From contig CAMAWF010000001.1 in assembly GCA_945861895.1 (NCBI GenBank), positions 46,333 through 110,332 on the forward strand: a DNA stretch of 64,000 nt, written 5' to 3'. Made by a program: the position numbers and the translations under genes. Position 1 is the first letter of the stretch. Each line of letters begins with the position of its first letter. The notes beneath the pieces are model-generated. The model worked only from the letters and a program-made list of their open reading frames with translations, was not told where the DNA came from and ran no database searches. The stretch is from Rhizobium sp. Q54. GTDB lineage: Bacteria > Pseudomonadota > Alphaproteobacteria > Rhizobiales > Xanthobacteraceae. Below, piece by piece: positions 1-64,000 of the stretch.

Positions 1-1248
1 CTCATCGCCCTGCTCGCCGTGGCCGCGATCTATTCGCTCGGCGGCTCGTCGCAGGAGCCCCAGCGCGGTGCGCGCGGGCGCTTCGGCGCGGACGGTCCGG
101 TGCCGGTGCTCGCGGCCGCGGCGAAGCTCGCCGACGTGCCGATTTATCTCGACGCGGTCGGCACCACGCGCGCGCTCAACACCGTGACGGTGCGCCCGCA
201 GGTCGACGGAAAACTCATCGGCGTGGGCTTCAAGGAAGGCCAGGATGTCCGCAAGGGCGACGTGCTCGCGCGCATCGATCCCACCACCTACAAGGCGCAG
301 CTCGATCAGGCGATGGCCAAGAAGGCGCAGGACGAGGCGCTGCTCGGCAATGCGCGCATCGATCTCGATCGCTACGAGCGTCTGGCCGCGACCAATTCGA
401 TCAACCGCCAGCAGGCCGACACCCAGCGCGCGCTGGTCGCGCAGATCGAGGCGCAAGTCAAATCCGACCAGGCCGCGGTCGACAACGCCAAGGCGATCCT
501 GGAATACACCACCGTGGTCGCCCCGATCGATGGACGCACCGGCATCCGCCAGGTCGATGAAGGCAATATCGTGCGCGCGTCGGACTCCACCGGCATCGTC
601 GTCATCACGCAGATCCAGCCGATCTCGGTGCTGTTCAATCTGCCGCAGCAAAACATTTCGCAGGTGAACAAGGCGTTCGCGCAAACGCCGCTCGCGGTCG
701 AGGCGCTGCAATCCGACAACGACGCGGTGATCGACCGCGGCACCTTGGGCGTGGTCGACAATCAGGTCGACCAGACCACCGGAACCGTGCGGCTGAAAGC
801 CGATTTTCCCAACGCCAGTCTCGCGCTCTGGCCAGGGCAGTTCGTCAATGTCCGGCTGCTGATCGACACGCTGCGTCAGGTCGTCGTGATCCCGACCGGC
901 GCGGTGCAGCGCGGGCCGGCCGGCACTTTCGTCTATGTGGTCAGGGACGACAATAAAGTGGCGATGCGGCCGGTGAGCATTTCGCTACAGGATGAAACCC
1001 AGGCCGTGGTGGCAAACGGCGTGCAGCCGCCCGAGCGCGTGGTCACCACCGGCTTCGCGCGGCTGACTGACGGCACCCAGGTCAACGTCGCCGGTAATGC
1101 GGATACGGCCGTGCCGGCGGCCGCACGTCCGCCGGGGGCGCTGCGCGACGGCCAGCGGCCCGACGGCAACCGCCGCCCGCGCTCCGATGCCGCGCCAGGC
1201 GCACCACCAATCCCGACGCAAAGCCCAACACCAAGCCCAACACGATGA
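1..1248 (+). CDS. RND efflux periplasmic adaptor subunit (MdtA/AcrA-like), 5' truncated by window edge
   Basis: Frame is open from base 1 (LIALLAVAAIYSLGG...); lipoyl/HlyD-type sequence VRPQVDGKLIGVGFKEGQDVRKGDVLARIDP; followed by RND permeases with 4-bp overlap. Confidence 0.9.
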   Translation, partial: LIALLAVAAIYSLGGSSQEPQRGARGRFGADGPVPVLAAAAKLADVPIYLDAVGTTRALNTVTVRPQVDGKLIGVGFKEGQDVRKGDVLARIDPTTYKAQLDQAMAKKAQDEALLGNARIDLDRYERLAATNSINRQQADTQRALVAQIEAQVKSDQAAVDNAKAILEYTTVVAPIDGRTGIRQVDEGNIVRASDSTGIVVITQIQPISVLFNLPQQNISQVNKAFAQTPLAVEALQSDNDAVIDRGTLGVVDNQVDQTTGTVRLKADFPNASLALWPGQFVNVRLLIDTLRQVVVIPTGAVQRGPAGTFVYVVRDDNKVAMRPVSISLQDETQAVVANGVQPPERVVTTGFARLTDGTQVNVAGNADTAVPAAARPPGALRDGQRPDGNRRPRSDAAPGAPPIPTQSPTPSPTR

Positions 1249-4200
1249 GCGTCTCGTCGCCCTTCATTCACCGGCCGATTGCGACCTCGCTGCTCGGCAT
1301 CGCGGTGATGCTCGGCGGCGCGCTCGGCTACTGGTGGCTGCCGGTGTCGGCGCTGCCGCAGGTGGACTTCCCGACCATCCAGGTCACCACGCAATTGCCG
1401 GGCGCCAATCCGGACACCATCGCCTCGCTAGTGACGGCGCCGCTGGAGCGGCAGTTCGGGCAAACCCCTTCGCTCTCCACCATGACGTCGTCGTCGAGCT
1501 ACGGCATCAGCCAGATCACGCTGCAATTCGATTTGAGCCGCGACATCGACGCCGCCGCGCAGGACGTGCAGGCCGCCATCAACGCCGCCGGTTCGACGCT
1601 GCCGCGAAATCTTCCCTATCCGCCGCTGTATTCGAAGGTGAATCCCGCCGACGCGCCGATCGTCACGCTGGCGCTGACCTCGGACACCACATCGCTGCGC
1701 GCGCTCAGCGACATCGCCGATACCATGATGACGCCGCGGCTTTCCGAGGTGACCGGCGTCGGCCGCGTCTCGGTGCAGGGCGGCATCCGGCCCGGCATCC
1801 GCATCCAGGCCGATCTCGCGCGGCTCGCCGCCTACAATATCGGGCTGGAAGACCTGCGCACCGCCATCGTCGGCGCCAATGTCGCCGGCCCCAAGGGCGC
1901 GCTCGATGGCGCGCATCAATCCTATACCATTGCCGCCAACGACCAGATCGCGGCGGCGGACGCCTACAAGACCATCGTCATCGCGTTCCGCAACGGCGCG
2001 CCGGTTCTGCTCGGCGATGTCGCCAATGTCGTCGAGGGCCTGGAGAACACCAAGGTCGGCGGCTGGTATCAGGGCGTGCCCGCGATCGTGGTCGACGTGC
2101 AGCGCCAGCCCGGCGCCAACGTGATCCAGACCGTGGAGCGCGTGCGCGGCGAACTGCCGCGGCTGCAGCGCGCGATGCCGGCGGGCGTCAAGCTCACCAT
2201 CGTCAATGACCGCACCGTCACCATCCGCGCCTCGATCCGCGACGTGCAATTCACGCTGGTGCTGAGCGTCGCGCTGGTGGTGCTGGTGGTGCTGATATTC
2301 CTGCGCACGGTCCGCGCCACCATCATTGCCGGCGTCGCACTGCCGCTCTCGCTGGTGGCGACCTTCGGCGCGATGTGGTTCTGCGGATTTTCGCTCGATA
2401 ATCTTTCGCTGATGGCGCTGACCATCGGCACCGGCTTCGTGGTCGACGACGCCATCGTCATGATCGAGAACATCGTGCGCCACATGGAAAAGGGCGAGCG
2501 GCCGCTGCAAGCGGCGTTGCGCGGCGCGCGCGAGATCAGCTTCACCGTGATCTCGCTCACGGTGTCGTTGATCGCGGTGTTCATTCCGCTCTTGTTCATG
2601 ACTGGACTGGTGGGCCGCATGTTCCACGAATTCGCGCTCACGCTCACCATCGCCGTGGTGGCGTCGATGGTCGTGTCGCTGACGCTGACGCCGATGATGT
2701 GCAGCCGGCTGCTGCGCCCGCATGTCGAGCGCAAAAGCTCCGCGCTGGCGCAGACGTTAAACCGCTGGGTCGACCGCACCGTCGAGCTTTATCGCGAAAG
2801 CCTGGAATGGGTGTTGCGCCATCAGCAGGCAACTTTGGTGACGACGCTGATCACGCTCGTTGCCACCGTCCTGCTCTATATCGCGATCCCCAAGGGTTTT
2901 CTGCCGTTGCAGGATACCGGCCTGATCGTGGCGGTGACCGAAGCCGGCACGGATGTTTCCTTTGCCGAGATGACGCGCCGGCAGCAGGCGGTGGAAGCCG
3001 CGATCCGATCCGACCCCGAGGTTACTGGCATCGTCTCCGTCGTCGGCGTCAGCCCGATCAATGCCACGCCCAATGCCGGCCGCCTCGTCATCACGCTGCG
3101 CCCGCGCGGCGAGCGCAGCGCGCGGATGAACGAGATCGTGCCGCGGTTGCAGGCGAAAGCCGGCGCGGTGCCGGGAATGAACGTCTATTTCCAGCCGGTG
3201 CAGGACGTGCAAATCAGCACGCGTGCCAGCCGCGCGCAGTATCAATACACGCTGGTCGGCACCGACACGCAGGAGGTTTCGGACTGGTCGCTCAAGCTCG
3301 CCGAAAAGCTGCGCGCGTCGCCGGTCATGCGCGAGGTCGCCTCCGAAGCGCAGGAAGGCGGATTGCGGGTGATGGTCAATGTCGACCGCGAAAAGGCCGG
3401 ACGACTCGGCGTCTCCATGCAGAACATCACCGACACGCTCAACAATGCCTTCGGCCAGCGGCAGATTTCCACCATCTACGCGCAGGCCAACCAATACCGC
3501 GTGATCCTGGAAGCAATGCCGCAATACCAGCGCGACCCCGCCGCGCTCTCGAAGCTCTACGTCACCGGCAGCAGCAGCACGACCTCAAGCAGCACGACGG
3601 TTGCGACATCCACCGTTCCCGGCGCGACCTCTGGCGCCGCCAGCAGCGCCAGCAGCGCGACCTCGACCAGCACCAGCAGCACGCAGGTGCCGCTGGCCGC
3701 CTTCGCCAGTTTCGAGCGCGTCTCGGCGCCGCTCGTCATCGCGCATCAGGAGCAGTTTCCCTCGGTGACCATCAGCTTCGATCTCGCCCCACGCGCGGCA
3801 TTGAGCGACGCGGTGGCGGCGATCTCGGCCGCCCAGCAGGACATCGGCTTGCCGAATTCAGTGATCGGCAGCTATTCCGGCGATGCCGCCGAATTCCGCA
3901 AGTCGCTCGCCAACGAGCCGTGGCTGATCCTCGCCGCCGCCATCACGATCTACATCGTGCTCGGCGTCTTGTACGAGAGCTTCATCCATCCGCTCACGAT
4001 CCTCTCCACTTTGCCCTCGGCCGGCGTCGGCGCGCTGTTGGCGCTGATGCTGTTTGGCTATGACCTCTCGGTCATCGCGCTGATCGGCATCGTGCTGCTG
4101 ATGGGCATCGTGAAGAAAAACGCGATCATGATGATCGACTTCGCGCTCGAAGCCGAACGGCATCAAGGGCTATCGCCGCGCGAGTCGATCGTGCAGGCTT

Positions 4201-4466
4201 CGCTGTTGCGCTTCCGCCCGATCATGATGACCACGCTCGCCGCATTGTTCGGCGCCCTGCCGCTGGCGCTGGAAGGCGGCACCGGCTCGGAACTGCGCAA
4301 TCCGCTCGGCGTCACCATTGTCGGCGGATTACTGGTGAGCCAATTGCTCACGCTCTACACCACGCCGGTAATCTATCTCTACATGGAGCGGCTGCGCGTG
4401 CGGCTCACGCCGGCGGCGGCGCCGGAGCCGCCGCGGCCGAAATACCGCGCGCGGCCGGCGGAGTAG
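1245..4466 (+). CDS. RND efflux permease (MdtB-like, AcrB/HAE1 family)
   Basis: 1073 aa; GFVVDDAIVMIENIVRHMEKGERPLQAAL motif, VLYESFIHPLTILSTLPSAGVGALLAL; ATGA overlap with adaptor. Confidence 0.95.
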   Translation: MSVSSPFIHRPIATSLLGIAVMLGGALGYWWLPVSALPQVDFPTIQVTTQLPGANPDTIASLVTAPLERQFGQTPSLSTMTSSSSYGISQITLQFDLSRDIDAAAQDVQAAINAAGSTLPRNLPYPPLYSKVNPADAPIVTLALTSDTTSLRALSDIADTMMTPRLSEVTGVGRVSVQGGIRPGIRIQADLARLAAYNIGLEDLRTAIVGANVAGPKGALDGAHQSYTIAANDQIAAADAYKTIVIAFRNGAPVLLGDVANVVEGLENTKVGGWYQGVPAIVVDVQRQPGANVIQTVERVRGELPRLQRAMPAGVKLTIVNDRTVTIRASIRDVQFTLVLSVALVVLVVLIFLRTVRATIIAGVALPLSLVATFGAMWFCGFSLDNLSLMALTIGTGFVVDDAIVMIENIVRHMEKGERPLQAALRGAREISFTVISLTVSLIAVFIPLLFMTGLVGRMFHEFALTLTIAVVASMVVSLTLTPMMCSRLLRPHVERKSSALAQTLNRWVDRTVELYRESLEWVLRHQQATLVTTLITLVATVLLYIAIPKGFLPLQDTGLIVAVTEAGTDVSFAEMTRRQQAVEAAIRSDPEVTGIVSVVGVSPINATPNAGRLVITLRPRGERSARMNEIVPRLQAKAGAVPGMNVYFQPVQDVQISTRASRAQYQYTLVGTDTQEVSDWSLKLAEKLRASPVMREVASEAQEGGLRVMVNVDREKAGRLGVSMQNITDTLNNAFGQRQISTIYAQANQYRVILEAMPQYQRDPAALSKLYVTGSSSTTSSSTTVATSTVPGATSGAASSASSATSTSTSSTQVPLAAFASFERVSAPLVIAHQEQFPSVTISFDLAPRAALSDAVAAISAAQQDIGLPNSVIGSYSGDAAEFRKSLANEPWLILAAAITIYIVLGVLYESFIHPLTILSTLPSAGVGALLALMLFGYDLSVIALIGIVLLMGIVKKNAIMMIDFALEAERHQGLSPRESIVQASLLRFRPIMMTTLAALFGALPLALEGGTGSELRNPLGVTIVGGLLVSQLLTLYTTPVIYLYMERLRVRLTPAAAPEPPRPKYRARPAE

Positions 4467-4470
4467 CGCC

Positions 4471-7400
4471 ATGAATTTCTCACAGCCCTTCGTGCGCCGG
4501 CCGATCGGCACGACGTTATTGGCCATCGGCCTGTTCATGGTCGGCGCCGTCGCCTACGGCTTTTTGCCGGTCGCCAGCCTGCCGTCGGTGGAGTTCCCGA
4601 CCATCAATATCACCGCCAGCCGGCCTGGCGCCGATCCCGCCATCATGGCGGCCACGGTCGCCGCGCCGCTGGAGCGCCGCATCGGCGAAATCTCCGGCGT
4701 CACCGAGATGACATCGGTAAGCTCGCTCGGATTCTCGCGCATCACCGTGCAGTTCGATCTCAACCGCAGCATCGAAGGCGCGGCGCGCGACGTGCAGGCC
4801 GCGCTCAACGCCGCGCTCAGCGACTTGCCCAGCGACATGCCGACGCTGCCCAGTTTCCGCAAGGCTAATCCGGCCGCCGCGCCGATTTTGATTCTGGCGC
4901 TGACGTCGAAAACCGTTTTGCCGAGCGCGATTTACGATGCCGCCGACACTGTGATCGCGCAGCGGCTGTCGCAGGTCGAGGGCGTGGCCGAGGTCAACGT
5001 CGCCGGCTCCGAGCAGCCGGCAATCCGGGTGAGCGTCAATCCGGTGCTGCTCGCCTCCATGGGCATCTCGATGGAAGAGGTGCGCACGGCCATCGTCAAT
5101 TCCAATGCGGTGGGGCCGCTCGGCGTTTTCGACGGCGAGAGCCGCGCCATCACCATCGGCGTCAACGACCAACTGCGCGCGCCCGTTCAATACGATCCCG
5201 TCGTGGTGAAGACGGTCAACGGAACGGTGATCCGGCTTTCCAACGTTGCCACGATCCAGGCCGGCGTGCGCAACAACCGCTCGGCCGGCGGATTCAATCG
5301 CGAGCCGGCGGTGCTGCTCATCATCACCAAGCAGGGCGACGCCAACGTCATCGATACGGTCGACCGGATCTATCGGGTGATCCCCGATCTGCGGCGCTGG
5401 ATACCCGCCGGCATCGAGATATCGGTGCTGTCGGACCGCACGCAAACCATTCGCGCCAGCGTGCGCGACATGCAGCTCACGCTTGCCGCCACCATCGTCC
5501 TGGTCATGCTGGTGGTGTTCGTGTTCCTGCGCCGCGGCGCGGCGACTATCGCCGCCGGAATCACCGTGCCGCTATCGCTCGCCGGCACTTGCGCCGCCAT
5601 GTGGGCGGCCGGATTTTCGATCGACAATCTCTCGCTGATGGCGCTCGCCGTGAGCGTCGGCTTCGTGGTCGACGACGCCATCGTGATGATCGAGAACATG
5701 TTCCGCAATCTGGAAAAGGGAATGTCGCCGTTGCGCGCGGCGCTGGCCGGCGCAAAGCAGATCGGCTTCACCGTGGTCTCGATCAGCGTGTCGCTGATCG
5801 CCGCCTTCATTCCGTTGCTGTTCATGGGCGGCATCGTCGGGCGCTTGTTCCGCGAATTTTCCGTCACGCTTGCTTTCGCCATCGCGGTATCGACCGTGGT
5901 GTCGCTCTCGGTGACGCCGATGATCTGCGCTTATTTCGTGCACGCGCCGCCGAGCCGCAACGCGACCTGGCTCGACCGCCTGGTCGAAGGAGCGCTGGCG
6001 CGGTTTATCGGTTTCTATGCGCGCACGCTGCGGCATGTCTTGCGGCATCACGTGCTGGTAATGCTGGTTTTTGTCGCGACCATCGCGCTCACGGTCGCTC
6101 TCTATATCAAGACGCCGAAAGGTTATTTCCCGCAGGACGACACCGGCCTGGTGTTCGGCGGGATGCAGGCCTCGACCGATATTTCGTTCCAGGCCATGGC
6201 CGAGCTGCAACAAAAGGTGCTCGACATCGTCTTTGCCGATCCTGCGGTGGCCAATGTCGGATCGTCGGTCGGGGCGTCGGGATACAACTCCTCGGTCAAC
6301 CGCGGGCGGGTGTTCATCAGCCTCAAGCCGCTGGCGGAGCGCAATGGCGTGAGCACGCAGCGCGTCGTGGCGCGGCTGCGCACCCAGTTGAACGGCATTC
6401 CGGGCCTGCGGGTGTTCATGGTGCCGGCGCAGGATTTGCGCGTCGGCGGGCGGCAAAGCGACTCGCAATATCAGTTCACTTTGTGGAGCCCCGATTTCGA
6501 CGAATTGCAGCGCTGGCTGCCGCGGGTGCAGGACCGCATCAAGCAGCTGCCGGGTATCGTCGACGTCACCACCGATCGCGAGCAGGGCGGGCTGCAGGCC
6601 AAGATCGTCATCGACCGCCCGGCGGCCGCGCGGCTGGGCGTGAAGATGCAGGACATCGACAACGCGCTCAACAATGCGTTTTCGCAACGGCAGATTTCGA
6701 CCATCTACACCCAGCGCAACCAGTATCGCGTCATCCTGGAAGTCGACCGCAAATATCAGCGCGACCCTTCCGATCTTGCGCAGGTCTATGTCAGCGGCAG
6801 CGGCGGCAGACAAGTGCCGCTCTCCAGCGTGGCGCGCGTCGAGCGCTCGATCGCGCCGCTGGTGGTCAACCATCAGGGCCAGTTCCCCTCCGTCACCATC
6901 ACCTACAATATTTCGCCCGAGAGCAAGCTCGAACAAGCCACCGCCGACATCGAGCGCGCGGTGGCCGGGCTGCACATGCCGGACACCATCCATGCCGAAT
7001 TCGCCGGCGACGTGCGCGCGTTTCGCGGATCGGTGGGCGCGCAGCCGCTGCTGATAGCGGCGGCGCTGATCGCGGTCTATATCGTGCTCGGCGTGCTGTA
7101 CGAGAGCCTGGCGCATCCGCTCACCATCATCTCGACGCTGCCACCGGCCGGGCTCGGCGCGCTGCTGGCGCTGCACATCTTTGATGCCGAGCTCACGGTG
7201 ATCGCCTTCATCGGCATTATTTTGCTGATCGGCATCGTGAAGAAGAACGGCATCATGCTGGTCGACTTCGCGCTCGAGGGCGAGCGGCGGCGCGGGCTGA
7301 CGCCGGACAAAGCCATCTTCGAAGCCTGCATGGAGCGCTTCCGGCCGATCCTGATGACCACGATGGCGGCGCTGCTCGGCGCGGTGCCGCTGGTGATCGC

Positions 7401-7587
7401 AACCGGCCCGGGCTCGGAGCTGCGGCGGCCGCTCGGCATCACCATCATCGGCGGATTGATCGTGTCGCAGGCGCTCACGCTCTACACCACGCCGGTGATT
7501 TATCTCTTGCTCGACCGGCTGCACCGCAGGCTTGGCGGGGCGGGGCGCGATGCGGCAAGCGGACCGCTGCCCGCGCCCGCACGCTGA
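4471..7587 (+). CDS. RND efflux permease (MdtC-like), tandem paralog
   Basis: 1038 aa; VGFVVDDAIVMIENMFRNLEKGMSPLRAAL; clearly paralogous to the preceding ORF. Confidence 0.95.
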   Translation: MNFSQPFVRRPIGTTLLAIGLFMVGAVAYGFLPVASLPSVEFPTINITASRPGADPAIMAATVAAPLERRIGEISGVTEMTSVSSLGFSRITVQFDLNRSIEGAARDVQAALNAALSDLPSDMPTLPSFRKANPAAAPILILALTSKTVLPSAIYDAADTVIAQRLSQVEGVAEVNVAGSEQPAIRVSVNPVLLASMGISMEEVRTAIVNSNAVGPLGVFDGESRAITIGVNDQLRAPVQYDPVVVKTVNGTVIRLSNVATIQAGVRNNRSAGGFNREPAVLLIITKQGDANVIDTVDRIYRVIPDLRRWIPAGIEISVLSDRTQTIRASVRDMQLTLAATIVLVMLVVFVFLRRGAATIAAGITVPLSLAGTCAAMWAAGFSIDNLSLMALAVSVGFVVDDAIVMIENMFRNLEKGMSPLRAALAGAKQIGFTVVSISVSLIAAFIPLLFMGGIVGRLFREFSVTLAFAIAVSTVVSLSVTPMICAYFVHAPPSRNATWLDRLVEGALARFIGFYARTLRHVLRHHVLVMLVFVATIALTVALYIKTPKGYFPQDDTGLVFGGMQASTDISFQAMAELQQKVLDIVFADPAVANVGSSVGASGYNSSVNRGRVFISLKPLAERNGVSTQRVVARLRTQLNGIPGLRVFMVPAQDLRVGGRQSDSQYQFTLWSPDFDELQRWLPRVQDRIKQLPGIVDVTTDREQGGLQAKIVIDRPAAARLGVKMQDIDNALNNAFSQRQISTIYTQRNQYRVILEVDRKYQRDPSDLAQVYVSGSGGRQVPLSSVARVERSIAPLVVNHQGQFPSVTITYNISPESKLEQATADIERAVAGLHMPDTIHAEFAGDVRAFRGSVGAQPLLIAAALIAVYIVLGVLYESLAHPLTIISTLPPAGLGALLALHIFDAELTVIAFIGIILLIGIVKKNGIMLVDFALEGERRRGLTPDKAIFEACMERFRPILMTTMAALLGAVPLVIATGPGSELRRPLGITIIGGLIVSQALTLYTTPVIYLLLDRLHRRLGGAGRDAASGPLPAPAR

Positions 7588-7596
7588 CTCTCCGTC

Positions 7597-7681
7597 GTCA
7601 TGGCCGGGCTTGTCGCGGCCATCCCGATCAGGAACGCAATGCCTTCCTAAACGGGATCACCGGGACAAGCCCGGTGATGAC
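7597..7681. repeat. Intergenic inverted repeat (GTCATGGCCGGGCTTGTC ... GACAAGCCCGGTGATGAC)
   Basis: Arms 7597-7614 and 7664-7681 are complementary with about 2 mismatches; lies between convergent genes. Confidence 0.8.
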
Positions 7682-7688
7682 AAGCTGG

Positions 7689-8391
7689 CTAAATCCCCAA
7701 ATAGCGGTGCTGGATGTCAGCCGCGGCCGCGAGCTGCGGCGAAGAGCCGGTCCACACCACGCGCCCGCGCTCGATCAGGTAATGGCGATCGGCCACTTTG
7801 GTCAGCGCCTCGACATTCTTGTCGATCACCAGGATGGCCTGCCCGGCCTTTTTGAGTTGCGCGAGGCAGCGCCAGATTTCGGCGCGGATCAGCGGCGCCA
7901 GCCCCTCGGTCGCCTCGTCCAATATCAGCAGGCGCGGATTGGTCATCAGCGCGCGGCCGATCGCCAGCATCTGCTGCTCGCCGCCGGACAGCAGGTTGCC
8001 CATGCTGCCGGCGCGTTCGGCCAGACGCGGGAACAATCCGTAGACTTTTTCCAGCGTCCAGCCATCGGAGTTTCCGGCGCGCGCGGTGGCGACCAGATTT
8101 TCACGCACCGTCAGATTCGAAAAAATCTGCCGGCCTTCCGGCACCAATCCGATACCGAGCTGGGCCACGCGATAGGACGGATAGTCGCGAATTTCCTCGC
8201 CGCCGAAACGGATGGCGCCGGCGCGCGCGCGCGTGAGCCCCATGATCGAGCGCACGGTCGTGGTCTTGCCCATGCCGTTGCGGCCCATCAGCGTCACCAC
8301 TTCGGCGGGCTTCACGCTGAACGAAATGCCGAACAGCACCTGGCTCAAACCGTAGCAGGTCTCGACATCGGCGACGTGCAGCAGGTCGGCA

Positions 8392-8399
<8 letters not shown>
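7689..8399 (-). CDS. Branched-chain-amino-acid-type ABC transporter ATP-binding protein (LivF-like)
   Basis: Walker A GRNGMGKTT, signature LLSGGEQQMLAIGRALM, Walker B LLILDEATEGLAP; start chosen at MSDADLL. Confidence 0.92.
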
Positions 8400-9145
<746 letters not shown>

Positions 9146-9153
<8 letters not shown>

Positions 9154-10141
9154 GTTGCACCTTTGCCAGTAATCCATCGATGCCGCCACGCGCGAACAGC
9201 ACGACCAGCAGGAACAACGGGCCCAAAACGATCTGCCAATATTCTCCGGCCTGGGTCGCGGCGCTTGGCAAAATCAAACCCGCGACGGCGCTGATAAGGA
9301 CCGGGAGGGTTTCTTCCAGCACCAGCAACGCGACCGCGCCGATCAGCGGGCCGAACAGCGACCCCATGCCGCCGAGCACCACCATGACGATGAGATCGCC
9401 CGAGCGGGTCCAGTGCATCACCGCCGGGCTGATGAAATCCGTATGGTTGGCGAGCAGCGCGCCCGCCAGCCCGCATAGCGTGCCGGCAATCACGAAGCAG
9501 ATCAGCTTGTAGCGGAATGTCGGAAATCCGATGGCGTGCATACGCCGGTCGTTCGAGCGCGATCCCCGGATCACCATGCCGAAGCGCGAATTCACCAGAC
9601 GCCAGACGAGGTAAATCGTGCCGAGCAGGAAGGCGAAACAGAGGTAATAGAACTGCGTTTTGCTGGACAGGTTGACGAGATCGCCGAATTGGCTGCGCTT
9701 GTAGATGGTCAGGCCGTCGTCGCCGCCGTAACGGTCGAGACCGATCGCGATGTAATAAAACATCTGCGCGAAGGCGAGCGTGATCATGATGAAATAGACG
9801 CCGCGCGTGCGCAGCGAAAGCGCGCCGAGGCCGAGCGCAATCAGCGCCGATACCGCGACCGCGACCGGCCACTGCACAAAGCCCGAGAGGATTCCCTCCT
9901 TCGCCAGAATGCCGACGACATAACCGCCGATGCCGAGATAGACCGCATGGCCGAAGCTCACCATGCCGCCGTAGCCGAGAATGAGGTTCAGGCTGGTCGC
10001 CGCCATCGCCAGAATGACGATGCGGGTGAACAGCGTCAGCAAGAAATAGTTGCCGGTGAGCGCGGCATAGACCGGCAGCAGGGCGAGAACCGTCAACACG
10101 CCGGCGATGAAAATGGAGCGGAGGTTGAGCGGCGCCGTCAT
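9146..10141 (-). CDS. ABC transporter permease (LivM-like)
   Basis: 331 aa hydrophobic; LNLILGYGGMVSFGHAVYLGIGGY typical of LivM. Confidence 0.92.
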
Positions 10142-11055
10142 TTGCCCGCCGTGGGAAACAGGCCTTCCGGCCGGAACACCAGCACCAGCGCCATCAGCAG
10201 ATAGATCAGCATCGAGGAGAGCGCCGGTCCCGCGCTGGAGGCGGCATTGCTGCTCAGGAACAACCGCAGCAAATCGGGGAGAAAGGCGCGCCCGACCGTA
10301 TCGATCAGGCCGACGAAGATCGCGGCGACGAAGGCGCCGCGGATCGAGCCGATGCCGCCGATGATGATGACGACGAAGGCCAGGATCAGGATGTTCTCGC
10401 CCATGCCGATCTGCACGGTCAAAATCGGCGCTTGCATCAGTCCGGCAAAGCCGGCGAGCGCCGCCCCCAGACCGAACACCAGCGTATAGAGCAGCTTGAT
10501 GTTAATGCCGAGCGCACCCACCATCTCGCGATTGGAGGCGCCGGCCCGGATCAGCATGCCGATGCGCGTGCGCATGACCAGAACATAGAGCAGCAGCGCA
10601 ACGATCAACGTCGCGACGATGATGACGATGCGGTAGAGCGGATAGAAAACGCCCGGCAGCACCTGCACGGCCTGCAACATTTCCATCGGCAGCGACAGCG
10701 TCATACCCGCCGGGCCCCAGATCATCCGCACCAGTTCGTTGAAAAATAGAATCAGCCCGAAGGTTCCGAGCACGTGATCGAGGTGGTCGCGGCCGTAGAG
10801 CCGCCGCATGGCGATCACCTCCACCGCCATGCCGACCACAAGCGTGGCAATCAGCGCCAGCAGCGCGCCGGCCACGAAGCTGTCGGTCAGCGCGGCGAAG
10901 GTGGCCGCGAAATAGGCGCCGAGCATGTAGAGCGAGCCGTGCGCCAGGTTGACCAGATCCATGATGCCGAAGATCAGCGTCAGGCCGGCCGCCAACAGGA
11001 ACAGCAGCATGCCCAGTTGCACGCCGTTGAGGCATTGCTCGATAAAGTAAAGCAT
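10138..11055 (-). CDS. ABC transporter permease (LivH-like)
   Basis: LTLIFGIMDLVNLAHGSLYMLGAYFAATF typical of LivH; 4-bp overlap with livM-like gene. Confidence 0.92.
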   Translation of the reverse strand: MLYFIEQCLNGVQLGMLLFLLAAGLTLIFGIMDLVNLAHGSLYMLGAYFAATFAALTDSFVAGALLALIATLVVGMAVEVIAMRRLYGRDHLDHVLGTFGLILFFNELVRMIWGPAGMTLSLPMEMLQAVQVLPGVFYPLYRIVIIVATLIVALLLYVLVMRTRIGMLIRAGASNREMVGALGINIKLLYTLVFGLGAALAGFAGLMQAPILTVQIGMGENILILAFVVIIIGGIGSIRGAFVAAIFVGLIDTVGRAFLPDLLRLFLSSNAASSAGPALSSMLIYLLMALVLVFRPEGLFPTAGK

Positions 11056-11084
11056 TGTTGTTCGCTTCGCAGGCCCAGAAACAA

Positions 11085-11122
11085 CAAGACGGCAGCAACG
11101 CTTTTGCGCCGCTGCCGTCTTG
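11085..11122 (-). terminator. Intra-operon stem-loop between the binding-protein gene and permease gene
   Basis: Perfect 12-bp arms CAAGACGGCAGC / GCTGCCGTCTTG around a 14-nt loop, followed on the minus strand by TTGTTT. Confidence 0.75.
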
Positions 11123-11139
11123 CAACGATCATGCCGGCA

Positions 11140-12309
11140 TTACTTCATCTGGCATTTGCCGACGTGCTGGTCCTGGCTGTCCTTCACGATGGTCGCGACG
11201 GTCTTGAGCGCGAAGTTGCCGTCCTTATCCTTCACCACGTCCTGCAGATAGAAGTTCTGGATCGGGATATGATTCTTGCCGTACTTGAAGTTGCCACGCA
11301 CGGATTTGAAGTTTGCCTTCTCCATTTCCCTGCGCATCTCGTCCTTCTTGCTCAGATCGCCCTTGACCGCCACGACGGCGCTGTTGATGAGCGCCGCGGC
11401 GTCATAAGTCTGCGCGCCATAGAACGCCGGCGACGACTTGTACTTTGTCTTAAAGTCGGCGACGAACTTTTTGTTGGTGGGATTGGGCAGATCGTTCACC
11501 CACTGCTGCGCGCCGGGCACGCCAAGCGCGAGGTCTTTCTGCCGCGGCAGCGACAGCTCGTCGATGGTGAACGCGGTGTAGAGCGGGATCTGGCCTTTCA
11601 GGCCGGCCTGGGCGTATTGGGTAAGGAACTGCACGCCGGCGGCGCCCGGATAGAACACGAAGATGGCGTCCGGCTTGGCCGCGCGCGCCTTCGACAGCTC
11701 GGCGGAGAAATCGAGCTGGGTCGGCCACACGGTCAACTCCTGGCCGAGAACTTTGCCCTTGAAGGTCGCGGCAACGCCCGTGAGCATGTCCTTGCCGGCG
11801 GCGTAGTTCGGGCCGATCAGGAAGACGCTCTTCACGCCCTTCTGATTCATGTAGAGGCCCATCGCCTGCGGTGTCTGATCGTTTTGCCAGGAGGTCGAGA
11901 ACACGTAAGGCGAGCACAGCTCGCCGGCGATCTGCGACGGTCCGGCATTGGTGACGACCATCATCGTCTTGGAATCGACGACCGACTTGAGCGAGGCGAG
12001 CAGCACGTTCGACCAGATGTAGCCGACGATGAAATCGACCTTGTCGGATTCGATCAGCTTGTCGGTCTTCTGCTTGCCGACCTCCGGCTTCTGCTGGTCG
12101 TCTTCGTAGATGACTTCGACCGGCAGGCCGCCAAGCTTGCGGCCGAGATGGTCGAGGCCAAGCTCGAAGGAATTGCGCATGTCGTTGCCGATGACGGCGG
12201 TCGGACCGCTGAACGTGCTGATGAAGCCGATCTTGACGGTTTTCTGCTGAGCCGCGGCCGGAGCCGCTGCCAGCGCAAACGCGCCGGCGAGTAACATCGC
12301 TTTACGCAT
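11140..12309 (-). CDS. ABC transporter substrate-binding protein (LivK-like)
   Basis: N-terminal signal MRKAMLLAGAFALAAAPAAAQ; KIGFISTFSGPTAVIGNDMRNSFELGLDHLG. Confidence 0.92.
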   Translation of the reverse strand: MRKAMLLAGAFALAAAPAAAQQKTVKIGFISTFSGPTAVIGNDMRNSFELGLDHLGRKLGGLPVEVIYEDDQQKPEVGKQKTDKLIESDKVDFIVGYIWSNVLLASLKSVVDSKTMMVVTNAGPSQIAGELCSPYVFSTSWQNDQTPQAMGLYMNQKGVKSVFLIGPNYAAGKDMLTGVAATFKGKVLGQELTVWPTQLDFSAELSKARAAKPDAIFVFYPGAAGVQFLTQYAQAGLKGQIPLYTAFTIDELSLPRQKDLALGVPGAQQWVNDLPNPTNKKFVADFKTKYKSSPAFYGAQTYDAAALINSAVVAVKGDLSKKDEMRREMEKANFKSVRGNFKYGKNHIPIQNFYLQDVVKDKDGNFALKTVATIVKDSQDQHVGKCQMK

Positions 12310-12540
12310 GATCGTAACCCTCCCTGGGCCTTATTGGCCCTTTGACTGGATACTAATCTATCGGGCTTGCGGCCAAAAGGTCCACCCGCGCCGGCCGTGG
12401 CGGCGCGACCGTGCGGCGAAATGGCCCTCAATACGGGTTTATTGGCCATGCGATCGCAGCCATTGACCGGCATTGCACGCGCCCGGCAGTCTGGCAAAAC
12501 GAGGCCCGCGACCGGCCACGAACCAAGGGATGTAAGACCT

Positions 12541-14178
12541 TTGTCGAAGGCGCTGGAAAAAACCTACGACGGCATCATCATCGGGGCCGGCCATCACGGC
12601 CTCATCCTCGGCGCCTATCTCGCCAAAGCGGGCCTCGACATCCTGCTGGTCGAACGTCGGCTGACCTATGGCGGCGGGCTTGCGACCGAAGAGGTGACCG
12701 AGCCCGGATTTTATCACAATCTGCACTCTATCAATCATTTCCACATCAGCGAGACGCCGTGGTTCAAGGATTTGGGCCTAAGCGAGCGCGTCACCTACAT
12801 CACGCCGCGCTACGAGCTTGGCCAGGCTCACAGCGACGGTAGCGCGCTGGTGCTCGGCCGCGATCTGGAAGAGTCGGTCGCCAACATCGCGCGTTTCTCG
12901 AAAAAAGACGCCGCCACGTTCCGCGAATGGAATCGCAAGGCGGAAAAAATCACCGCGGATATTTTTCTACCCGAACGCTATTCCGAGCCGCTGCCGCAGG
13001 CGGAACGCGAGGCGCTGCTGTCGCGCACTTCGCTTGGGCGCGAATTCCTCGAAATGTCCAACCGCCAGCCGCTTGAGGTGGTGCGCGAGCTGTTCGAAAA
13101 CGAGCACGTGCGGTTGTTGTTTTTGTTCAAGGTGTCGTTGTTCGGCACCTGGCTGGTGGATACCTTGTCGAAGACCAGCCCGATGGGCTCGGTGGTGCGC
13201 TCCTTCGATCTCGAAAGCGGCTACCAGCTTTGTCAGGGCGGCTCGTTCAACCTCGCGCGCGGGCTGATGGAATGTTTCATCGCCGCCGGCGGCACCTATC
13301 GGCCGCAGGTGCGCATCGACCGCATCGTGATCGAAAATAATAAGGCGGCCGGCATTGCGCTCGACGACGGCCGCACCGTGCGCTCCAGGCAGTTCGTCGC
13401 TTCCACGCTCGACGTGCATCAAACCTTCGAGAAAATGATCGGGCGCGAGCAGATGCCGCAAGCATTCCGCAAAAAACTCGACGACTACAAATACACCGCC
13501 TGGACACTGTTCGGCCTGCATCTCGCGCTGCATGAAAGCCCGCGCTTTGCGGCGGAAAAGTTCGATCCCAACATCAACCGCACGCTGAAATGGAGCATCG
13601 GCGCGGAAACGATGGAGGATTTGTTCTCCGCGCATCAGGACGTGCAGGCCGGCCGCGTGCCGAAGATCGTGCAGTTCGGCGCGGGGCCGTTGAGCCTGCT
13701 GGACCCGACGCAGGCGCCGCCCGGCAAGCACACCACCTATTGCTGGCACGTGATGCCGCTTGAGCCCGACACCGGCGGCAAGAGCTACGAAACGTTCAAG
13801 CAGGAATTCTCCGACCGCATCATCGAGACTTTCGCCCGCGTCTGCCCCAATATGACGCAGAAGAACATCATCGGCCGTTACGTCTACACCGCGCGCGAAT
13901 ATACCCAGGACATGATCAATATGCGCGACGGCGACATTTTCATGGGCGCGTTCAATGCGAGCCAAGTGATGTACAACCATTTCGGCTACCGCACGCCGAT
14001 CGCGAATCTGTACAACGCCGGTTCCGCCGGCCATCCCGGCGGCGCGATTTCCGGCGGCGCGGGCTATATCGGCGCAGCAATCATCGCGCGCGACCTCGGC
14101 CTCAAGCCGTGGTGGACACCGTGGGATGCGCGCGTGGCGCTCGAAGCAGTAGCGCGCAAGCAACAAGGCGTGGCATGA
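12541..14178 (+). CDS. FAD-dependent oxidoreductase (phytoene-desaturase/amine-oxidase-like superfamily)
   Basis: YDGIIIGAGHHGLILGAYLAKAGLDILLVERR dinucleotide-binding motif; TTG start inferred from in-frame position of the conserved N-terminus. Confidence 0.85.
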   Translation: MSKALEKTYDGIIIGAGHHGLILGAYLAKAGLDILLVERRLTYGGGLATEEVTEPGFYHNLHSINHFHISETPWFKDLGLSERVTYITPRYELGQAHSDGSALVLGRDLEESVANIARFSKKDAATFREWNRKAEKITADIFLPERYSEPLPQAEREALLSRTSLGREFLEMSNRQPLEVVRELFENEHVRLLFLFKVSLFGTWLVDTLSKTSPMGSVVRSFDLESGYQLCQGGSFNLARGLMECFIAAGGTYRPQVRIDRIVIENNKAAGIALDDGRTVRSRQFVASTLDVHQTFEKMIGREQMPQAFRKKLDDYKYTAWTLFGLHLALHESPRFAAEKFDPNINRTLKWSIGAETMEDLFSAHQDVQAGRVPKIVQFGAGPLSLLDPTQAPPGKHTTYCWHVMPLEPDTGGKSYETFKQEFSDRIIETFARVCPNMTQKNIIGRYVYTAREYTQDMINMRDGDIFMGAFNASQVMYNHFGYRTPIANLYNAGSAGHPGGAISGGAGYIGAAIIARDLGLKPWWTPWDARVALEAVARKQQGVA

Positions 14179-14966
14179 ACGCGCACGCGGACACAAAGAA
14201 CGTGGTGTTCCCCTCGCTGGCGGGGCGCGTGGTCATCATCACCGGCGCGGGTCAGGGCATCGGACGTGTTTTCGCCAAAGCCTTCGGCGCGGCCGGCGCC
14301 ATCGCCGTAATCGCCGAACGCAACGCCGGGAAAGGCGAAGCCGTCGCCAAGGAAGTCACGCAAGCCGGCGGACAGGCGCTCGCCATTGCCACCGACGTCG
14401 CCGATCCGGCCTCGATCGAAAAGATGGTGAAGGCCGCCGACGAAAAATTTGGCCGCATCGACGTTCTCATCAACAATGCCGGGATATTCTCCACGCTGGA
14501 GATGCGCCCGTTCGACCAGATTCCGCTCGCAGAATGGGAACGGGTGCTGCGCGTCAATCTCACCGGTCCGTTTCTTTGCGCGCGCGCGGTGCTGCCCGCC
14601 ATGCGGCGCGCGAAATGGGGACGCATTGTCAACATCGCCTCCGGCGCGGTGCGGCTCGGCCGCCCGAATTATCTGCACTACATCGCCAGCAAAGCCGCGC
14701 TCTCCGGCATCAGCCTGTCGATGGCGCGCGAACTCGGCGCCGACAACATCACCGTCAACGCAATTTTGCCGGGCGCGACCTTCACCGAGATCGAGCGCAA
14801 GACCGTCACGCCGGAGCAGAAGGCGAAGATCATTTCCATGCAATGCGTCCCGCGCGCGGAAACGCCGGAGGACCTCGTCGGCACCGTGCTGTTTCTGGCC
14901 TCCGACGCTTCTGCATTTGTCACCGGGCAAAACATCAATCTCGATGGCGGGGTAACTGGCTCATGA
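14175..14966 (+). CDS. SDR family NAD(P)-dependent oxidoreductase
   Basis: VVIITGAGQGIGRVFAKAF, NNAG, YIASKAAL; ATGA overlap at both ends. Confidence 0.92.
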   Translation: MNAHADTKNVVFPSLAGRVVIITGAGQGIGRVFAKAFGAAGAIAVIAERNAGKGEAVAKEVTQAGGQALAIATDVADPASIEKMVKAADEKFGRIDVLINNAGIFSTLEMRPFDQIPLAEWERVLRVNLTGPFLCARAVLPAMRRAKWGRIVNIASGAVRLGRPNYLHYIASKAALSGISLSMARELGADNITVNAILPGATFTEIERKTVTPEQKAKIISMQCVPRAETPEDLVGTVLFLASDASAFVTGQNINLDGGVTGS

Positions 14967-15757
14967 GCGATACGACCATTCTCGTCGACAAGCGCGCGGG
15001 CTATCGCGTCATCACGCTCAACCGGCCCGACCGTCTCAATGCCTTCAATGAGGACATGCATCTGGCGCTACGCGCGGCGCTTGAGGACGCCGAGAAGGAC
15101 GAAGGCTGCCGCGCGCTGATGATCACCGGAGCGGGCCGCGGCTTCTGCACGGGCCAAGACCTCAACGACCGCCTGGCCAAGCCGGGCGAGCAGGTCGTGC
15201 TCGGCGGCACGCTCGAACAGTTTTACAATCCGCTGGTGCGCAAGCTGCGCGCGCTGCCCTTCCCGGTCGTCGCCGCCGTGAATGGCGTCGCGGCCGGCGC
15301 CGGCTGCAACATTGCGCTTGCGTGCGATATCGTCATCGCGGCGCGCTCGGCGAGCTTCATCCAATCGTTTGCCCGCGTCGGTCTGGTGCCGGATTCCGGC
15401 GGCACTTGGATATTGCCGCGGCTTGTCGGCGAAGCGCGTGCGCGCGGGCTGGCGCTGCTGGCCGAGCCGCTACCGGCGGAGAAAGCCGAGAGCTGGGGGC
15501 TGATCTGGAAAGCGGTCGACGATGCTGCGCTGATGAGCGAGGCGGAAAAACTCTGCGTGCATTTTGCCGCCGCGCCGACGCAAGGGCTGGCGCTGATTAA
15601 GCGCGCGCTCAATGCTTCGGCAACCAATAGTTTCGATGCGCAACTCGATCTCGAACGCGATTCCCAGCGCGCCGCCAGCCAGACGCCGGATTATGCCGAA
15701 GGCGTGCGCGCCTTCATGGAAAAGCGCAAGCCGAACTTCACCGGCCGGAAAAAATGA
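14963..15757 (+). CDS. Enoyl-CoA hydratase/isomerase family protein (PaaG-like)
   Basis: VITLNRPDRLNAFNEDM, GAGRGFCTGQDLNDR, VNGVAAGAGCNIALACDIVIAARSASF. Confidence 0.9.
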   Translation: MSDTTILVDKRAGYRVITLNRPDRLNAFNEDMHLALRAALEDAEKDEGCRALMITGAGRGFCTGQDLNDRLAKPGEQVVLGGTLEQFYNPLVRKLRALPFPVVAAVNGVAAGAGCNIALACDIVIAARSASFIQSFARVGLVPDSGGTWILPRLVGEARARGLALLAEPLPAEKAESWGLIWKAVDDAALMSEAEKLCVHFAAAPTQGLALIKRALNASATNSFDAQLDLERDSQRAASQTPDYAEGVRAFMEKRKPNFTGRKK

Positions 15758-16569
15758 GCACGAATAAAGATTTACGCATCGGGCTGGCCGGGCTTGGCGC
15801 GGTCGGCGGCGAAGTCGCGCGCCGGCTCGCCGCCGGCATCCCCGGCTTGACGCTTGCGGCGGTTTCCATGCGCGATCTGGACAAGGCCAAGCGCATCCTG
15901 CCGCAGATCGGCGGCGCCATCGCGGTGCGCAAGCCGACCGAACTCGCCGACGATTGCGACGTGGTGGTCGAATGCCTGCCGCCGCCGCTTTTTCGTTCCG
16001 TGGGGATCAGCGCTATCGACGCTTCACGCATCTTCATGCCGCTGTCGGTCGGGCAGTTGCTCGAACATTGGGATCTGGTCGAACGCGCCAAACAAAAAGG
16101 CGCACGCATTCTGGTGCCGACCGGCGGGTTGATCGGGCTCGACGCGGTGCGCGCGGCGGCCGAAGGCACCATCCGCTCGGTCAGCATGGTGACGCGCAAG
16201 CCGCCGAACGGTCTTGACGGCGCGCCTTATCTGGTCGCGCGCGGCATCTCGCTGAAAAATCTCGACAAGCCGCTGAAAGTGTTCGACGGCAGCGCGCGCG
16301 AAGGGGCCAAGGGCTTCCCCGCCAACGTCAACGTCGCGGCCGCATTGAGCCTCGCCGGCATCGGACCCGACCGCACGCATCTTGAAATCTGGGCCGACCC
16401 GGCGCTCAAGCTCAATACCCACCGCATCGAAGTGGATGCCGATACCGCGCGCTTTTCCATGACGATTGAAAACGTGCCGTCGGAAAATCCGCGCACCGGC
16501 AAGATCGTGGCGCTGTCGACGGTCGCGACGCTGCGCGGGCTGGTCGCCGAATTGAAAGTGGGGACCTGA
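15754..16569 (+). CDS. Aspartate dehydrogenase-like protein (NadX family)
   Basis: RIGLAGLGAVGGEVARRL; VVVECLPPPLFR...; RILVPTGGLIGLDAVRAAAEG typical of aspartate dehydrogenase. Confidence 0.8.
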   Translation: MSTNKDLRIGLAGLGAVGGEVARRLAAGIPGLTLAAVSMRDLDKAKRILPQIGGAIAVRKPTELADDCDVVVECLPPPLFRSVGISAIDASRIFMPLSVGQLLEHWDLVERAKQKGARILVPTGGLIGLDAVRAAAEGTIRSVSMVTRKPPNGLDGAPYLVARGISLKNLDKPLKVFDGSAREGAKGFPANVNVAAALSLAGIGPDRTHLEIWADPALKLNTHRIEVDADTARFSMTIENVPSENPRTGKIVALSTVATLRGLVAELKVGT

Positions 16570-16699
16570 CATCTGCCTCGCGCCGTGCGCTAAATCGTTT
16601 GTGCGCTAACGAGATTGCCTTCATAATTCCAGGCGATATCATTCGTCCCGGCAAGGCGGCGCCCGCCGCCGATGCCGGTCGCGACCAGGCCTTGAGAAC

Positions 16700-17554
16700 A
16701 TGAAACCAGCTGCGTTCGTCCGTCATGTGCCGAAGACCGTCGAAGAGGCGCTGGCTATCCTCGCCGAAGTCGCGCCGCAGGACGGCCGCGTGCTGGCGGG
16801 CGGACAAAGCCTGGTGCCGATCATGGCGTTCCGCATGGCGCGGCCCGCGCATCTCGTCGACATCAACGAGGTTGCCGGCCTCGACCGGCTGGCGGTGGAC
16901 GGCGGCAAGCTCGTCATCGGCGCGCGCGTGCGCCATGCGGCGTTTCACAAGAGCGTCGCCGACGGCCCGCTCGGCAAGCTGCTCGCCTACGTCGTGCGTC
17001 ACATCGCGCATTATCCCATCCGCATGCGCGGCACGTTTTGCGGCAGCCTCGCCCATGCCGATCCGGCGTCGGAATGGTGCCTGGTCGCCGCCACGCTCGG
17101 CGCCGAGATTGTCGCGCGCAGCAAGCGCGGCACGCGCACGATCGCCGCGGCTGACTTTTTTCAAGGCATCATGTCGACGGCGCTGGCCGAGAATGAATTG
17201 CTGACGGAAGCGCGGCTGCCGCTGCTCGCCGCCGACGCCAAGTTCGGCTTTTACGAATTCAACCGCCGCGCCGGCGATTTCGCGATGGCGGCGGCGCTGG
17301 CAACCTATCGCCTTGTGGACGGAAAGATCGCCGAACCGCGCATCGGCGTCGGCGGCGCGGAGGCGCAGCCGCGCCGGATTGCGCAGGCGGAAGCAACGCT
17401 CGCGGGCCAGGCGCCGGGCGATGCGGCGTTTCGCGCGGCGGCGGAAGCTGCGGCGAAGGCAATTGATCCGCTGGAGGACATCCAAACCAGCGGCGAATAC
17501 CGCCGCGATCTGGTGCGCGCCGTCGTGCGCCGGGCGCTGGAGCACAGCGCATGA
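16700..17554 (+). CDS. Molybdenum hydroxylase FAD-binding medium subunit (CoxM/XdhB-like)
   Basis: VLAGGQSLVPIMAFRMARPAHLVDIN; GGQSL and RMRGTFCGSLAHADPASEW motifs. Confidence 0.92.
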   Translation: MKPAAFVRHVPKTVEEALAILAEVAPQDGRVLAGGQSLVPIMAFRMARPAHLVDINEVAGLDRLAVDGGKLVIGARVRHAAFHKSVADGPLGKLLAYVVRHIAHYPIRMRGTFCGSLAHADPASEWCLVAATLGAEIVARSKRGTRTIAAADFFQGIMSTALAENELLTEARLPLLAADAKFGFYEFNRRAGDFAMAAALATYRLVDGKIAEPRIGVGGAEAQPRRIAQAEATLAGQAPGDAAFRAAAEAAAKAIDPLEDIQTSGEYRRDLVRAVVRRALEHSA

Positions 17555-17619
17555 TCCCGCAAAAGCATGTCCCCGGCTTGATCGGGGATGGGTACCGGTT
17601 TTCGGACAAGATCATGCGC
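17547..17619. repeat. Dispersed palindromic repeat, family A (copy 1, with internal hairpin insert)
   Basis: GCGCATGATC (17547-17556) ... GATCATGCGC (17610-17619); core ACCGGTTTTCGGA shared with other copies; nested CCCCGGCTTGATCGGGG. Confidence 0.88.
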
Positions 17620-17633
17620 AAGGCAAAATTGTC

Positions 17634-19970
17634 ATGACCGCCCATACCAAGGGTTCCGGCACCACCTGGGTCGGCCGCGCGATCCGGCGGCTGGAGGACC
17701 CTGCGCTGGTCACCGGGCAAGGCCGCTTCACCGCGGACCTGCCGGCCGCGCATTGGGTGCGCTTCGTGCGCAGCGCCACGGCCGCCGGCAAGATCGTGAA
17801 AATCTCCGCGCCGGACGGCGCGCATGTCGTCACCGCCGCCGATCTCAAGCACGTCAAGCCGATCCGGCCGATGCTGCATAAGTTCAACTACGTTCCGGTC
17901 GCTCAACCGATCCTCGCCGACGGCGTTGTGCGCTTTGTCGGCGAATGCATCGCGGCCTGCGTCGCGGCCAGCGAAGCAGAAGCCGAAGACCTCGCCGACC
18001 GCGTCGAGGTGACGATCGACGACACCGCGCCACTGGTGGACGCGCGCGACGCGCTCGCCGACGGCGCGCCGCGCGTTCATGCGGAGGCCGCCGGCAATGT
18101 CATCGTCGAGGGCAAGGTGAAGACGCCGGACTTCGACGCGGTCTGGCGCGGCGCGCACAAGATCGTCAAGGTCGACGCCCGCTCGCGCCGGCAGAATGCG
18201 ACGCCGATGGAGGCGCGCGCCGGCCACGCCGCCTATGACGCCGCCACTAGGCGCATCACCTTCACCTGCACGACGCAGATGCCGCATCTCATGCGCACGG
18301 CGATTGCCGACCTGCTCGGGTTTCCGGAATCCGATCTGCGCGTGATCGCGCCCGATGTCGGCGGCGGCTTCGGGCAGAAAATGTCGCTTGCCGCCGAATA
18401 TGTCGTGCTGGTGTGGCTGGCGCGCAAACACAAAAGCTCGTTCGCCTGGACCGAGGACCGGCGCGAAAATCTGATCGCCGGCTTTCACAGCCGCGACCAG
18501 CACGTCACGCTCGAAGGCGCCTTCGACAAGAACGGCAAGCTCGTCGCGCTCAACGCCGCCGTCGTCGCCAATATCGGCGCCTATTCGTGCTTCCCCACCA
18601 CCTGCGGCGTCGAGCCGCTGATGGCGATGGCGGAAATGCCGGGGCCCTATGACGTGCGGCACTATGCCTGCCGCGCGCGCGGCGTCATCACCAACACCTG
18701 CCCGATGGCGCCCTACCGCGGCGTGTCGCGGCCGGTCATCACCTTTGTGCTCGAACGGCTGATGGAGAAGGCCGCCGCGGCGTTCGGCATCGATCCGATC
18801 GATCTGCGCCGCCGCAACCTGATCGACAAGTTCCCCTACACCTCGGCGACGGGCCTGGTCTACGACGAGGCCAGCTACAAGCAGACGATGGAGATGGCGG
18901 TCGAGCATATCGGCCTGCCCGCGTTCCGCGCGCGGCAAAAACAGGCGCGCGCGCAGGGACAGCATCTCGGCATCGGCTTTGCGGCCTTCTCCGAGCGCAC
19001 CGGCTACGGCAGTCCGGCGTTTGCCGCGCGCGGCATGGAGATCACGCCGGGCTGGGAAACCGTGATCCTGTCGGTCGATCCCTCCGGTTTCGTCGAGGCG
19101 CGCATCGGCTCCTCGCCGCACGGACAGGGCCTGCGCACCACGCTGGCGCAGATCATCGCCGACGAAATCGGCATCGAACCGCAACTCATCAAGGTGATCC
19201 ACGGCGACACCGATCGGGCGCCTTACGGCTGGGGCACATTCGCCAGCCGCTCGCTGGTGATTTCCGGCGGCGCCACGCTGATCGCGGCGCGCAAAATACG
19301 CGCCAAGCTCATCAAGATCGCCAGCCACATGCTGGAAGCAGACGCGGACGACATCGTGCTGGAAGCGGGTAGCGCCAAGGTGGCCGGCACCGACCGCACT
19401 ATTACGATCGCAAAGCTGGCGCGCGAAGCCTACCACCAGACGCATCGCTTCAAGGGCGAGATCGAGCCCGGCCTGACCGAGACCGGCACCTACGATCCGC
19501 CAGGCACGTTCTCCAACGCCTGCCATGTCGCCGTGGTCGAGGTGGACGTGGAAACCGGCCGCGTCCGAATCGAGAAATTCCTGGTGGCGGAGGACGCCGG
19601 CCGCATCATCAATCCGATGATCGCCGACGGCCAGGTGCATGGCGGCGTGGCGCAGGGCATCGGCAACGCGCTGCTGGAAGAAATCATCTACGACGAGACC
19701 GGCAATATTCTCTCCTCGACATTGGCGGATTATCTGCCGCCGACCGCGCACGAAATTCCGCCGATCGAACTGCATCACATCGAGACTCACACCGAAGCCT
19801 CCATCACCAAGGCCAAGGGCCTGGGCGAAGGCGGCGCCATCGGCGCGCCGGCCGCCGTCATCAATGCCATCAACGACGCGCTCTCGCCGTTCGGCGTCAG
19901 CATCGACGAAATGCCGGCGACGCCGCAACGCATCCGCGCGGCACTGCGCCAAGCTGAGAAAGCAGCATGA
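17634..19970 (+). CDS. Molybdenum hydroxylase large subunit (xanthine dehydrogenase family), copy 1
   Basis: DVGGGFGQKMSLAAEYV, APYRGVSRP, C-terminal GLGEGGAIGAPAAVINAINDAL; ATG at 17634 rather than the ORF-track start. Confidence 0.93.
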   Translation: MTAHTKGSGTTWVGRAIRRLEDPALVTGQGRFTADLPAAHWVRFVRSATAAGKIVKISAPDGAHVVTAADLKHVKPIRPMLHKFNYVPVAQPILADGVVRFVGECIAACVAASEAEAEDLADRVEVTIDDTAPLVDARDALADGAPRVHAEAAGNVIVEGKVKTPDFDAVWRGAHKIVKVDARSRRQNATPMEARAGHAAYDAATRRITFTCTTQMPHLMRTAIADLLGFPESDLRVIAPDVGGGFGQKMSLAAEYVVLVWLARKHKSSFAWTEDRRENLIAGFHSRDQHVTLEGAFDKNGKLVALNAAVVANIGAYSCFPTTCGVEPLMAMAEMPGPYDVRHYACRARGVITNTCPMAPYRGVSRPVITFVLERLMEKAAAAFGIDPIDLRRRNLIDKFPYTSATGLVYDEASYKQTMEMAVEHIGLPAFRARQKQARAQGQHLGIGFAAFSERTGYGSPAFAARGMEITPGWETVILSVDPSGFVEARIGSSPHGQGLRTTLAQIIADEIGIEPQLIKVIHGDTDRAPYGWGTFASRSLVISGGATLIAARKIRAKLIKIASHMLEADADDIVLEAGSAKVAGTDRTITIAKLAREAYHQTHRFKGEIEPGLTETGTYDPPGTFSNACHVAVVEVDVETGRVRIEKFLVAEDAGRIINPMIADGQVHGGVAQGIGNALLEEIIYDETGNILSSTLADYLPPTAHEIPPIELHHIETHTEASITKAKGLGEGGAIGAPAAVINAINDALSPFGVSIDEMPATPQRIRAALRQAEKAA

Positions 19971-20446
19971 CCGAGAAAACCGGCATCACGCTCACCATCA
20001 ACGGCCGCGATCACGCCATCCGCGTCGAGCCGCGCCGCACGCTTGCCGACGCCATCCGCGAGGATTGCGGACAGACCGGCACCCATATCGGATGCGAGCA
20101 CGGGATTTGCGGCGCCTGCACCGTCATCGTCGATGGCGAGCCGGTGCGCTCCTGCCTGATGTTCGCCGTGCAAGCGGCGGGCAAAATAATCCGCACCGTC
20201 GAAGGTCTCGCCGATGGCGACAGACTGCATCCGATGCAGGAGGCCTTCATGCAGCACCACGGCCTACAATGCGGATTCTGCACGCCGGGATTTTTGATGC
20301 TGGCGGTCGGCGTGCTTGAGCGCGAGCCGAACATCAGCGACGACGACCTGCTCGACGTGCTGTCATCCAATCTCTGCCGCTGCACCGGCTATCAGAACAT
20401 CGTCAAGGCGGTGCGCGCCGCCGCCGCCGAGATGCGCGGGAAATGA
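19967..20446 (+). CDS. Molybdenum hydroxylase 2Fe-2S small subunit (CoxS-like)
   Basis: CEHGICGACTVIVDGEPVRSCLMFA and CGFCTPGFLM...LCRCTGYQNIVKAV. Confidence 0.95.
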   Translation: MTEKTGITLTINGRDHAIRVEPRRTLADAIREDCGQTGTHIGCEHGICGACTVIVDGEPVRSCLMFAVQAAGKIIRTVEGLADGDRLHPMQEAFMQHHGLQCGFCTPGFLMLAVGVLEREPNISDDDLLDVLSSNLCRCTGYQNIVKAVRAAAAEMRGK

Positions 20447-22725
20447 CGGCCCCGGCCAAATTCATCGGCCGCTCCGTCCCTCGCCTGGAAGACCGGCCGC
20501 TGCTCATGGGTCGGGGCCGGTTCGCCGCCGACATTTCGTTTCCCAGCCAATTGCACATGCGCGTGGTGCGCTCCGGCCATGCGCATGGAAATATTCTCAG
20601 CATCGACACCACAGCCGCCCGCGCCTTGCCCGGCGTGCATGCGGTGTGGACCGCAGATGACGTCGCCGACATTCCGCCGATCGACTTTCGCCTCACCCGC
20701 GTCGAAGGCCTGCAGCCGTACCGGCAGCGCGTGCTGGCAAGCGGCCGGGTGCGCTATGTCGGCGACCCGGTGGCGGCGATTTTTGCCGAAGACGCCTACG
20801 CCGCCGAGGATGCCGCCGATCATGTCGCCGTCGCGGTGGAAACCTTGCCGGCGATTCTGCGCGCCGACGATGAGCCGCAGGAATTCCTGCCCGGCCATTC
20901 CACCGAGCCGGCGGAGGTCCGCAAGGGATACGGCGACGTGGACGCCGCTTTCCGCGCCGCGCATTCCGTGGTCGCGCTTGAACTCATCATCGGACGGCAT
21001 TCCGGCGTGCCGATGGAAACGCGCGGCGCCATCGCGCGTTATGACGCCGGCCGCGACATGCTGGAAATGTACGGCGCCGCGAAAGTACCGCACTGGAATC
21101 GCGACCAGATTGCCCGCCTGCTGGGACGCGCGCCGTCCTCGGTCAATCTTTTCGAATGTCATGTCGGCGGCGGGTTCGGCGTGCGCGGCGAGCTTTATCC
21201 CGAGGACGTGCTGGTCTGCGCCGCGGCGCTGCGGTTCCAGCGGCCGGTGAAATGGATCGAGGACCGGCGGGAAAATCTCATCGCCGCCAACCACTCGCGC
21301 CAGCAAATCCACCGCGTGCGCGCGGCCATCGACGCCGAAGGCCGCATCCTCGCCATCGACGACGAATTTTTCCATGACCAGGGCGGCTATGTGCGAACGC
21401 ACGGCGCCACCGTGCCCGACCTCACCGCCGCCATGCTGCCCGGCCCCTATCGCGTGCCGGCCTACCGCGCGCGCGGACATATCCGCCTCACCAACAAGAC
21501 GCCCGGCGGCACCTATCGCGCGCCGGGACGTTTCGAAAGCACATTCGTGCGCGAACGGCTGCTCGACGCCGTCGCCGCCAAAGTTGGGATCGACGTTGTC
21601 GAAGTACGGCGGCGCAATCTCATCACCAAGTCGGAAATGCCTTTTACGCGCGGGCTCGACACGCTCGGGACCGATATCGTCTACGACTCCGGCGACTACG
21701 CCCGCCTGCTCGACAAGGCGCTGGCGGCCATCGGCTGGGACGCGACGCAGAAAAAACTGCACGCCCGGCGCGCGGCGGGAGAAAAAGTCGGCATCGGCCT
21801 TGCCATGTTCGTGGAAAAAAGCGGGCTCGGCCCGTTCGACGGCGTGCATGTCAAGGTCGAGCCTTCCGGCACAATCGAACTCGTCACTGGAGCGGCCTCG
21901 GTCGGCCAAGGCGTCGAAACCGTGATGGCGCAGATTTGCGCCGACACGCTCGGCGTCCACTACACAAATGTGCGCGTGATCCACGGGCAGACCGATCGCA
22001 TCGAAAAAGGCTTCGGCGCGTTTGCCTCGCGCGTGACGGTCATGACCGGCGAGGCGACGCGGCTTGCCGCGGTCAGCCTGCGCGCCAAGGCGCTCGCCGC
22101 CGCCGCCGAGCTGATGCAGACGCCGGTGGACGCGCTCGACATCGTCGATGGCGAAGTCGTGCGCACCGGCGGCAAGGCGGGGCCATCGATGAGCCTGGCG
22201 GATTTGGCGCGAACTTTGACGAACAGCGGCGGGCTTGCCGCCGAAGGCCGGTTTGAGTTCAACCACATGGTCTACCCTTACGGCGTGCATGTGGCGGTGA
22301 CGCGCGTCGACGGCGACACCGGCGGCGTCGTTGTCGAGCGCTTTCTCGTCGCCTACGACATCGGCCGCGCGGTCAACCCAATGCTGGTGGAAGGCCAGAT
22401 CGCCGGCGGCGTCGTGCAGGGAATCGGCGGAACGCTGTACGAGGAATTTCTTTACGACGAGAACGGCGAGCCGCTGTGCGTGAGCTTCGCCGATTATCTG
22501 ATGCCGACCGCGCACGAGACCCCGCGCATCGAAATCATCCTGACGGAAGACGCACCGAGTCCGCTCAATCCATTGGGTCTTAAGGGCGCAGGCGAAGGCG
22601 GCGCCAATGCGGTCGGCGCGGCCATCGCCGCCGCCATCGACGACGCGCTAGGCCAGCCCGGCGCGGTGACGCAATTGCCGGTGTCGCCGCAGCGGCTCAA
22701 GGCGATGCTTAAATCGTCATCGTGA
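20443..22725 (+). CDS. Molybdenum hydroxylase large subunit (xanthine dehydrogenase family), copy 2
   Basis: HVGGGFGVRGELYPEDVL, GGTYRAPGRFESTFVRERLLD, LKGAGEGGANAVGAAIAAAIDDAL; 4-bp overlap with small subunit. Confidence 0.93.
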   Translation: MTAPAKFIGRSVPRLEDRPLLMGRGRFAADISFPSQLHMRVVRSGHAHGNILSIDTTAARALPGVHAVWTADDVADIPPIDFRLTRVEGLQPYRQRVLASGRVRYVGDPVAAIFAEDAYAAEDAADHVAVAVETLPAILRADDEPQEFLPGHSTEPAEVRKGYGDVDAAFRAAHSVVALELIIGRHSGVPMETRGAIARYDAGRDMLEMYGAAKVPHWNRDQIARLLGRAPSSVNLFECHVGGGFGVRGELYPEDVLVCAAALRFQRPVKWIEDRRENLIAANHSRQQIHRVRAAIDAEGRILAIDDEFFHDQGGYVRTHGATVPDLTAAMLPGPYRVPAYRARGHIRLTNKTPGGTYRAPGRFESTFVRERLLDAVAAKVGIDVVEVRRRNLITKSEMPFTRGLDTLGTDIVYDSGDYARLLDKALAAIGWDATQKKLHARRAAGEKVGIGLAMFVEKSGLGPFDGVHVKVEPSGTIELVTGAASVGQGVETVMAQICADTLGVHYTNVRVIHGQTDRIEKGFGAFASRVTVMTGEATRLAAVSLRAKALAAAAELMQTPVDALDIVDGEVVRTGGKAGPSMSLADLARTLTNSGGLAAEGRFEFNHMVYPYGVHVAVTRVDGDTGGVVVERFLVAYDIGRAVNPMLVEGQIAGGVVQGIGGTLYEEFLYDENGEPLCVSFADYLMPTAHETPRIEIILTEDAPSPLNPLGLKGAGEGGANAVGAAIAAAIDDALGQPGAVTQLPVSPQRLKAMLKSSS

Positions 22726-22742
22726 AGTGGCGGCGGGCGATC

Positions 22743-22827
22743 TCACCCCAGCTTCTTGAGCAGCTTGCCGATCGTGCGGTGTTCCTCGGCTGAAAGCGGC
22801 GCCAGCGTTTCCGCGGCGACCTCGGCA
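22743..22827 (-). pseudogene. Detached copy of the 3' end of a marR-like gene
   Basis: About 85 bp nearly identical to 23645-23729 (3' end of the intact marR-like gene); encodes ...LAPLSAEEHRTIGKLLKKLG-stop. Confidence 0.85.
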
Positions 22828-22830
22828 TCC

Positions 22831-23160
22831 TCACGCAACCCGCCGCGCTGCATGTGCAGCGCGCTTGCGCCGGGGACGAACGTTGACGCTCACCTCAACA
22901 TGCTGATCGAGCTTGCCGAGGATCGTAATCATCCGGTCGATCGTGAAGCGATCCAGCTTCACGTTGCGAATGCGCGAGAATTCCGAAGCGGCGACACCGG
23001 TCAGACTTTCCGCTGCACGCACGCTCAGCTTGCGCTTGTCGAGCACGCCGATGATTTTAGCAGCAAGGATGGCGCGCGCCTGTTCAAGATCGGCGTTTGG
23101 ATCGCCAAAGTCACGGAACACATTGCCGCTGCCGCGCACGAACGCAAGTTTCCCTTTCAT
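22831..23160 (-). CDS. higA: HigA-like XRE-family antitoxin
   Basis: NVFRDFGDPNADLEQARAILAAKIIGVLDKRKLSVRAAESLTGVAASEFSRIRNVKLDRFTIDRMITILGKL; start overlaps the toxin 3' end by 4 bp. Confidence 0.85.
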   Translation of the reverse strand: MKGKLAFVRGSGNVFRDFGDPNADLEQARAILAAKIIGVLDKRKLSVRAAESLTGVAASEFSRIRNVKLDRFTIDRMITILGKLDQHVEVSVNVRPRRKRAAHAARRVA

Positions 23161-23501
23161 CGCAAGGCCTCCTTCAATCGTTTGAGCCGCTCCCGAATAA
23201 TATTGATTTCGGCCTGTGATGTTTTGATTCCGGTCTTCGATTTCTTCTGGAAGACGTGGATTACCCAAAGGTCCATGCCGATCTGCACCGCATAGATGGC
23301 GCGAAAAGCATCGCCACGATGCCGGAGCGCAATCTCGAACACGCCGCCATTGACGCCCTTGAATGGTTTTGCCTTGTCGGATTTTCCGCCCTCGGCCGCA
23401 ACGGTCAGCGCGCGGCGCATATCGAGCTGCACGTCAGCGGGGAAGCTCTCGAAATCTTTCAGAGCGGCCTTCAACCACGAGACCGGTCTCGTGTTTCGCA
23501 T
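23157..23501 (-). CDS. higB: HigB-like (RelE/ParE superfamily, phage Gp49-like) toxin
   Basis: WLKAALKDFESFPADVQLDMRRAL...AKPFKGVNGGVFEIALRHRGDAFRAIYAVQ..LWVIHVFQKKSKTGIKT. Confidence 0.88.
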   Translation of the reverse strand: MRNTRPVSWLKAALKDFESFPADVQLDMRRALTVAAEGGKSDKAKPFKGVNGGVFEIALRHRGDAFRAIYAVQIGMDLWVIHVFQKKSKTGIKTSQAEINIIRERLKRLKEALR

Positions 23502-23506
23502 CGGAA

Positions 23507-23530
23507 GATATTGACAAATATGTCAACATC
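23507..23530. promoter_or_regulatory. Palindromic operator candidate upstream of higBA
   Basis: GATATTGACA-AATA-TGTCAACATC: perfect TTGACA/TGTCAA arms plus 3 further paired outer bases, about 6 bp upstream of the higB start. Confidence 0.7.
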
Positions 23531-23644
23531 CGTCAAGTCGGTGCCGGCATTGCGCCGCCGATCCTGGACCGACAATCCTCGGAGACGATGGCGCATGAGC
23601 GCTGCACACCGGCTATGGCGTTGCGTCCGGAAATCGGAACGGCA

Positions 23645-24109
23645 TTACCCCAGCTTCTTGAGCAGCTTGCCGATCGTGCGGTGTTCCTCGGCCGAAAGCG
23701 GCGCCAGCGTTTCCGCGGTGATCTCGGCGGCGACCTTGACCGCGGCTTCGGTCACGTCGCGGCCCTTGTCGGTGAGCGTCACGTCCATGCGGCGGCGGTC
23801 GTTCGGGTCGTTGCAGGTGATGACAAAGCCGCGCAGCCGCAGGCGGTCGACCACGCCCTTGATGGTGGCGCCGTCGAGATAAATCAGCCGGCCGAGCTGG
23901 TTTTGCGAGCAGCGGCCGGCCTCGCGCAGCTTGGCCAACGCTGCAAACTGCGTCTGCGTCAAATCCTCGATCATGCGCGACATGAAGATCGCGGTGTGCC
24001 GCTGCATGGCGACGCGCATCAGGAACCCCACCTGCACGTCGAGCAGGTAGCCCGGTTGTTCGGCTGAACTGGCCTTGGCCGGCAGCACTTTCAATTTTCC
24101 GCGCAGCAT
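23645..24109 (-). CDS. MarR family transcriptional regulator
   Basis: QNQLGRLIYLDGATIKGVVDRLRLRGFVITCNDPNDRRRMDVTLTDKGRDV winged-helix pattern. Confidence 0.92.
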   Translation of the reverse strand: MLRGKLKVLPAKASSAEQPGYLLDVQVGFLMRVAMQRHTAIFMSRMIEDLTQTQFAALAKLREAGRCSQNQLGRLIYLDGATIKGVVDRLRLRGFVITCNDPNDRRRMDVTLTDKGRDVTEAAVKVAAEITAETLAPLSAEEHRTIGKLLKKLG

Positions 24110-24195
24110 CTGCGATTCCCTTCCGAAGAAATCATATGCCAGACATTTCGTGAGGCGAAAACAATAGTTTCGAGTTCCACAGGCATTTCCACGTC

Positions 24196-24924
24196 CTACA
24201 CCGTGAGATAGGCGCGCTGCACATCCACGTTTTCCGTCAGTTGCGCCATCGTGCCCTGCCAGCGGATCTGGCCCTTTTCCAGCATGTAGACCCGGTCCGA
24301 CACCAGTTGCGCGAAGTGGACGTTCTGCTCGGAGAGCAGGATCGAGAGCCCTTCCTTTTTCAATTCGACGATGGTGTTCGCCATCTGCTCGACGATCAGC
24401 GGAGCGACGCCTTCCGAGGGCTCGTCGAGCAGCACCAGCAGCGGATTGCCCATCAGCGTGCGCGCGACCGCGAGCATCTGCTGTTCGCCGCCGCTCATGC
24501 GGCCGCCGAGCCGGTGCGGCATTTCGGCGAGATTGGGAAACAGCGCGAACAGCTTTTCCGGCGACCAGGACGGCGCCGGCGTGCCGTCGGCGAAGCTGCG
24601 GGCCGGCTGGCGGCCGATGTCGAGATTTTCCATCACCGTGAGATCGACGAAAATGCGCCGGTCCTCCGGCGTGAAGCCGAGGCCGAGGCGCGCGATCTCG
24701 AACGGCTTGAGGCCGGAAATGTCGCGCCCGTTGAAGCGCACATGTCCCTGCCGCTGCGCCATCAGGCCCATGATCGTCTTGATGGTGGTCGACTTGCCGG
24801 CGCCGTTGCGCCCCATCAGCGCAACCACCTCGCCGCGCCCGACCTCGAAGGAGAGATCGTAAAGGATGCGCGCGGCGCCATAGGAGGCGCTGAGATTCTC
24901 GACCGCGAGCATGGCTGCGCTCAT
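24196..24924 (-). CDS. ABC transporter ATP-binding protein (LivF-like), second system
   Basis: Walker A GRNGAGKST, RMSGGEQQMLAVARTLM, LLVLLDEPSEGVAP. Confidence 0.93.
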   Translation of the reverse strand: MSAAMLAVENLSASYGAARILYDLSFEVGRGEVVALMGRNGAGKSTTIKTIMGLMAQRQGHVRFNGRDISGLKPFEIARLGLGFTPEDRRIFVDLTVMENLDIGRQPARSFADGTPAPSWSPEKLFALFPNLAEMPHRLGGRMSGGEQQMLAVARTLMGNPLLVLLDEPSEGVAPLIVEQMANTIVELKKEGLSILLSEQNVHFAQLVSDRVYMLEKGQIRWQGTMAQLTENVDVQRAYLTV

Positions 24925-25694
24925 GACGCCGCTCCCGCGGCGCGGGCGAAAGTCTTACCGGTGCCGAAATAGACTTCCCTCACCTGCGGATGATCGCGAA
25001 TCTCGGCGGCATTGCCGTCGGCGATCAGCCGCCCGCGCGCCAGCACAATGATGCGGTCGGCAAAAGCGAACACCACGTCCATCGAGTGCTCGGTGAACAG
25101 CACCGAAATTCCCTGCTCGACCACCAGCCGCTTGACCAGCGCGATGAGATCGTTGCGCTCGCGCGGCGCCATGCCGGCCGTCGGCTCGTCCATCAGCAGC
25201 AGGCGCGGATCGTTGGCGAGCGCAATCGCAAGCTCGACGCGCTTGACGTCGCCATAGGCAAGTTCACGGCTCGGCCGGTCGGCGGCCTCACGCATGCCGA
25301 CCTGATCGAGCAGCGCGAGCGCGCGCTCGCGGTGCATCGCCGCCGCCGGCCGCCAGTAGCGGTAGATTTCGTTTGCGTGCGAGAGCAGCGCCATCTGCAC
25401 ATTTTCGCCGACCGTCATCGAGCCGAAGGTTGAGGCGACCTGAAATGTGCGTCCGACGCCGAGCCGCCAGATCTCGCGCGGCGCAAGGCCGGTGAGATTT
25501 TTCTGCTCAAACCAGATCGAGCCGGAATCCGGCGCCAGCTGGCCGTTGATCATGTTGAAGCAGGTGGACTTGCCGGCGCCGTTCGGTCCGATCATGGCCA
25601 AGAACTCGCCACGCTTGACCTCGAAGCTCACTTCGTTGACGGCGCGCACGCCGCCGAAGGCCTTCGACAATGCGCGGATGGAAAGATCGCTCAT
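24921..25694 (-). CDS. ABC transporter ATP-binding protein (LivG-like), second system
   Basis: MSDLSIRALSKAFGGVRAVNEVSFEVKRGEFLAMIGPNGAGKST; the 770-aa ORF-track call carries an out-of-gene N-terminal extension. Confidence 0.92.
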   Translation of the reverse strand: MSDLSIRALSKAFGGVRAVNEVSFEVKRGEFLAMIGPNGAGKSTCFNMINGQLAPDSGSIWFEQKNLTGLAPREIWRLGVGRTFQVASTFGSMTVGENVQMALLSHANEIYRYWRPAAAMHRERALALLDQVGMREAADRPSRELAYGDVKRVELAIALANDPRLLLMDEPTAGMAPRERNDLIALVKRLVVEQGISVLFTEHSMDVVFAFADRIIVLARGRLIADGNAAEIRDHPQVREVYFGTGKTFARAAGAAS

Positions 25695-27577
25695 GACGCG
25701 GTTTTCCACCGCGAGAAGAATTTTTCCAGCGCGCCGACGATGCCGCCTGGGAACGCCAGCACCAGCAGCAGGATGATGCCGCCGAGCAGCGCGCGCCAAT
25801 ATTCGGTCTGCCGCATCACCGTGTCCTGCAAAGTTGCGAACACCGAGGCGCCGACGATCGGACCGGTGAGCGTCTGGATGCCGCCGAGCAGCACCATGAC
25901 CAGCCCGTCGATCGAGCGGCCGACGCCGATCGTCTCCGGCGAGATCGAGCCCTTGGCGAAGGCGAACAACCCGCCGGCCACGCCGCAGACGCCGCCGGCG
26001 ATGGCGAAACCGAGCCAGTGCACACGCTTGACGTCGATGCCGATGGCTTCCGCGCGCAGGGCTGAATCGCGGCCGGCGCGCATGGCATAGCCGAACGGCG
26101 CAAACAGAAAACGTCGCAGCATCAGCACGCCGATCGCCGCCAGCGTCAGCGTCAGCAGATAGTAGCTGACGCGCGTATCGAACGGGGCTGTCGGCCATAC
26201 GCCGACGACACCGTTGGAGCCGCCGGTGAGATATTCCCACTGGAACACCGCGGCCCACACGATCTGCGCGAATGCCAATGTGAGCATCGCGAGATAGACG
26301 CCGGACAGCCGCACCGCGAACCAGCCAAACAGCAGCGCGCCGGCGAGCGCCACCAGGGGTGCGGCGGCAAGCGCCAGCCCCATCGGCGCGGCCAGCCATT
26401 TCACCAGCAGCGCCGCGCCGTAAGCGCCGAGGCCGAAATAGGCGGCGTGGCCGAACGAATGCATGCCGCCCGGCCCCATGATGAAGTGCAGGCTGGTGGC
26501 GAACAGCACGGCGATGAGCACGTCGATGCCGAGAATGAGCATATAGGGCGAGCTTTGCGCCAGCAGCGGCAGGCCGAGCAGCAACGCAAACGCCACCGCA
26601 GCGAGCATCTTGAGCGCCGGAGTTGCCGGGCGGATCGGGTCCTCGGGTTCGGCAATCGAGCGCACTTGTCCTTGCGCGCGGCCGAGCAGCCCGTAAGGGC
26701 GCGCGATCAGCACCACCGCCATGACCAGGAATTCGGCGACCAGCGTGAGCTTGGAAAAATTGACGGTGAAATATCCGAAGTCCACCACGCCGACGGCGAT
26801 GCAGATCGCCTTCACCTCGGCGATGATGACGGCGGCAAGATAAGCCCCGGTGATCGAGCCCATGCCGCCGACCACCACCACCACAAAGGCGTCGCCGATC
26901 GCCACCAGATCGGTCGCGAGATTGGCCGGCTCGCGGGCGACCTGCAAGGCGCCGCCGAGCCCGGCGAGCGCCGAGCCGAGCGCGAACACGGCGGTGAACA
27001 GCATCGCCTGATTGACGCCGAGCGCGCCGACCATTTCGCGGTCTTGCGTCGCCGCGCGCACCAGACGGCCGAAGCGCGTGCGCGCGAGCCCAAGGTGCAG
27101 CACCAGCAGCACCGCCGGGCCGATCACGATCAGGAACAGATCGTAGGTCGGCAGACGCCGGTCGAGCACCTCGACCGCATCGCGCAAGCCCGGCGCGCGC
27201 GGGCCCAGCAGGTCCTCCGATCCCCAAATCCAAAGCGTGGCGTCGTTGATCACCAGCACCAGCGCGAAGGTCGCAAGCAGCTGGAACAATTCGGGCGAGC
27301 GATAAATCCGCCGCAGCAGCACGATTTCGATCAGCGCGCCGAACACGCCGACCAGGATGGCGGTGGCGACGATGCCGCCCCAGAAGCCGATCGCGCCGCC
27401 GATCTTGGTCGCGAAGGAATAGGCGATATAGGTCCCCAGCATGTAGAGGGACCCGTGCGCGATGTTGACGATGCGGGTGACGCCGAAAATCAGCGAAAGG
27501 CCGACGGCGATAAAAAATAATCCGGAGGCGGCGGACAGCCCGTTGAGCGCCTGGAACAGGAATGCGCTGAGAGTCAT
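25691..27577 (-). CDS. Fused LivH-LivM ABC transporter permease
   Basis: 628 aa: LivH signature TRIVNIAHGSLYMLGTYIAY in N-half and LivM signature FIMGPGGMHSFGHAAYFGLGAYGAALL in C-half, continuous frame. Confidence 0.93.
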   Translation of the reverse strand: MTLSAFLFQALNGLSAASGLFFIAVGLSLIFGVTRIVNIAHGSLYMLGTYIAYSFATKIGGAIGFWGGIVATAILVGVFGALIEIVLLRRIYRSPELFQLLATFALVLVINDATLWIWGSEDLLGPRAPGLRDAVEVLDRRLPTYDLFLIVIGPAVLLVLHLGLARTRFGRLVRAATQDREMVGALGVNQAMLFTAVFALGSALAGLGGALQVAREPANLATDLVAIGDAFVVVVVGGMGSITGAYLAAVIIAEVKAICIAVGVVDFGYFTVNFSKLTLVAEFLVMAVVLIARPYGLLGRAQGQVRSIAEPEDPIRPATPALKMLAAVAFALLLGLPLLAQSSPYMLILGIDVLIAVLFATSLHFIMGPGGMHSFGHAAYFGLGAYGAALLVKWLAAPMGLALAAAPLVALAGALLFGWFAVRLSGVYLAMLTLAFAQIVWAAVFQWEYLTGGSNGVVGVWPTAPFDTRVSYYLLTLTLAAIGVLMLRRFLFAPFGYAMRAGRDSALRAEAIGIDVKRVHWLGFAIAGGVCGVAGGLFAFAKGSISPETIGVGRSIDGLVMVLLGGIQTLTGPIVGASVFATLQDTVMRQTEYWRALLGGIILLLVLAFPGGIVGALEKFFSRWKTAS

Positions 27578-27581
27578 GTCA

Positions 27582-27732
27582 CCTCTCCCCGCTTGCGGGG
27601 AGAGGTCGACTTCCGAGCGATAGCGAGGAAGTCGGGTGGTGGGGTATCGAGATAGAACATCACGATCGAAGCCCCCTCACCCGGCTCGGCGTTACACGCC
27701 TCGCCACCCTCTCCCCGCAAGCGGGGAGAGGG
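27582..27732. repeat. Paired hairpin repeat (CCTCTCCCCGC/GCGGGGAGAGG type)
   Basis: CCTCTCCCCGCTTGCGGGGAGAGG at 27582-27605 and CCCTCTCCCCGCAAGCGGGGAGAGGG at 27707-27732 between permease and binding-protein genes. Confidence 0.88.
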
Positions 27733-27753
27733 AAAGAGAGCGCAACTTCATTA

Positions 27754-28965
27754 TCAATCCGCCGCGGGCCGCAGCTTCTTGACCTCGGCGTCCGACGGCA
27801 GCACAGATGCCCCATCGATATATTTGAAGTTGACCATGGTGCCCTTGCCGCCTTCCAGTGCGATCTTGCCGACATAGGCGCCCATGGTCCCCTGATGATC
27901 GCTGGCCCGATAGACGATCCCGCCCAACGGCGTATCGACCTTGAGGCCCCTGAACGCCGCCACCATCTTCTCGGTATCGGTCGAACCGGCCTTGGAGATG
28001 CCGGCGGCAAGCGACTTGAGGGTCACATAGCCGACGATCGAGCCGAGCCGCGGATAGTCGTTATACTTTTTCTTGTAGGCATCGACGAAGGCGTTGTGCG
28101 CCGGCGTCTTGATCTTGTCCCACGGATAACCGGTGACGATCCAGCCGACCGGCGACTCGTCCTTGAGCGGGTCGAGATATTCCGGCTCGCCGGTCAGCAA
28201 GCTCACCACCGTGCGGTTCTTGAACGCGCCGCGGGTATTGCCTTCGCGCACGAACTTCGCGAGGTCGGCGCCGAACAACACGTTGAAGATGCCGTCCGGC
28301 TTGGCGTCGTCGAGCGCCTGCACCACCGCGCCGGCATCGACCTTGCCGAGCGGCGGCGCCTGCTCGGTGACGAATTCAACGTCGGGCTGCGCCTTCTTCA
28401 GCAGCGTCTTGAAATTTTCGGCGGCCGACTGCCCGTATTCGAAGTTCGGATAGACCAGCGCCCAACGTTTCTTTTTGGCGGCGACGGCATCCGGAATCAG
28501 CATCGCCACCTGCATGTAAGTGGAGGGGCGCAGGCGGAATGTGTATCTGTTGCCGTTCTGCCAGGTGATCTTATCGGTGAGCGGCTCGGCGGCGAGGAAG
28601 AACACTTTCTTCTGGCCGGCGAAGTTGGTGACCGCGAGACCGATATGCGACAGGAACGTGCCGGCGATCATCGTCACGCCTTCGCGCGTGACCAGTTCTT
28701 CGGCCACGCGCACGGCGTCGCCGGGATTGCCGCCATCGTCGCGTGAGATCACTTCAAGTTTTTTGCCGAGCACGCCGCCCTTGGCGTTGATCTCATCGAC
28801 CGCCATCTCCCAGCCCTTCTTGTACGGATCGAGAAACTGCGGCTGGAGCTTGTAGCTGTTCAACTCGCCAATCTTGATCGTGCCTTGCGCCGACGCGGAA
28901 TTGGTCATCCCAATCGCGAAGGCGGTCGCCAACGCCAAATGCAGAATATGACCTGCTTTGCTCAT
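27754..28965 (-). CDS. ABC transporter substrate-binding protein (LivK-like), second system
   Basis: Signal peptide then GTIKIGELNSYKLQPQFLDPYKKGWEMAVDEINAKGGVLGKKLEVISRDDGGNPGDAVRVAEELV. Confidence 0.92.
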   Translation of the reverse strand: MSKAGHILHLALATAFAIGMTNSASAQGTIKIGELNSYKLQPQFLDPYKKGWEMAVDEINAKGGVLGKKLEVISRDDGGNPGDAVRVAEELVTREGVTMIAGTFLSHIGLAVTNFAGQKKVFFLAAEPLTDKITWQNGNRYTFRLRPSTYMQVAMLIPDAVAAKKKRWALVYPNFEYGQSAAENFKTLLKKAQPDVEFVTEQAPPLGKVDAGAVVQALDDAKPDGIFNVLFGADLAKFVREGNTRGAFKNRTVVSLLTGEPEYLDPLKDESPVGWIVTGYPWDKIKTPAHNAFVDAYKKKYNDYPRLGSIVGYVTLKSLAAGISKAGSTDTEKMVAAFRGLKVDTPLGGIVYRASDHQGTMGAYVGKIALEGGKGTMVNFKYIDGASVLPSDAEVKKLRPAAD

Positions 28966-29057
28966 GACTTAAACTCCCTGCGTGAGGCGGTCCGCGCTCG
29001 CGCGGGCCGCACGCGTTAGTTGCCTGAGTGCCCGTTTCGCCCCCAGCGGCGAATTAG

Positions 29058-29069
29058 TTTGTGTACAAA
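29058..29069. promoter_or_regulatory. Candidate operator TTTGTGTACAAA upstream of the second LivK-like gene
   Basis: Reverse complement TTTGTACACAAA differs by 1 nt from TTTGCACACAAA at 31513-31524. Confidence 0.4.
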
Positions 29070-29112
29070 TAGTCCGTCCGGCGTCCGGCGTTGTCAAGCG
29101 CGCCCAATGTCA

Positions 29113-29766
29113 CTAAGCGGCGGCGGTTTCCCGTTCGAACACCGTCACCTTCACCGGCGTGCAGTTGTAGCCGTTGCACGGCGCCAGCACGTCCAAGGGA
29201 CAATTGGACAGCCCGATCAGGCAATCCATCATCGCCTCGAACTCGATGTAGTCGCCCGGCTTGGAAACCGGTTCGCCGATGTGCCAGCGCCCCTGCGCGC
29301 AGTCATGATGATAGTTCATGAACAGGTCCATGGTGTCCGGCACGTCCTCCGGCAGCAGCCCGTAGGGCGCGATCGCCTTCGAGATGATTTCGTGACAGCC
29401 GTCGCGCGGGCCGAAGCCGAAAGTCTCGTACAGGAAACGGTTGCACATGCGGTTGTGCGTGTCGTGGATGCCCTTGGGCTCCGGTGTCTCTTCAATGATC
29501 TTCATCATCGGACGGCAGATCGTCGACATCAGCGTGTCGCCGGCGGTGAGCTTGTCGCGCGGGATGTACGGCTGCCCCGGCGCCGGCACGTAGCGCGTGC
29601 GCGAGTAAGAGGTGGAGAGCTTTTCGCGCAGATTGGCGAGATTGAAGATCGCCATGTCAACGACCTGTTTGCCTTCAATATCAGTGACGCGGAAACGCTG
29701 ACCGTTCTTGACCTCCACCGCCAGACCGTTCTTCGGCGGTATGATCTTCTCGAAAACTGTTTTCAT
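29113..29766 (-). CDS. DUF1989 family protein (urea-carboxylase-associated type)
   Basis: GQRFRVTDIEGKQVVDMAIFNLANLREKLSTSYSRTR; CHEIISKAIAPYGL; CPLDVLAPCNGYNCTPVKVTV. Confidence 0.82.
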   Translation of the reverse strand: MKTVFEKIIPPKNGLAVEVKNGQRFRVTDIEGKQVVDMAIFNLANLREKLSTSYSRTRYVPAPGQPYIPRDKLTAGDTLMSTICRPMMKIIEETPEPKGIHDTHNRMCNRFLYETFGFGPRDGCHEIISKAIAPYGLLPEDVPDTMDLFMNYHHDCAQGRWHIGEPVSKPGDYIEFEAMMDCLIGLSNCPLDVLAPCNGYNCTPVKVTVFERETAAA

Positions 29767-29782
29767 GGCTGCCCTCCCGTCA

Positions 29783-30598
29783 TCAACGGTTCTTGTCGCG
29801 GAAGCGATCCATCAGCGCCTTGTCCTGGCCGCCGTCGATCTCGATCATGCTGCCGTTGACCATTTCCATCAGCGGCGAAGCCAGCATGACCACGAGGTTG
29901 GCGACCTCCTCCGCTTCCGCGATGCGGCCCATGGGGATCGAGGCGGGCGCGAGCTTGTCGGCCTCCTCGTGGGTAATCTTCATGTCGCGCGCCATGGCAG
30001 TGACCAGTCCGGCCCAGCGTTCGGTGCGCACCGGGCCCGGATTGACCGCGACGAAGCTGATGTTGTTGCGGCCATATTGTCCGGCGAGCGACAGCGTGAG
30101 GTTTTGCCCGGCGGCATTGGCGGCGCCCGGACAGACTTCCCAGTAGGAAGGTTTCACGCCGTCATTGCCGATCAGGTTCACCACCCGTCCGCCGCCCTGC
30201 TTGACCATGATGGGCAGCACGTAACGCAGGCAGCGCACATAGCCCATGAACTTGAGCTGCATGCCCTTCTCCCAATCGTCTTCGGTCAAATGCTCGATCA
30301 CGCCGCCTGCCGCCGAGCCGGCATTGTTGACCATGATGTCGACACGGCCGAGCGCCTTGTGGCCCTGCGCGATGAAGTTCTTGGCGTCGGCGTCCTTTCG
30401 CAGATCGGCGGTGATGGCGACGATCTTGCGGCCGGTTTCCTTGGCGATTTCGTTGGCGACTTTCTCCAGCGGTTCCTTGCGCCGCGCGCAGATGGCGACA
30501 TCGACGCCCTCTTTCGCCAGCAGGCGCGCAATACTTTTACCGATGCCCTCGCTGCCGCCGGTCACCAGCGCGGTCTTGCCTTTAAGCTTGAGGTCCAT
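29783..30598 (-). CDS. SDR family NAD(P)-dependent oxidoreductase
   Basis: GKTALVTGGSEGIGKSIARLLAKEG, NNAGSAAGG, IDGGQDKAL C-terminus. Confidence 0.92.
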   Translation of the reverse strand: MDLKLKGKTALVTGGSEGIGKSIARLLAKEGVDVAICARRKEPLEKVANEIAKETGRKIVAITADLRKDADAKNFIAQGHKALGRVDIMVNNAGSAAGGVIEHLTEDDWEKGMQLKFMGYVRCLRYVLPIMVKQGGGRVVNLIGNDGVKPSYWEVCPGAANAAGQNLTLSLAGQYGRNNISFVAVNPGPVRTERWAGLVTAMARDMKITHEEADKLAPASIPMGRIAEAEEVANLVVMLASPLMEMVNGSMIEIDGGQDKALMDRFRDKNR

Positions 30599-30620
30599 CT
30601 GTATCCTCCTGTGATTGTTT

Positions 30621-31484
30621 TTAAATTCCAGTCGATTTGTGCGCGAGCCAACGGCCGGCCTCGGCGGCGGCGAATAGTTCGCCGAGCGCGGCGTTAACGG
30701 CAGCCGGCTCCTCGGCGGGAATGTTATGTCCCGAGCGCGGGATCACCAATAATCCCGCGGTCGGCACCGTACGCTTGAGGAAAACGCTGCCGTCGAGGCA
30801 GGGATCGTCCTCGTCGCCGACAATGACCAGCAGCGGCACGGAAAACTTCTTCAGTTGCGCTTCCATCTCCCACAGCGTGGGGCGCTTGAGCTGCAGGTTG
30901 AACATGGTGTGGGCATGGCCTTCGGCCGAATGCTCGGCCAGCATCCGCGCAAATTCGGCGTAGCCGCGAGGATCTTTATTTTTCTGAGCCTGGCGCATCG
31001 GTGCGTCGGCGTATTTTGCCGCAGCCGCGGCAATCCCCTCTTCCGCGAACATCTTGCCGGTCTCGGCAGCGAGCGCCTTCATCGCCTCGCATTGGCGGGG
31101 ATCGGCCGAGGAACCCCAGCCGCAACCGGCGGCGGTCACCGAGATGCAGCGCTTGGGCACGCGCATGCCGACATGCAGCGCGGTATAGCCGCCCATGGAA
31201 TGGCCGACGATGTGGGCTTTCTCGATCTTGAGTGCATCGAGCACGGCGATAACATCGTCGCGTGCGATGTCTTGGCTGTAGCGCGCGGCTTCTTTGGGAA
31301 CGTCCGAGGGCGGATAGCCGCGCTGGCTATAAGTGACGCAGCGGTGCGCGCGCGAGAAATAACGAAGTTGCGGCTCCCAGGTGCGGTAATCGCCGGCATA
31401 TTCGTGCACGAACACGACCGGCGTGCCGGTGCCGGCTTCCTCATAATAAAGCCTGACGCCGTCCGGCGCAGTAATATGCGGCAT
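30621..31484 (-). CDS. Alpha/beta-fold hydrolase
   Basis: VVFVHEYAGDYRTWEPQLRYF, IVGHSMGGYTALHVG nucleophile elbow; start at MPHITAPDG. Confidence 0.9.
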   Translation of the reverse strand: MPHITAPDGVRLYYEEAGTGTPVVFVHEYAGDYRTWEPQLRYFSRAHRCVTYSQRGYPPSDVPKEAARYSQDIARDDVIAVLDALKIEKAHIVGHSMGGYTALHVGMRVPKRCISVTAAGCGWGSSADPRQCEAMKALAAETGKMFAEEGIAAAAAKYADAPMRQAQKNKDPRGYAEFARMLAEHSAEGHAHTMFNLQLKRPTLWEMEAQLKKFSVPLLVIVGDEDDPCLDGSVFLKRTVPTAGLLVIPRSGHNIPAEEPAAVNAALGELFAAAEAGRWLAHKSTGI

Positions 31485-31512
31485 CTCGCCCCCCTGCTGC
31501 TGGCGACATTTA

Positions 31513-31524
31513 TTTGCACACAAA
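31513..31524. promoter_or_regulatory. Candidate operator TTTGCACACAAA upstream of the alpha/beta hydrolase-SDR-DUF1989 genes
   Basis: Near match to the element at 29058-29069; about 29 bp upstream of the hydrolase start. Confidence 0.4.
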
Positions 31525-31721
31525 TGAAACCGGAGTAAAGTCGGCCAGACTGCGCGCAACCGGTGATGTCAGTTTCGCATCGCGGCCGCGTTTGAAAGCC
31601 CGAGCAGGTTCAGCGAAGCCGATTGCGTAAATCGCTGAAAATGGGCCCAATTGGCCCCATACATCACGCAAGACCGTGACGATCGCGATCACGGCTTGAA
31701 CGTTCACAGGGGGGAGCTGTC

Positions 31722-32702
31722 ATGCCCACGATATCCCGTCGCCACCTCGCCGCACTCGCCGCTGCTTTCGCATTCACCGTATTCGGCATCGCCGCGACGC
31801 AGGCGCAGCAATTGCCGAAAATCACCGTCTCCAGTCTGACTCTGCCGGTGTTCAATCCGCTGGTTTGGAACATCATGAAGGCGAAGGGCTTCGACAAGAA
31901 GCATGGCTTCGAACTCGACGCCAAAGCCTATCCGTCCATTTCGGCGTTCTATGCCGCCTTCGCCACCGGCGAAACCGATGTGGTGATCGGCGGCCCAACG
32001 ATTTTGCAGAAGCTCTATCAGGAAGGCGTCCCCGTGCGCATCATCGGCACGGGTTTCACGCTGGCCGATCTCGTGATTTTCGCCAAGGACGACAAAATCA
32101 AATCGCTGGCCGATCTCAAGGGCAAGCAGCTTGCCGTCGACATGGGTGGCTCGCAATTCCAGGTGGTCAAGATGTACGCCAACGCCAAGGGGCTCGAACT
32201 CGGCAAGGACATCATCGTCGTCAACGCCAACTTCGCCCTCGCACGCGCGCAGCTTGAAGCCGACCGCGTCGAGGCCGCGCTGGTGATCGAGCCGCTGGCG
32301 AGTATCATCCTCAAGCAAAATCCGACCTGGAAGGTCATCTTCAACGGCGCCGTCGGCTGGAAGGAAATCACCGGCCAGGACGGCTGGGAAATCGTGACCG
32401 CGATGCGCGCCGACGCCATCGCTAAAAATCCCAACGCACCGAAGATGCTGCTGGCAGCGCTGCAAGACGTGGCCAAGTTTATCCACACTGAAACGGAAGC
32501 GGCCGACAAGATCGCCAATGAAACGCTCAAATTGCCGCCCGGCATTCTCACGGCCGCGGTGGCCAGCAAGCGGCTGAGCATGATCATGCAGCCGGCGTGG
32601 GAGCCGGCCACACGCAAGTCGATCACCGACATGATGGAACGCGCGGTCAAGGCCGGCTTCTATCCGAAGATGCCGGACGAGAAGATCATCTATGCACCGT
32701 GA
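31722..32702 (+). CDS. ABC transporter substrate-binding protein (SsuA/NMT1 type)
   Basis: Signal peptide; PLVWNIMKAKGFDKKHGFELDAKAYPSISAFYAAFATGETDVVIGGPTIL. Confidence 0.88.
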   Translation: MPTISRRHLAALAAAFAFTVFGIAATQAQQLPKITVSSLTLPVFNPLVWNIMKAKGFDKKHGFELDAKAYPSISAFYAAFATGETDVVIGGPTILQKLYQEGVPVRIIGTGFTLADLVIFAKDDKIKSLADLKGKQLAVDMGGSQFQVVKMYANAKGLELGKDIIVVNANFALARAQLEADRVEAALVIEPLASIILKQNPTWKVIFNGAVGWKEITGQDGWEIVTAMRADAIAKNPNAPKMLLAALQDVAKFIHTETEAADKIANETLKLPPGILTAAVASKRLSMIMQPAWEPATRKSITDMMERAVKAGFYPKMPDEKIIYAP

Positions 32703-33465
32703 GGAGCAGCGCGAGTCTGTCCTCGATCCCCGGTTTCCGCGGCAGACTCTCGTCTCCATTCTGGTCTTCGCCGTCGTCTGGGAGGTGATGTCTCACCTCG
32801 CGCCGTCGCTTGGAATTCCGGCCTTCGCGATCCCGAGCTTCGTCCGCATCGGGCAAAGCCTGCTGACGATCACCCCGATCGACGTCGCCGTCACGCTGGC
32901 GCGCGTGATCGGCGCGCTGGCCGTTTCCTTCGTGCTCGGGCTCGTCTTGGCGATGGCGATGTACCGGTCGCAAAGCCTGGAGAATTATCTGCACCCGCTG
33001 ATCCGCATCCTGATGGCGGTGCCGGTGGTCTCCTGGATCCTGTTCGCGGTGCTGTGGTTTCGCGGCGTGGAATTCCGCATCGGATTTGTGCTGGTGGCGG
33101 TGTGCGGACCGGTGTTCCTGATCGATTCGCTCGATGCCATGCGCGGCGTGCCGCGCGAGTTGCGCGGCATGATGCGATCGTTCCGGCCGACAACGCTGCA
33201 ATATTTCGTCAAGCTGATGCTGCCGGCGATCGTGCCGAACATCATCACCAGCTGGAAAATAAATCTCAGCCTTGCCATCCGCGTCGTCACCATTGCCGAA
33301 CTGGTCGGCGCGGTGACCGGCATCGGGCATCAATTGGCGGTGGCGCAGGAACTGTTCTCTGTCGCCGACGTTTTCGCCTGGACGCTGGTGCTGGTGGCGC
33401 TGCTGTTCCTGCTGGAAGCGATGGTCATCCATATCGAAAACCGGCTGCTGCGGTGGCGGGCATGA
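32692..33465 (+). CDS. ABC transporter permease (SsuC/TauC-like)
   Basis: Hydrophobic; MPVVSWILFAVLWFRG-type loop, EELVGAVTGIGHQLAVAQELF. Confidence 0.88.
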   Translation: MHREEQRESVLDPRFPRQTLVSILVFAVVWEVMSHLAPSLGIPAFAIPSFVRIGQSLLTITPIDVAVTLARVIGALAVSFVLGLVLAMAMYRSQSLENYLHPLIRILMAVPVVSWILFAVLWFRGVEFRIGFVLVAVCGPVFLIDSLDAMRGVPRELRGMMRSFRPTTLQYFVKLMLPAIVPNIITSWKINLSLAIRVVTIAELVGAVTGIGHQLAVAQELFSVADVFAWTLVLVALLFLLEAMVIHIENRLLRWRA

Positions 33466-34241
33466 GCGGGCCGCCGCCGATCGAGGTGCGCGATCTGCGC
33501 AAGGTCTTCCGCCAGACCACCACCGGGCAAAGCGTGGTCGCCATCGAGCGGCTCGATCTCAATATCGCGCCGCGCGAGGTCGTCGCCATCGTCGGGCAGA
33601 CCGGCTGCGGAAAGTCCACATTTTTCGATCTGATGATCGGCCTCGAGCAGCCGAGCGGAGGCTCGATCCGTATCGGCGACAAGAGCCCGTATTCGGACTT
33701 CGATTATTTCCGCGGCCGGATGGCGACGGTGTTCCAGCAGGACCGGCTGCTGCCGTGGCGCTCGGCCATCGACAATGTGCGGCTGCCGCTGGAACTCATC
33801 GGGCTTCCCGACGAGGTGCAGCACGAGCGCTCGCTGTCCTGGCTCAAGCGCCTCGGGCTGGAAAAATTCACCAATGCTTATCCGCACGAGCTATCGGGCG
33901 GCATGCGCCAGCGGGTGGCGATCGCGCGCGCTTTCGTCGTGCAGCCGGATATTCTGCTCGCCGACGAAGCCTTCGGCCATCTCGACGAAGTCACCGCGGC
34001 CGAACTGCGCGAGACTTTTTTGGCGCTTGCGCGCGAATTCGGCTCGACCGCGATCCTCATCACCCATCAGCTTGAGGAAGCCATCGGCGTCGGCGACCGT
34101 ATTATCGTGTTCGGCAAATCGGCTGCCTTGCTTGCGGACGTGCGCGTCGCCGCCTGGCCAAAAAGCGAATATTTGCTGCTGCGCGAAGCGATCCAGGCAA
34201 CGCTTCAGAGCAATCGCCCGGATCCAAGATTGGCCAGATAG
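33462..34241 (+). CDS. ABC transporter ATP-binding protein (SsuB/TauB-like)
   Basis: Walker A GQTGCGKST, ELSGGMRQRVAIARAFV, ILLADEAFGHLD; ATGA overlap with permease. Confidence 0.92.
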   Translation: MSGPPPIEVRDLRKVFRQTTTGQSVVAIERLDLNIAPREVVAIVGQTGCGKSTFFDLMIGLEQPSGGSIRIGDKSPYSDFDYFRGRMATVFQQDRLLPWRSAIDNVRLPLELIGLPDEVQHERSLSWLKRLGLEKFTNAYPHELSGGMRQRVAIARAFVVQPDILLADEAFGHLDEVTAAELRETFLALAREFGSTAILITHQLEEAIGVGDRIIVFGKSAALLADVRVAAWPKSEYLLLREAIQATLQSNRPDPRLAR

Positions 34242-34365
34242 TCCTGCATCGGCGCGGCTTTGGCGTCGCATCGCCGCTGTGGATTTCCTGTGGGAAAATC
34301 TTTGGATGAGCCGGGGATAGGTCTGGGATAACCGGTGAATATCTCGCGGAAGCCAGCAACCGGCG

Positions 34366-35100
34366 TCAGAAAAATATCCGCAACGCAAGGTGACTGCCGA
34401 GCAGCAGCATGCCGAGAAAAAAGCAAAACCGGAATGTCTGCGCGCGAATGCGGCCCCTTACTTTTTGTCCGACCCACATGCCGATGAGCGCCGCCGCAAG
34501 CGCCAGCGCCGAGGGGCCGGCGCTGGACATTTGAAACGCGCCCTCGCGCGACAGAACCACCGCCAGCGCCAGCATCGAGACGGTGAACAATAAACCGAGC
34601 GCCTGCACCAGATCGTCCTTGTCGAGGTCGAGCGCCTGCAAATAAGGAACGCTGGGAATCGCGAACACGCCGGTCGCGGCGCTGATAAAGCCGTTGACCA
34701 GGCCGATCACCGGCGTGAGCCAAGGCTCCATATGCGCCGGCACTGAAAACCGCACCGCGGTCAGCCCGAGAATGGCATACAGCACCAGCATCGCACCGAG
34801 CGCCGAGCCGGCCCAGCCATTGCCCGCGACAAGAATGCCTCCGCCGGCGAAAGCGCCGGCAAAAATCGCCAGCAGCATCGGCCACAATCGCCGCAGCAGC
34901 GGCCGCAGGCTCGGACCGATGGCCAGCTGCCAGACATTGGTCACCAGCGTGGGCACGAACATCAGCACGACCGCCTGCGCCGGTGTCATGACCAGACCGA
35001 GCAGGCCGATGGCGACGGTCGGCAGCCCGAGCCCGAGCACGCCCTTGACGAAGCCGGCGAGCAGAAATGCCGCCACCGTAAGAATCAGAATCGGGTCCAT
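34366..35100 (-). CDS. TSUP family (TauE/SafE-like) membrane permease
   Basis: VAAFLLAGFVKGVLGLGLPTVAIGLLGLVMTPAQAVVLMFVPTLVTNVWQ; ORF-track N-terminus (MFEHDLYRKPVPTFRDHAL) is translated repeat. Confidence 0.88.
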   Translation of the reverse strand: MDPILILTVAAFLLAGFVKGVLGLGLPTVAIGLLGLVMTPAQAVVLMFVPTLVTNVWQLAIGPSLRPLLRRLWPMLLAIFAGAFAGGGILVAGNGWAGSALGAMLVLYAILGLTAVRFSVPAHMEPWLTPVIGLVNGFISAATGVFAIPSVPYLQALDLDKDDLVQALGLLFTVSMLALAVVLSREGAFQMSSAGPSALALAAALIGMWVGQKVRGRIRAQTFRFCFFLGMLLLGSHLALRIFF

Positions 35101-35183
35101 CGCGCCATCTTTGTGCCGCCGGCTCGGATCGGACAATAGTGCGATTGGACTGCGCGACCTGCGCAGGCGGAATGGCTTGCTTA

Positions 35184-35284
35184 GAGCATGATCCCGAAAA
35201 GTGGGAACCGGTTTTCGGTAAAGATCATGCTCAAACAAAAAGATGGAGCCAGGCTCTGATTCAATCGGAGCCGATCAGTCTCCA
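35184..35284. repeat. Dispersed palindromic repeat, family A (copy 2) plus tail
   Basis: GAGCATGATC (35184-35193) ... GATCATGCTC (35223-35232), followed by a CTGATTCAATCGGAGCCGATCAG tail also seen at copy 4. Confidence 0.88.
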
Positions 35285-35380
35285 ATCGACAGCAACGCGC
35301 GCGCGTTGCCCGGCAAGGCCATAAGGTGTCATACTTTTTGCGCCGCTCATTCACGCTTAACGCGCGCCAGGGCCTAAGCG

Positions 35381-35749
35381 ATGCCGGAAATATTCGTCGC
35401 CAAGGTTTCGCAGTTTCCCGACGGCGAGCGCCGGATCGTCGCGCATGCGGGCTGCGAAATCGGCGTCTTTCACTGGCAGGGGAAGTTTTTCGCCTATGAA
35501 AATCGCTGCCTGCACCAGGGTGGCCCCGCCTGCGAAGGGGTCATCATGCACAAGGTGGAGGACGTGATTGCCGCCGACCGCACCTGGCAGGGGCAGAAGT
35601 TTGCTTCCGAAGAAGTGCACTTCGTCTGCCCGTGGCACGGCTACGAATACGATCTTCGCACCGGCGAATGCGCGGCGAACCGGCGGCTCAAGCTCAAGAG
35701 CTTCGAAGTCAAACGCCGAGGGGAGGATGTCTATGTCATTGCCGGCTGA
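35381..35749 (+). CDS. Rieske [2Fe-2S] protein
   Basis: RCLHQGGPACEG...FVCPWHGYEYDLRTGECA (CxH / CxxH ligands). Confidence 0.9.
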   Translation: MPEIFVAKVSQFPDGERRIVAHAGCEIGVFHWQGKFFAYENRCLHQGGPACEGVIMHKVEDVIAADRTWQGQKFASEEVHFVCPWHGYEYDLRTGECAANRRLKLKSFEVKRRGEDVYVIAG

Positions 35750-35990
35750 GACCACGCTGGCGCCGCACGCGGCCGCCGCGCCAAACGACGCCGATATCCA
35801 GGCGATGCTGGCAAACGCAGTGCGGCTTTACGCCGAGCGTTTCGCCGAACGCGACGGCGCGCTTGCCGCCTTCCCCGATGCGGCGCAGGTGACCGCCACC
35901 GACGCCATGGTGACGGTCTCCGCCATTCTCAAAGCCGTGAACGTGCAGATTTTCGAACTCGGCATGTGGCAGGCCTGGGCGGGGAAATAG
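35733..35990 (+). CDS. Small hypothetical protein (85 aa)
   Basis: Overlaps Rieske 3' end by 17 bp in a shifted frame; MSLPAETTLAPHAAAAPNDADIQAML...FELGMWQAWAGK. Confidence 0.6.
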   Translation: MSLPAETTLAPHAAAAPNDADIQAMLANAVRLYAERFAERDGALAAFPDAAQVTATDAMVTVSAILKAVNVQIFELGMWQAWAGK

Positions 35991-36026
35991 GAAACGATGC
36001 AAAGCGTCCACCACCATATGCCGCTC

Positions 36027-36095
36027 ATTCCCGCGCAAGCGGGAATCCAGAGTAACATTAACAAATTTAATCTAGGTCCCCGCATTCGCGGGGAC
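36027..36095. repeat. Paired hairpin repeat (ATTCCCGCGCAAGCGGGAAT and GTCCCCGCATTCGCGGGGAC)
   Basis: Two perfect or near-perfect stem-loops at 36027-36046 and 36076-36095, abutting the RBS region of the amidohydrolase gene. Confidence 0.85.
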
Positions 36096-36109
36096 GAGCG
36101 AAGGTAACG

Positions 36110-37324
36110 ATGGAACTTCCGCTCAGCGATTTTCGCCGCATGGCGGTGGAGGAATTCGACACCACGAAATTGCTGGCGCACGCCGCCCAACAGGCGCGCG
36201 AGCGCGAATACCAGAAATTTCCCATCGTCGACGTCGACTCGCACCACTACGAAAGCGAGTCGATCGACGAAATTCTCGAATACATGGACGATCCGGTGTT
36301 GCAGCAGCTTGCGCGCAGCGCGCGGCAAGCGAGCGCCAAGAGCGTCGGCATGCTGCCGGCCGGCGTCGGCTATCAGGACATGGGCGGGCGGGTGATGCGC
36401 TATCCGCTGCGCGGCCTGGAAAAAACCGAGCCCGGCGTCCAGCGCGACATCTCGCTGACGCGGCGCTGGATGGACGCCATCGGCATCGACATCGCCGTGA
36501 TGTTTCCAACGCCGATGCTGCAACTCGGTTTGCACCCGCAGGTCGAAGTCGAAGTCGCCCTGGCGCGCGCCTATAATCGCTGGCTGACCGAGCGGGTCCT
36601 CGCCAATGAGCCGCGCATCCGCTCGATGCTGTATCTGCCATTCAACGATCCGGAAGCCTCGTTCCGGATGGTGCAGGAATTCGGCAGACTGAAAGGCGTG
36701 GTCGGCTTCATGGTGACCTCGGCGCGCTACCGCCCGGTGCACCACAATTCCTACATGAAGACTTATGCCTTGATGGAAGAGATGAGCCTGCCGCTCGCCT
36801 TCCATGCCGGCTACAACTGGAACGACCAGAGCACCGGCATGTTGAACCGCTTCATTTCGGTGCATGCGCTCGGTTTCGTGTTCTACAACATGATCCATCT
36901 CGCCAACTGGATCATCAACGGGTTGCCCGAGCGCTTCCCGAAATTGAAAGTCGCCTGGGTCGAGAGCGGGCTCGCCTGGGTGCCGTTCATGATGCAACGC
37001 TTCGACAATGAATATATGATGCGCTCGTCCGAGGCGCCGGCGCTCAAGAAGCTGCCGAGCGACTACATGCGGGAGATGTTTTTTTCCTCGCAGCCGATGG
37101 AAATGACCGACATGGGCGCACTGGAAACCACGTTCCGAATGATCAACGCGGAAACGCAATTGCTCTATTCATCCGACTATCCGCATTGGGACTTCGATCT
37201 GCCGAGCACGATCTACGATTTGCCGTTCCTGAGCGAGCAGGCAAAGCACAATATCCTGGGCGGCAACGCCATCCGCCTGTTCGGTCTTGATCTGCCTGCG
37301 GAGAAGATGGCGCACGTAGCATGA
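36110..37324 (+). CDS. Amidohydrolase family protein (Amidohydrolase_2 / ACMSD-like)
   Basis: FPIVDVDSHHYES, LPLAFHAGYNW, YSSDYPHWDFD, ILGGNAIRLFGL. Confidence 0.88.
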   Translation: MELPLSDFRRMAVEEFDTTKLLAHAAQQAREREYQKFPIVDVDSHHYESESIDEILEYMDDPVLQQLARSARQASAKSVGMLPAGVGYQDMGGRVMRYPLRGLEKTEPGVQRDISLTRRWMDAIGIDIAVMFPTPMLQLGLHPQVEVEVALARAYNRWLTERVLANEPRIRSMLYLPFNDPEASFRMVQEFGRLKGVVGFMVTSARYRPVHHNSYMKTYALMEEMSLPLAFHAGYNWNDQSTGMLNRFISVHALGFVFYNMIHLANWIINGLPERFPKLKVAWVESGLAWVPFMMQRFDNEYMMRSSEAPALKKLPSDYMREMFFSSQPMEMTDMGALETTFRMINAETQLLYSSDYPHWDFDLPSTIYDLPFLSEQAKHNILGGNAIRLFGLDLPAEKMAHVA

Positions 37325-37352
37325 GCAATCCGGCATCCGAGGGGTGCGCGAC

Positions 37353-38324
37353 ATGCGGCAATTTCTGGCATTGATCGCAGCGGGCGTGTTGCTGGCGGCT
37401 CCCGCCGGCGCACAGGACGGCGCTGCAAACTACCCGTCGAAGCCGATCAAGATCATCGTCTGCGTGCCTGCGGGCGGCGGCGTCGACACCGTGACGCGAA
37501 TTATCGGCGAGGGCTTGCGCAAGCGCTGGGGCCAGCCGGTGGTGATCGAGAACCGGGCGGGAGCTGCCGGCAATATCGGCGCCGAAGCGGTGTTTACCGC
37601 GGAGCCCGACGGTTACACTTTGCTTGCCGCACAGCCGGCGCCGCTCACGATCAATCCGATGCTCTACAAGAAACTTTCTTTCGATCCGGCGGCGTTCGAG
37701 CCGGTTGCGATCATGACGGCGATTCCAAACGTGCTGCTGGTGCGGCAGAACCTGCCCGTGCGCACCGCGCAGGAATTCATCACCTATGCCAAGGCCAATC
37801 CCAGCAAGCTCAATTACGCCTCGCAAGGCATCGGCACCACGTCGCATCTTACCACCGAACTTTTCCAGAAGGTGACCGGCACCAAGCTGGTGCATGTGCC
37901 TTACAAGGGCACATCGCCGGCGCTCAACGATATCGTCGCCGGGCATGTGGATTTCATCTTCATGGAGCTGGCGGCGGCGATCGGGCTGCACAACGGCGGC
38001 AAGGCGCGGATTCTTGCCGTCGCCACGGCGAAGCGCATTCTGGCGTTGCCGGAGATTCCGACGCTGGACGAGGCGGGCGTGAAAAAATTCGAATCCGGCA
38101 CATGGAACGCCATCGCCGCGCCGCCCAAAACCCCGGCGGCGATCGTCGCCAAGCTCAATGCGGCGATCAATGAGGTGCTCAAGAGCCCCGACGTGCAGGC
38201 GCACTTCCAGCAGCTCAATCTGCAAGCGGCCGGCGGGACGGCGGCGGCGAGCGCGGCTTTCATCAAGCAGGAAACGCAGGTCTGGGGCGACCTCATCCGC
38301 AGCGTCGGCATCGCACCGCAGTGA
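37353..38324 (+). CDS. Tripartite tricarboxylate transporter (Bug family) substrate-binding protein
   Basis: Signal peptide; YPSKPIKIIVCVPAGGGVDTVTRIIGEGLRKRWGQPVVIENRAGAAGNIGAEAV. Confidence 0.92.
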   Translation: MRQFLALIAAGVLLAAPAGAQDGAANYPSKPIKIIVCVPAGGGVDTVTRIIGEGLRKRWGQPVVIENRAGAAGNIGAEAVFTAEPDGYTLLAAQPAPLTINPMLYKKLSFDPAAFEPVAIMTAIPNVLLVRQNLPVRTAQEFITYAKANPSKLNYASQGIGTTSHLTTELFQKVTGTKLVHVPYKGTSPALNDIVAGHVDFIFMELAAAIGLHNGGKARILAVATAKRILALPEIPTLDEAGVKKFESGTWNAIAAPPKTPAAIVAKLNAAINEVLKSPDVQAHFQQLNLQAAGGTAAASAAFIKQETQVWGDLIRSVGIAPQ

Positions 38325-38354
38325 GGGCCGGGGGCCATTTAAGGCCGAAAATTA

Positions 38355-38369
38355 AAAGATAGTATCTTT
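38355..38369. promoter_or_regulatory. Palindrome AAAGATA-G-TATCTTT upstream of a GntR-family gene
   Basis: Perfect 7-bp arms with 1-bp centre, about 50 bp upstream of the regulator start. Confidence 0.55.
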
Positions 38370-38420
38370 ACTAGCTTTCATTTCCACGCTATTTTCAGGC
38401 CTCTTTGAAGGGGTTTCGAC

Positions 38421-39188
38421 GTGGCGCATCCCTCGCTCATGAGCGGCGACCCAGGCGGGCGGATCATGCTCCCCGGCCGCTCGTCGTCGCTATCCTCGCA
38501 GATCGTCGCCGAGGTGCGCGACGCGCTGTTCGCCAAGCGCTTCAAGCCCGGCGACTTTCTCGGCACCGAAAAGGATCTCGCCGCCCGCTTCGGGGTCAGC
38601 CGCATCGTCGCGCGCGACGCGCTGCGCACGCTGGAAGCGCTCGGCATCGTCGAAATCCGCATGGGCAAGGGCGGCGGGGCGCGCATCGCACGCGGCAATC
38701 CGCGGCTGTTCGCCGAAGCGCTCGCCGTGCAGCTCGATCTCACCGGCGTCACGGCTGCGGAAATCATGGATGCCCAGCGCGCCATCGAAACGCTGGGCGC
38801 CGAGTTGGCAGCCGAGAACGCCACCAAGTCCGACATCGCGCGGCTGCGGCAACTGCTCGCGCAGGCGCAAGCCGAGATCGGCGATCTCGATGCGTTTACG
38901 CGGCACTCACGCGATTTTCATCTTGCCGTCGCCGAGGCCTCGCACAACCGCGTGCTGGTGGTGCAGCTCATCTCGATCGAGCATGTGTCTTGGCCGCGCC
39001 GCAACCGCACGGCGACGCCGGAGCTCGCGCGCCGCATTCTCGACGTTCACGGCAAGCTCGCCGATTTGATCGAGCGCGGCGACGCCGGCGGCGCGCGCGC
39101 TCTCATGGACGACCACGTCAAGATGATTCGCGCGCGGCGCGTCGCCGAGCACGGCGAAACCCAGGCACAGGAGCGATCCTGCTGCTGA
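38421..39188 (+). CDS. GntR (FadR/FCD) family transcriptional regulator
   Basis: VRDALFAKRFKPGDFLGTEKDLAARFGVSRIVARDALRTLEALGIVEIRMGKGGGARI. Confidence 0.9.
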   Translation: MAHPSLMSGDPGGRIMLPGRSSSLSSQIVAEVRDALFAKRFKPGDFLGTEKDLAARFGVSRIVARDALRTLEALGIVEIRMGKGGGARIARGNPRLFAEALAVQLDLTGVTAAEIMDAQRAIETLGAELAAENATKSDIARLRQLLAQAQAEIGDLDAFTRHSRDFHLAVAEASHNRVLVVQLISIEHVSWPRRNRTATPELARRILDVHGKLADLIERGDAGGARALMDDHVKMIRARRVAEHGETQAQERSCC

Positions 39189-39230
39189 AGATTGCAATAG
39201 CGACAGCAATAAAATCGAGGGAGGCAACTG

Positions 39231-40103
39231 ATGGCCAAATTCATCATCGAACCGCACTTCCGGCTGCAGGAATGGGTAGCCGAGGAAAAGGATTACTTCC
39301 GCGCGGAAGGATTGGAATATGAATTTCGCGAGCTTGTGCGCACGACCAGCGGCAAGATACATGACAAGGGCGACAAGGTCGGCGCCTTCCAGTCGTTTGA
39401 AGCGGGCCGCGCGGCAAGCGTAAGCTGCGCCTGCCATTGGACGGTCAACGTCGCGGCCTCCAACGGCCATGGCAAAATGTTTACCGACGTGTATTCGGTG
39501 GCGCCCGCCGGCATTTTCGTGCCGGCCGATTCCAGGGTGAAAACTCCCGCCGATCTCGCCGGTGTGCCGATCTCGGTCGGCTTCCAGTCCGGCAGCCACT
39601 ACGCGACGGTGCAGGCGCTCGAGCCGTATATTCCGGCCGACAAGCTCAACTTGAACTATGCCGACGGCATGCTGTTCAAGCGCATGGAGCTTCTGATCGA
39701 CGGCAAGGCGCCGGCGGTCAACCTGTTCAGCGGGCCGTACTACTTCGCGGAGCAACTCGGCTTCCGCAAGATCATCGACACCACCTTCATGATCAGCACG
39801 ATGATCCACGGCAATCCCGACCCCGAGGATCTGCGCAAATTCTTCCGCGCCTTGCGCAAGGCGCAGCGCGACATCGACCTGCGGCCGGAACTCTATACGC
39901 ATTATTACAAGAACGAGTTTCCCGACCGCTTTCATCCCATGATGGACACACGGCGCTGGGGCCCGGGCGAACGCCTGGTGTTTGAGCCCTATACCAGGGA
40001 AGTTTACGAGGAATCCTTCGAGTGGATTGCATCCCACGGCATGTTCGCCGAGGGAAAGATGGGCAGCGGAAAATACGAGCAGGCCACCTTGTCGCTGACC
40101 TGA
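39231..40103 (+). CDS. NMT1/THI5-like substrate-binding-fold protein lacking a recognisable signal peptide
   Basis: MAKFIIEPHFRLQEWVAEEKDYFRAEGLEYEF...AGVPISVGFQSGSHYATVQALE; no N-terminal hydrophobic segment. Confidence 0.75.
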   Translation: MAKFIIEPHFRLQEWVAEEKDYFRAEGLEYEFRELVRTTSGKIHDKGDKVGAFQSFEAGRAASVSCACHWTVNVAASNGHGKMFTDVYSVAPAGIFVPADSRVKTPADLAGVPISVGFQSGSHYATVQALEPYIPADKLNLNYADGMLFKRMELLIDGKAPAVNLFSGPYYFAEQLGFRKIIDTTFMISTMIHGNPDPEDLRKFFRALRKAQRDIDLRPELYTHYYKNEFPDRFHPMMDTRRWGPGERLVFEPYTREVYEESFEWIASHGMFAEGKMGSGKYEQATLSLT

Positions 40104-40143
40104 ACGGTCCGGCCCGGTAGCGCCGATAAGCTGCGGCAAAAAC

Positions 40144-40178
40144 GCGCCGTGGACCCCAGGTTCACGGCGCTTTTCTTT
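40144..40178 (+). terminator. Rho-independent terminator
   Basis: GCGCCGTGGACC-CCA-GGTTCACGGCGC stem (one G-U pair) followed by TTTTCTTT. Confidence 0.85.
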
Positions 40179-40229
40179 GCCGTGGAGCTAAGGCATTCTC
40201 ATGGCAACAAATACAACCGGGAGGTAACG

Positions 40230-41411
40230 ATGAAGCTTTCCAGAATTGCCGCCGCAAGTCTGCTCGCCAGCGCAATGGGCATCGCCGCGGCCCAGGCGCA
40301 GGACACCCTGAAGATCGGCGTCATCCTGCCCTATTCCGGGCAGTTCGCCGACACGGCGACCCAGCTCGACGCCGGCATCAAGCTCTATATGAAGCAACAT
40401 GGCGACACCGTCGCCGGCAAAAAAATCGAGGTCATCCGCAAGGATGTCGGCGGCATCGCGCCGCCGGTCGCCAAGCGTCTGGCGGAAGAACTGGTCGTGC
40501 GCGACAAGGTCGATATTCTCGCCGGCTTCGTGCTCACGCCTAATGCGATCGCGGCTTGCGGCGTGTCGGCCGAGGCGAAGAAGCTGATGGTGATCATGAA
40601 CGCGGCGACCTCGATCATCACCGAGAAGTCGCCCTATTGCACCCGTACGTCATTCACGCTGCCGATGGTGACCCAGACGCTCGGCGCCTGGGCGGCAAAG
40701 AACGGCGTCAAAAAGGCTTACACCATGGCGGCGGACTACGCGCCGGGCCACGACGCCGAACAGGGCTTCATCACCGGATTGAAGGCCGGCGGCGGCGAGA
40801 TCATCGGCTCGGTACGCATGGCGGTCGCCAATCCGGATTTCTCGGCTTACGTCCAGCGCGCGAAGGATATCAACCCTGAATCGATCTTCGTATTCGTGCC
40901 GGCCGGCGCGCAGCCGGCGGCGTTCGGCAAGGCCATCGCCGAGCGCGGCATCGACACCAAGAAGATCAGGGTGATGGGCGCCGGCGAACTCACCGACGAC
41001 AGCGCGCTCAAGCAGATGGGCGACGCCGCGCTCGGGATCATCACCGCCTGGAACTACGATCACAATCACAATTCCAAGATGAACAAGGACTTCGTCGCCG
41101 CCTTCAAGAAGGACAACAACGGCGTCAATCCGAACTTCCTCGCGGTCGGTGGCTACGACGGCATGCACCTGATCTACGAAGCTGTGAAGAAGACCAAGGG
41201 CAAGCTCGACGCCGACAGCCTGATCGGCGCGGTCAAGGGCATGAAGTGGGAAAGCCCGCGCGGCCCGATGTCGATCGATCCCGAGACCCGCGACGTCATT
41301 TCGACCATCTACATCCGCCGGGTGCAGAAGGTCGGCGGCCAGCTGGTCAATGTCGAGGTCGACAGGATCCCGAACGTCAAGGACCCGGTCAAGGCGGCGA
41401 TGAAGAAGTAA
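40230..41411 (+). CDS. ABC transporter substrate-binding protein (LivK-like), third system
   Basis: MKLSRIAAASLLASAMGIAAAQAQDTLKIGVILPYSGQFADTATQLDAGIKLYMKQHG. Confidence 0.92.
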   Translation: MKLSRIAAASLLASAMGIAAAQAQDTLKIGVILPYSGQFADTATQLDAGIKLYMKQHGDTVAGKKIEVIRKDVGGIAPPVAKRLAEELVVRDKVDILAGFVLTPNAIAACGVSAEAKKLMVIMNAATSIITEKSPYCTRTSFTLPMVTQTLGAWAAKNGVKKAYTMAADYAPGHDAEQGFITGLKAGGGEIIGSVRMAVANPDFSAYVQRAKDINPESIFVFVPAGAQPAAFGKAIAERGIDTKKIRVMGAGELTDDSALKQMGDAALGIITAWNYDHNHNSKMNKDFVAAFKKDNNGVNPNFLAVGGYDGMHLIYEAVKKTKGKLDADSLIGAVKGMKWESPRGPMSIDPETRDVISTIYIRRVQKVGGQLVNVEVDRIPNVKDPVKAAMKK

Positions 41412-41453
41412 GCGGCCGGTCCATCGGCCGGTCGAAAGAAAGGGCGATCCGCC

Positions 41454-42317
41454 ATGATCGGCCCTATCGTCGGCGTCCTGTTCGACGGCTTTGCCTACGG
41501 GATGCTGCTGTTTCTGCTGTCGGTCGGGCTGTCAGTGACGCTGGGCTTGATGAATTTCGTCAACCTGGCGCACTGCGGCTTCGCCATGCTTGGCGGCTAT
41601 GTCACCGTCACGTTGATGAACGACCTGCACTGGCCGTTTTTTGCGACGTTGCCGGTCGCCTTCCTGGCCGCGGCGGCGGCGAGCGTGGTGCTTGAGCGCG
41701 CATTGTACCGGCGGCTGTATCGCGCCAGCGATCTCGACCAGGTGCTGCTGACCATCGGCATCGCCTTCATCTCGGTCGCGGTCGCCGCCTATTACTTCGG
41801 CACCACGCAGCAGCCGATCGAGATGCCGCCCTACCTGCGCGGCTCGACGACGCTGCTCGGCGTCAATTTCGCCAGCTACCGGTTGTTCCTGGTCGGCGTG
41901 GCGCTGGTCGTGACCTTGCTGCTGATCGCCGGACTTGAATACACCCGCTTCGGCGCGCAGGTGCGCGCGGCGGTCGACAATCAGCGCATGGCGCGCGGGA
42001 TGGGCATCAACGTCGATGCCACGTTCGCCGCCACCTTTGCGCTCGGCAGTGGACTTGCCGGCCTCGGCGGCGCGCTCGCCATCGAAATCGTCGGCCTCGA
42101 TCCGGTCTTTGCCTTCACCTATCTGGTCTATGTGCTGATCGTGGTATCGGTCGGCGGCCTCGGCTCGATCGCCGGATCGTTTGCCGCCGCGACCCTGATC
42201 GGCATCAGCGATATCGCCGGCAAATATTACGTGCCGGAGCTGGGCGCCTTTCTCATCTATCTGGTCATGGTCGCCGTGCTGATGTGGCGGCCGGCCGGAT
42301 TGTTCGGGAGGCGCTAG
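41454..42317 (+). CDS. ABC transporter permease (LivH-like), third system
   Basis: VGLSVTLGLMNFVNLAHCGFAMLGGYVTV; ends at TAG that lies within the palindromic repeat. Confidence 0.92.
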   Translation: MIGPIVGVLFDGFAYGMLLFLLSVGLSVTLGLMNFVNLAHCGFAMLGGYVTVTLMNDLHWPFFATLPVAFLAAAAASVVLERALYRRLYRASDLDQVLLTIGIAFISVAVAAYYFGTTQQPIEMPPYLRGSTTLLGVNFASYRLFLVGVALVVTLLLIAGLEYTRFGAQVRAAVDNQRMARGMGINVDATFAATFALGSGLAGLGGALAIEIVGLDPVFAFTYLVYVLIVVSVGGLGSIAGSFAAATLIGISDIAGKYYVPELGAFLIYLVMVAVLMWRPAGLFGRR

Positions 42318-42366
42318 CGCATGATCCCGCAAAGTGGGAACCGGTTTTCGGATAAGATCATGCGCA
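42312..42366. repeat. Dispersed palindromic repeat, family A (copy 3)
   Basis: GCGCATGATC (42317-42326) ... GATCATGCGC (42356-42365), core AAAGTGGGAACCGGTTTTCGGA. Confidence 0.9.
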
Positions 42367-42377
42367 GGCAAGACGCC

Positions 42378-43367
42378 ATGGCAAACACCGCAGGCGCGGC
42401 CAAACCGCAACTCTACCTTCGCTCGCTCAGCCGCTGGCGGCCGATCGAAATCGCGTTCTGGCTGGCGACGCTGCTGCCGTTCGTTCTGTTTCCAGATTAT
42501 CTGTCGCTGGCGAGCCAGATCGCCATCGCCGCGCTGTTTGCGCTCTCGCTCGATCTCATTCTCGGCTACGCCGGCATCGTCTCGCTCGGTCATGCGGCGT
42601 TTTTCGGCATCGGCGCCTACACCGCCGGACTGTTCTCGAAATTCGTGTGGGGCGAACTGTTTTCCGGAATGCTGGTTGCGGCGGCAATGGCCGCGCTGGT
42701 CGGCTATGCCAGTAGCTTCATCATCGCGCGCTTCCGCCATCTCACGCTGATCATGATTACGCTCGGATTGGGGCTGCTGCTGCACGAAGCGGCGAACAGC
42801 GCAAACTGGCTCACCGGCGGCTCCGACGGCTTGCAGGGCGTGCAGGCGTGGCCGCTGCTGGGCTTATTCAAATTCGATCTCTACGGCACCACCGCCTACG
42901 CCTATTCGCTGGCAGTGTTGTTTTTCGTTTTCCTCGCCGCGCGGCGGCTGATCAATTCGCCGTTCGGTCTTTCGCTGCGCGGCATTCGCGAAAATTGGAT
43001 GCGGATGCCCGCCATCGGCGCGGCCAGCCGCGCGCATATCCGCAAAATCTACACCATCTCCGCCGCCATTGCCGGCATTGCCGGCGCGCTGATCGCGCAG
43101 ACCACGAAAACCGTGTCGCTCGAAGCATTGAGTTTCGAGCGCTCCGCCGACGTGCTGGTCATGCTGGTGCTTGGCGGCGCCGGGCGGCTCTATGGCGGGC
43201 TGATCGGCGCGCTGATCTTCCTGGTTGCGCGCGACCGGTTTTCCGGCATCGCACCGCAATTCTGGTATTTTTGGATCGGCATTATGCTGGTGGCGGTCGT
43301 CATTTTCCTGCCCAACGGAATCCTCGGCGGCCTGTCGAATATACTATCGCGGCGGAACCGTTCGTGA
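42378..43367 (+). CDS. ABC transporter permease (LivM-like), third system
   Basis: LDLILGYAGIVSLGHAAFFGIGAYTAGLF; start at MANTAGAAKP preferred over MIPQSGNRFSDKIMR, which is repeat-encoded. Confidence 0.9.
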   Translation: MANTAGAAKPQLYLRSLSRWRPIEIAFWLATLLPFVLFPDYLSLASQIAIAALFALSLDLILGYAGIVSLGHAAFFGIGAYTAGLFSKFVWGELFSGMLVAAAMAALVGYASSFIIARFRHLTLIMITLGLGLLLHEAANSANWLTGGSDGLQGVQAWPLLGLFKFDLYGTTAYAYSLAVLFFVFLAARRLINSPFGLSLRGIRENWMRMPAIGAASRAHIRKIYTISAAIAGIAGALIAQTTKTVSLEALSFERSADVLVMLVLGGAGRLYGGLIGALIFLVARDRFSGIAPQFWYFWIGIMLVAVVIFLPNGILGGLSNILSRRNRS

Positions 43368-44119
43368 GCGCGCCTGCATTATCGACACGCGGCCTCGCCA
43401 AGAGCTTCGGCTCGCTGGTCGTCGCCAAGGACATCGAGATCAATCTGCCGAAGGGCGTGCGTTACGCCCTGATCGGCCCGAACGGCGCCGGCAAGACCAC
43501 GCTGATCAATCTGATGACCGGCATGCTGGCGCCCAACCAGGGAAAAATATTTCTCGGCGATGAAGACATCACCGAACTTGAGCCGCAGCAGCGCGTGCGC
43601 CGCGGCCTCGCGCGCACGTTCCAGATCAATACGCTGTTTCCCGGGCTCAATGCGCTTGAAGCGGTGACGCTTGCGGTGTGCGAGCGGCGCGGCATCTCCG
43701 GTCAATTCTGGCAAAATATTTCCGTCCATCGCGAGGCGATCGAGGAAGCGTACGAAATTCTGGTCAGGCTGCGGCTCGGCGAGAGCTGTTACCAGCCGAC
43801 GCGCGAATTGCCCTATGGCCGCCAGCGCCTGCTGGAAATCGCGCTGGCGCTGGCGACGCGGCCGAAGGTGCTGCTGCTCGACGAGCCTGCCGCCGGCGTA
43901 CCGCAGGAGGAAAGCGGCGATATTTTCGAGGCGGTGGAGGACTTGTCGCAAGACATCACGCTGCTGTTTATCGAGCACGACATGCATGTGGTGTTCCGCT
44001 TCGCCAGCCACATCATCGTCATGGTCGGCGGCGCCATTTTCACCGCAGGCTCGCCGGCCGAAATTGCCGCCGACCCGCGCGTGCGCGAAGTCTATCTGGG
44101 AACGCGTTCGCATGGCTGA
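43364..44119 (+). CDS. ABC transporter ATP-binding protein (LivG-like), third system
   Basis: GTG start; RYALIGPNGAGKTTLINLMTGML, ELPYGRQRLLEIALAL, LLLDEPAAGVP. Confidence 0.9.
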   Translation: MSAPALSTRGLAKSFGSLVVAKDIEINLPKGVRYALIGPNGAGKTTLINLMTGMLAPNQGKIFLGDEDITELEPQQRVRRGLARTFQINTLFPGLNALEAVTLAVCERRGISGQFWQNISVHREAIEEAYEILVRLRLGESCYQPTRELPYGRQRLLEIALALATRPKVLLLDEPAAGVPQEESGDIFEAVEDLSQDITLLFIEHDMHVVFRFASHIIVMVGGAIFTAGSPAEIAADPRVREVYLGTRSHG

Positions 44120-44831
44120 ACCGCTGCTCTCGCTGCATCAGGTGCGCGCCGGCTACGGCGAGGCGATGGTGTTGCACGATATCTCGCTCGAACTTTCCGA
44201 GCATGGCAGCCTCGCCGTGCTCGGCCGCAACGGCGTCGGCAAATCCACATTGTTGCTCACCATCATGGGTTTCACTCAGCTTCATAGCGGAAGCATTATC
44301 TGGCGCGGCCGCGACATTTCCAACACGGCGCCGCACCGGCGCGCGCGCGCGGGCATCGGCTGGGTGGCGCAGGAGCGCGAGATATTCCCCTCGCTCAGCC
44401 TGGAGGAAAACCTCACCGTGGCGGCGCGGCCGGGCGCGTGGGACCTCGCCGCCGTCTACAAAATGTTTCCGCGACTGCGCGAGCGCCGGGGCAATATGGG
44501 CAACCAGCTTTCCGGCGGCGAACAGCAAATGCTGGCGATCGCCCGCGCATTGATGACAAATCCGGCGTTGCTGTTGCTGGACGAACCGCTGGAGGGCCTC
44601 GCGCCGGTCCTTGTCGACGAGCTGATTGCCGCGATGAAGCTGATGCTGTCGGACCGGCGCACCGCCATCATCCTGGTCGAGCAGCACAGCGAGATCGCGC
44701 TGGCGATGACGCAGGACGCGCTGGTGCTGGAGCGCGGCAGCGTGGTGCATCGCGCACCGGCGGAGAACTTGCGCAATGACGCTGTCACACTCGACCGCCT
44801 GGTCGGCTTGCGCGTGAGCGGCGCGGCATAA
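44112..44831 (+). CDS. ABC transporter ATP-binding protein (LivF-like), third system
   Basis: MAEPLLSLHQVRAGYGEAMVLHDISLELSEHGSLAVLGRNGVGKST, QLSGGEQQMLAIARALM. Confidence 0.92.
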   Translation: MAEPLLSLHQVRAGYGEAMVLHDISLELSEHGSLAVLGRNGVGKSTLLLTIMGFTQLHSGSIIWRGRDISNTAPHRRARAGIGWVAQEREIFPSLSLEENLTVAARPGAWDLAAVYKMFPRLRERRGNMGNQLSGGEQQMLAIARALMTNPALLLLDEPLEGLAPVLVDELIAAMKLMLSDRRTAIILVEQHSEIALAMTQDALVLERGSVVHRAPAENLRNDAVTLDRLVGLRVSGAA

Positions 44832-44865
44832 ATAATGCTCCGGTTGCGAAAATGAGGTGAGTGAC

Positions 44866-45768
44866 ATGGCCGGACCTATGATCCCCCGCGAGCGAAGCGA
44901 CTATTCGGCGATTATCGACCGGCCACCGCTCAAGCTGCCCGGCAAGGCGCGCATCGTGTTCTGGACCATCGTCAATTACGAGGTGTGGGACATCGGCAAG
45001 CCGATGGCGCGGCAACTGCTCCCGGCGCCGACCGGCGTTCCGCTGATGCCGGACGTGGTGCATTGGGGATTTCACGAATACGGCATGCGGGTGGGCTGCT
45101 GGCGCTTTTTCGAGCTTTACAAAAAGCTCGGCATCAAGCCGACACTCGCCGCCAATGCGCGCATCTGCGAGGATTATCCGCGCGTCGCCGAAGAGGCCAA
45201 GCGTGCGGGGTGGGAATTCATGGGCCACGCCTACGAACAGGGGCCGATCCACAAAGAGACCGATCAGGCCGGCATGATCGCCCGCACCATGGACATCATG
45301 CAGAAATTCACCGGCAAGCGGCCGGTCGGCTGGCTCGGCCCCGGCCTGACGCAAACGCTCGACACGCCGGAGAATTTGGCGGCCGCCGGCGTCAAATATA
45401 TCGGCGACTGGGTCTACGACGACGAGCCGACGGTGATCCGCACCGCCAAGGGCCCGCTGGTGACGCTGCCCTACACGATCGAACTCAACGACATCCCGAT
45501 GATGATCATCCAGCACCACGAGAGCGATTATTTGCTCAAGCGCGCCATCGACCAGTTCGACCGGCTCTATGCCGAGAGCAAGAAGCGCGCGAAATTCGTG
45601 GCGCTGGCAATCCATCCCTACATCAGCGGACAGCCGCACCGGATCAAATATCTCGAGGCGATCTATAAATACGTCAACAAGCACCAGGGCGTGCTGCACT
45701 GGAACGGCGAACAGATTCTCGACTGGTATCAGCCGATCGCCAACGCACAAGCAAAGGCCGCAAAATGA
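44866..45768 (+). CDS. Polysaccharide deacetylase family protein (PuuE/allantoinase-like), paralog 1
   Basis: RSDYSAIIDRPPLKLPGKARIVFWTIVNYEVWD...WGFHEYGMRVGCWRFFELYKKLGIKPTLAANA..GWEFMGHAYEQ. Confidence 0.82.
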   Translation: MAGPMIPRERSDYSAIIDRPPLKLPGKARIVFWTIVNYEVWDIGKPMARQLLPAPTGVPLMPDVVHWGFHEYGMRVGCWRFFELYKKLGIKPTLAANARICEDYPRVAEEAKRAGWEFMGHAYEQGPIHKETDQAGMIARTMDIMQKFTGKRPVGWLGPGLTQTLDTPENLAAAGVKYIGDWVYDDEPTVIRTAKGPLVTLPYTIELNDIPMMIIQHHESDYLLKRAIDQFDRLYAESKKRAKFVALAIHPYISGQPHRIKYLEAIYKYVNKHQGVLHWNGEQILDWYQPIANAQAKAAK

Positions 45769-46670
45769 ATTTCCCCAAGCCCCCCGTCGGCATGCTGCCG
45801 AACGACCGTCTCGACTATTCGGCCATCGTCAACCGCGCGCCGCTCAAGCTGCCGAAAGGCGCGCGCATGGTGGTCTGGACCATCACCAATGTGGAGGAAT
45901 GGGACCCGACGCAGACGATGCCGCGCACGGTGCTCACGCCGCCGGCCGGCGGTTCGCCGATGCCGGATATCCCCAACTGGTGCTGGCACGAATACGGCAA
46001 CCGCGTCGGCTTCTGGCGCTTGTTGCAGGTGTATGACGAGTTCAAGATTCCGGGCGTCATGAACATCAACGGCGTCGCGGTGGATGCTTTCCCCGATATC
46101 GTGAAGGCCTGCGTCGAGCGCAAATGGGAATTTCTCGGCCACGGCTACACCCAGCGCAACATGCAGAAGGTCGAAAACGAGCGCGCGGATATCCGCAAAA
46201 GCGCCGAGGTGATCGCGAAAGCCACCGGCAAGCGGCCGCGCGGCTGGCTCGGGCCGGGCCTGACCGAAACCTGGGAGACGCCCGATATTCTCGCCGAGGA
46301 AGGCTACGATTACGTCGCCGACTGGGTGCTCGACGATCAGCCGGTGTGGATGAAAACGCGCGGCAAGCCGATCCTCAACATTCCCTACACCCAAGAGTGC
46401 AACGACGTCGCCATGATGCTGATCCAGCATCACAAGGCATCGGAGTTCTACGAGCGCGCGATCGATCAGTTCGAGCAGATTTACAAGGATGCCAAGAACT
46501 CCGCCCGCGTCATGGCAATTTCAGTGCATCCCTACATCATGGGCGCGCCGCACCGGGTAAAATATTTCCGCAGGATTTTCGAGAAAATCCGGAAGAAAAA
46601 GGACGTGCTGTTCTGGACCGGCGAGCAAATCGCGGACTGGTATCTCAAGACCGGCCCGAAGGCGCCGTAA
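45765..46670 (+). CDS. Polysaccharide deacetylase family protein (PuuE/allantoinase-like), paralog 2
   Basis: [33 protein letters not shown]...[49 protein letters not shown] overlap with paralog 1. Confidence 0.82.
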
Positions 46671-46677
46671 GGAAGGC

Positions 46678-47367
46678 ATGATGGCCGAGCCCGACAAGAA
46701 GCTCATCGCCGAGAAGACCGCGCGCGCCTATCTCGACACCGGCGCGGTGCGCTTCATGAGCGACAAACCGTTCATCTTTACCTCGGGCTGGGCGAGCCCG
46801 GTCTATAACGACTCGCGCTGGCTGATCTCGTTTCCGGGCGTGCGCTCAACGCTGATGGATTTCCTCGTCGCCAGCGTCGATCGCGATATCGGACGCGACA
46901 AGATCGACGCGGTCGCGGGCGGAGAGACCGCCGGCATCCCGTTTGCCGCCTGGGTTGCCGACCGCATGAACCTGCCGATGCAATACGTCCGCAAGAAACC
47001 CAAGGGCTTCGGGCGCCACGCGCAGATCGAAGGCCAGTTGATCCCCGGCCAGCGCGTGCTGCTGGTCGAGGACCTGGCCACCGATGGCCGTAGCAAGGTG
47101 AATTTCGTCAACGCGCTGCGCGATGCCGGGGCGAGCGTCGAACACTGTTTTGTGCTGTTCTTTTACGGCATCTATCCGCAAAGCAAAAAAATCCTCGCCG
47201 ATCTCGGCATCACGCTGCACGCGCTCACGACCTGGTGGGACATTCTCGCGGTCGCCAAGGCGAGCGGAAAATTCGACGCCGCGATGCTGGCCGAGGTGGA
47301 AAAATTCATGCACGACCCCGCCGGCTGGTCGAAGGCGCATGGCGGCGCGTCGGAAGCAGGCGAGTAG
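46678..47367 (+). CDS. Orotate phosphoribosyltransferase-like protein
   Basis: [76 protein letters not shown]-type motif [14 protein letters not shown]. Confidence 0.85.
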
Positions 47368-47381
47368 GACGGGAGGCTTTC

Positions 47382-47864
47382 ATGGCCAAGGCAAAAAAGA
47401 AAATCCGCGCGCGCACGAAAGCATTGCGCAAAAAGACCTCGGTCAAATCAGCCAAGCCAGCCAACAAGCCAGCCAAAGCGCGGCCCAAGCAGAAGTTCGC
47501 CGTCAGCCATTGGCGTGAACAGGACTTCAAGGGCGGCTTGCGGACTTATGCGAAATACCGCGATCTCGGTGTTGCGAAGGCCACGAACGGCATGGCGGTG
47601 GCGCATGTCATTCGTTTTCTGCCGCCGTTTCGCGCCAAGGACGTAGCGATACCGCATTACCACGACGTCGAATTTCAGATGATCTATGTGCTCAAGGGCT
47701 GGATCAAGACCGAGCTCGCCGGCCAGGGCGAAATCACCATGCGCGCGGGAAGCTGCTGGACGCAGCCGCCGCGCATCAAGCACACGGTGCTGGATTATTC
47801 CGACGATTGCGAAGTGCTGGAAGTGGTGCTGCCGGCGGATTTTGAGACTGTGACGCTGGATTAG
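47382..47864 (+). CDS. Cupin-domain protein with Lys/Arg/Ala-rich N-terminal tail
   Basis: Tail MAKAKKKIRARTKALRKKTSVKSAKPANKPAKARPKQKF; cupin part HYHDVEFQMIYVLKGWIKTELAGQGEITMRAGSCWTQPPRIKH. Confidence 0.8.
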   Translation: MAKAKKKIRARTKALRKKTSVKSAKPANKPAKARPKQKFAVSHWREQDFKGGLRTYAKYRDLGVAKATNGMAVAHVIRFLPPFRAKDVAIPHYHDVEFQMIYVLKGWIKTELAGQGEITMRAGSCWTQPPRIKHTVLDYSDDCEVLEVVLPADFETVTLD

Positions 47865-48062
47865 GGCGGGAACTTATAAACGCGCAGCCGCCTATCAATG
47901 TCTGCTTGCTGCATGATACTGTTGAAAAAAGATTTTAGAGGGTTTTCTGAGCAACATTGATTCGAGACATGAGCTAAACACGCAACATTGATTCAAAAGA
48001 TCGTTCGTTCCGATTCGATTGTTGCGTTCCGGTGGCATGCTGCGGACTTTTTCAACAGTATC
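47862..48062. mobile_element. Insertion-sequence relic (end-like sequence plus internal inverted repeat)
   Basis: TAGGGCGGGAACTTATAAACGCGCAG matches the IS end at 63807-63832 at 23/26; perfect 15-bp inverted repeat GATACTGTTGAAAAA (47915-47929) / TTTTTCAACAGTATC (48048-48062). Confidence 0.6.
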
Positions 48063-48181
48063 TGCATAAAAGCAGACTTCACAATGAGAAGCCGTCAATG
48101 CCGCCTGCGTATTGGACAGCTGATAATGCAGACACGGGGAAAGCACTTGACCCGCAATAGCACCCCAAGAGTCTCGTGGCT

Positions 48182-49153
48182 CTAAGTCTTCGCTTGTGGC
48201 TTCGGCACCAAAAGGTTCATCTGAACCAAGGAAGTCTTTGGCACAGTTCGATACTCCGGATGCTCCCGGAACACGCGGCGCGCAAAAGAGAAGTCGCGAC
48301 GGTTGGAATAGACAGCCGCGTGCGACCAACTGCATTGAAGGTAGTTAAGGTTCTCGATATTCGCCGCATTGGCGGTTATCGGTGTCCCCGTCCTGAATGC
48401 CTGAACAAGCGGATGTAGCCTGCTGATGACCAATTGGGCCATCTGCAAACCCTCGGAACCACCGCCCAAGCCACGCAATACATGCGAACGCACGACGCGG
48501 TGCAACTCTATGGCTGCATCGTAGCGCTCTAAAATATCAGCGCTGGTAGCTCTACACGGCATGTAGAGCGCGCATTTAGGGGAAAGGGGTAAAAAGACTT
48601 CTACGCCTTCCACGTCAAAGCCAAGATTGCTTCCATCCTTTGGGTTCGCAGTTCGCTGTAAGACAACCGGATTGTCACCGAGATAGAAAATCTCGTCCGT
48701 CTCGACCACCATCAGTGCCCAATGCCGCCGGGCAATCTGGCTGGCGGTAATGAACATGCTTTCCCAAAGCTGCGCGAAGGTGCGACCGAACGCCTGACGG
48801 TCCGACTTATCAGCAAGACCCTCATAGAACGCCTTTGTCCGGAAGCTTTGCGCTGCCATGAACTCGGCGACGCACTGGCGATCCTTTGTGGTCAATCCCA
48901 CGAGGGTTCGGCCTTCGATCATCTTTTTCAGAACCGGAGCGGCGGGCGTCTCGATTTTTTCGAGCATGTCTTCGAATGAAACAGCTTCTCCGCCGATCAA
49001 GAAGTCATTAAAGCCTATCGCGGAGGCTGCCAGCCTCGGCGGCGGCTTGGTCACTTCATCCGTGTGGATGTCGAGGCAGAAGACCCGACCGTCTTTGTCG
49101 GCGAAATATTTGATGAGGAACTTGGGTACCCAATGCTGGTTTTCGTCGGACAT
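48182..49153 (-). CDS. DUF4238 domain-containing protein
   Basis: MSDENQHWVPKFLIKYFADKDGRVFCLDIHT... start typical of DUF4238; YLGDNPVVLQ; 323 aa; visibly lower GC than surroundings. Confidence 0.8.
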   Translation of the reverse strand: MSDENQHWVPKFLIKYFADKDGRVFCLDIHTDEVTKPPPRLAASAIGFNDFLIGGEAVSFEDMLEKIETPAAPVLKKMIEGRTLVGLTTKDRQCVAEFMAAQSFRTKAFYEGLADKSDRQAFGRTFAQLWESMFITASQIARRHWALMVVETDEIFYLGDNPVVLQRTANPKDGSNLGFDVEGVEVFLPLSPKCALYMPCRATSADILERYDAAIELHRVVRSHVLRGLGGGSEGLQMAQLVISRLHPLVQAFRTGTPITANAANIENLNYLQCSWSHAAVYSNRRDFSFARRVFREHPEYRTVPKTSLVQMNLLVPKPQAKT

Positions 49154-49180
49154 AGGCGTATTTATGAGTTCACGCTCTGG

Positions 49181-50677
49181 TCACCGGTTGGACTGCGCCG
49201 CGATTTTTCCGGCAGCCGTGCCCGCGGTGCGGCCGAACACCGCGCCCGCCATCAGGCCGGTGCCGCCGGGATAGTTGAAGTAGAACAACCCGCCAACCAA
49301 TTCGCCGGCGGCGTAGAGACCGCGGATCGGCTGCATTTCCTCATCGAGCACCTGCGCGTCGGTGTTCACGCGCAGCCCGCCGAAAGTGAACGTGATGCCG
49401 CAGGTCACCTGATAGGCCTCGAACGGCGGCGCATCGATGCTGTTGGCCCAATTCGTTTTCGGCGGAGTGATGCCGCGCGTGCCGCGGCCGTCTTTCACAT
49501 TCGGATTGAACGGGATGTCGGCGGCGACCGCCTTGTTGTAGCGCTTGATCGTTTCGAGAAAAGCCGCCGCATCGACGCCTTCGAGCTGCGCGGCGAGCCC
49601 CTCTATCGTATCGGCTTTTACTTTCGTCACCTGCTTGATGCGGTATTCGTCGCGCAGCAGGTGCGCGACCTTCTGGTCGAAAATCTGCCAAGCAAACTGC
49701 TGCGGTTGCTCCAGGATCACGCGGCCATACTTGGCATAGGTGTAGTTGCGGAAATCCGCGCCCTCGTCGACGAAGCGCTCGCCGCGCGCGTTAACCATGA
49801 TGCCCCAGGGATAGCTGTGCTTCTGGAACTGGTCGCCGACGGCGAGATCGCCGAATTCCGGCGCGTTGCGCTCCCAGCCGACCGCATGGCAGCCCGACCA
49901 GTGCCCGGTGGGCGAAGCGCCAATCGCCAGCGCCATGCGGATGCCGTCGCCGGTGTTAAAGCGCGTGCCGCGCACCTTGGCGAGTTCCCAGCCGGGACCG
50001 AGATAGCGCGTGCGCCATTCCGCATTGGCCTGAAATCCGCCGCTGGCGAGCACGACCGCGCGCGCATGAAATTCCGCCAATGTGTCGCCCTGCCGCGCAC
50101 GCACGCCCTTCACCGTGAAGTCTTCAAAAATCAACTCGACGGCGCGCGTCTGATGAAAAACCTCGATGCCCTCGCGCCGCGCGCTGGCCTTGAGGCTGTC
50201 GACCAATCCGGGCCCGCCGCCGGAGGCTTCCACCGTCAAGCCGCCCCAGAACTTGAACTTGCCGTCGATCTTGAACGCCTGCCGGCCGTAGATCGGCACG
50301 AAGCGCACGCCTTTGCCGCGCATCCACACCACGGTGTCGAGGCTTTTGCGCACCAGCATCTCCACCATGTCCGGATCGGCGCGGTATTGCGTGACGCGGA
50401 ACATGTCGTCGAAGAACTGCTCCTCGGTGTAGGTGCCGAAATCTGTGTCGGCGATTTCCTGCGCGCTCAGGTCCGGCATGATGCGCTTGAGGTCGTCCAC
50501 GTTCGCGTAGCAGCAGCGGATGGCGCCGGCGGTGAAACGGCTGTTGCCGCCGTCCTCTTGCTCCGGCGCGCGTTCGAGCACCGCGACCCTGGCATGCTGC
50601 TCGCGCGCGGCGAGTGCCGCGCATAACGCGGCATTGCCGGCACCGACCACGACGACGTCGAATTGCTTGGCGCTCAT
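49181..50677 (-). CDS. FAD-dependent dehydrogenase, tricarballylate dehydrogenase (TcuA)-like / fumarate reductase flavoprotein family
   Basis: MSAKQFDVVVVGAGNAALCAALAAREQHARVAVLERAPEQEDGGNSRFTAGAIR; C-term GLYAAGELVGGLFYFNYPGGTGLMAGAVFGRTAG. Confidence 0.88.
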   Translation of the reverse strand: MSAKQFDVVVVGAGNAALCAALAAREQHARVAVLERAPEQEDGGNSRFTAGAIRCCYANVDDLKRIMPDLSAQEIADTDFGTYTEEQFFDDMFRVTQYRADPDMVEMLVRKSLDTVVWMRGKGVRFVPIYGRQAFKIDGKFKFWGGLTVEASGGGPGLVDSLKASARREGIEVFHQTRAVELIFEDFTVKGVRARQGDTLAEFHARAVVLASGGFQANAEWRTRYLGPGWELAKVRGTRFNTGDGIRMALAIGASPTGHWSGCHAVGWERNAPEFGDLAVGDQFQKHSYPWGIMVNARGERFVDEGADFRNYTYAKYGRVILEQPQQFAWQIFDQKVAHLLRDEYRIKQVTKVKADTIEGLAAQLEGVDAAAFLETIKRYNKAVAADIPFNPNVKDGRGTRGITPPKTNWANSIDAPPFEAYQVTCGITFTFGGLRVNTDAQVLDEEMQPIRGLYAAGELVGGLFYFNYPGGTGLMAGAVFGRTAGTAAGKIAAQSNR

Positions 50678-51261
50678 GCGTCCAGCGCGCCTCCGCGTCC
50701 GGTGCCGAGCCCGCGCATGAAACGGCTGCGGATCAGCGCCGGATCGCGCACCGTCTGCCCCGCGGCGGGCTTGTCGTCGATCTTCGCGGCAATCAGCGAA
50801 GGTCCGCCATACTCGAAACGGCGCGCGATTAATTCGTCGAAATGTTTTTCGTCGCGCGCCCAGACGCTGCCGCCGATGCCGGCGCCCTGCGCGATCTTCA
50901 CGATGTCGGATGTTTCCTTCGTCGCGGTCGGCTGATTGCCGGTGATCTGGTATGTGCCGTTGTCCATGATGATGATCGTAAGATTGCGCGGCTTGATCTG
51001 CGCAATTGTGCCAAGACATCCGAGATTCATCAGGATCGAACCGTCGCCCTCAAGCGCGATCACGCCGCGTTCGGGTTGCGCCAGCGCGACGCCGAGCGCA
51101 ATCGGGCAAGCCAATCCCATGCTGCCGAGCATGTAGAAATTCTGCGGCCGGTGTCCAGCCACGTAGAGATCGAAATTCGTGTTGCCGATGCCGGCGACCA
51201 CCGCTTCGTCGTGCGTGAGCTTGGCCACCAGCCGCTTGGTGAGATCGCCGCGATTCATCAT
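50674..51261 (-). CDS. TPP-binding C-terminal-type subunit (ComE/sulfopyruvate decarboxylase beta-like)
   Basis: MLGSMGLACPIALGVALAQPERGVIALEGDGSILMNLGCLGTIAQIKPRNLTIIIMDNGTYQITG: TPP-binding GDGS...N motif. Confidence 0.85.
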   Translation of the reverse strand: MMNRGDLTKRLVAKLTHDEAVVAGIGNTNFDLYVAGHRPQNFYMLGSMGLACPIALGVALAQPERGVIALEGDGSILMNLGCLGTIAQIKPRNLTIIIMDNGTYQITGNQPTATKETSDIVKIAQGAGIGGSVWARDEKHFDELIARRFEYGGPSLIAAKIDDKPAAGQTVRDPALIRSRFMRGLGTGRGGALDA

Positions 51262-51776
51262 GGCGCGTTTTTGAGAACTTTGCCGCCGGTGAGCAGCGGC
51301 GAGAGGATGAGCGCGACCGGCGATTGCGTCGCCACCGCCTGCTTGATCGCGCGATCGGCGATGAACGGCATGGTCTTCTCGTCGGTCAGCGTATGATGCG
51401 CCATCGCCAGCGCATCCAGCACCGGGCGCATGGTGCGGGCGACCATCACCTGCCCGCTGTTGAATTCTCCCAGCGCGCCGCGTTCCGAGACGATGAGAAT
51501 CGCCGGAATTTGATACGGCACCAGCAGCGATGCGATCGCGTTCGGGATGGTGCCGAATCCGCTGGTCTGCATCATGACGCAGCCGCGCAATCCGCCCATC
51601 CAGGCGCCGGCGGCCATGCCGACCGCCTCGTCCTCGCGCGTGGCGCACACCGGCATGAAATAATTGTCGGCCGCGACGCCGTCCAAAAGCGGCGTGAGCA
51701 CGTTGTCGGGAACGTAGGTGACGAGCCGCACGCCGTTCTCCTTCAACGTGTTGAGAAAGACGTCGGACCAGGTCAC
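51258..51776 (-). CDS. TPP enzyme N-terminal-type subunit (ComD/sulfopyruvate decarboxylase alpha-like)
   Basis: GTG start after AGGAGAC; TWSDVFLNTLKENGVRLVTYVPDNVLTPLLDGVAADNYFMPVCATREDEAVGMAAGAWMGG; 4-bp overlap with beta-like gene. Confidence 0.83.
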   Translation of the reverse strand: MTWSDVFLNTLKENGVRLVTYVPDNVLTPLLDGVAADNYFMPVCATREDEAVGMAAGAWMGGLRGCVMMQTSGFGTIPNAIASLLVPYQIPAILIVSERGALGEFNSGQVMVARTMRPVLDALAMAHHTLTDEKTMPFIADRAIKQAVATQSPVALILSPLLTGGKVLKNAP

Positions 51777-51789
51777 GCGCGGGTCTCCT

Positions 51790-51889
51790 AGAGTCTGATC
51801 AGTTCTGATTGAATCAGCACCCTGACCTAACATTTTACTTGCGCATGATCTTTTCCGAAAACCGGTTCCCACTTTTCGGGATCATGCGC
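51790..51889. repeat. Dispersed palindromic repeat, family A (copy 4) plus tail, inverted orientation
   Basis: GCGCATGATC (51841-51850) ... GATCATGCGC (51880-51889); tail CTGATCAGTTCTGATTGAATCAG is the reverse-complement counterpart of the tail at copy 2. Confidence 0.88.
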
Positions 51890-52019
51890 TAGGATTTGGC
51901 AGCTTTATTTATCACGGCGGCTCGCACGCCGTAACCGGCCTTCCTATTGCAGGCCAATGGCATAAACTACAGGCGGGGCAGGCAGTTGCTGCCGGTAGCC
52001 ACGAATGGGAGCATTACGG

Positions 52020-53000
52020 ATGGCTCGCTCGAAGTGGTGTTTTCTCGCCGCCCTGGCGATGGCAGCCCTGCTCGGCGGCGCCCTCCCCGCCATGGCGCAA
52101 GCCTATCCCGATCGTCCGATCACGCTCATCGTTCCGTTCCCGCCGGGCGGCAGCACCACCATCGTCGCGCGCATTGTCGCCGACAAAATGAGTGAGGCGC
52201 TCGGCCAGCAGATCGTGGTCGACAACCGCGGCGGCGCCGGCGGCACCATCGGCACGCGCGCGGCCGCCAAAAGCGCGCCCGACGGCTACACCATCGTGCT
52301 GGGCTACAGCGGCACGATGGCGGTGGCGCCGAGCATGATCGCCAATATCGGCTACGACATCCGCAAGGACTTCGCGGCGATCGGGCGTATCGGCGCCGCG
52401 CCGAGCACGGTGGTGGTGCACCCTTCGTTTCCGGCAAAAACGCTGCAAGAATTTTTTGCCTATGCCAAAGCCAATCCCGGCAAGGTCAATTTCGGTTCGG
52501 CCGGCGTCGGGTCGCTCAATCATATCGCCGGAGAATATCTGGCGGTGCGCGCGGGCATCAAGATCACGCATGTGCCTTACAAAGGCAGCGGCCCGGTGAT
52601 GACCGATCTGCTCGGCGGCCACATCCCCATGGCGTTCGCTCCGGTGCCGACGGTGCATTCCAATGTGCAGGCCGGCAAGCTGCGCGCGCTCGCGGTAACA
52701 AGCCTGAAACGTTCGGACCTGATGCCCGATGTGCCCACGGTGGCGGAGTCGGGCCTGCCGGGATTCGAGGCCGTGCTGCGCTACGGGCTCGCCGCGCCTG
52801 CCGGCACGCCGCGTCCGATCGTCGAACGGCTCAACAAGGAACTCAAAGCCGCGCTCGCCAGCGATGAAGTCAAAAAAAGACTGGCGCTGGAAGGGGCCGA
52901 GCCTTTGCCGAGTTCGCCGGAGGAATACGCGGCCGATATGGACAAGGAAGAGCGGCAATGGGCCGAGGTGCTCAAGTCCGCCGGTATCAAGCCGCAATAG
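52020..53000 (+). CDS. Bug family (tripartite tricarboxylate transporter) substrate-binding protein
   Basis: Signal peptide; AYPDRPITLIVPFPPGGSTTIVARIVADKMSEALGQQIVVDNRGGAGGTIGTRAAAKSAPDGYT. Confidence 0.93.
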   Translation: MARSKWCFLAALAMAALLGGALPAMAQAYPDRPITLIVPFPPGGSTTIVARIVADKMSEALGQQIVVDNRGGAGGTIGTRAAAKSAPDGYTIVLGYSGTMAVAPSMIANIGYDIRKDFAAIGRIGAAPSTVVVHPSFPAKTLQEFFAYAKANPGKVNFGSAGVGSLNHIAGEYLAVRAGIKITHVPYKGSGPVMTDLLGGHIPMAFAPVPTVHSNVQAGKLRALAVTSLKRSDLMPDVPTVAESGLPGFEAVLRYGLAAPAGTPRPIVERLNKELKAALASDEVKKRLALEGAEPLPSSPEEYAADMDKEERQWAEVLKSAGIKPQ

Positions 53001-53143
53001 TTTGATCGTCTATTCAGGCAACCCGGCGGCGGCGGCGGATCGGCGTCAACCATCCCGGCCGGAAGGCGTTGCGCGGGCGCGCGGTTCCGGCACATTATTA
53101 ATGACCGGAGACATTTTAAGTCCCGTTTCGGGGTGCGTTCGGC

Positions 53144-54397
53144 ATGAAAGCAATCATCATCGGCGGCGGCGTAGGCGGCCTCACCACCGCGCTGATGCTG
53201 CACAATCGCGGCATCGATTGCGAGGTTTATGAGCAGGCCGATGTTGTGCGCGAGCTTGGCGTCGGCATCAACACGCTGCCGCACGCGATCAAGGAACTGG
53301 CCGATCTTGGACTGCTGCCGCGGCTCGACGCCGTCGGCATCCGCACCCATGAACTGATCTATACCAACCGTTTCGGCCAGGAAATCTGGCGCGAGCCGCG
53401 CGGGCTCGATGCCGGATATGACGTGCCGCAATTTTCCATTCATCGCGGGAAATTGCAGAACGTGATCTATCAGGCGGTGCGTTCGCGCCTCGGCGAATCG
53501 CGTATCCATACCGGCCACCGGCTCGGCTCCTTCGCCCAGGACGAGAGCGGCGTCACCGCCTATTTCTTCGACCGCAACGGATCGCACCGCGCCACTGCGC
53601 GCGGCGACGTGCTGATCGGCGCCGACGGCATTCATTCGCTGGTGCGCGAAACGCTGTATCCGAACGAAGGTTCGGCGCGCTGGAACGGTTCGATGCTGTG
53701 GCGCGGCGCCATCGACTGGCCGAAATTCCTCACCGGCCGCTCGATGGTGATTGCCGGCGGCATGGCGGCGAAGCTCGTGGTCTATCCGATCGGCGAAGGC
53801 GCGCACGAAGATCGCCCGCTGACCAATTGGGCGGTGCTGGTGAAAATCGGCGAGGGCGGCACGCCGCCGCGCAAGGAGGACTGGTCGCGCCCCGGACGAT
53901 TCGAGGATTTGATGCCGCACACCCAGCGCTTCCGCATTCCCTATGTGGACGCCAAGGCGTTGATCGAATCGACGCCGGAGTTCTGGGAATATCCGATGTG
54001 CGACCGCGACCCGCTGCCGCGCTGGTCGCATGGCCGCGTCACGCTGCTCGGCGATGCCGCGCATCCGATGTATCCGGTCGGCTCGAACGGCGCCTCGCAG
54101 GCCATCCTCGACGCGCGCGCATTGGCGGACCGGCTGCGCGACGGCGAGCACGCCTATCACGCGCTGTGGGCCTACGAGCAGGAGCGGCTGCCGATGACCG
54201 CGCAGATCGTGCGGATGAATCGCAAAGGCGGCCCGGAAGGCGTGATCGACGCGGTCGAGGAACGCGCGCCGGATGGATTTGACAATATCGACGAGGTGCT
54301 GTCGTTCGAGCAGCGCAAGGCGATCGTGCGCGGCTATGCTTCGAGCGCGGGATTCGCGCAGGCGCAGGTCAACAAGACGGCCGGAAAAGCGGCGTGA
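53144..54397 (+). CDS. FAD-dependent monooxygenase (PHBH-type aromatic hydroxylase family)
   Basis: MKAIIIGGGVGGLTTALMLHNRGIDCEVYEQ; VLIGADGIHSLVRETLYP; VTLLGDAAHPMYPVGSNGASQAILDARALADRL. Confidence 0.9.
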   Translation: MKAIIIGGGVGGLTTALMLHNRGIDCEVYEQADVVRELGVGINTLPHAIKELADLGLLPRLDAVGIRTHELIYTNRFGQEIWREPRGLDAGYDVPQFSIHRGKLQNVIYQAVRSRLGESRIHTGHRLGSFAQDESGVTAYFFDRNGSHRATARGDVLIGADGIHSLVRETLYPNEGSARWNGSMLWRGAIDWPKFLTGRSMVIAGGMAAKLVVYPIGEGAHEDRPLTNWAVLVKIGEGGTPPRKEDWSRPGRFEDLMPHTQRFRIPYVDAKALIESTPEFWEYPMCDRDPLPRWSHGRVTLLGDAAHPMYPVGSNGASQAILDARALADRLRDGEHAYHALWAYEQERLPMTAQIVRMNRKGGPEGVIDAVEERAPDGFDNIDEVLSFEQRKAIVRGYASSAGFAQAQVNKTAGKAA

Positions 54398-54404
54398 TCG
54401 CGCG

Positions 54405-54854
54405 TCAGCCCGGCGGCGGCAGGAACACCACTTCGTGCTTGGCCGAAAGCGCCACGACATCGGGCGGATTCTGTTCCTTCATGCTGTGGATCGCCCAGAA
54501 CAGATCGTAGAGCCTGCGCGTCGGCGACACCCAGAACATGCACTTCACCGGCTGCTCGGACTTGTTGAAGATGCCGTGCGGAATGCTCATCGGCAGCCGG
54601 ATGAGATCGCCGGAGGTCGCCATGAAATCGCGGCCGTCGAGCACGAGATCGAGCCGGCCTTCGAGCATGTAAATGAACTCATCCTGGGTCGGATGGATAT
54701 GCGGCGGCACGAAGGTGCCGGGCGGAAACGTCGCATGCCAGGAGAAGGACGATTCCGAAAGATGCTTGGGGACGTAAGTCTGCCCGAGAATATTCCAGAC
54801 AATGCCGTCAATCCCGGTGCCGGCTTTGGTGACGCCTGCCATGAGCTGTTGCAT
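54405..54854 (-). CDS. Cupin domain-containing protein
   Basis: FPPGTFVPPHIHPTQDEFIYMLEGRLDLVLDGRDFMATSGDLIRLPMSIPHGIFN. Confidence 0.88.
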   Translation of the reverse strand: MQQLMAGVTKAGTGIDGIVWNILGQTYVPKHLSESSFSWHATFPPGTFVPPHIHPTQDEFIYMLEGRLDLVLDGRDFMATSGDLIRLPMSIPHGIFNKSEQPVKCMFWVSPTRRLYDLFWAIHSMKEQNPPDVVALSAKHEVVFLPPPG

Positions 54855-55083
54855 CGGATATCCACTCCCCCCGTTCGCCGCGGACGGCGAACCGTTACGC
54901 GCATCGTTATCGGCCGCCAATCGCGAACCATTCAACCACGAATGCAACGACCCAGATACGATACCGTGCGGCACGCAACGATCCTTTTTCGCGTCAACGT
55001 AAACGGCCCGGCCTGAAACAGCCCGGCCGCGGACATCTTAAGCATAATTTCCGGGAGATTCACCGCATGTCGAGGCCGGCAGG

Positions 55084-57429
55084 CTATTCGGCCGCCTGCT
55101 TCCAGCTGTCGGCATGCGCCTTCGGCCTGGCCTTGCGGCGCAATTCCGTGAGCTCTTCGCGCTCGCGCTGGCTGTTGCGGAACAACTGCTCCTTGCCGGC
55201 GAGATATTGCGGCGGGCAATGCATATCGCTCGCGCCATACCAGCCGGCCGCCTTCATCGCGAACGACGGCTCGATGAGATGCGGCCGGGCGAGCGCCACC
55301 AGATCGGCGCGGCCGGCGGCGACGATGGTGTTGATCTGGTCGGCGGTGGTGATGGCGCCGACGCACATGGTGGCGAGGCCGCCCTCGTTGCGAATCTGAT
55401 CGGAGAACGGCGTCTGGAACATGCGGCCGTAGACCGGCTCGGAATCCGCCACCGTCTGCCCGGTCGAAACGTCGATGAGATCGCAGCCGGCCTGCGCGAA
55501 CATGCGCGCGATGGCGACCGATTCTTCGCCAGTGACGCCGCCGTCGGCCCAATCGGTCGCCGAAATACGCACCGACATCGGCTTGTCATCCGGCCAGACG
55601 GCGCGCATGGCGCGGAACACTTCGAGCGGAAAGCGCAGGCGGTTTTCCAGCGAACCGCCGTATTCGTCCGTGCGCGTGTTGGTGAGCGGCGAGATGAACG
55701 ACGCCAGCAGATAGCCGTGCGCGGCATGCAGCTCCAGCATGTCGAAACCCGCACGCGCGCCGCGCTTGGCGGCCTGCGCGAAATCGGCGACCGTCGCGTC
55801 CATGTCGGCGCGCGTCATCGCCCGCGGCACTTGGCTGTGTGGAAAATAAGGTATCGCCGACGCCGACATGATCGGCCAGGCGCCGTGCTCCAGCGGCTCG
55901 TCGATGCCCTCCCACATCAGTTTGGTGGCGCCCTTGCGGCCGGCATGGCCGAGCTGAAGGCAGAATTTGGCGGCGGAATTGGCGTGCACGAAATCGGCGA
56001 TGCGCTTCCATGCCGCCTTGTGCGCGTCGCTGTACATGCCGGCGCAGCCAAGCGAAATGCGCGCCTGCGCGGACACATCGGTCATTTCCGTAAAAATAAG
56101 CCCGGCGCCGCCGACGGCGCGCGCGCCGTAATGCACCATGTGCCAGTCGTTCGGCAGGCCGTCCTTGGCCGAGTATTGGCACATCGGCGAGACGACGACG
56201 CGGTTTTTAACCGTCATGCCGCGCAAACGGAACGGCTGAAACATCGGCGCTTGCGGATCGGCGGTATCGATGTCGAAGCCTTTCGCTTTGGTCTCCTTGG
56301 CGACGACGCGATCGACCTCGGCGACGAATTCCGGCGCGCGCAAGGCGAGGTTGTCATAGGTGATCGCCTTCGAGCGCGTCATCAGCCCGAACGCAAAGCG
56401 CGTCGGCTCCATGTGCCAGAAACGCTTGACGTGCTCGAACCAGACCAGCGACACGTCGCCGGAGTGCTGGGTCTTTTCGACTTCCTCACGCCGGTTCGAT
56501 TCATAATGCGCGAGCGCGCCCGTCACAGCGCGCCCGTCGGTCGCGCGCAGCGCCTCGTAGAGCGCGATGGCATCCTCCATCGCCAGCTTGGTGCCTGAGC
56601 CGATGGAAAAATGCGCCGTCGCCTTGGCGTCGCCCACCAGAACCACATTTCCCGCCGTCCAGCGTTTGCAGCGTATGGTCGGAAAATTGCGCCACATCGA
56701 ACGATTGGTGATGAGCTTGTGGCCTGCCAGCTCCGCGGCAAACAGATTTTCGAAAAACTTCGCCGATGCGGCTTCATCGAATTTGTCGAGGCCGGCGCGG
56801 GCGAAGGTTTCGGGATCGGTTTCGAAAATCCAGGTCGAGCGCCCGGGCTCATATTGATAGCAGTGAACGATGAAAATGCCGTGTTCGGTCTCGCGAAAGA
56901 AAAACGTGAAGGTATCGAGCGGTCGCGTCGAACCCATCCAGCAGAATTTGTTCGGCCGCAGATCGATCTCCGGCTCGAACGTCGCGGTGAATTTCTCCCG
57001 CACGCGCGAATTGATTCCGTCGGCGGCAACCACGAGGTCGGCCTCGGCGCTGGCCGCGTCGATGTCTGAGATGTCGCACTGGTACTTCAGTTCCACCCCA
57101 AGCGCGCGCGCCCGCTCGGCCAGCAGCCGCAGCAGCGTCGTGCGCGCGCAGCCGCAGAAACCGTTGCCGCCGATGCGATGCACGGCGCCTTTGAAATGGA
57201 TTTCGATGTCGTCCCAATAGGCGAAATTGTCGGTGATGGCGCGATAGCTTTCGCGGTCGTAGCTCTCGAAGGTCTCCATCGTCTGATCGGAAAATACAAC
57301 GCCAAAGCCGAAGGTGTCGTCCGGCCGGTTGCGCTCGAACACCGCGATCTGGGTCGCCGGCCAAGCCTTCTTCATCAAAATCGAGAAGTAGAGCCCGGCC
57401 GAGCCGCCGCCGATGACGTGAACCTTCAT
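55084..57429 (-). CDS. Bifunctional FAD monooxygenase / Old Yellow Enzyme fusion (2-aminobenzoyl-CoA monooxygenase/reductase-like; often annotated salicylyl-CoA 5-hydroxylase/oxidoreductase)
   Basis: N-terminal [36 protein letters not shown]-terminal [40 protein letters not shown] in one frame (781 aa). Confidence 0.92.
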
Positions 57430-57494
57430 GCGCGCCTCTGCCTGCACGGGCCCGGATGCTGCCATTGAATCAGGGCCAGCCGCGTCAGGCAATT

Positions 57495-57555
57495 ACTTTA
57501 AGCTTAAAATATATCCCGGGCAACCCTTGAGACCTATAAATTTTAAGCTTAAAGT
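57495..57555. promoter_or_regulatory. Twin palindromic operator candidate in the divergent promoter region
   Basis: ACTTTAAGCTTAAAAT (57495-57510) and its exact reverse complement ATTTTAAGCTTAAAGT (57540-57555), each containing TTTAAGCTTAAA, 45 bp centre to centre. Confidence 0.8.
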
Positions 57556-57598
57556 ATTTGCACTGGCCGTGGTCGCGCAAAGAAAGATAGAGACTTTC

Positions 57599-58360
57599 AT
57601 GGCGGCACTCAAAGGACGGCATGCGCTGGTCACCGGCGGCGGACGCGGCATCGGCCGCGCGATCGCCGCGGCGCTTGCGAACGCCGGCGCCAGCGTCACC
57701 ATTGCCGGCCGCAAGCAGCAGCCGCTTGCGGATGCGGTCGGTCAGGGCCACGCGGCCAGCTATTTTATCGCCGATGTTACCGATGCGCGCGCGCTCGGCG
57801 ACGGGATCGAGCGCGCGGCGGCAGAACGCGGACCGTTCGATATCTTGATCGCCAATGCCGGCGGCGCCGAAAGTGCGCCGTTCGCCAAGACGACGCCCGA
57901 ACATTTTCAACGCATGTTCGATCTTAACCTGATGAGCGTCGTGCATGGCGCTCACGCTGTGCTCGGCGAAATGTCCAAGCGCGGTTACGGGCGCATCGTC
58001 GCCATCGCCTCCACCGCCGGGCTTAATGGCTATGCCTATGTGTCGGCCTATTGCGCGGCAAAGCATGCCGTCGTCGGGCTGGTGCGCGCGCTGGCGATCG
58101 AGACCGCCGCAAGCGGTGTCACCGTCAACGCGGTGTGTCCCGGCTATACCGACACAGATCTGATGCGCGCGAGCATCGACGGCATCGCGAAAAAAACCGG
58201 CCGCACGCGCGAACAGACCCTGGCCGAGTTCACAAAGGGTTCGCCCGTCGGCCGCCTGATCCGGCCGGAGGAGGTCGCCGCCGCGGTGCTTTATCTCTGC
58301 TCGCCCGACGCCGCCGCCGTCACCGGCACGACGCTCACCATCGCCGGCGGGGAAATCTGA
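57599..58360 (+). CDS. SDR family NAD(P)-dependent oxidoreductase
   Basis: GRHALVTGGGRGIGRAIAAALANAGASVTIAGR; YVSAYCAAKHAVVGLVRALA; start at MAALKG. Confidence 0.92.
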   Translation: MAALKGRHALVTGGGRGIGRAIAAALANAGASVTIAGRKQQPLADAVGQGHAASYFIADVTDARALGDGIERAAAERGPFDILIANAGGAESAPFAKTTPEHFQRMFDLNLMSVVHGAHAVLGEMSKRGYGRIVAIASTAGLNGYAYVSAYCAAKHAVVGLVRALAIETAASGVTVNAVCPGYTDTDLMRASIDGIAKKTGRTREQTLAEFTKGSPVGRLIRPEEVAAAVLYLCSPDAAAVTGTTLTIAGGEI

Positions 58361-58361
58361 C

Positions 58362-58877
58362 ATGGACGACACCGCCGCCATGCCGCTCGATGCGGAAACC
58401 AAAGTCAGCGAGCGCCCGGCCGATCACGAGGCCGAATTGCGCCTGTGGCTGCGTTTGTTCACCTGCACGACGCTGATCGAAGGCGAAATTCGCCGCCGCT
58501 TGCGCGAGCAATTCGATTCCACGCTGCCGCGCTTCGACCTGATGGCGCAGCTCGACAAGGCGCCCGCGGGAATGAATCTCGGCGAACTCTCGCAGCGCAT
58601 GATGGTGTCGAACGGCAACGTCACCGGGCTGGCGGAACGCCTGGTGACGCAAGGCCTGCTTGAGCGCCGCCCGTCGCCGACCGACCGCCGCGCGCAACTC
58701 GTCAGCCTCACCGCCGAGGGCCGGCGCGCGTTCCGCGCCATGGCGCGCACGCATGAAGGCTGGATCGCCGAGATGTTTGCGGGCCTCAAGCCCGGCGAAA
58801 TCGAATCCTTGATGCAGCTGTTGGCGCGCGCCAAGGCCTCCGCACGCAAGGTCGCCGCCGCGGGAGAATCAAAATGA
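58362..58877 (+). CDS. MarR family transcriptional regulator
   Basis: [52 protein letters not shown]. Confidence 0.92.
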
Positions 58878-59710
58878 CCGCCGCCAATCCCGTCACGCTG
58901 CCGCTTGCGGATTACCAGGCGCGCCACGTCCGCCTGGACATCGCGGGCAAGGTCGCAACGCTCACGCTCAACCGGCCGGAGCGCAAAAATCCGCTGACGT
59001 TCGAAAGCTACGCCGAGATCGGTGGCATTTTTCGCGCCGCCGCCAGGGACAAGACGGTAAAGACGTTCGTGCTCACCGGGGCGGGCGGGAATTTCTGCTC
59101 GGGCGGCGACGTGTTCGAAATCATCAAACCGCTGGTGGAAGAAAAAGACACCCTTGGCCTGCTGGAATTCACCCATATGACCGGCGAAGTTGTCAAAGCC
59201 ATGCGCACCGCGCCGCAGCCGATCGTCGCCGCCGTCGATGGCGTCTGTGCCGGCGCCGGAGCGATCCTCGCGATGGCATCCGACATCCGCATCGGAACGG
59301 CCGGCGCCAAGGTGGCGTTCCTGTTCAACCGCGTCGGCCTTGCCGGCTGCGACATGGGCGCTTGCGCGATTTTGCCGCGCATCGTCGGCCAAGGACGCGC
59401 CGCGGAATTGCTGTTTACCGGCCGCACCCTCGGTGGCGAAGACGCCGAACGCTGGGGATTTTTCAACCGGCTCGCCGCGCCGGAAAAAGTATTGGCCGAG
59501 GCAACCGCGCTCGCGGGCGAACTTGCGGCCGGACCAACTTTCGCCAACGCCATGACCAAGCGCATGCTGGAAATGGAATGGGCCATGTCGGTCGAACAGG
59601 CGATCGAGGCCGAAGCGGTGGCGCAGGCGCTTTGCATGAAGACCCAGGATTTCGCCCGCGCCTATCGCGCCTTCGCGGCGAAGCAAAAGCCGGTGTTCGA
59701 GGGCAACTGA
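58874..59710 (+). CDS. Enoyl-CoA hydratase family protein
   Basis: [56 protein letters not shown]. Confidence 0.92.
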
Positions 59711-59711
59711 C

Positions 59712-60899
<1,188 letters not shown>

Positions 60900-60921
60900 G
60901 CCGGGAGCGGGAGCGGCGACG

Positions 60922-62568
60922 ATGATCGAGTCCGCGCACATCGACACCTTCGCGCGAGATAATCTGCCGCCCGCGGCGCAGTGGCCGGAATTCATTTATA
61001 ATTTGCCGGAACTGAAATATCCCGACCGGCTCAATTGCGTCAGCGCGCTGCTCGACAGCTGGCTTGGCAAAGGCCGCGGCGAGCGCCCATGCGTCATCTC
61101 TCCGGCGGAAAACTGGACATATGCGCAGCTTGCCGAGCGCGTGAATCGCATCGCCAATGTGCTGGTGCGCGATCTCGGCATGGTGCCGGGAAATCGCGTG
61201 TTATTGCGCGCACCCAACAGTCCCGTCATGGTCGCAGCCTGTCTCGCGGTCATCAAGGCCGGTGGCATCATCGTCGCGACCATGCCGCTGTTGCGCGCCA
61301 AGGAACTCACTTACGCCATCGGCAAGGCAAAAATAAAATTTGCGCTGTGCGACGCGCGTCTGGCCGACGAAATGGAAAAGGCCAAGGCGCAAGCCAGCGG
61401 CCTTGCCCGCATCCTGTATTGGGGCAATGACGCAGCCGACGGTCTCGAGGCGCTGATGCGCAAGCCGGGCTATGAGAAATTTTCAGCCTGCGACACCGCC
61501 GCGGACGACGTCTGCCTGATCGGGTTCACCTCCGGCACCACCGGCGAGCCGAAGGGCACTATGCATTTCCATCGCGACATTCTGGCCACCTGCGACAGCT
61601 ATGGCCGCTACGTGCTGCAAGCCGGCGAGAACGACCGCTTCATCGGCTCGGCGCCGCTCGCCTTCACCTTCGGTTTCGGCGGGCACGTGCTGTTCCCGTT
61701 GCGTATCGGCGCAGCGACGATCCAGCTGGAAAAGGCGCCGCCCGACGAACTGCTTCCGGCCATCGCCAAGTTCGGCGCGACCATCTGCTTCACCGCGCCA
61801 ACCGCCTACCGCGCGATGCTGGGAAAATTACTCGACCACAATATTTCCACGCTGCGCAAATGCGTGTCCGCGGGCGAAGCGCTGCCGAAGGCGACCTTCG
61901 ACGCCTGGCTGGCGGCCACCGGCATCAAGATCATGGACGGCATCGGTTCGACCGAAATGCTGCACATCTTCATCGGCTCGCCCGATCAGAAAATCCGCGC
62001 CGGCGCGACCGGAATGGCCGTGCCCGGTTACGAGGCGATGGTGATCGACGACGAAGGGCGCGAAATGCCGGCAGGGATACCCGGCCGGCTTGCCGTGCGC
62101 GGCCCGACCGGCTGCCGCTATCTCGCCGACACGCGGCAATCCGTCTACGTGCAAAGCGGATGGAACGTGACCGGCGACACCTACATGATGGATAAGGAAC
62201 GTTACTTTTGGTATCAGGCGCGCTCCGACGACATGATTATTTCCTCCGGCTACAACATCGCCGGGCCCGAAGTCGAGATCGCGCTGCTCACCCATCCCGC
62301 GGTCGCCGAATGCGGCGTGGTGGCGGCGCCCGACGAGGAGCGCGGCCATATCGTGAAGGCCTATGTCGTGCTGCGCCCCGGCCATGCCGATGATGCGGCG
62401 ACCGCGCGCGCATTGCAGGAGCACGTCAAAGAGGCGATCGCGCCCTACAAATATCCGCGCGCGGTGGAATTCGTCACGTCGCTCCCGCGCACACAAACCG
62501 GCAAGCTGCAACGCTTCGAGTTGCGCCGTATCGCCGCCGAGAATGCGGCGCGCAAGAAAGCATCCTGA
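60922..62568 (+). CDS. Benzoate-CoA-ligase-type AMP-dependent synthetase (2-aminobenzoate-CoA ligase-like)
   Basis: VCLIGFTSGTTGEPKGTMHFHRDILATCDSYGRYVL; ARSDDMIISSGYNIAGPEVEIALLTHPAVAECGVV; RTQTGKLQRFELR. Confidence 0.88.
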   Translation: MIESAHIDTFARDNLPPAAQWPEFIYNLPELKYPDRLNCVSALLDSWLGKGRGERPCVISPAENWTYAQLAERVNRIANVLVRDLGMVPGNRVLLRAPNSPVMVAACLAVIKAGGIIVATMPLLRAKELTYAIGKAKIKFALCDARLADEMEKAKAQASGLARILYWGNDAADGLEALMRKPGYEKFSACDTAADDVCLIGFTSGTTGEPKGTMHFHRDILATCDSYGRYVLQAGENDRFIGSAPLAFTFGFGGHVLFPLRIGAATIQLEKAPPDELLPAIAKFGATICFTAPTAYRAMLGKLLDHNISTLRKCVSAGEALPKATFDAWLAATGIKIMDGIGSTEMLHIFIGSPDQKIRAGATGMAVPGYEAMVIDDEGREMPAGIPGRLAVRGPTGCRYLADTRQSVYVQSGWNVTGDTYMMDKERYFWYQARSDDMIISSGYNIAGPEVEIALLTHPAVAECGVVAAPDEERGHIVKAYVVLRPGHADDAATARALQEHVKEAIAPYKYPRAVEFVTSLPRTQTGKLQRFELRRIAAENAARKKAS

Positions 62569-62579
62569 GAAAGGAAAAA

Positions 62580-63011
62580 ATGTCAGAAAATCAGATTCGC
62601 AAATTTCCCGAACGCACCGCCGCTCACAATGTCCTGCAGCCGGCAGGCTGGCCGCGGCCGAAAGGCTACGCCAACGGCATCCGCGCGCGCGGCGACATGG
62701 TCTTTGTCGGCGGGATGATCGGCTGGGATGAGTACGAACGTTTTCCGCAAGGGTTCACCGCGCAGGCGCGCCAGGCGCTCAAGAATATCGCCGCGGTGCT
62801 GGCAGAGGGCGGCGCGCGGCCGGAGCATGTCGTTCGCATGACATGGTATGTCCGCGACATGGATGAATATCTCGCCGCCCGCGCCGAACTGGGACCCGTC
62901 TATCGCGAAATCATGGGCGATAATTTCCCCGCGATGACGCTGGTGGCGGTGACGCGCCTGGTCGAGCCGGGCGCGCTGCTGGAAATCGAAGCGACCGCGG
63001 TTGTCCCGTAA
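62580..63011 (+). CDS. RidA family protein
   Basis: GDMVFVGGMIGWD..FTAQARQALKNIAAVLAEGGARPEHVVRMTWYVRDMDEYLAARAEL..FPAMTLVAVTRLVEPGALLEIEATAVV. Confidence 0.9.
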   Translation: MSENQIRKFPERTAAHNVLQPAGWPRPKGYANGIRARGDMVFVGGMIGWDEYERFPQGFTAQARQALKNIAAVLAEGGARPEHVVRMTWYVRDMDEYLAARAELGPVYREIMGDNFPAMTLVAVTRLVEPGALLEIEATAVVP

Positions 63012-63108
63012 TTTTCGTTTCTTCAATTGCTCAAACTAAACTAGAGTCAGGACCCATAAACTGAACGAAAAACTCGGATGACGACTTCGAGCCCAAGACG
63101 GACCTCAA

Positions 63109-63762
63109 TCAGCCGGTCGGTGGCTTGCCGGTGTAAACCGCCAATTGAGCGTCGAAAGCCCGCTTGTAGGCGGGCCGCGCTTCGCCGCGGGCGACATAGG
63201 CGGCAAGGTTCGGATATTCGTTCAGAATGCCCGATGATTTCAACCTAAGCAGCACCGACACCATCATCAGGTCGCCCGCGCTGAACGGACCATCGAGCCA
63301 GTCGGCACTGCCAAGGCGAGCGGAAAGTTGCTTCAACCGGTCGCGGACGCGATCCTCGACCAGAGGCAGGCGCTCCTTACTCCAGGGCTTATCGCCCTCC
63401 AGAAGCCTGGCGGTTGCGAGTTCAAGGATCGGCGGCTCCACCGTGTTGAGCGCGGCAAACATCCATGTGATCGCGCGCGTCCGGGCATTGGCATCTTCAG
63501 GCAACAGGCCCGCATGGCGCTCCGCGATATGGAACACGATCGCCCCCGTCTCGAACAAGCCGAGATCGCCTTCTTCGTAAGTCGGAATCTGCCCGAAAGG
63601 ATGAAGCGCCAGATGTGCGGGTTCCTTCATCGCCCTGAACGAAACAAGACGAACCTTGTAAGGTTGGCCCACTTCTTCCAGCGCCCAGCGAACGCGCGTA
63701 TCACGCGCCAGTCCCCTGCCGCCATCGGGTGACCGCTCAAAGGCAGTAATGGTGATGGTCAT
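63109..63762 (-). CDS. Glutathione S-transferase family protein
   Basis: RVRWALEEVGQPYKVRLVSFRAMKEPAHLALHPFGQIPTYEEGDLGLFETGAIVFHIAERH. Confidence 0.92.
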   Translation of the reverse strand: MTITITAFERSPDGGRGLARDTRVRWALEEVGQPYKVRLVSFRAMKEPAHLALHPFGQIPTYEEGDLGLFETGAIVFHIAERHAGLLPEDANARTRAITWMFAALNTVEPPILELATARLLEGDKPWSKERLPLVEDRVRDRLKQLSARLGSADWLDGPFSAGDLMMVSVLLRLKSSGILNEYPNLAAYVARGEARPAYKRAFDAQLAVYTGKPPTG

Positions 63763-63806
63763 CGTGCGGCTCCTCCTTGGCGAAAATCATCGGCTGCGGG
63801 GCTGGC

Positions 63807-64000
63807 TAGGGCGTGTACTCATAAACGCGCAGGCTACGTCCGCTCTTGGGGGATTTTGTTGAAAAAGTCCGGCAATAAATCGAGGCGGATCGCGTCGCGA
63901 GGTTGACGGCGCGCTAGATCGGCGGCCCGATGTACTGTCAGGCTGGTTTCAGGTTCGGTATCGGTATCAGTTTCGCCAGTTTCCGGAGGTTCTGGGCGGT
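63807..64000 (-). mobile_element. Insertion sequence, 3' end (IS5-superfamily-like), continues beyond window
   Basis: End-like sequence TAGGGCGTGTACTCATAAACGCGCAG next to CTAG, plus a GTTGAAAAAGTCCGGC segment and a transposase-like C-terminus. Confidence 0.65.
63938..64000 (-). CDS. Transposase C-terminus, truncated by window edge
   Basis: Minus-strand frame TAQNLRKLAKLIPIPNLKPA-stop, resembling DDE transposase C-termini; only 20 codons visible. Confidence 0.5.
   Translation of the reverse strand, partial: TAQNLRKLAKLIPIPNLKPA

Follow-up and report, generated by a model that had tools for sequence, protein, structure and literature searches.

Toxin-antitoxin modules at duplicated gene 3' ends suggest entry into chromosomes without an integrase

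How does a toxin-antitoxin module come to lie between an intact gene and a second copy of that gene's 3' end? The question is raised by a higBA locus in the stretch of DNA analysed here (the window, 64 kb), in which the minus-strand gene order is livF, marR, higB, higA and a marR fragment, followed by a convergent gene for the large subunit of a Mo-hydroxylase (xanthine dehydrogenase/CODH-like; 20443-22725, plus strand; Pfam MoCoBD_1/2 and Ald_Xan_dh_C). Intact marR (23645-24109, minus strand, 154 aa, PF01047) contributes its last 84 bp (23645-23728) as the proximal repeat copy, and the distal copy (22743-22826, minus strand) is a fragment consisting of the last 27 codons and a TGA stop. The direct repeat is identical at 79 of 82 positions (22745-22826 / 23647-23728, start-to-start spacing 902), or at 80 of 84 when both stop codons are included; the stop itself differs (TCA versus TTA, plus strand), as do three more sites. 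The earlier note had reported this repeat and its altered stop, and both are real, with coordinates right to within 1-2 bp. The Blast E-value in this geometry is about 5e-35 and the repeat is therefore not due to chance, an explanation that the matched controls described below also rule out.

Roughly 820 bp separate the marR repeats, and higBA are the only genes there. The toxin gene, higB (Gp49/RelE-like; 23157-23501, minus strand, 114 aa), matches PF05973 (E 1.1e-18) and the antitoxin gene, higA (HTH_37; 22831-23160, minus strand, 109 aa), matches PF13744 (E 1.7e-19), both well above the cut-offs for the Gp49/HTH_37 type of HigBA. A perfect palindrome, TTGACATATTTGTCAA, lies just upstream of higB (23511-23526), and this sequence (TTGACAAATATGTCAA) is probably an autoregulatory operator. 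DNA homology to other higBA loci spans both genes and the operator (about 22871-23537) and excludes the outer flanks; the intergenic DNA between higB and the marR stop (23502-23644) is thus not common to other higBA loci past about 23537. These data agree with the earlier description of the segment as a higB-higA pair with its own operator and nothing else. Toxin-first order, overlapping genes, an upstream palindrome and both Pfam domains are shared with known type II modules of this family, and judged by its sequence the predicted module has nothing unusual about it. Within the inserted segment there is also a 19-nt inverted pair, 89% complementary (22853-22871 / 23590-23608), one side of which falls outside the higBA core.

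The absence of an integrase, also claimed earlier, was borne out, as the interval between the repeats contains no integrase or recombinase gene. The 64-kb window holds no tRNA gene and gave no match to Rfam, and on these three grounds an integrase- or tRNA-linked element was ruled out. With no transposase at the marR/higBA insert and a target duplication of 84 bp, the insert does not qualify as a DNA transposon. A phage origin of the module was also rejected, since phages carry only distant HigB relatives (at most 38%). HigB relatives occur in 343 plasmid records; none of the six plasmid HigB loci examined has a strong flanking repeat, and one has a 35-bp match. In one genome (G072, locus L059) we observed a higA 81% identical to that of the window with no higB found beside it, possibly a solitary antitoxin.

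Related genomes indicate what the site looked like before higBA arrived. Of the 36 other genomes of the genus that were searched, 34 have exactly one marR match, and livF adjoins the relatives' marR wherever the contig and the fetched flank allow the neighbours to be seen. The nearest relative (G021, 79% protein identity) has the empty site that the earlier note had proposed looking for: the Mo-hydroxylase stop, 3 bp and the marR stop, so that the Mo-hydroxylase gene is the native, convergent neighbour of marR and its junction in G021 is the same as that with the fragment in the window. The fragment thus keeps the ancestral place beside the Mo-hydroxylase gene, which argues that the site was empty and that higBA came later. 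Because relatives carry a single marR and the stops nearly abut at the readable ancestral junction, the locus is, on comparative sequence evidence, an insertion at the 3' end of marR that left marR intact, rather than a decayed second marR. A full tandem pair or decayed duplicate was rejected, given one marR match per genome and a left copy that comprises the gene's 3' end only. Of the two origins entertained earlier, insertion with marR reconstituted or left whole therefore stands, and the decayed duplicate does not.

The same layout recurs at other HigBA modules. We sampled HigB loci from GTDB species genomes, viral contigs and the host's family, and found repeats at E below 1e-5 flanking 26 of the 184 loci tested. 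Under a stricter count, restricted to loci with long flanks (n=173) and to E below 1e-15, strong direct repeats lay close to the module on both sides at 12 of 173 HigBA modules versus 4 of 495 control positions in the same loci (Fisher P=4e-5); about 90% of HigBA modules have no strong flanking repeat. The strict 12 are not all gene ends, some being noncoding, and the coding cases given here include some outside the 12. REP-like palindromes (L207, L212 and L270), an IS end (L121) and a noncoding repeat (L100) were excluded as support for gene ends, though some of them are in the raw counts. Duplicated 3' ends at higBA belong to marR, malate synthase, uvrD (in two species, G000 and G035), a PEP-mutase-family gene, a PIN-domain gene, tctC, a flavin oxidoreductase gene, rpsA including its terminator (L271), a trpD2-like gene of the glycosyltransferase-3 family in a Methylobacter MAG and a repressor gene in the single-contig genome G154. 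The malate synthase case is a second higBA in the same genome as the window (L063), flanked by 128 bp of the gene's 3' end. At a fumarase gene (L209), the one such case, the duplicated part is the 5' end. The host gene stays intact in these insertions, and the repeats, 82-84 bp at marR and 56-413 bp elsewhere, fall in the range of a long target duplication (a direct repeat of about 50 to several hundred bp, with an empty single-copy site in related genomes, as in G021). The suggestion that other higBA copies might be flanked by 3'-end duplications of their neighbours thus proved correct many times over.

Two further observations concern individual loci. At L233 (G000:C31), the DNA enclosed by the flavin oxidoreductase 3' end and its partial copy carries higBA together with a gene that looks YcgN-like by eye, and inserts can therefore include genes other than toxin-antitoxin genes. 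At three loci in single-contig genomes (L414, L416 and L420), HigBA is flanked by repeats of 333-398 bp with only about 68% identity, which are perhaps old insertions or paralogous neighbours.

Other toxin-antitoxin families occupy such sites in this genome as well. In an unselected ~0.78 Mb we found six further gene-3'-end duplications around short inserts, four of which enclose other toxin-antitoxin families: ParE with an antitoxin, DUF433-DUF5615 (PIN-like), BrnT-BrnA at pepA, and, at clpS, a 3.1-kb cluster of several toxin-antitoxin-like genes (G000:C4:53027-56383), whose ParE- and HigBA-like labels come from reading the sequences, not from Pfam. (Gene names throughout rest on Pfam where a Pfam match is given and on inspection of the sequence elsewhere.) The duplications at a ribonucleotide reductase gene and at uvrA enclose no recognised toxin-antitoxin gene. 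Repeats arising from paralogous genes in this survey were at most 80% identical. The selected contig C62 carries a further gene-end duplication enclosing BrnTA and DUF433; it is a 413-bp duplicated 3' end of a ketopantoate-reductase-like gene (L063, 1996-2408 / 3424-3836), and it adjoins the malate synthase/higBA insertion, such that two neighbouring genes have been hit. No gene-end duplications of this kind were present in 400 kb each of genomes G004 and G055, indicating that the host genome is unusually rich in them and that their abundance varies by lineage.

One host gene has been used repeatedly. At 6 of 22 uvrD loci in the genus (L334 in G018, L349 in G013, L338 in G007, L346 in G006, L251 in G035 and L234 in G000), a spare uvrD 3' end lies 0.55-0.95 kb downstream of the gene, and the insert varies by species: HigBA twice, a HicB-like gene, a DUF29-like gene, a small secreted protein (these three labels by eye) and one unknown; part of this set is not of toxin-antitoxin type. 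The uvrD 3' end is therefore an insertion hotspot in the genus. The uvrD-higBA-fragment arrangement is common to two separately assembled species, at 88% identity over 844 bp. In the single-contig genome G011, the same small secreted gene as in G018 lies at uvrD, and the uvrD fragment there is nearly erased.

To what extent the two copies of a gene end behave as products of one duplication can be read from their differences. Under a null model of duplication at insertion followed by decay, with selection acting on the intact gene and none on the fragment, 62.5 of the 149 changes in 14 copy pairs are expected to be synonymous; 85.8 were, a value reached in 0 of 3000 simulations (P<1/3000). Divergence over the pooled loci is thus biased toward synonymous changes, with an excess that falls to P=0.006 without the strongest (ketopantoate-reductase-like) pair, and allowing for selection on the intact copy weakens the conclusion relative to a simpler null for all but that pair. 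The ketopantoate-reductase-like pair (413 bp, 28 changes, about 21.5 of them synonymous) is by itself enough to reject the null. Where its copies differ (28 sites), 19 orthologues match the fragment and the intact copy about equally often, and the differences are unevenly spread, clustering around a 143-bp identical tract (P=0.0002), a pattern that suggests recombination. Both observations are consistent with a pair of functional alleles of separate lineages that homologous recombination has united. The closest relative sides with the intact copy at 15 sites to 7, which suggests, not significantly, that the fragment is the foreign copy. At marR, the 4 differences (2 synonymous) are too few to separate xenology from simple duplication, and among loci the position of the divergent part within the repeats is inconsistent (the 5' part in some, the 3' part in others).

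Our data lead us to favour, by a modest measure, homologous recombination that uses the gene 3' end as its anchor, the module usually having come in with the gene end of a related lineage; we infer this route, and its application to the marR locus, from the patterns above. In this scenario, a self-contained higBA addiction module would have arrived by horizontal transfer and joined the chromosome at the marR 3' end with no integrase acting, the incoming DNA having carried higBA joined to the marR 3' end of a related strain. The repeat could then have been made by a single crossover of a circular intermediate or by one-sided recombination, either of which would leave intact marR followed by higBA, with a second marR 3' end next to the native downstream gene. 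One-sided events of this sort, called homology-facilitated illegitimate recombination, occur in naturally transformable bacteria, with homology on one side and illegitimate joining on the other; they can add foreign DNA beside the homologous anchor and are known from laboratory transformation. An incomplete literature search found no paper naming this process together with toxin-antitoxin modules, and no donor with higBA beside marR was found. Since the host gene is never broken, insertion would be nearly neutral and the addictive module retained.

The closest competitor, to which we assign a clearly smaller though real chance, is insertion with long target duplication, in which a staggered or template-switched break duplicated the 84-bp target at the moment of insertion and the differences arose later. 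It predicts the same architecture with repeats of similar length (order of 100 bp; PMC3874152, PMC3031569, PMC1643837), accommodates the duplication of a terminator (rpsA, L271) and of a 5' end (fumarase, L209), and fits the marR pair and several recent pairs (tctC and pepA, 98-99%). Recombination with a foreign gene end is preferred over it because of the pooled synonymous excess, which persists without the best pair, and because the ketopantoate-reductase-like fragment is no more derived than the intact copy.

The other explanations fare far worse. The 3' ends of genes are frequent targets of integrative elements, which rebuild them and come to be flanked by repeats, and a remnant of such an element, with the marR 3' end as attachment site and all but higBA deleted, would match the layout; we consider it very improbable, as no integrase was present at any case read in detail, the insert is usually one toxin-antitoxin module only, and the target genes are many and unrelated, with repeats of 35 to over 400 bp and differing start points. 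A tandem duplication of the whole of marR, followed by replacement of one 5' part by higBA, would account for the partial copy and has even less to recommend it: the 34 genus members with a match have one marR each, two full tandem genes (the arrangement that, with a chance repeat, the earlier note had named as counting against insertion) were not seen, and a two-step history confined to marR is unlikely when the layout recurs at many unrelated genes. Least credible of all is an assembly or binning artefact that fused two strains' alleles. With 194 contigs the genome is a draft, and numerous positive loci come from fragmented assemblies, yet the layout also occurs in single-contig genomes (G154, at two loci, and G390), and the shared uvrD arrangement comes from separate assemblies.

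The recurrence of this layout in the genome and elsewhere suggests that toxin-antitoxin modules use gene ends as entry points into chromosomes, with no need of an integrase and no damage to the host gene. How chromosomal modules enter without a mobile element is a long-standing question. An intact gene, a module and a spare gene end together mark a recent entry in the sequence and can be tallied in any genome; they implicate gene ends and homologous recombination in the entry route, a mechanism testable in transformable laboratory strains. As a more speculative extension, which we hold only tentatively, small addiction modules might move as cassettes, each tied to the 3' end of a conserved gene that provides the homology arm. 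Entry by ordinary homologous recombination at gene ends would restore the host gene, and one cassette could later replace another at a given site, as at uvrD; such cassettes would resemble those of integrons but need no recombinase.

Insertion with long target duplication has been described for restriction-modification systems, themselves addiction modules (PMC3874152, PMC3031569, PMC1643837, PMC4978471), and was proposed for restriction-modification genes in Helicobacter pylori (PMC3874152, PMC3031569, PMC1643837; primary reports Nobusato et al. 2000 Gene 259:99 and Furuta et al. 2010 NAR 38:2428, as cited in those three articles). Shared with those cases are an addiction module, the lack of an integrase, a directly repeated target of the order of 100 bp and discovery by comparing related genomes with and without the insert. 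Unlike them, the modules here are type II toxin-antitoxin systems (HigBA, ParE, BrnTA, DUF433/DUF5615) in Alphaproteobacteria and others, the duplicated part is usually a gene 3' end with its stop, and at the best-resolved locus the copies resemble alleles from separate lineages, an outcome not expected if the repeat was created on insertion. In Arabidopsis, single transposed genes are flanked by direct repeats homologous to the target site, and a circle and homologous recombination were proposed (PMC2869330); that case differs from the higBA insertions in concerning plants and no addiction modules. An incomplete literature search found no report of the repeat signature at type II toxin-antitoxin modules. 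These comparisons make long target duplication of restriction-modification genes the closest known system.
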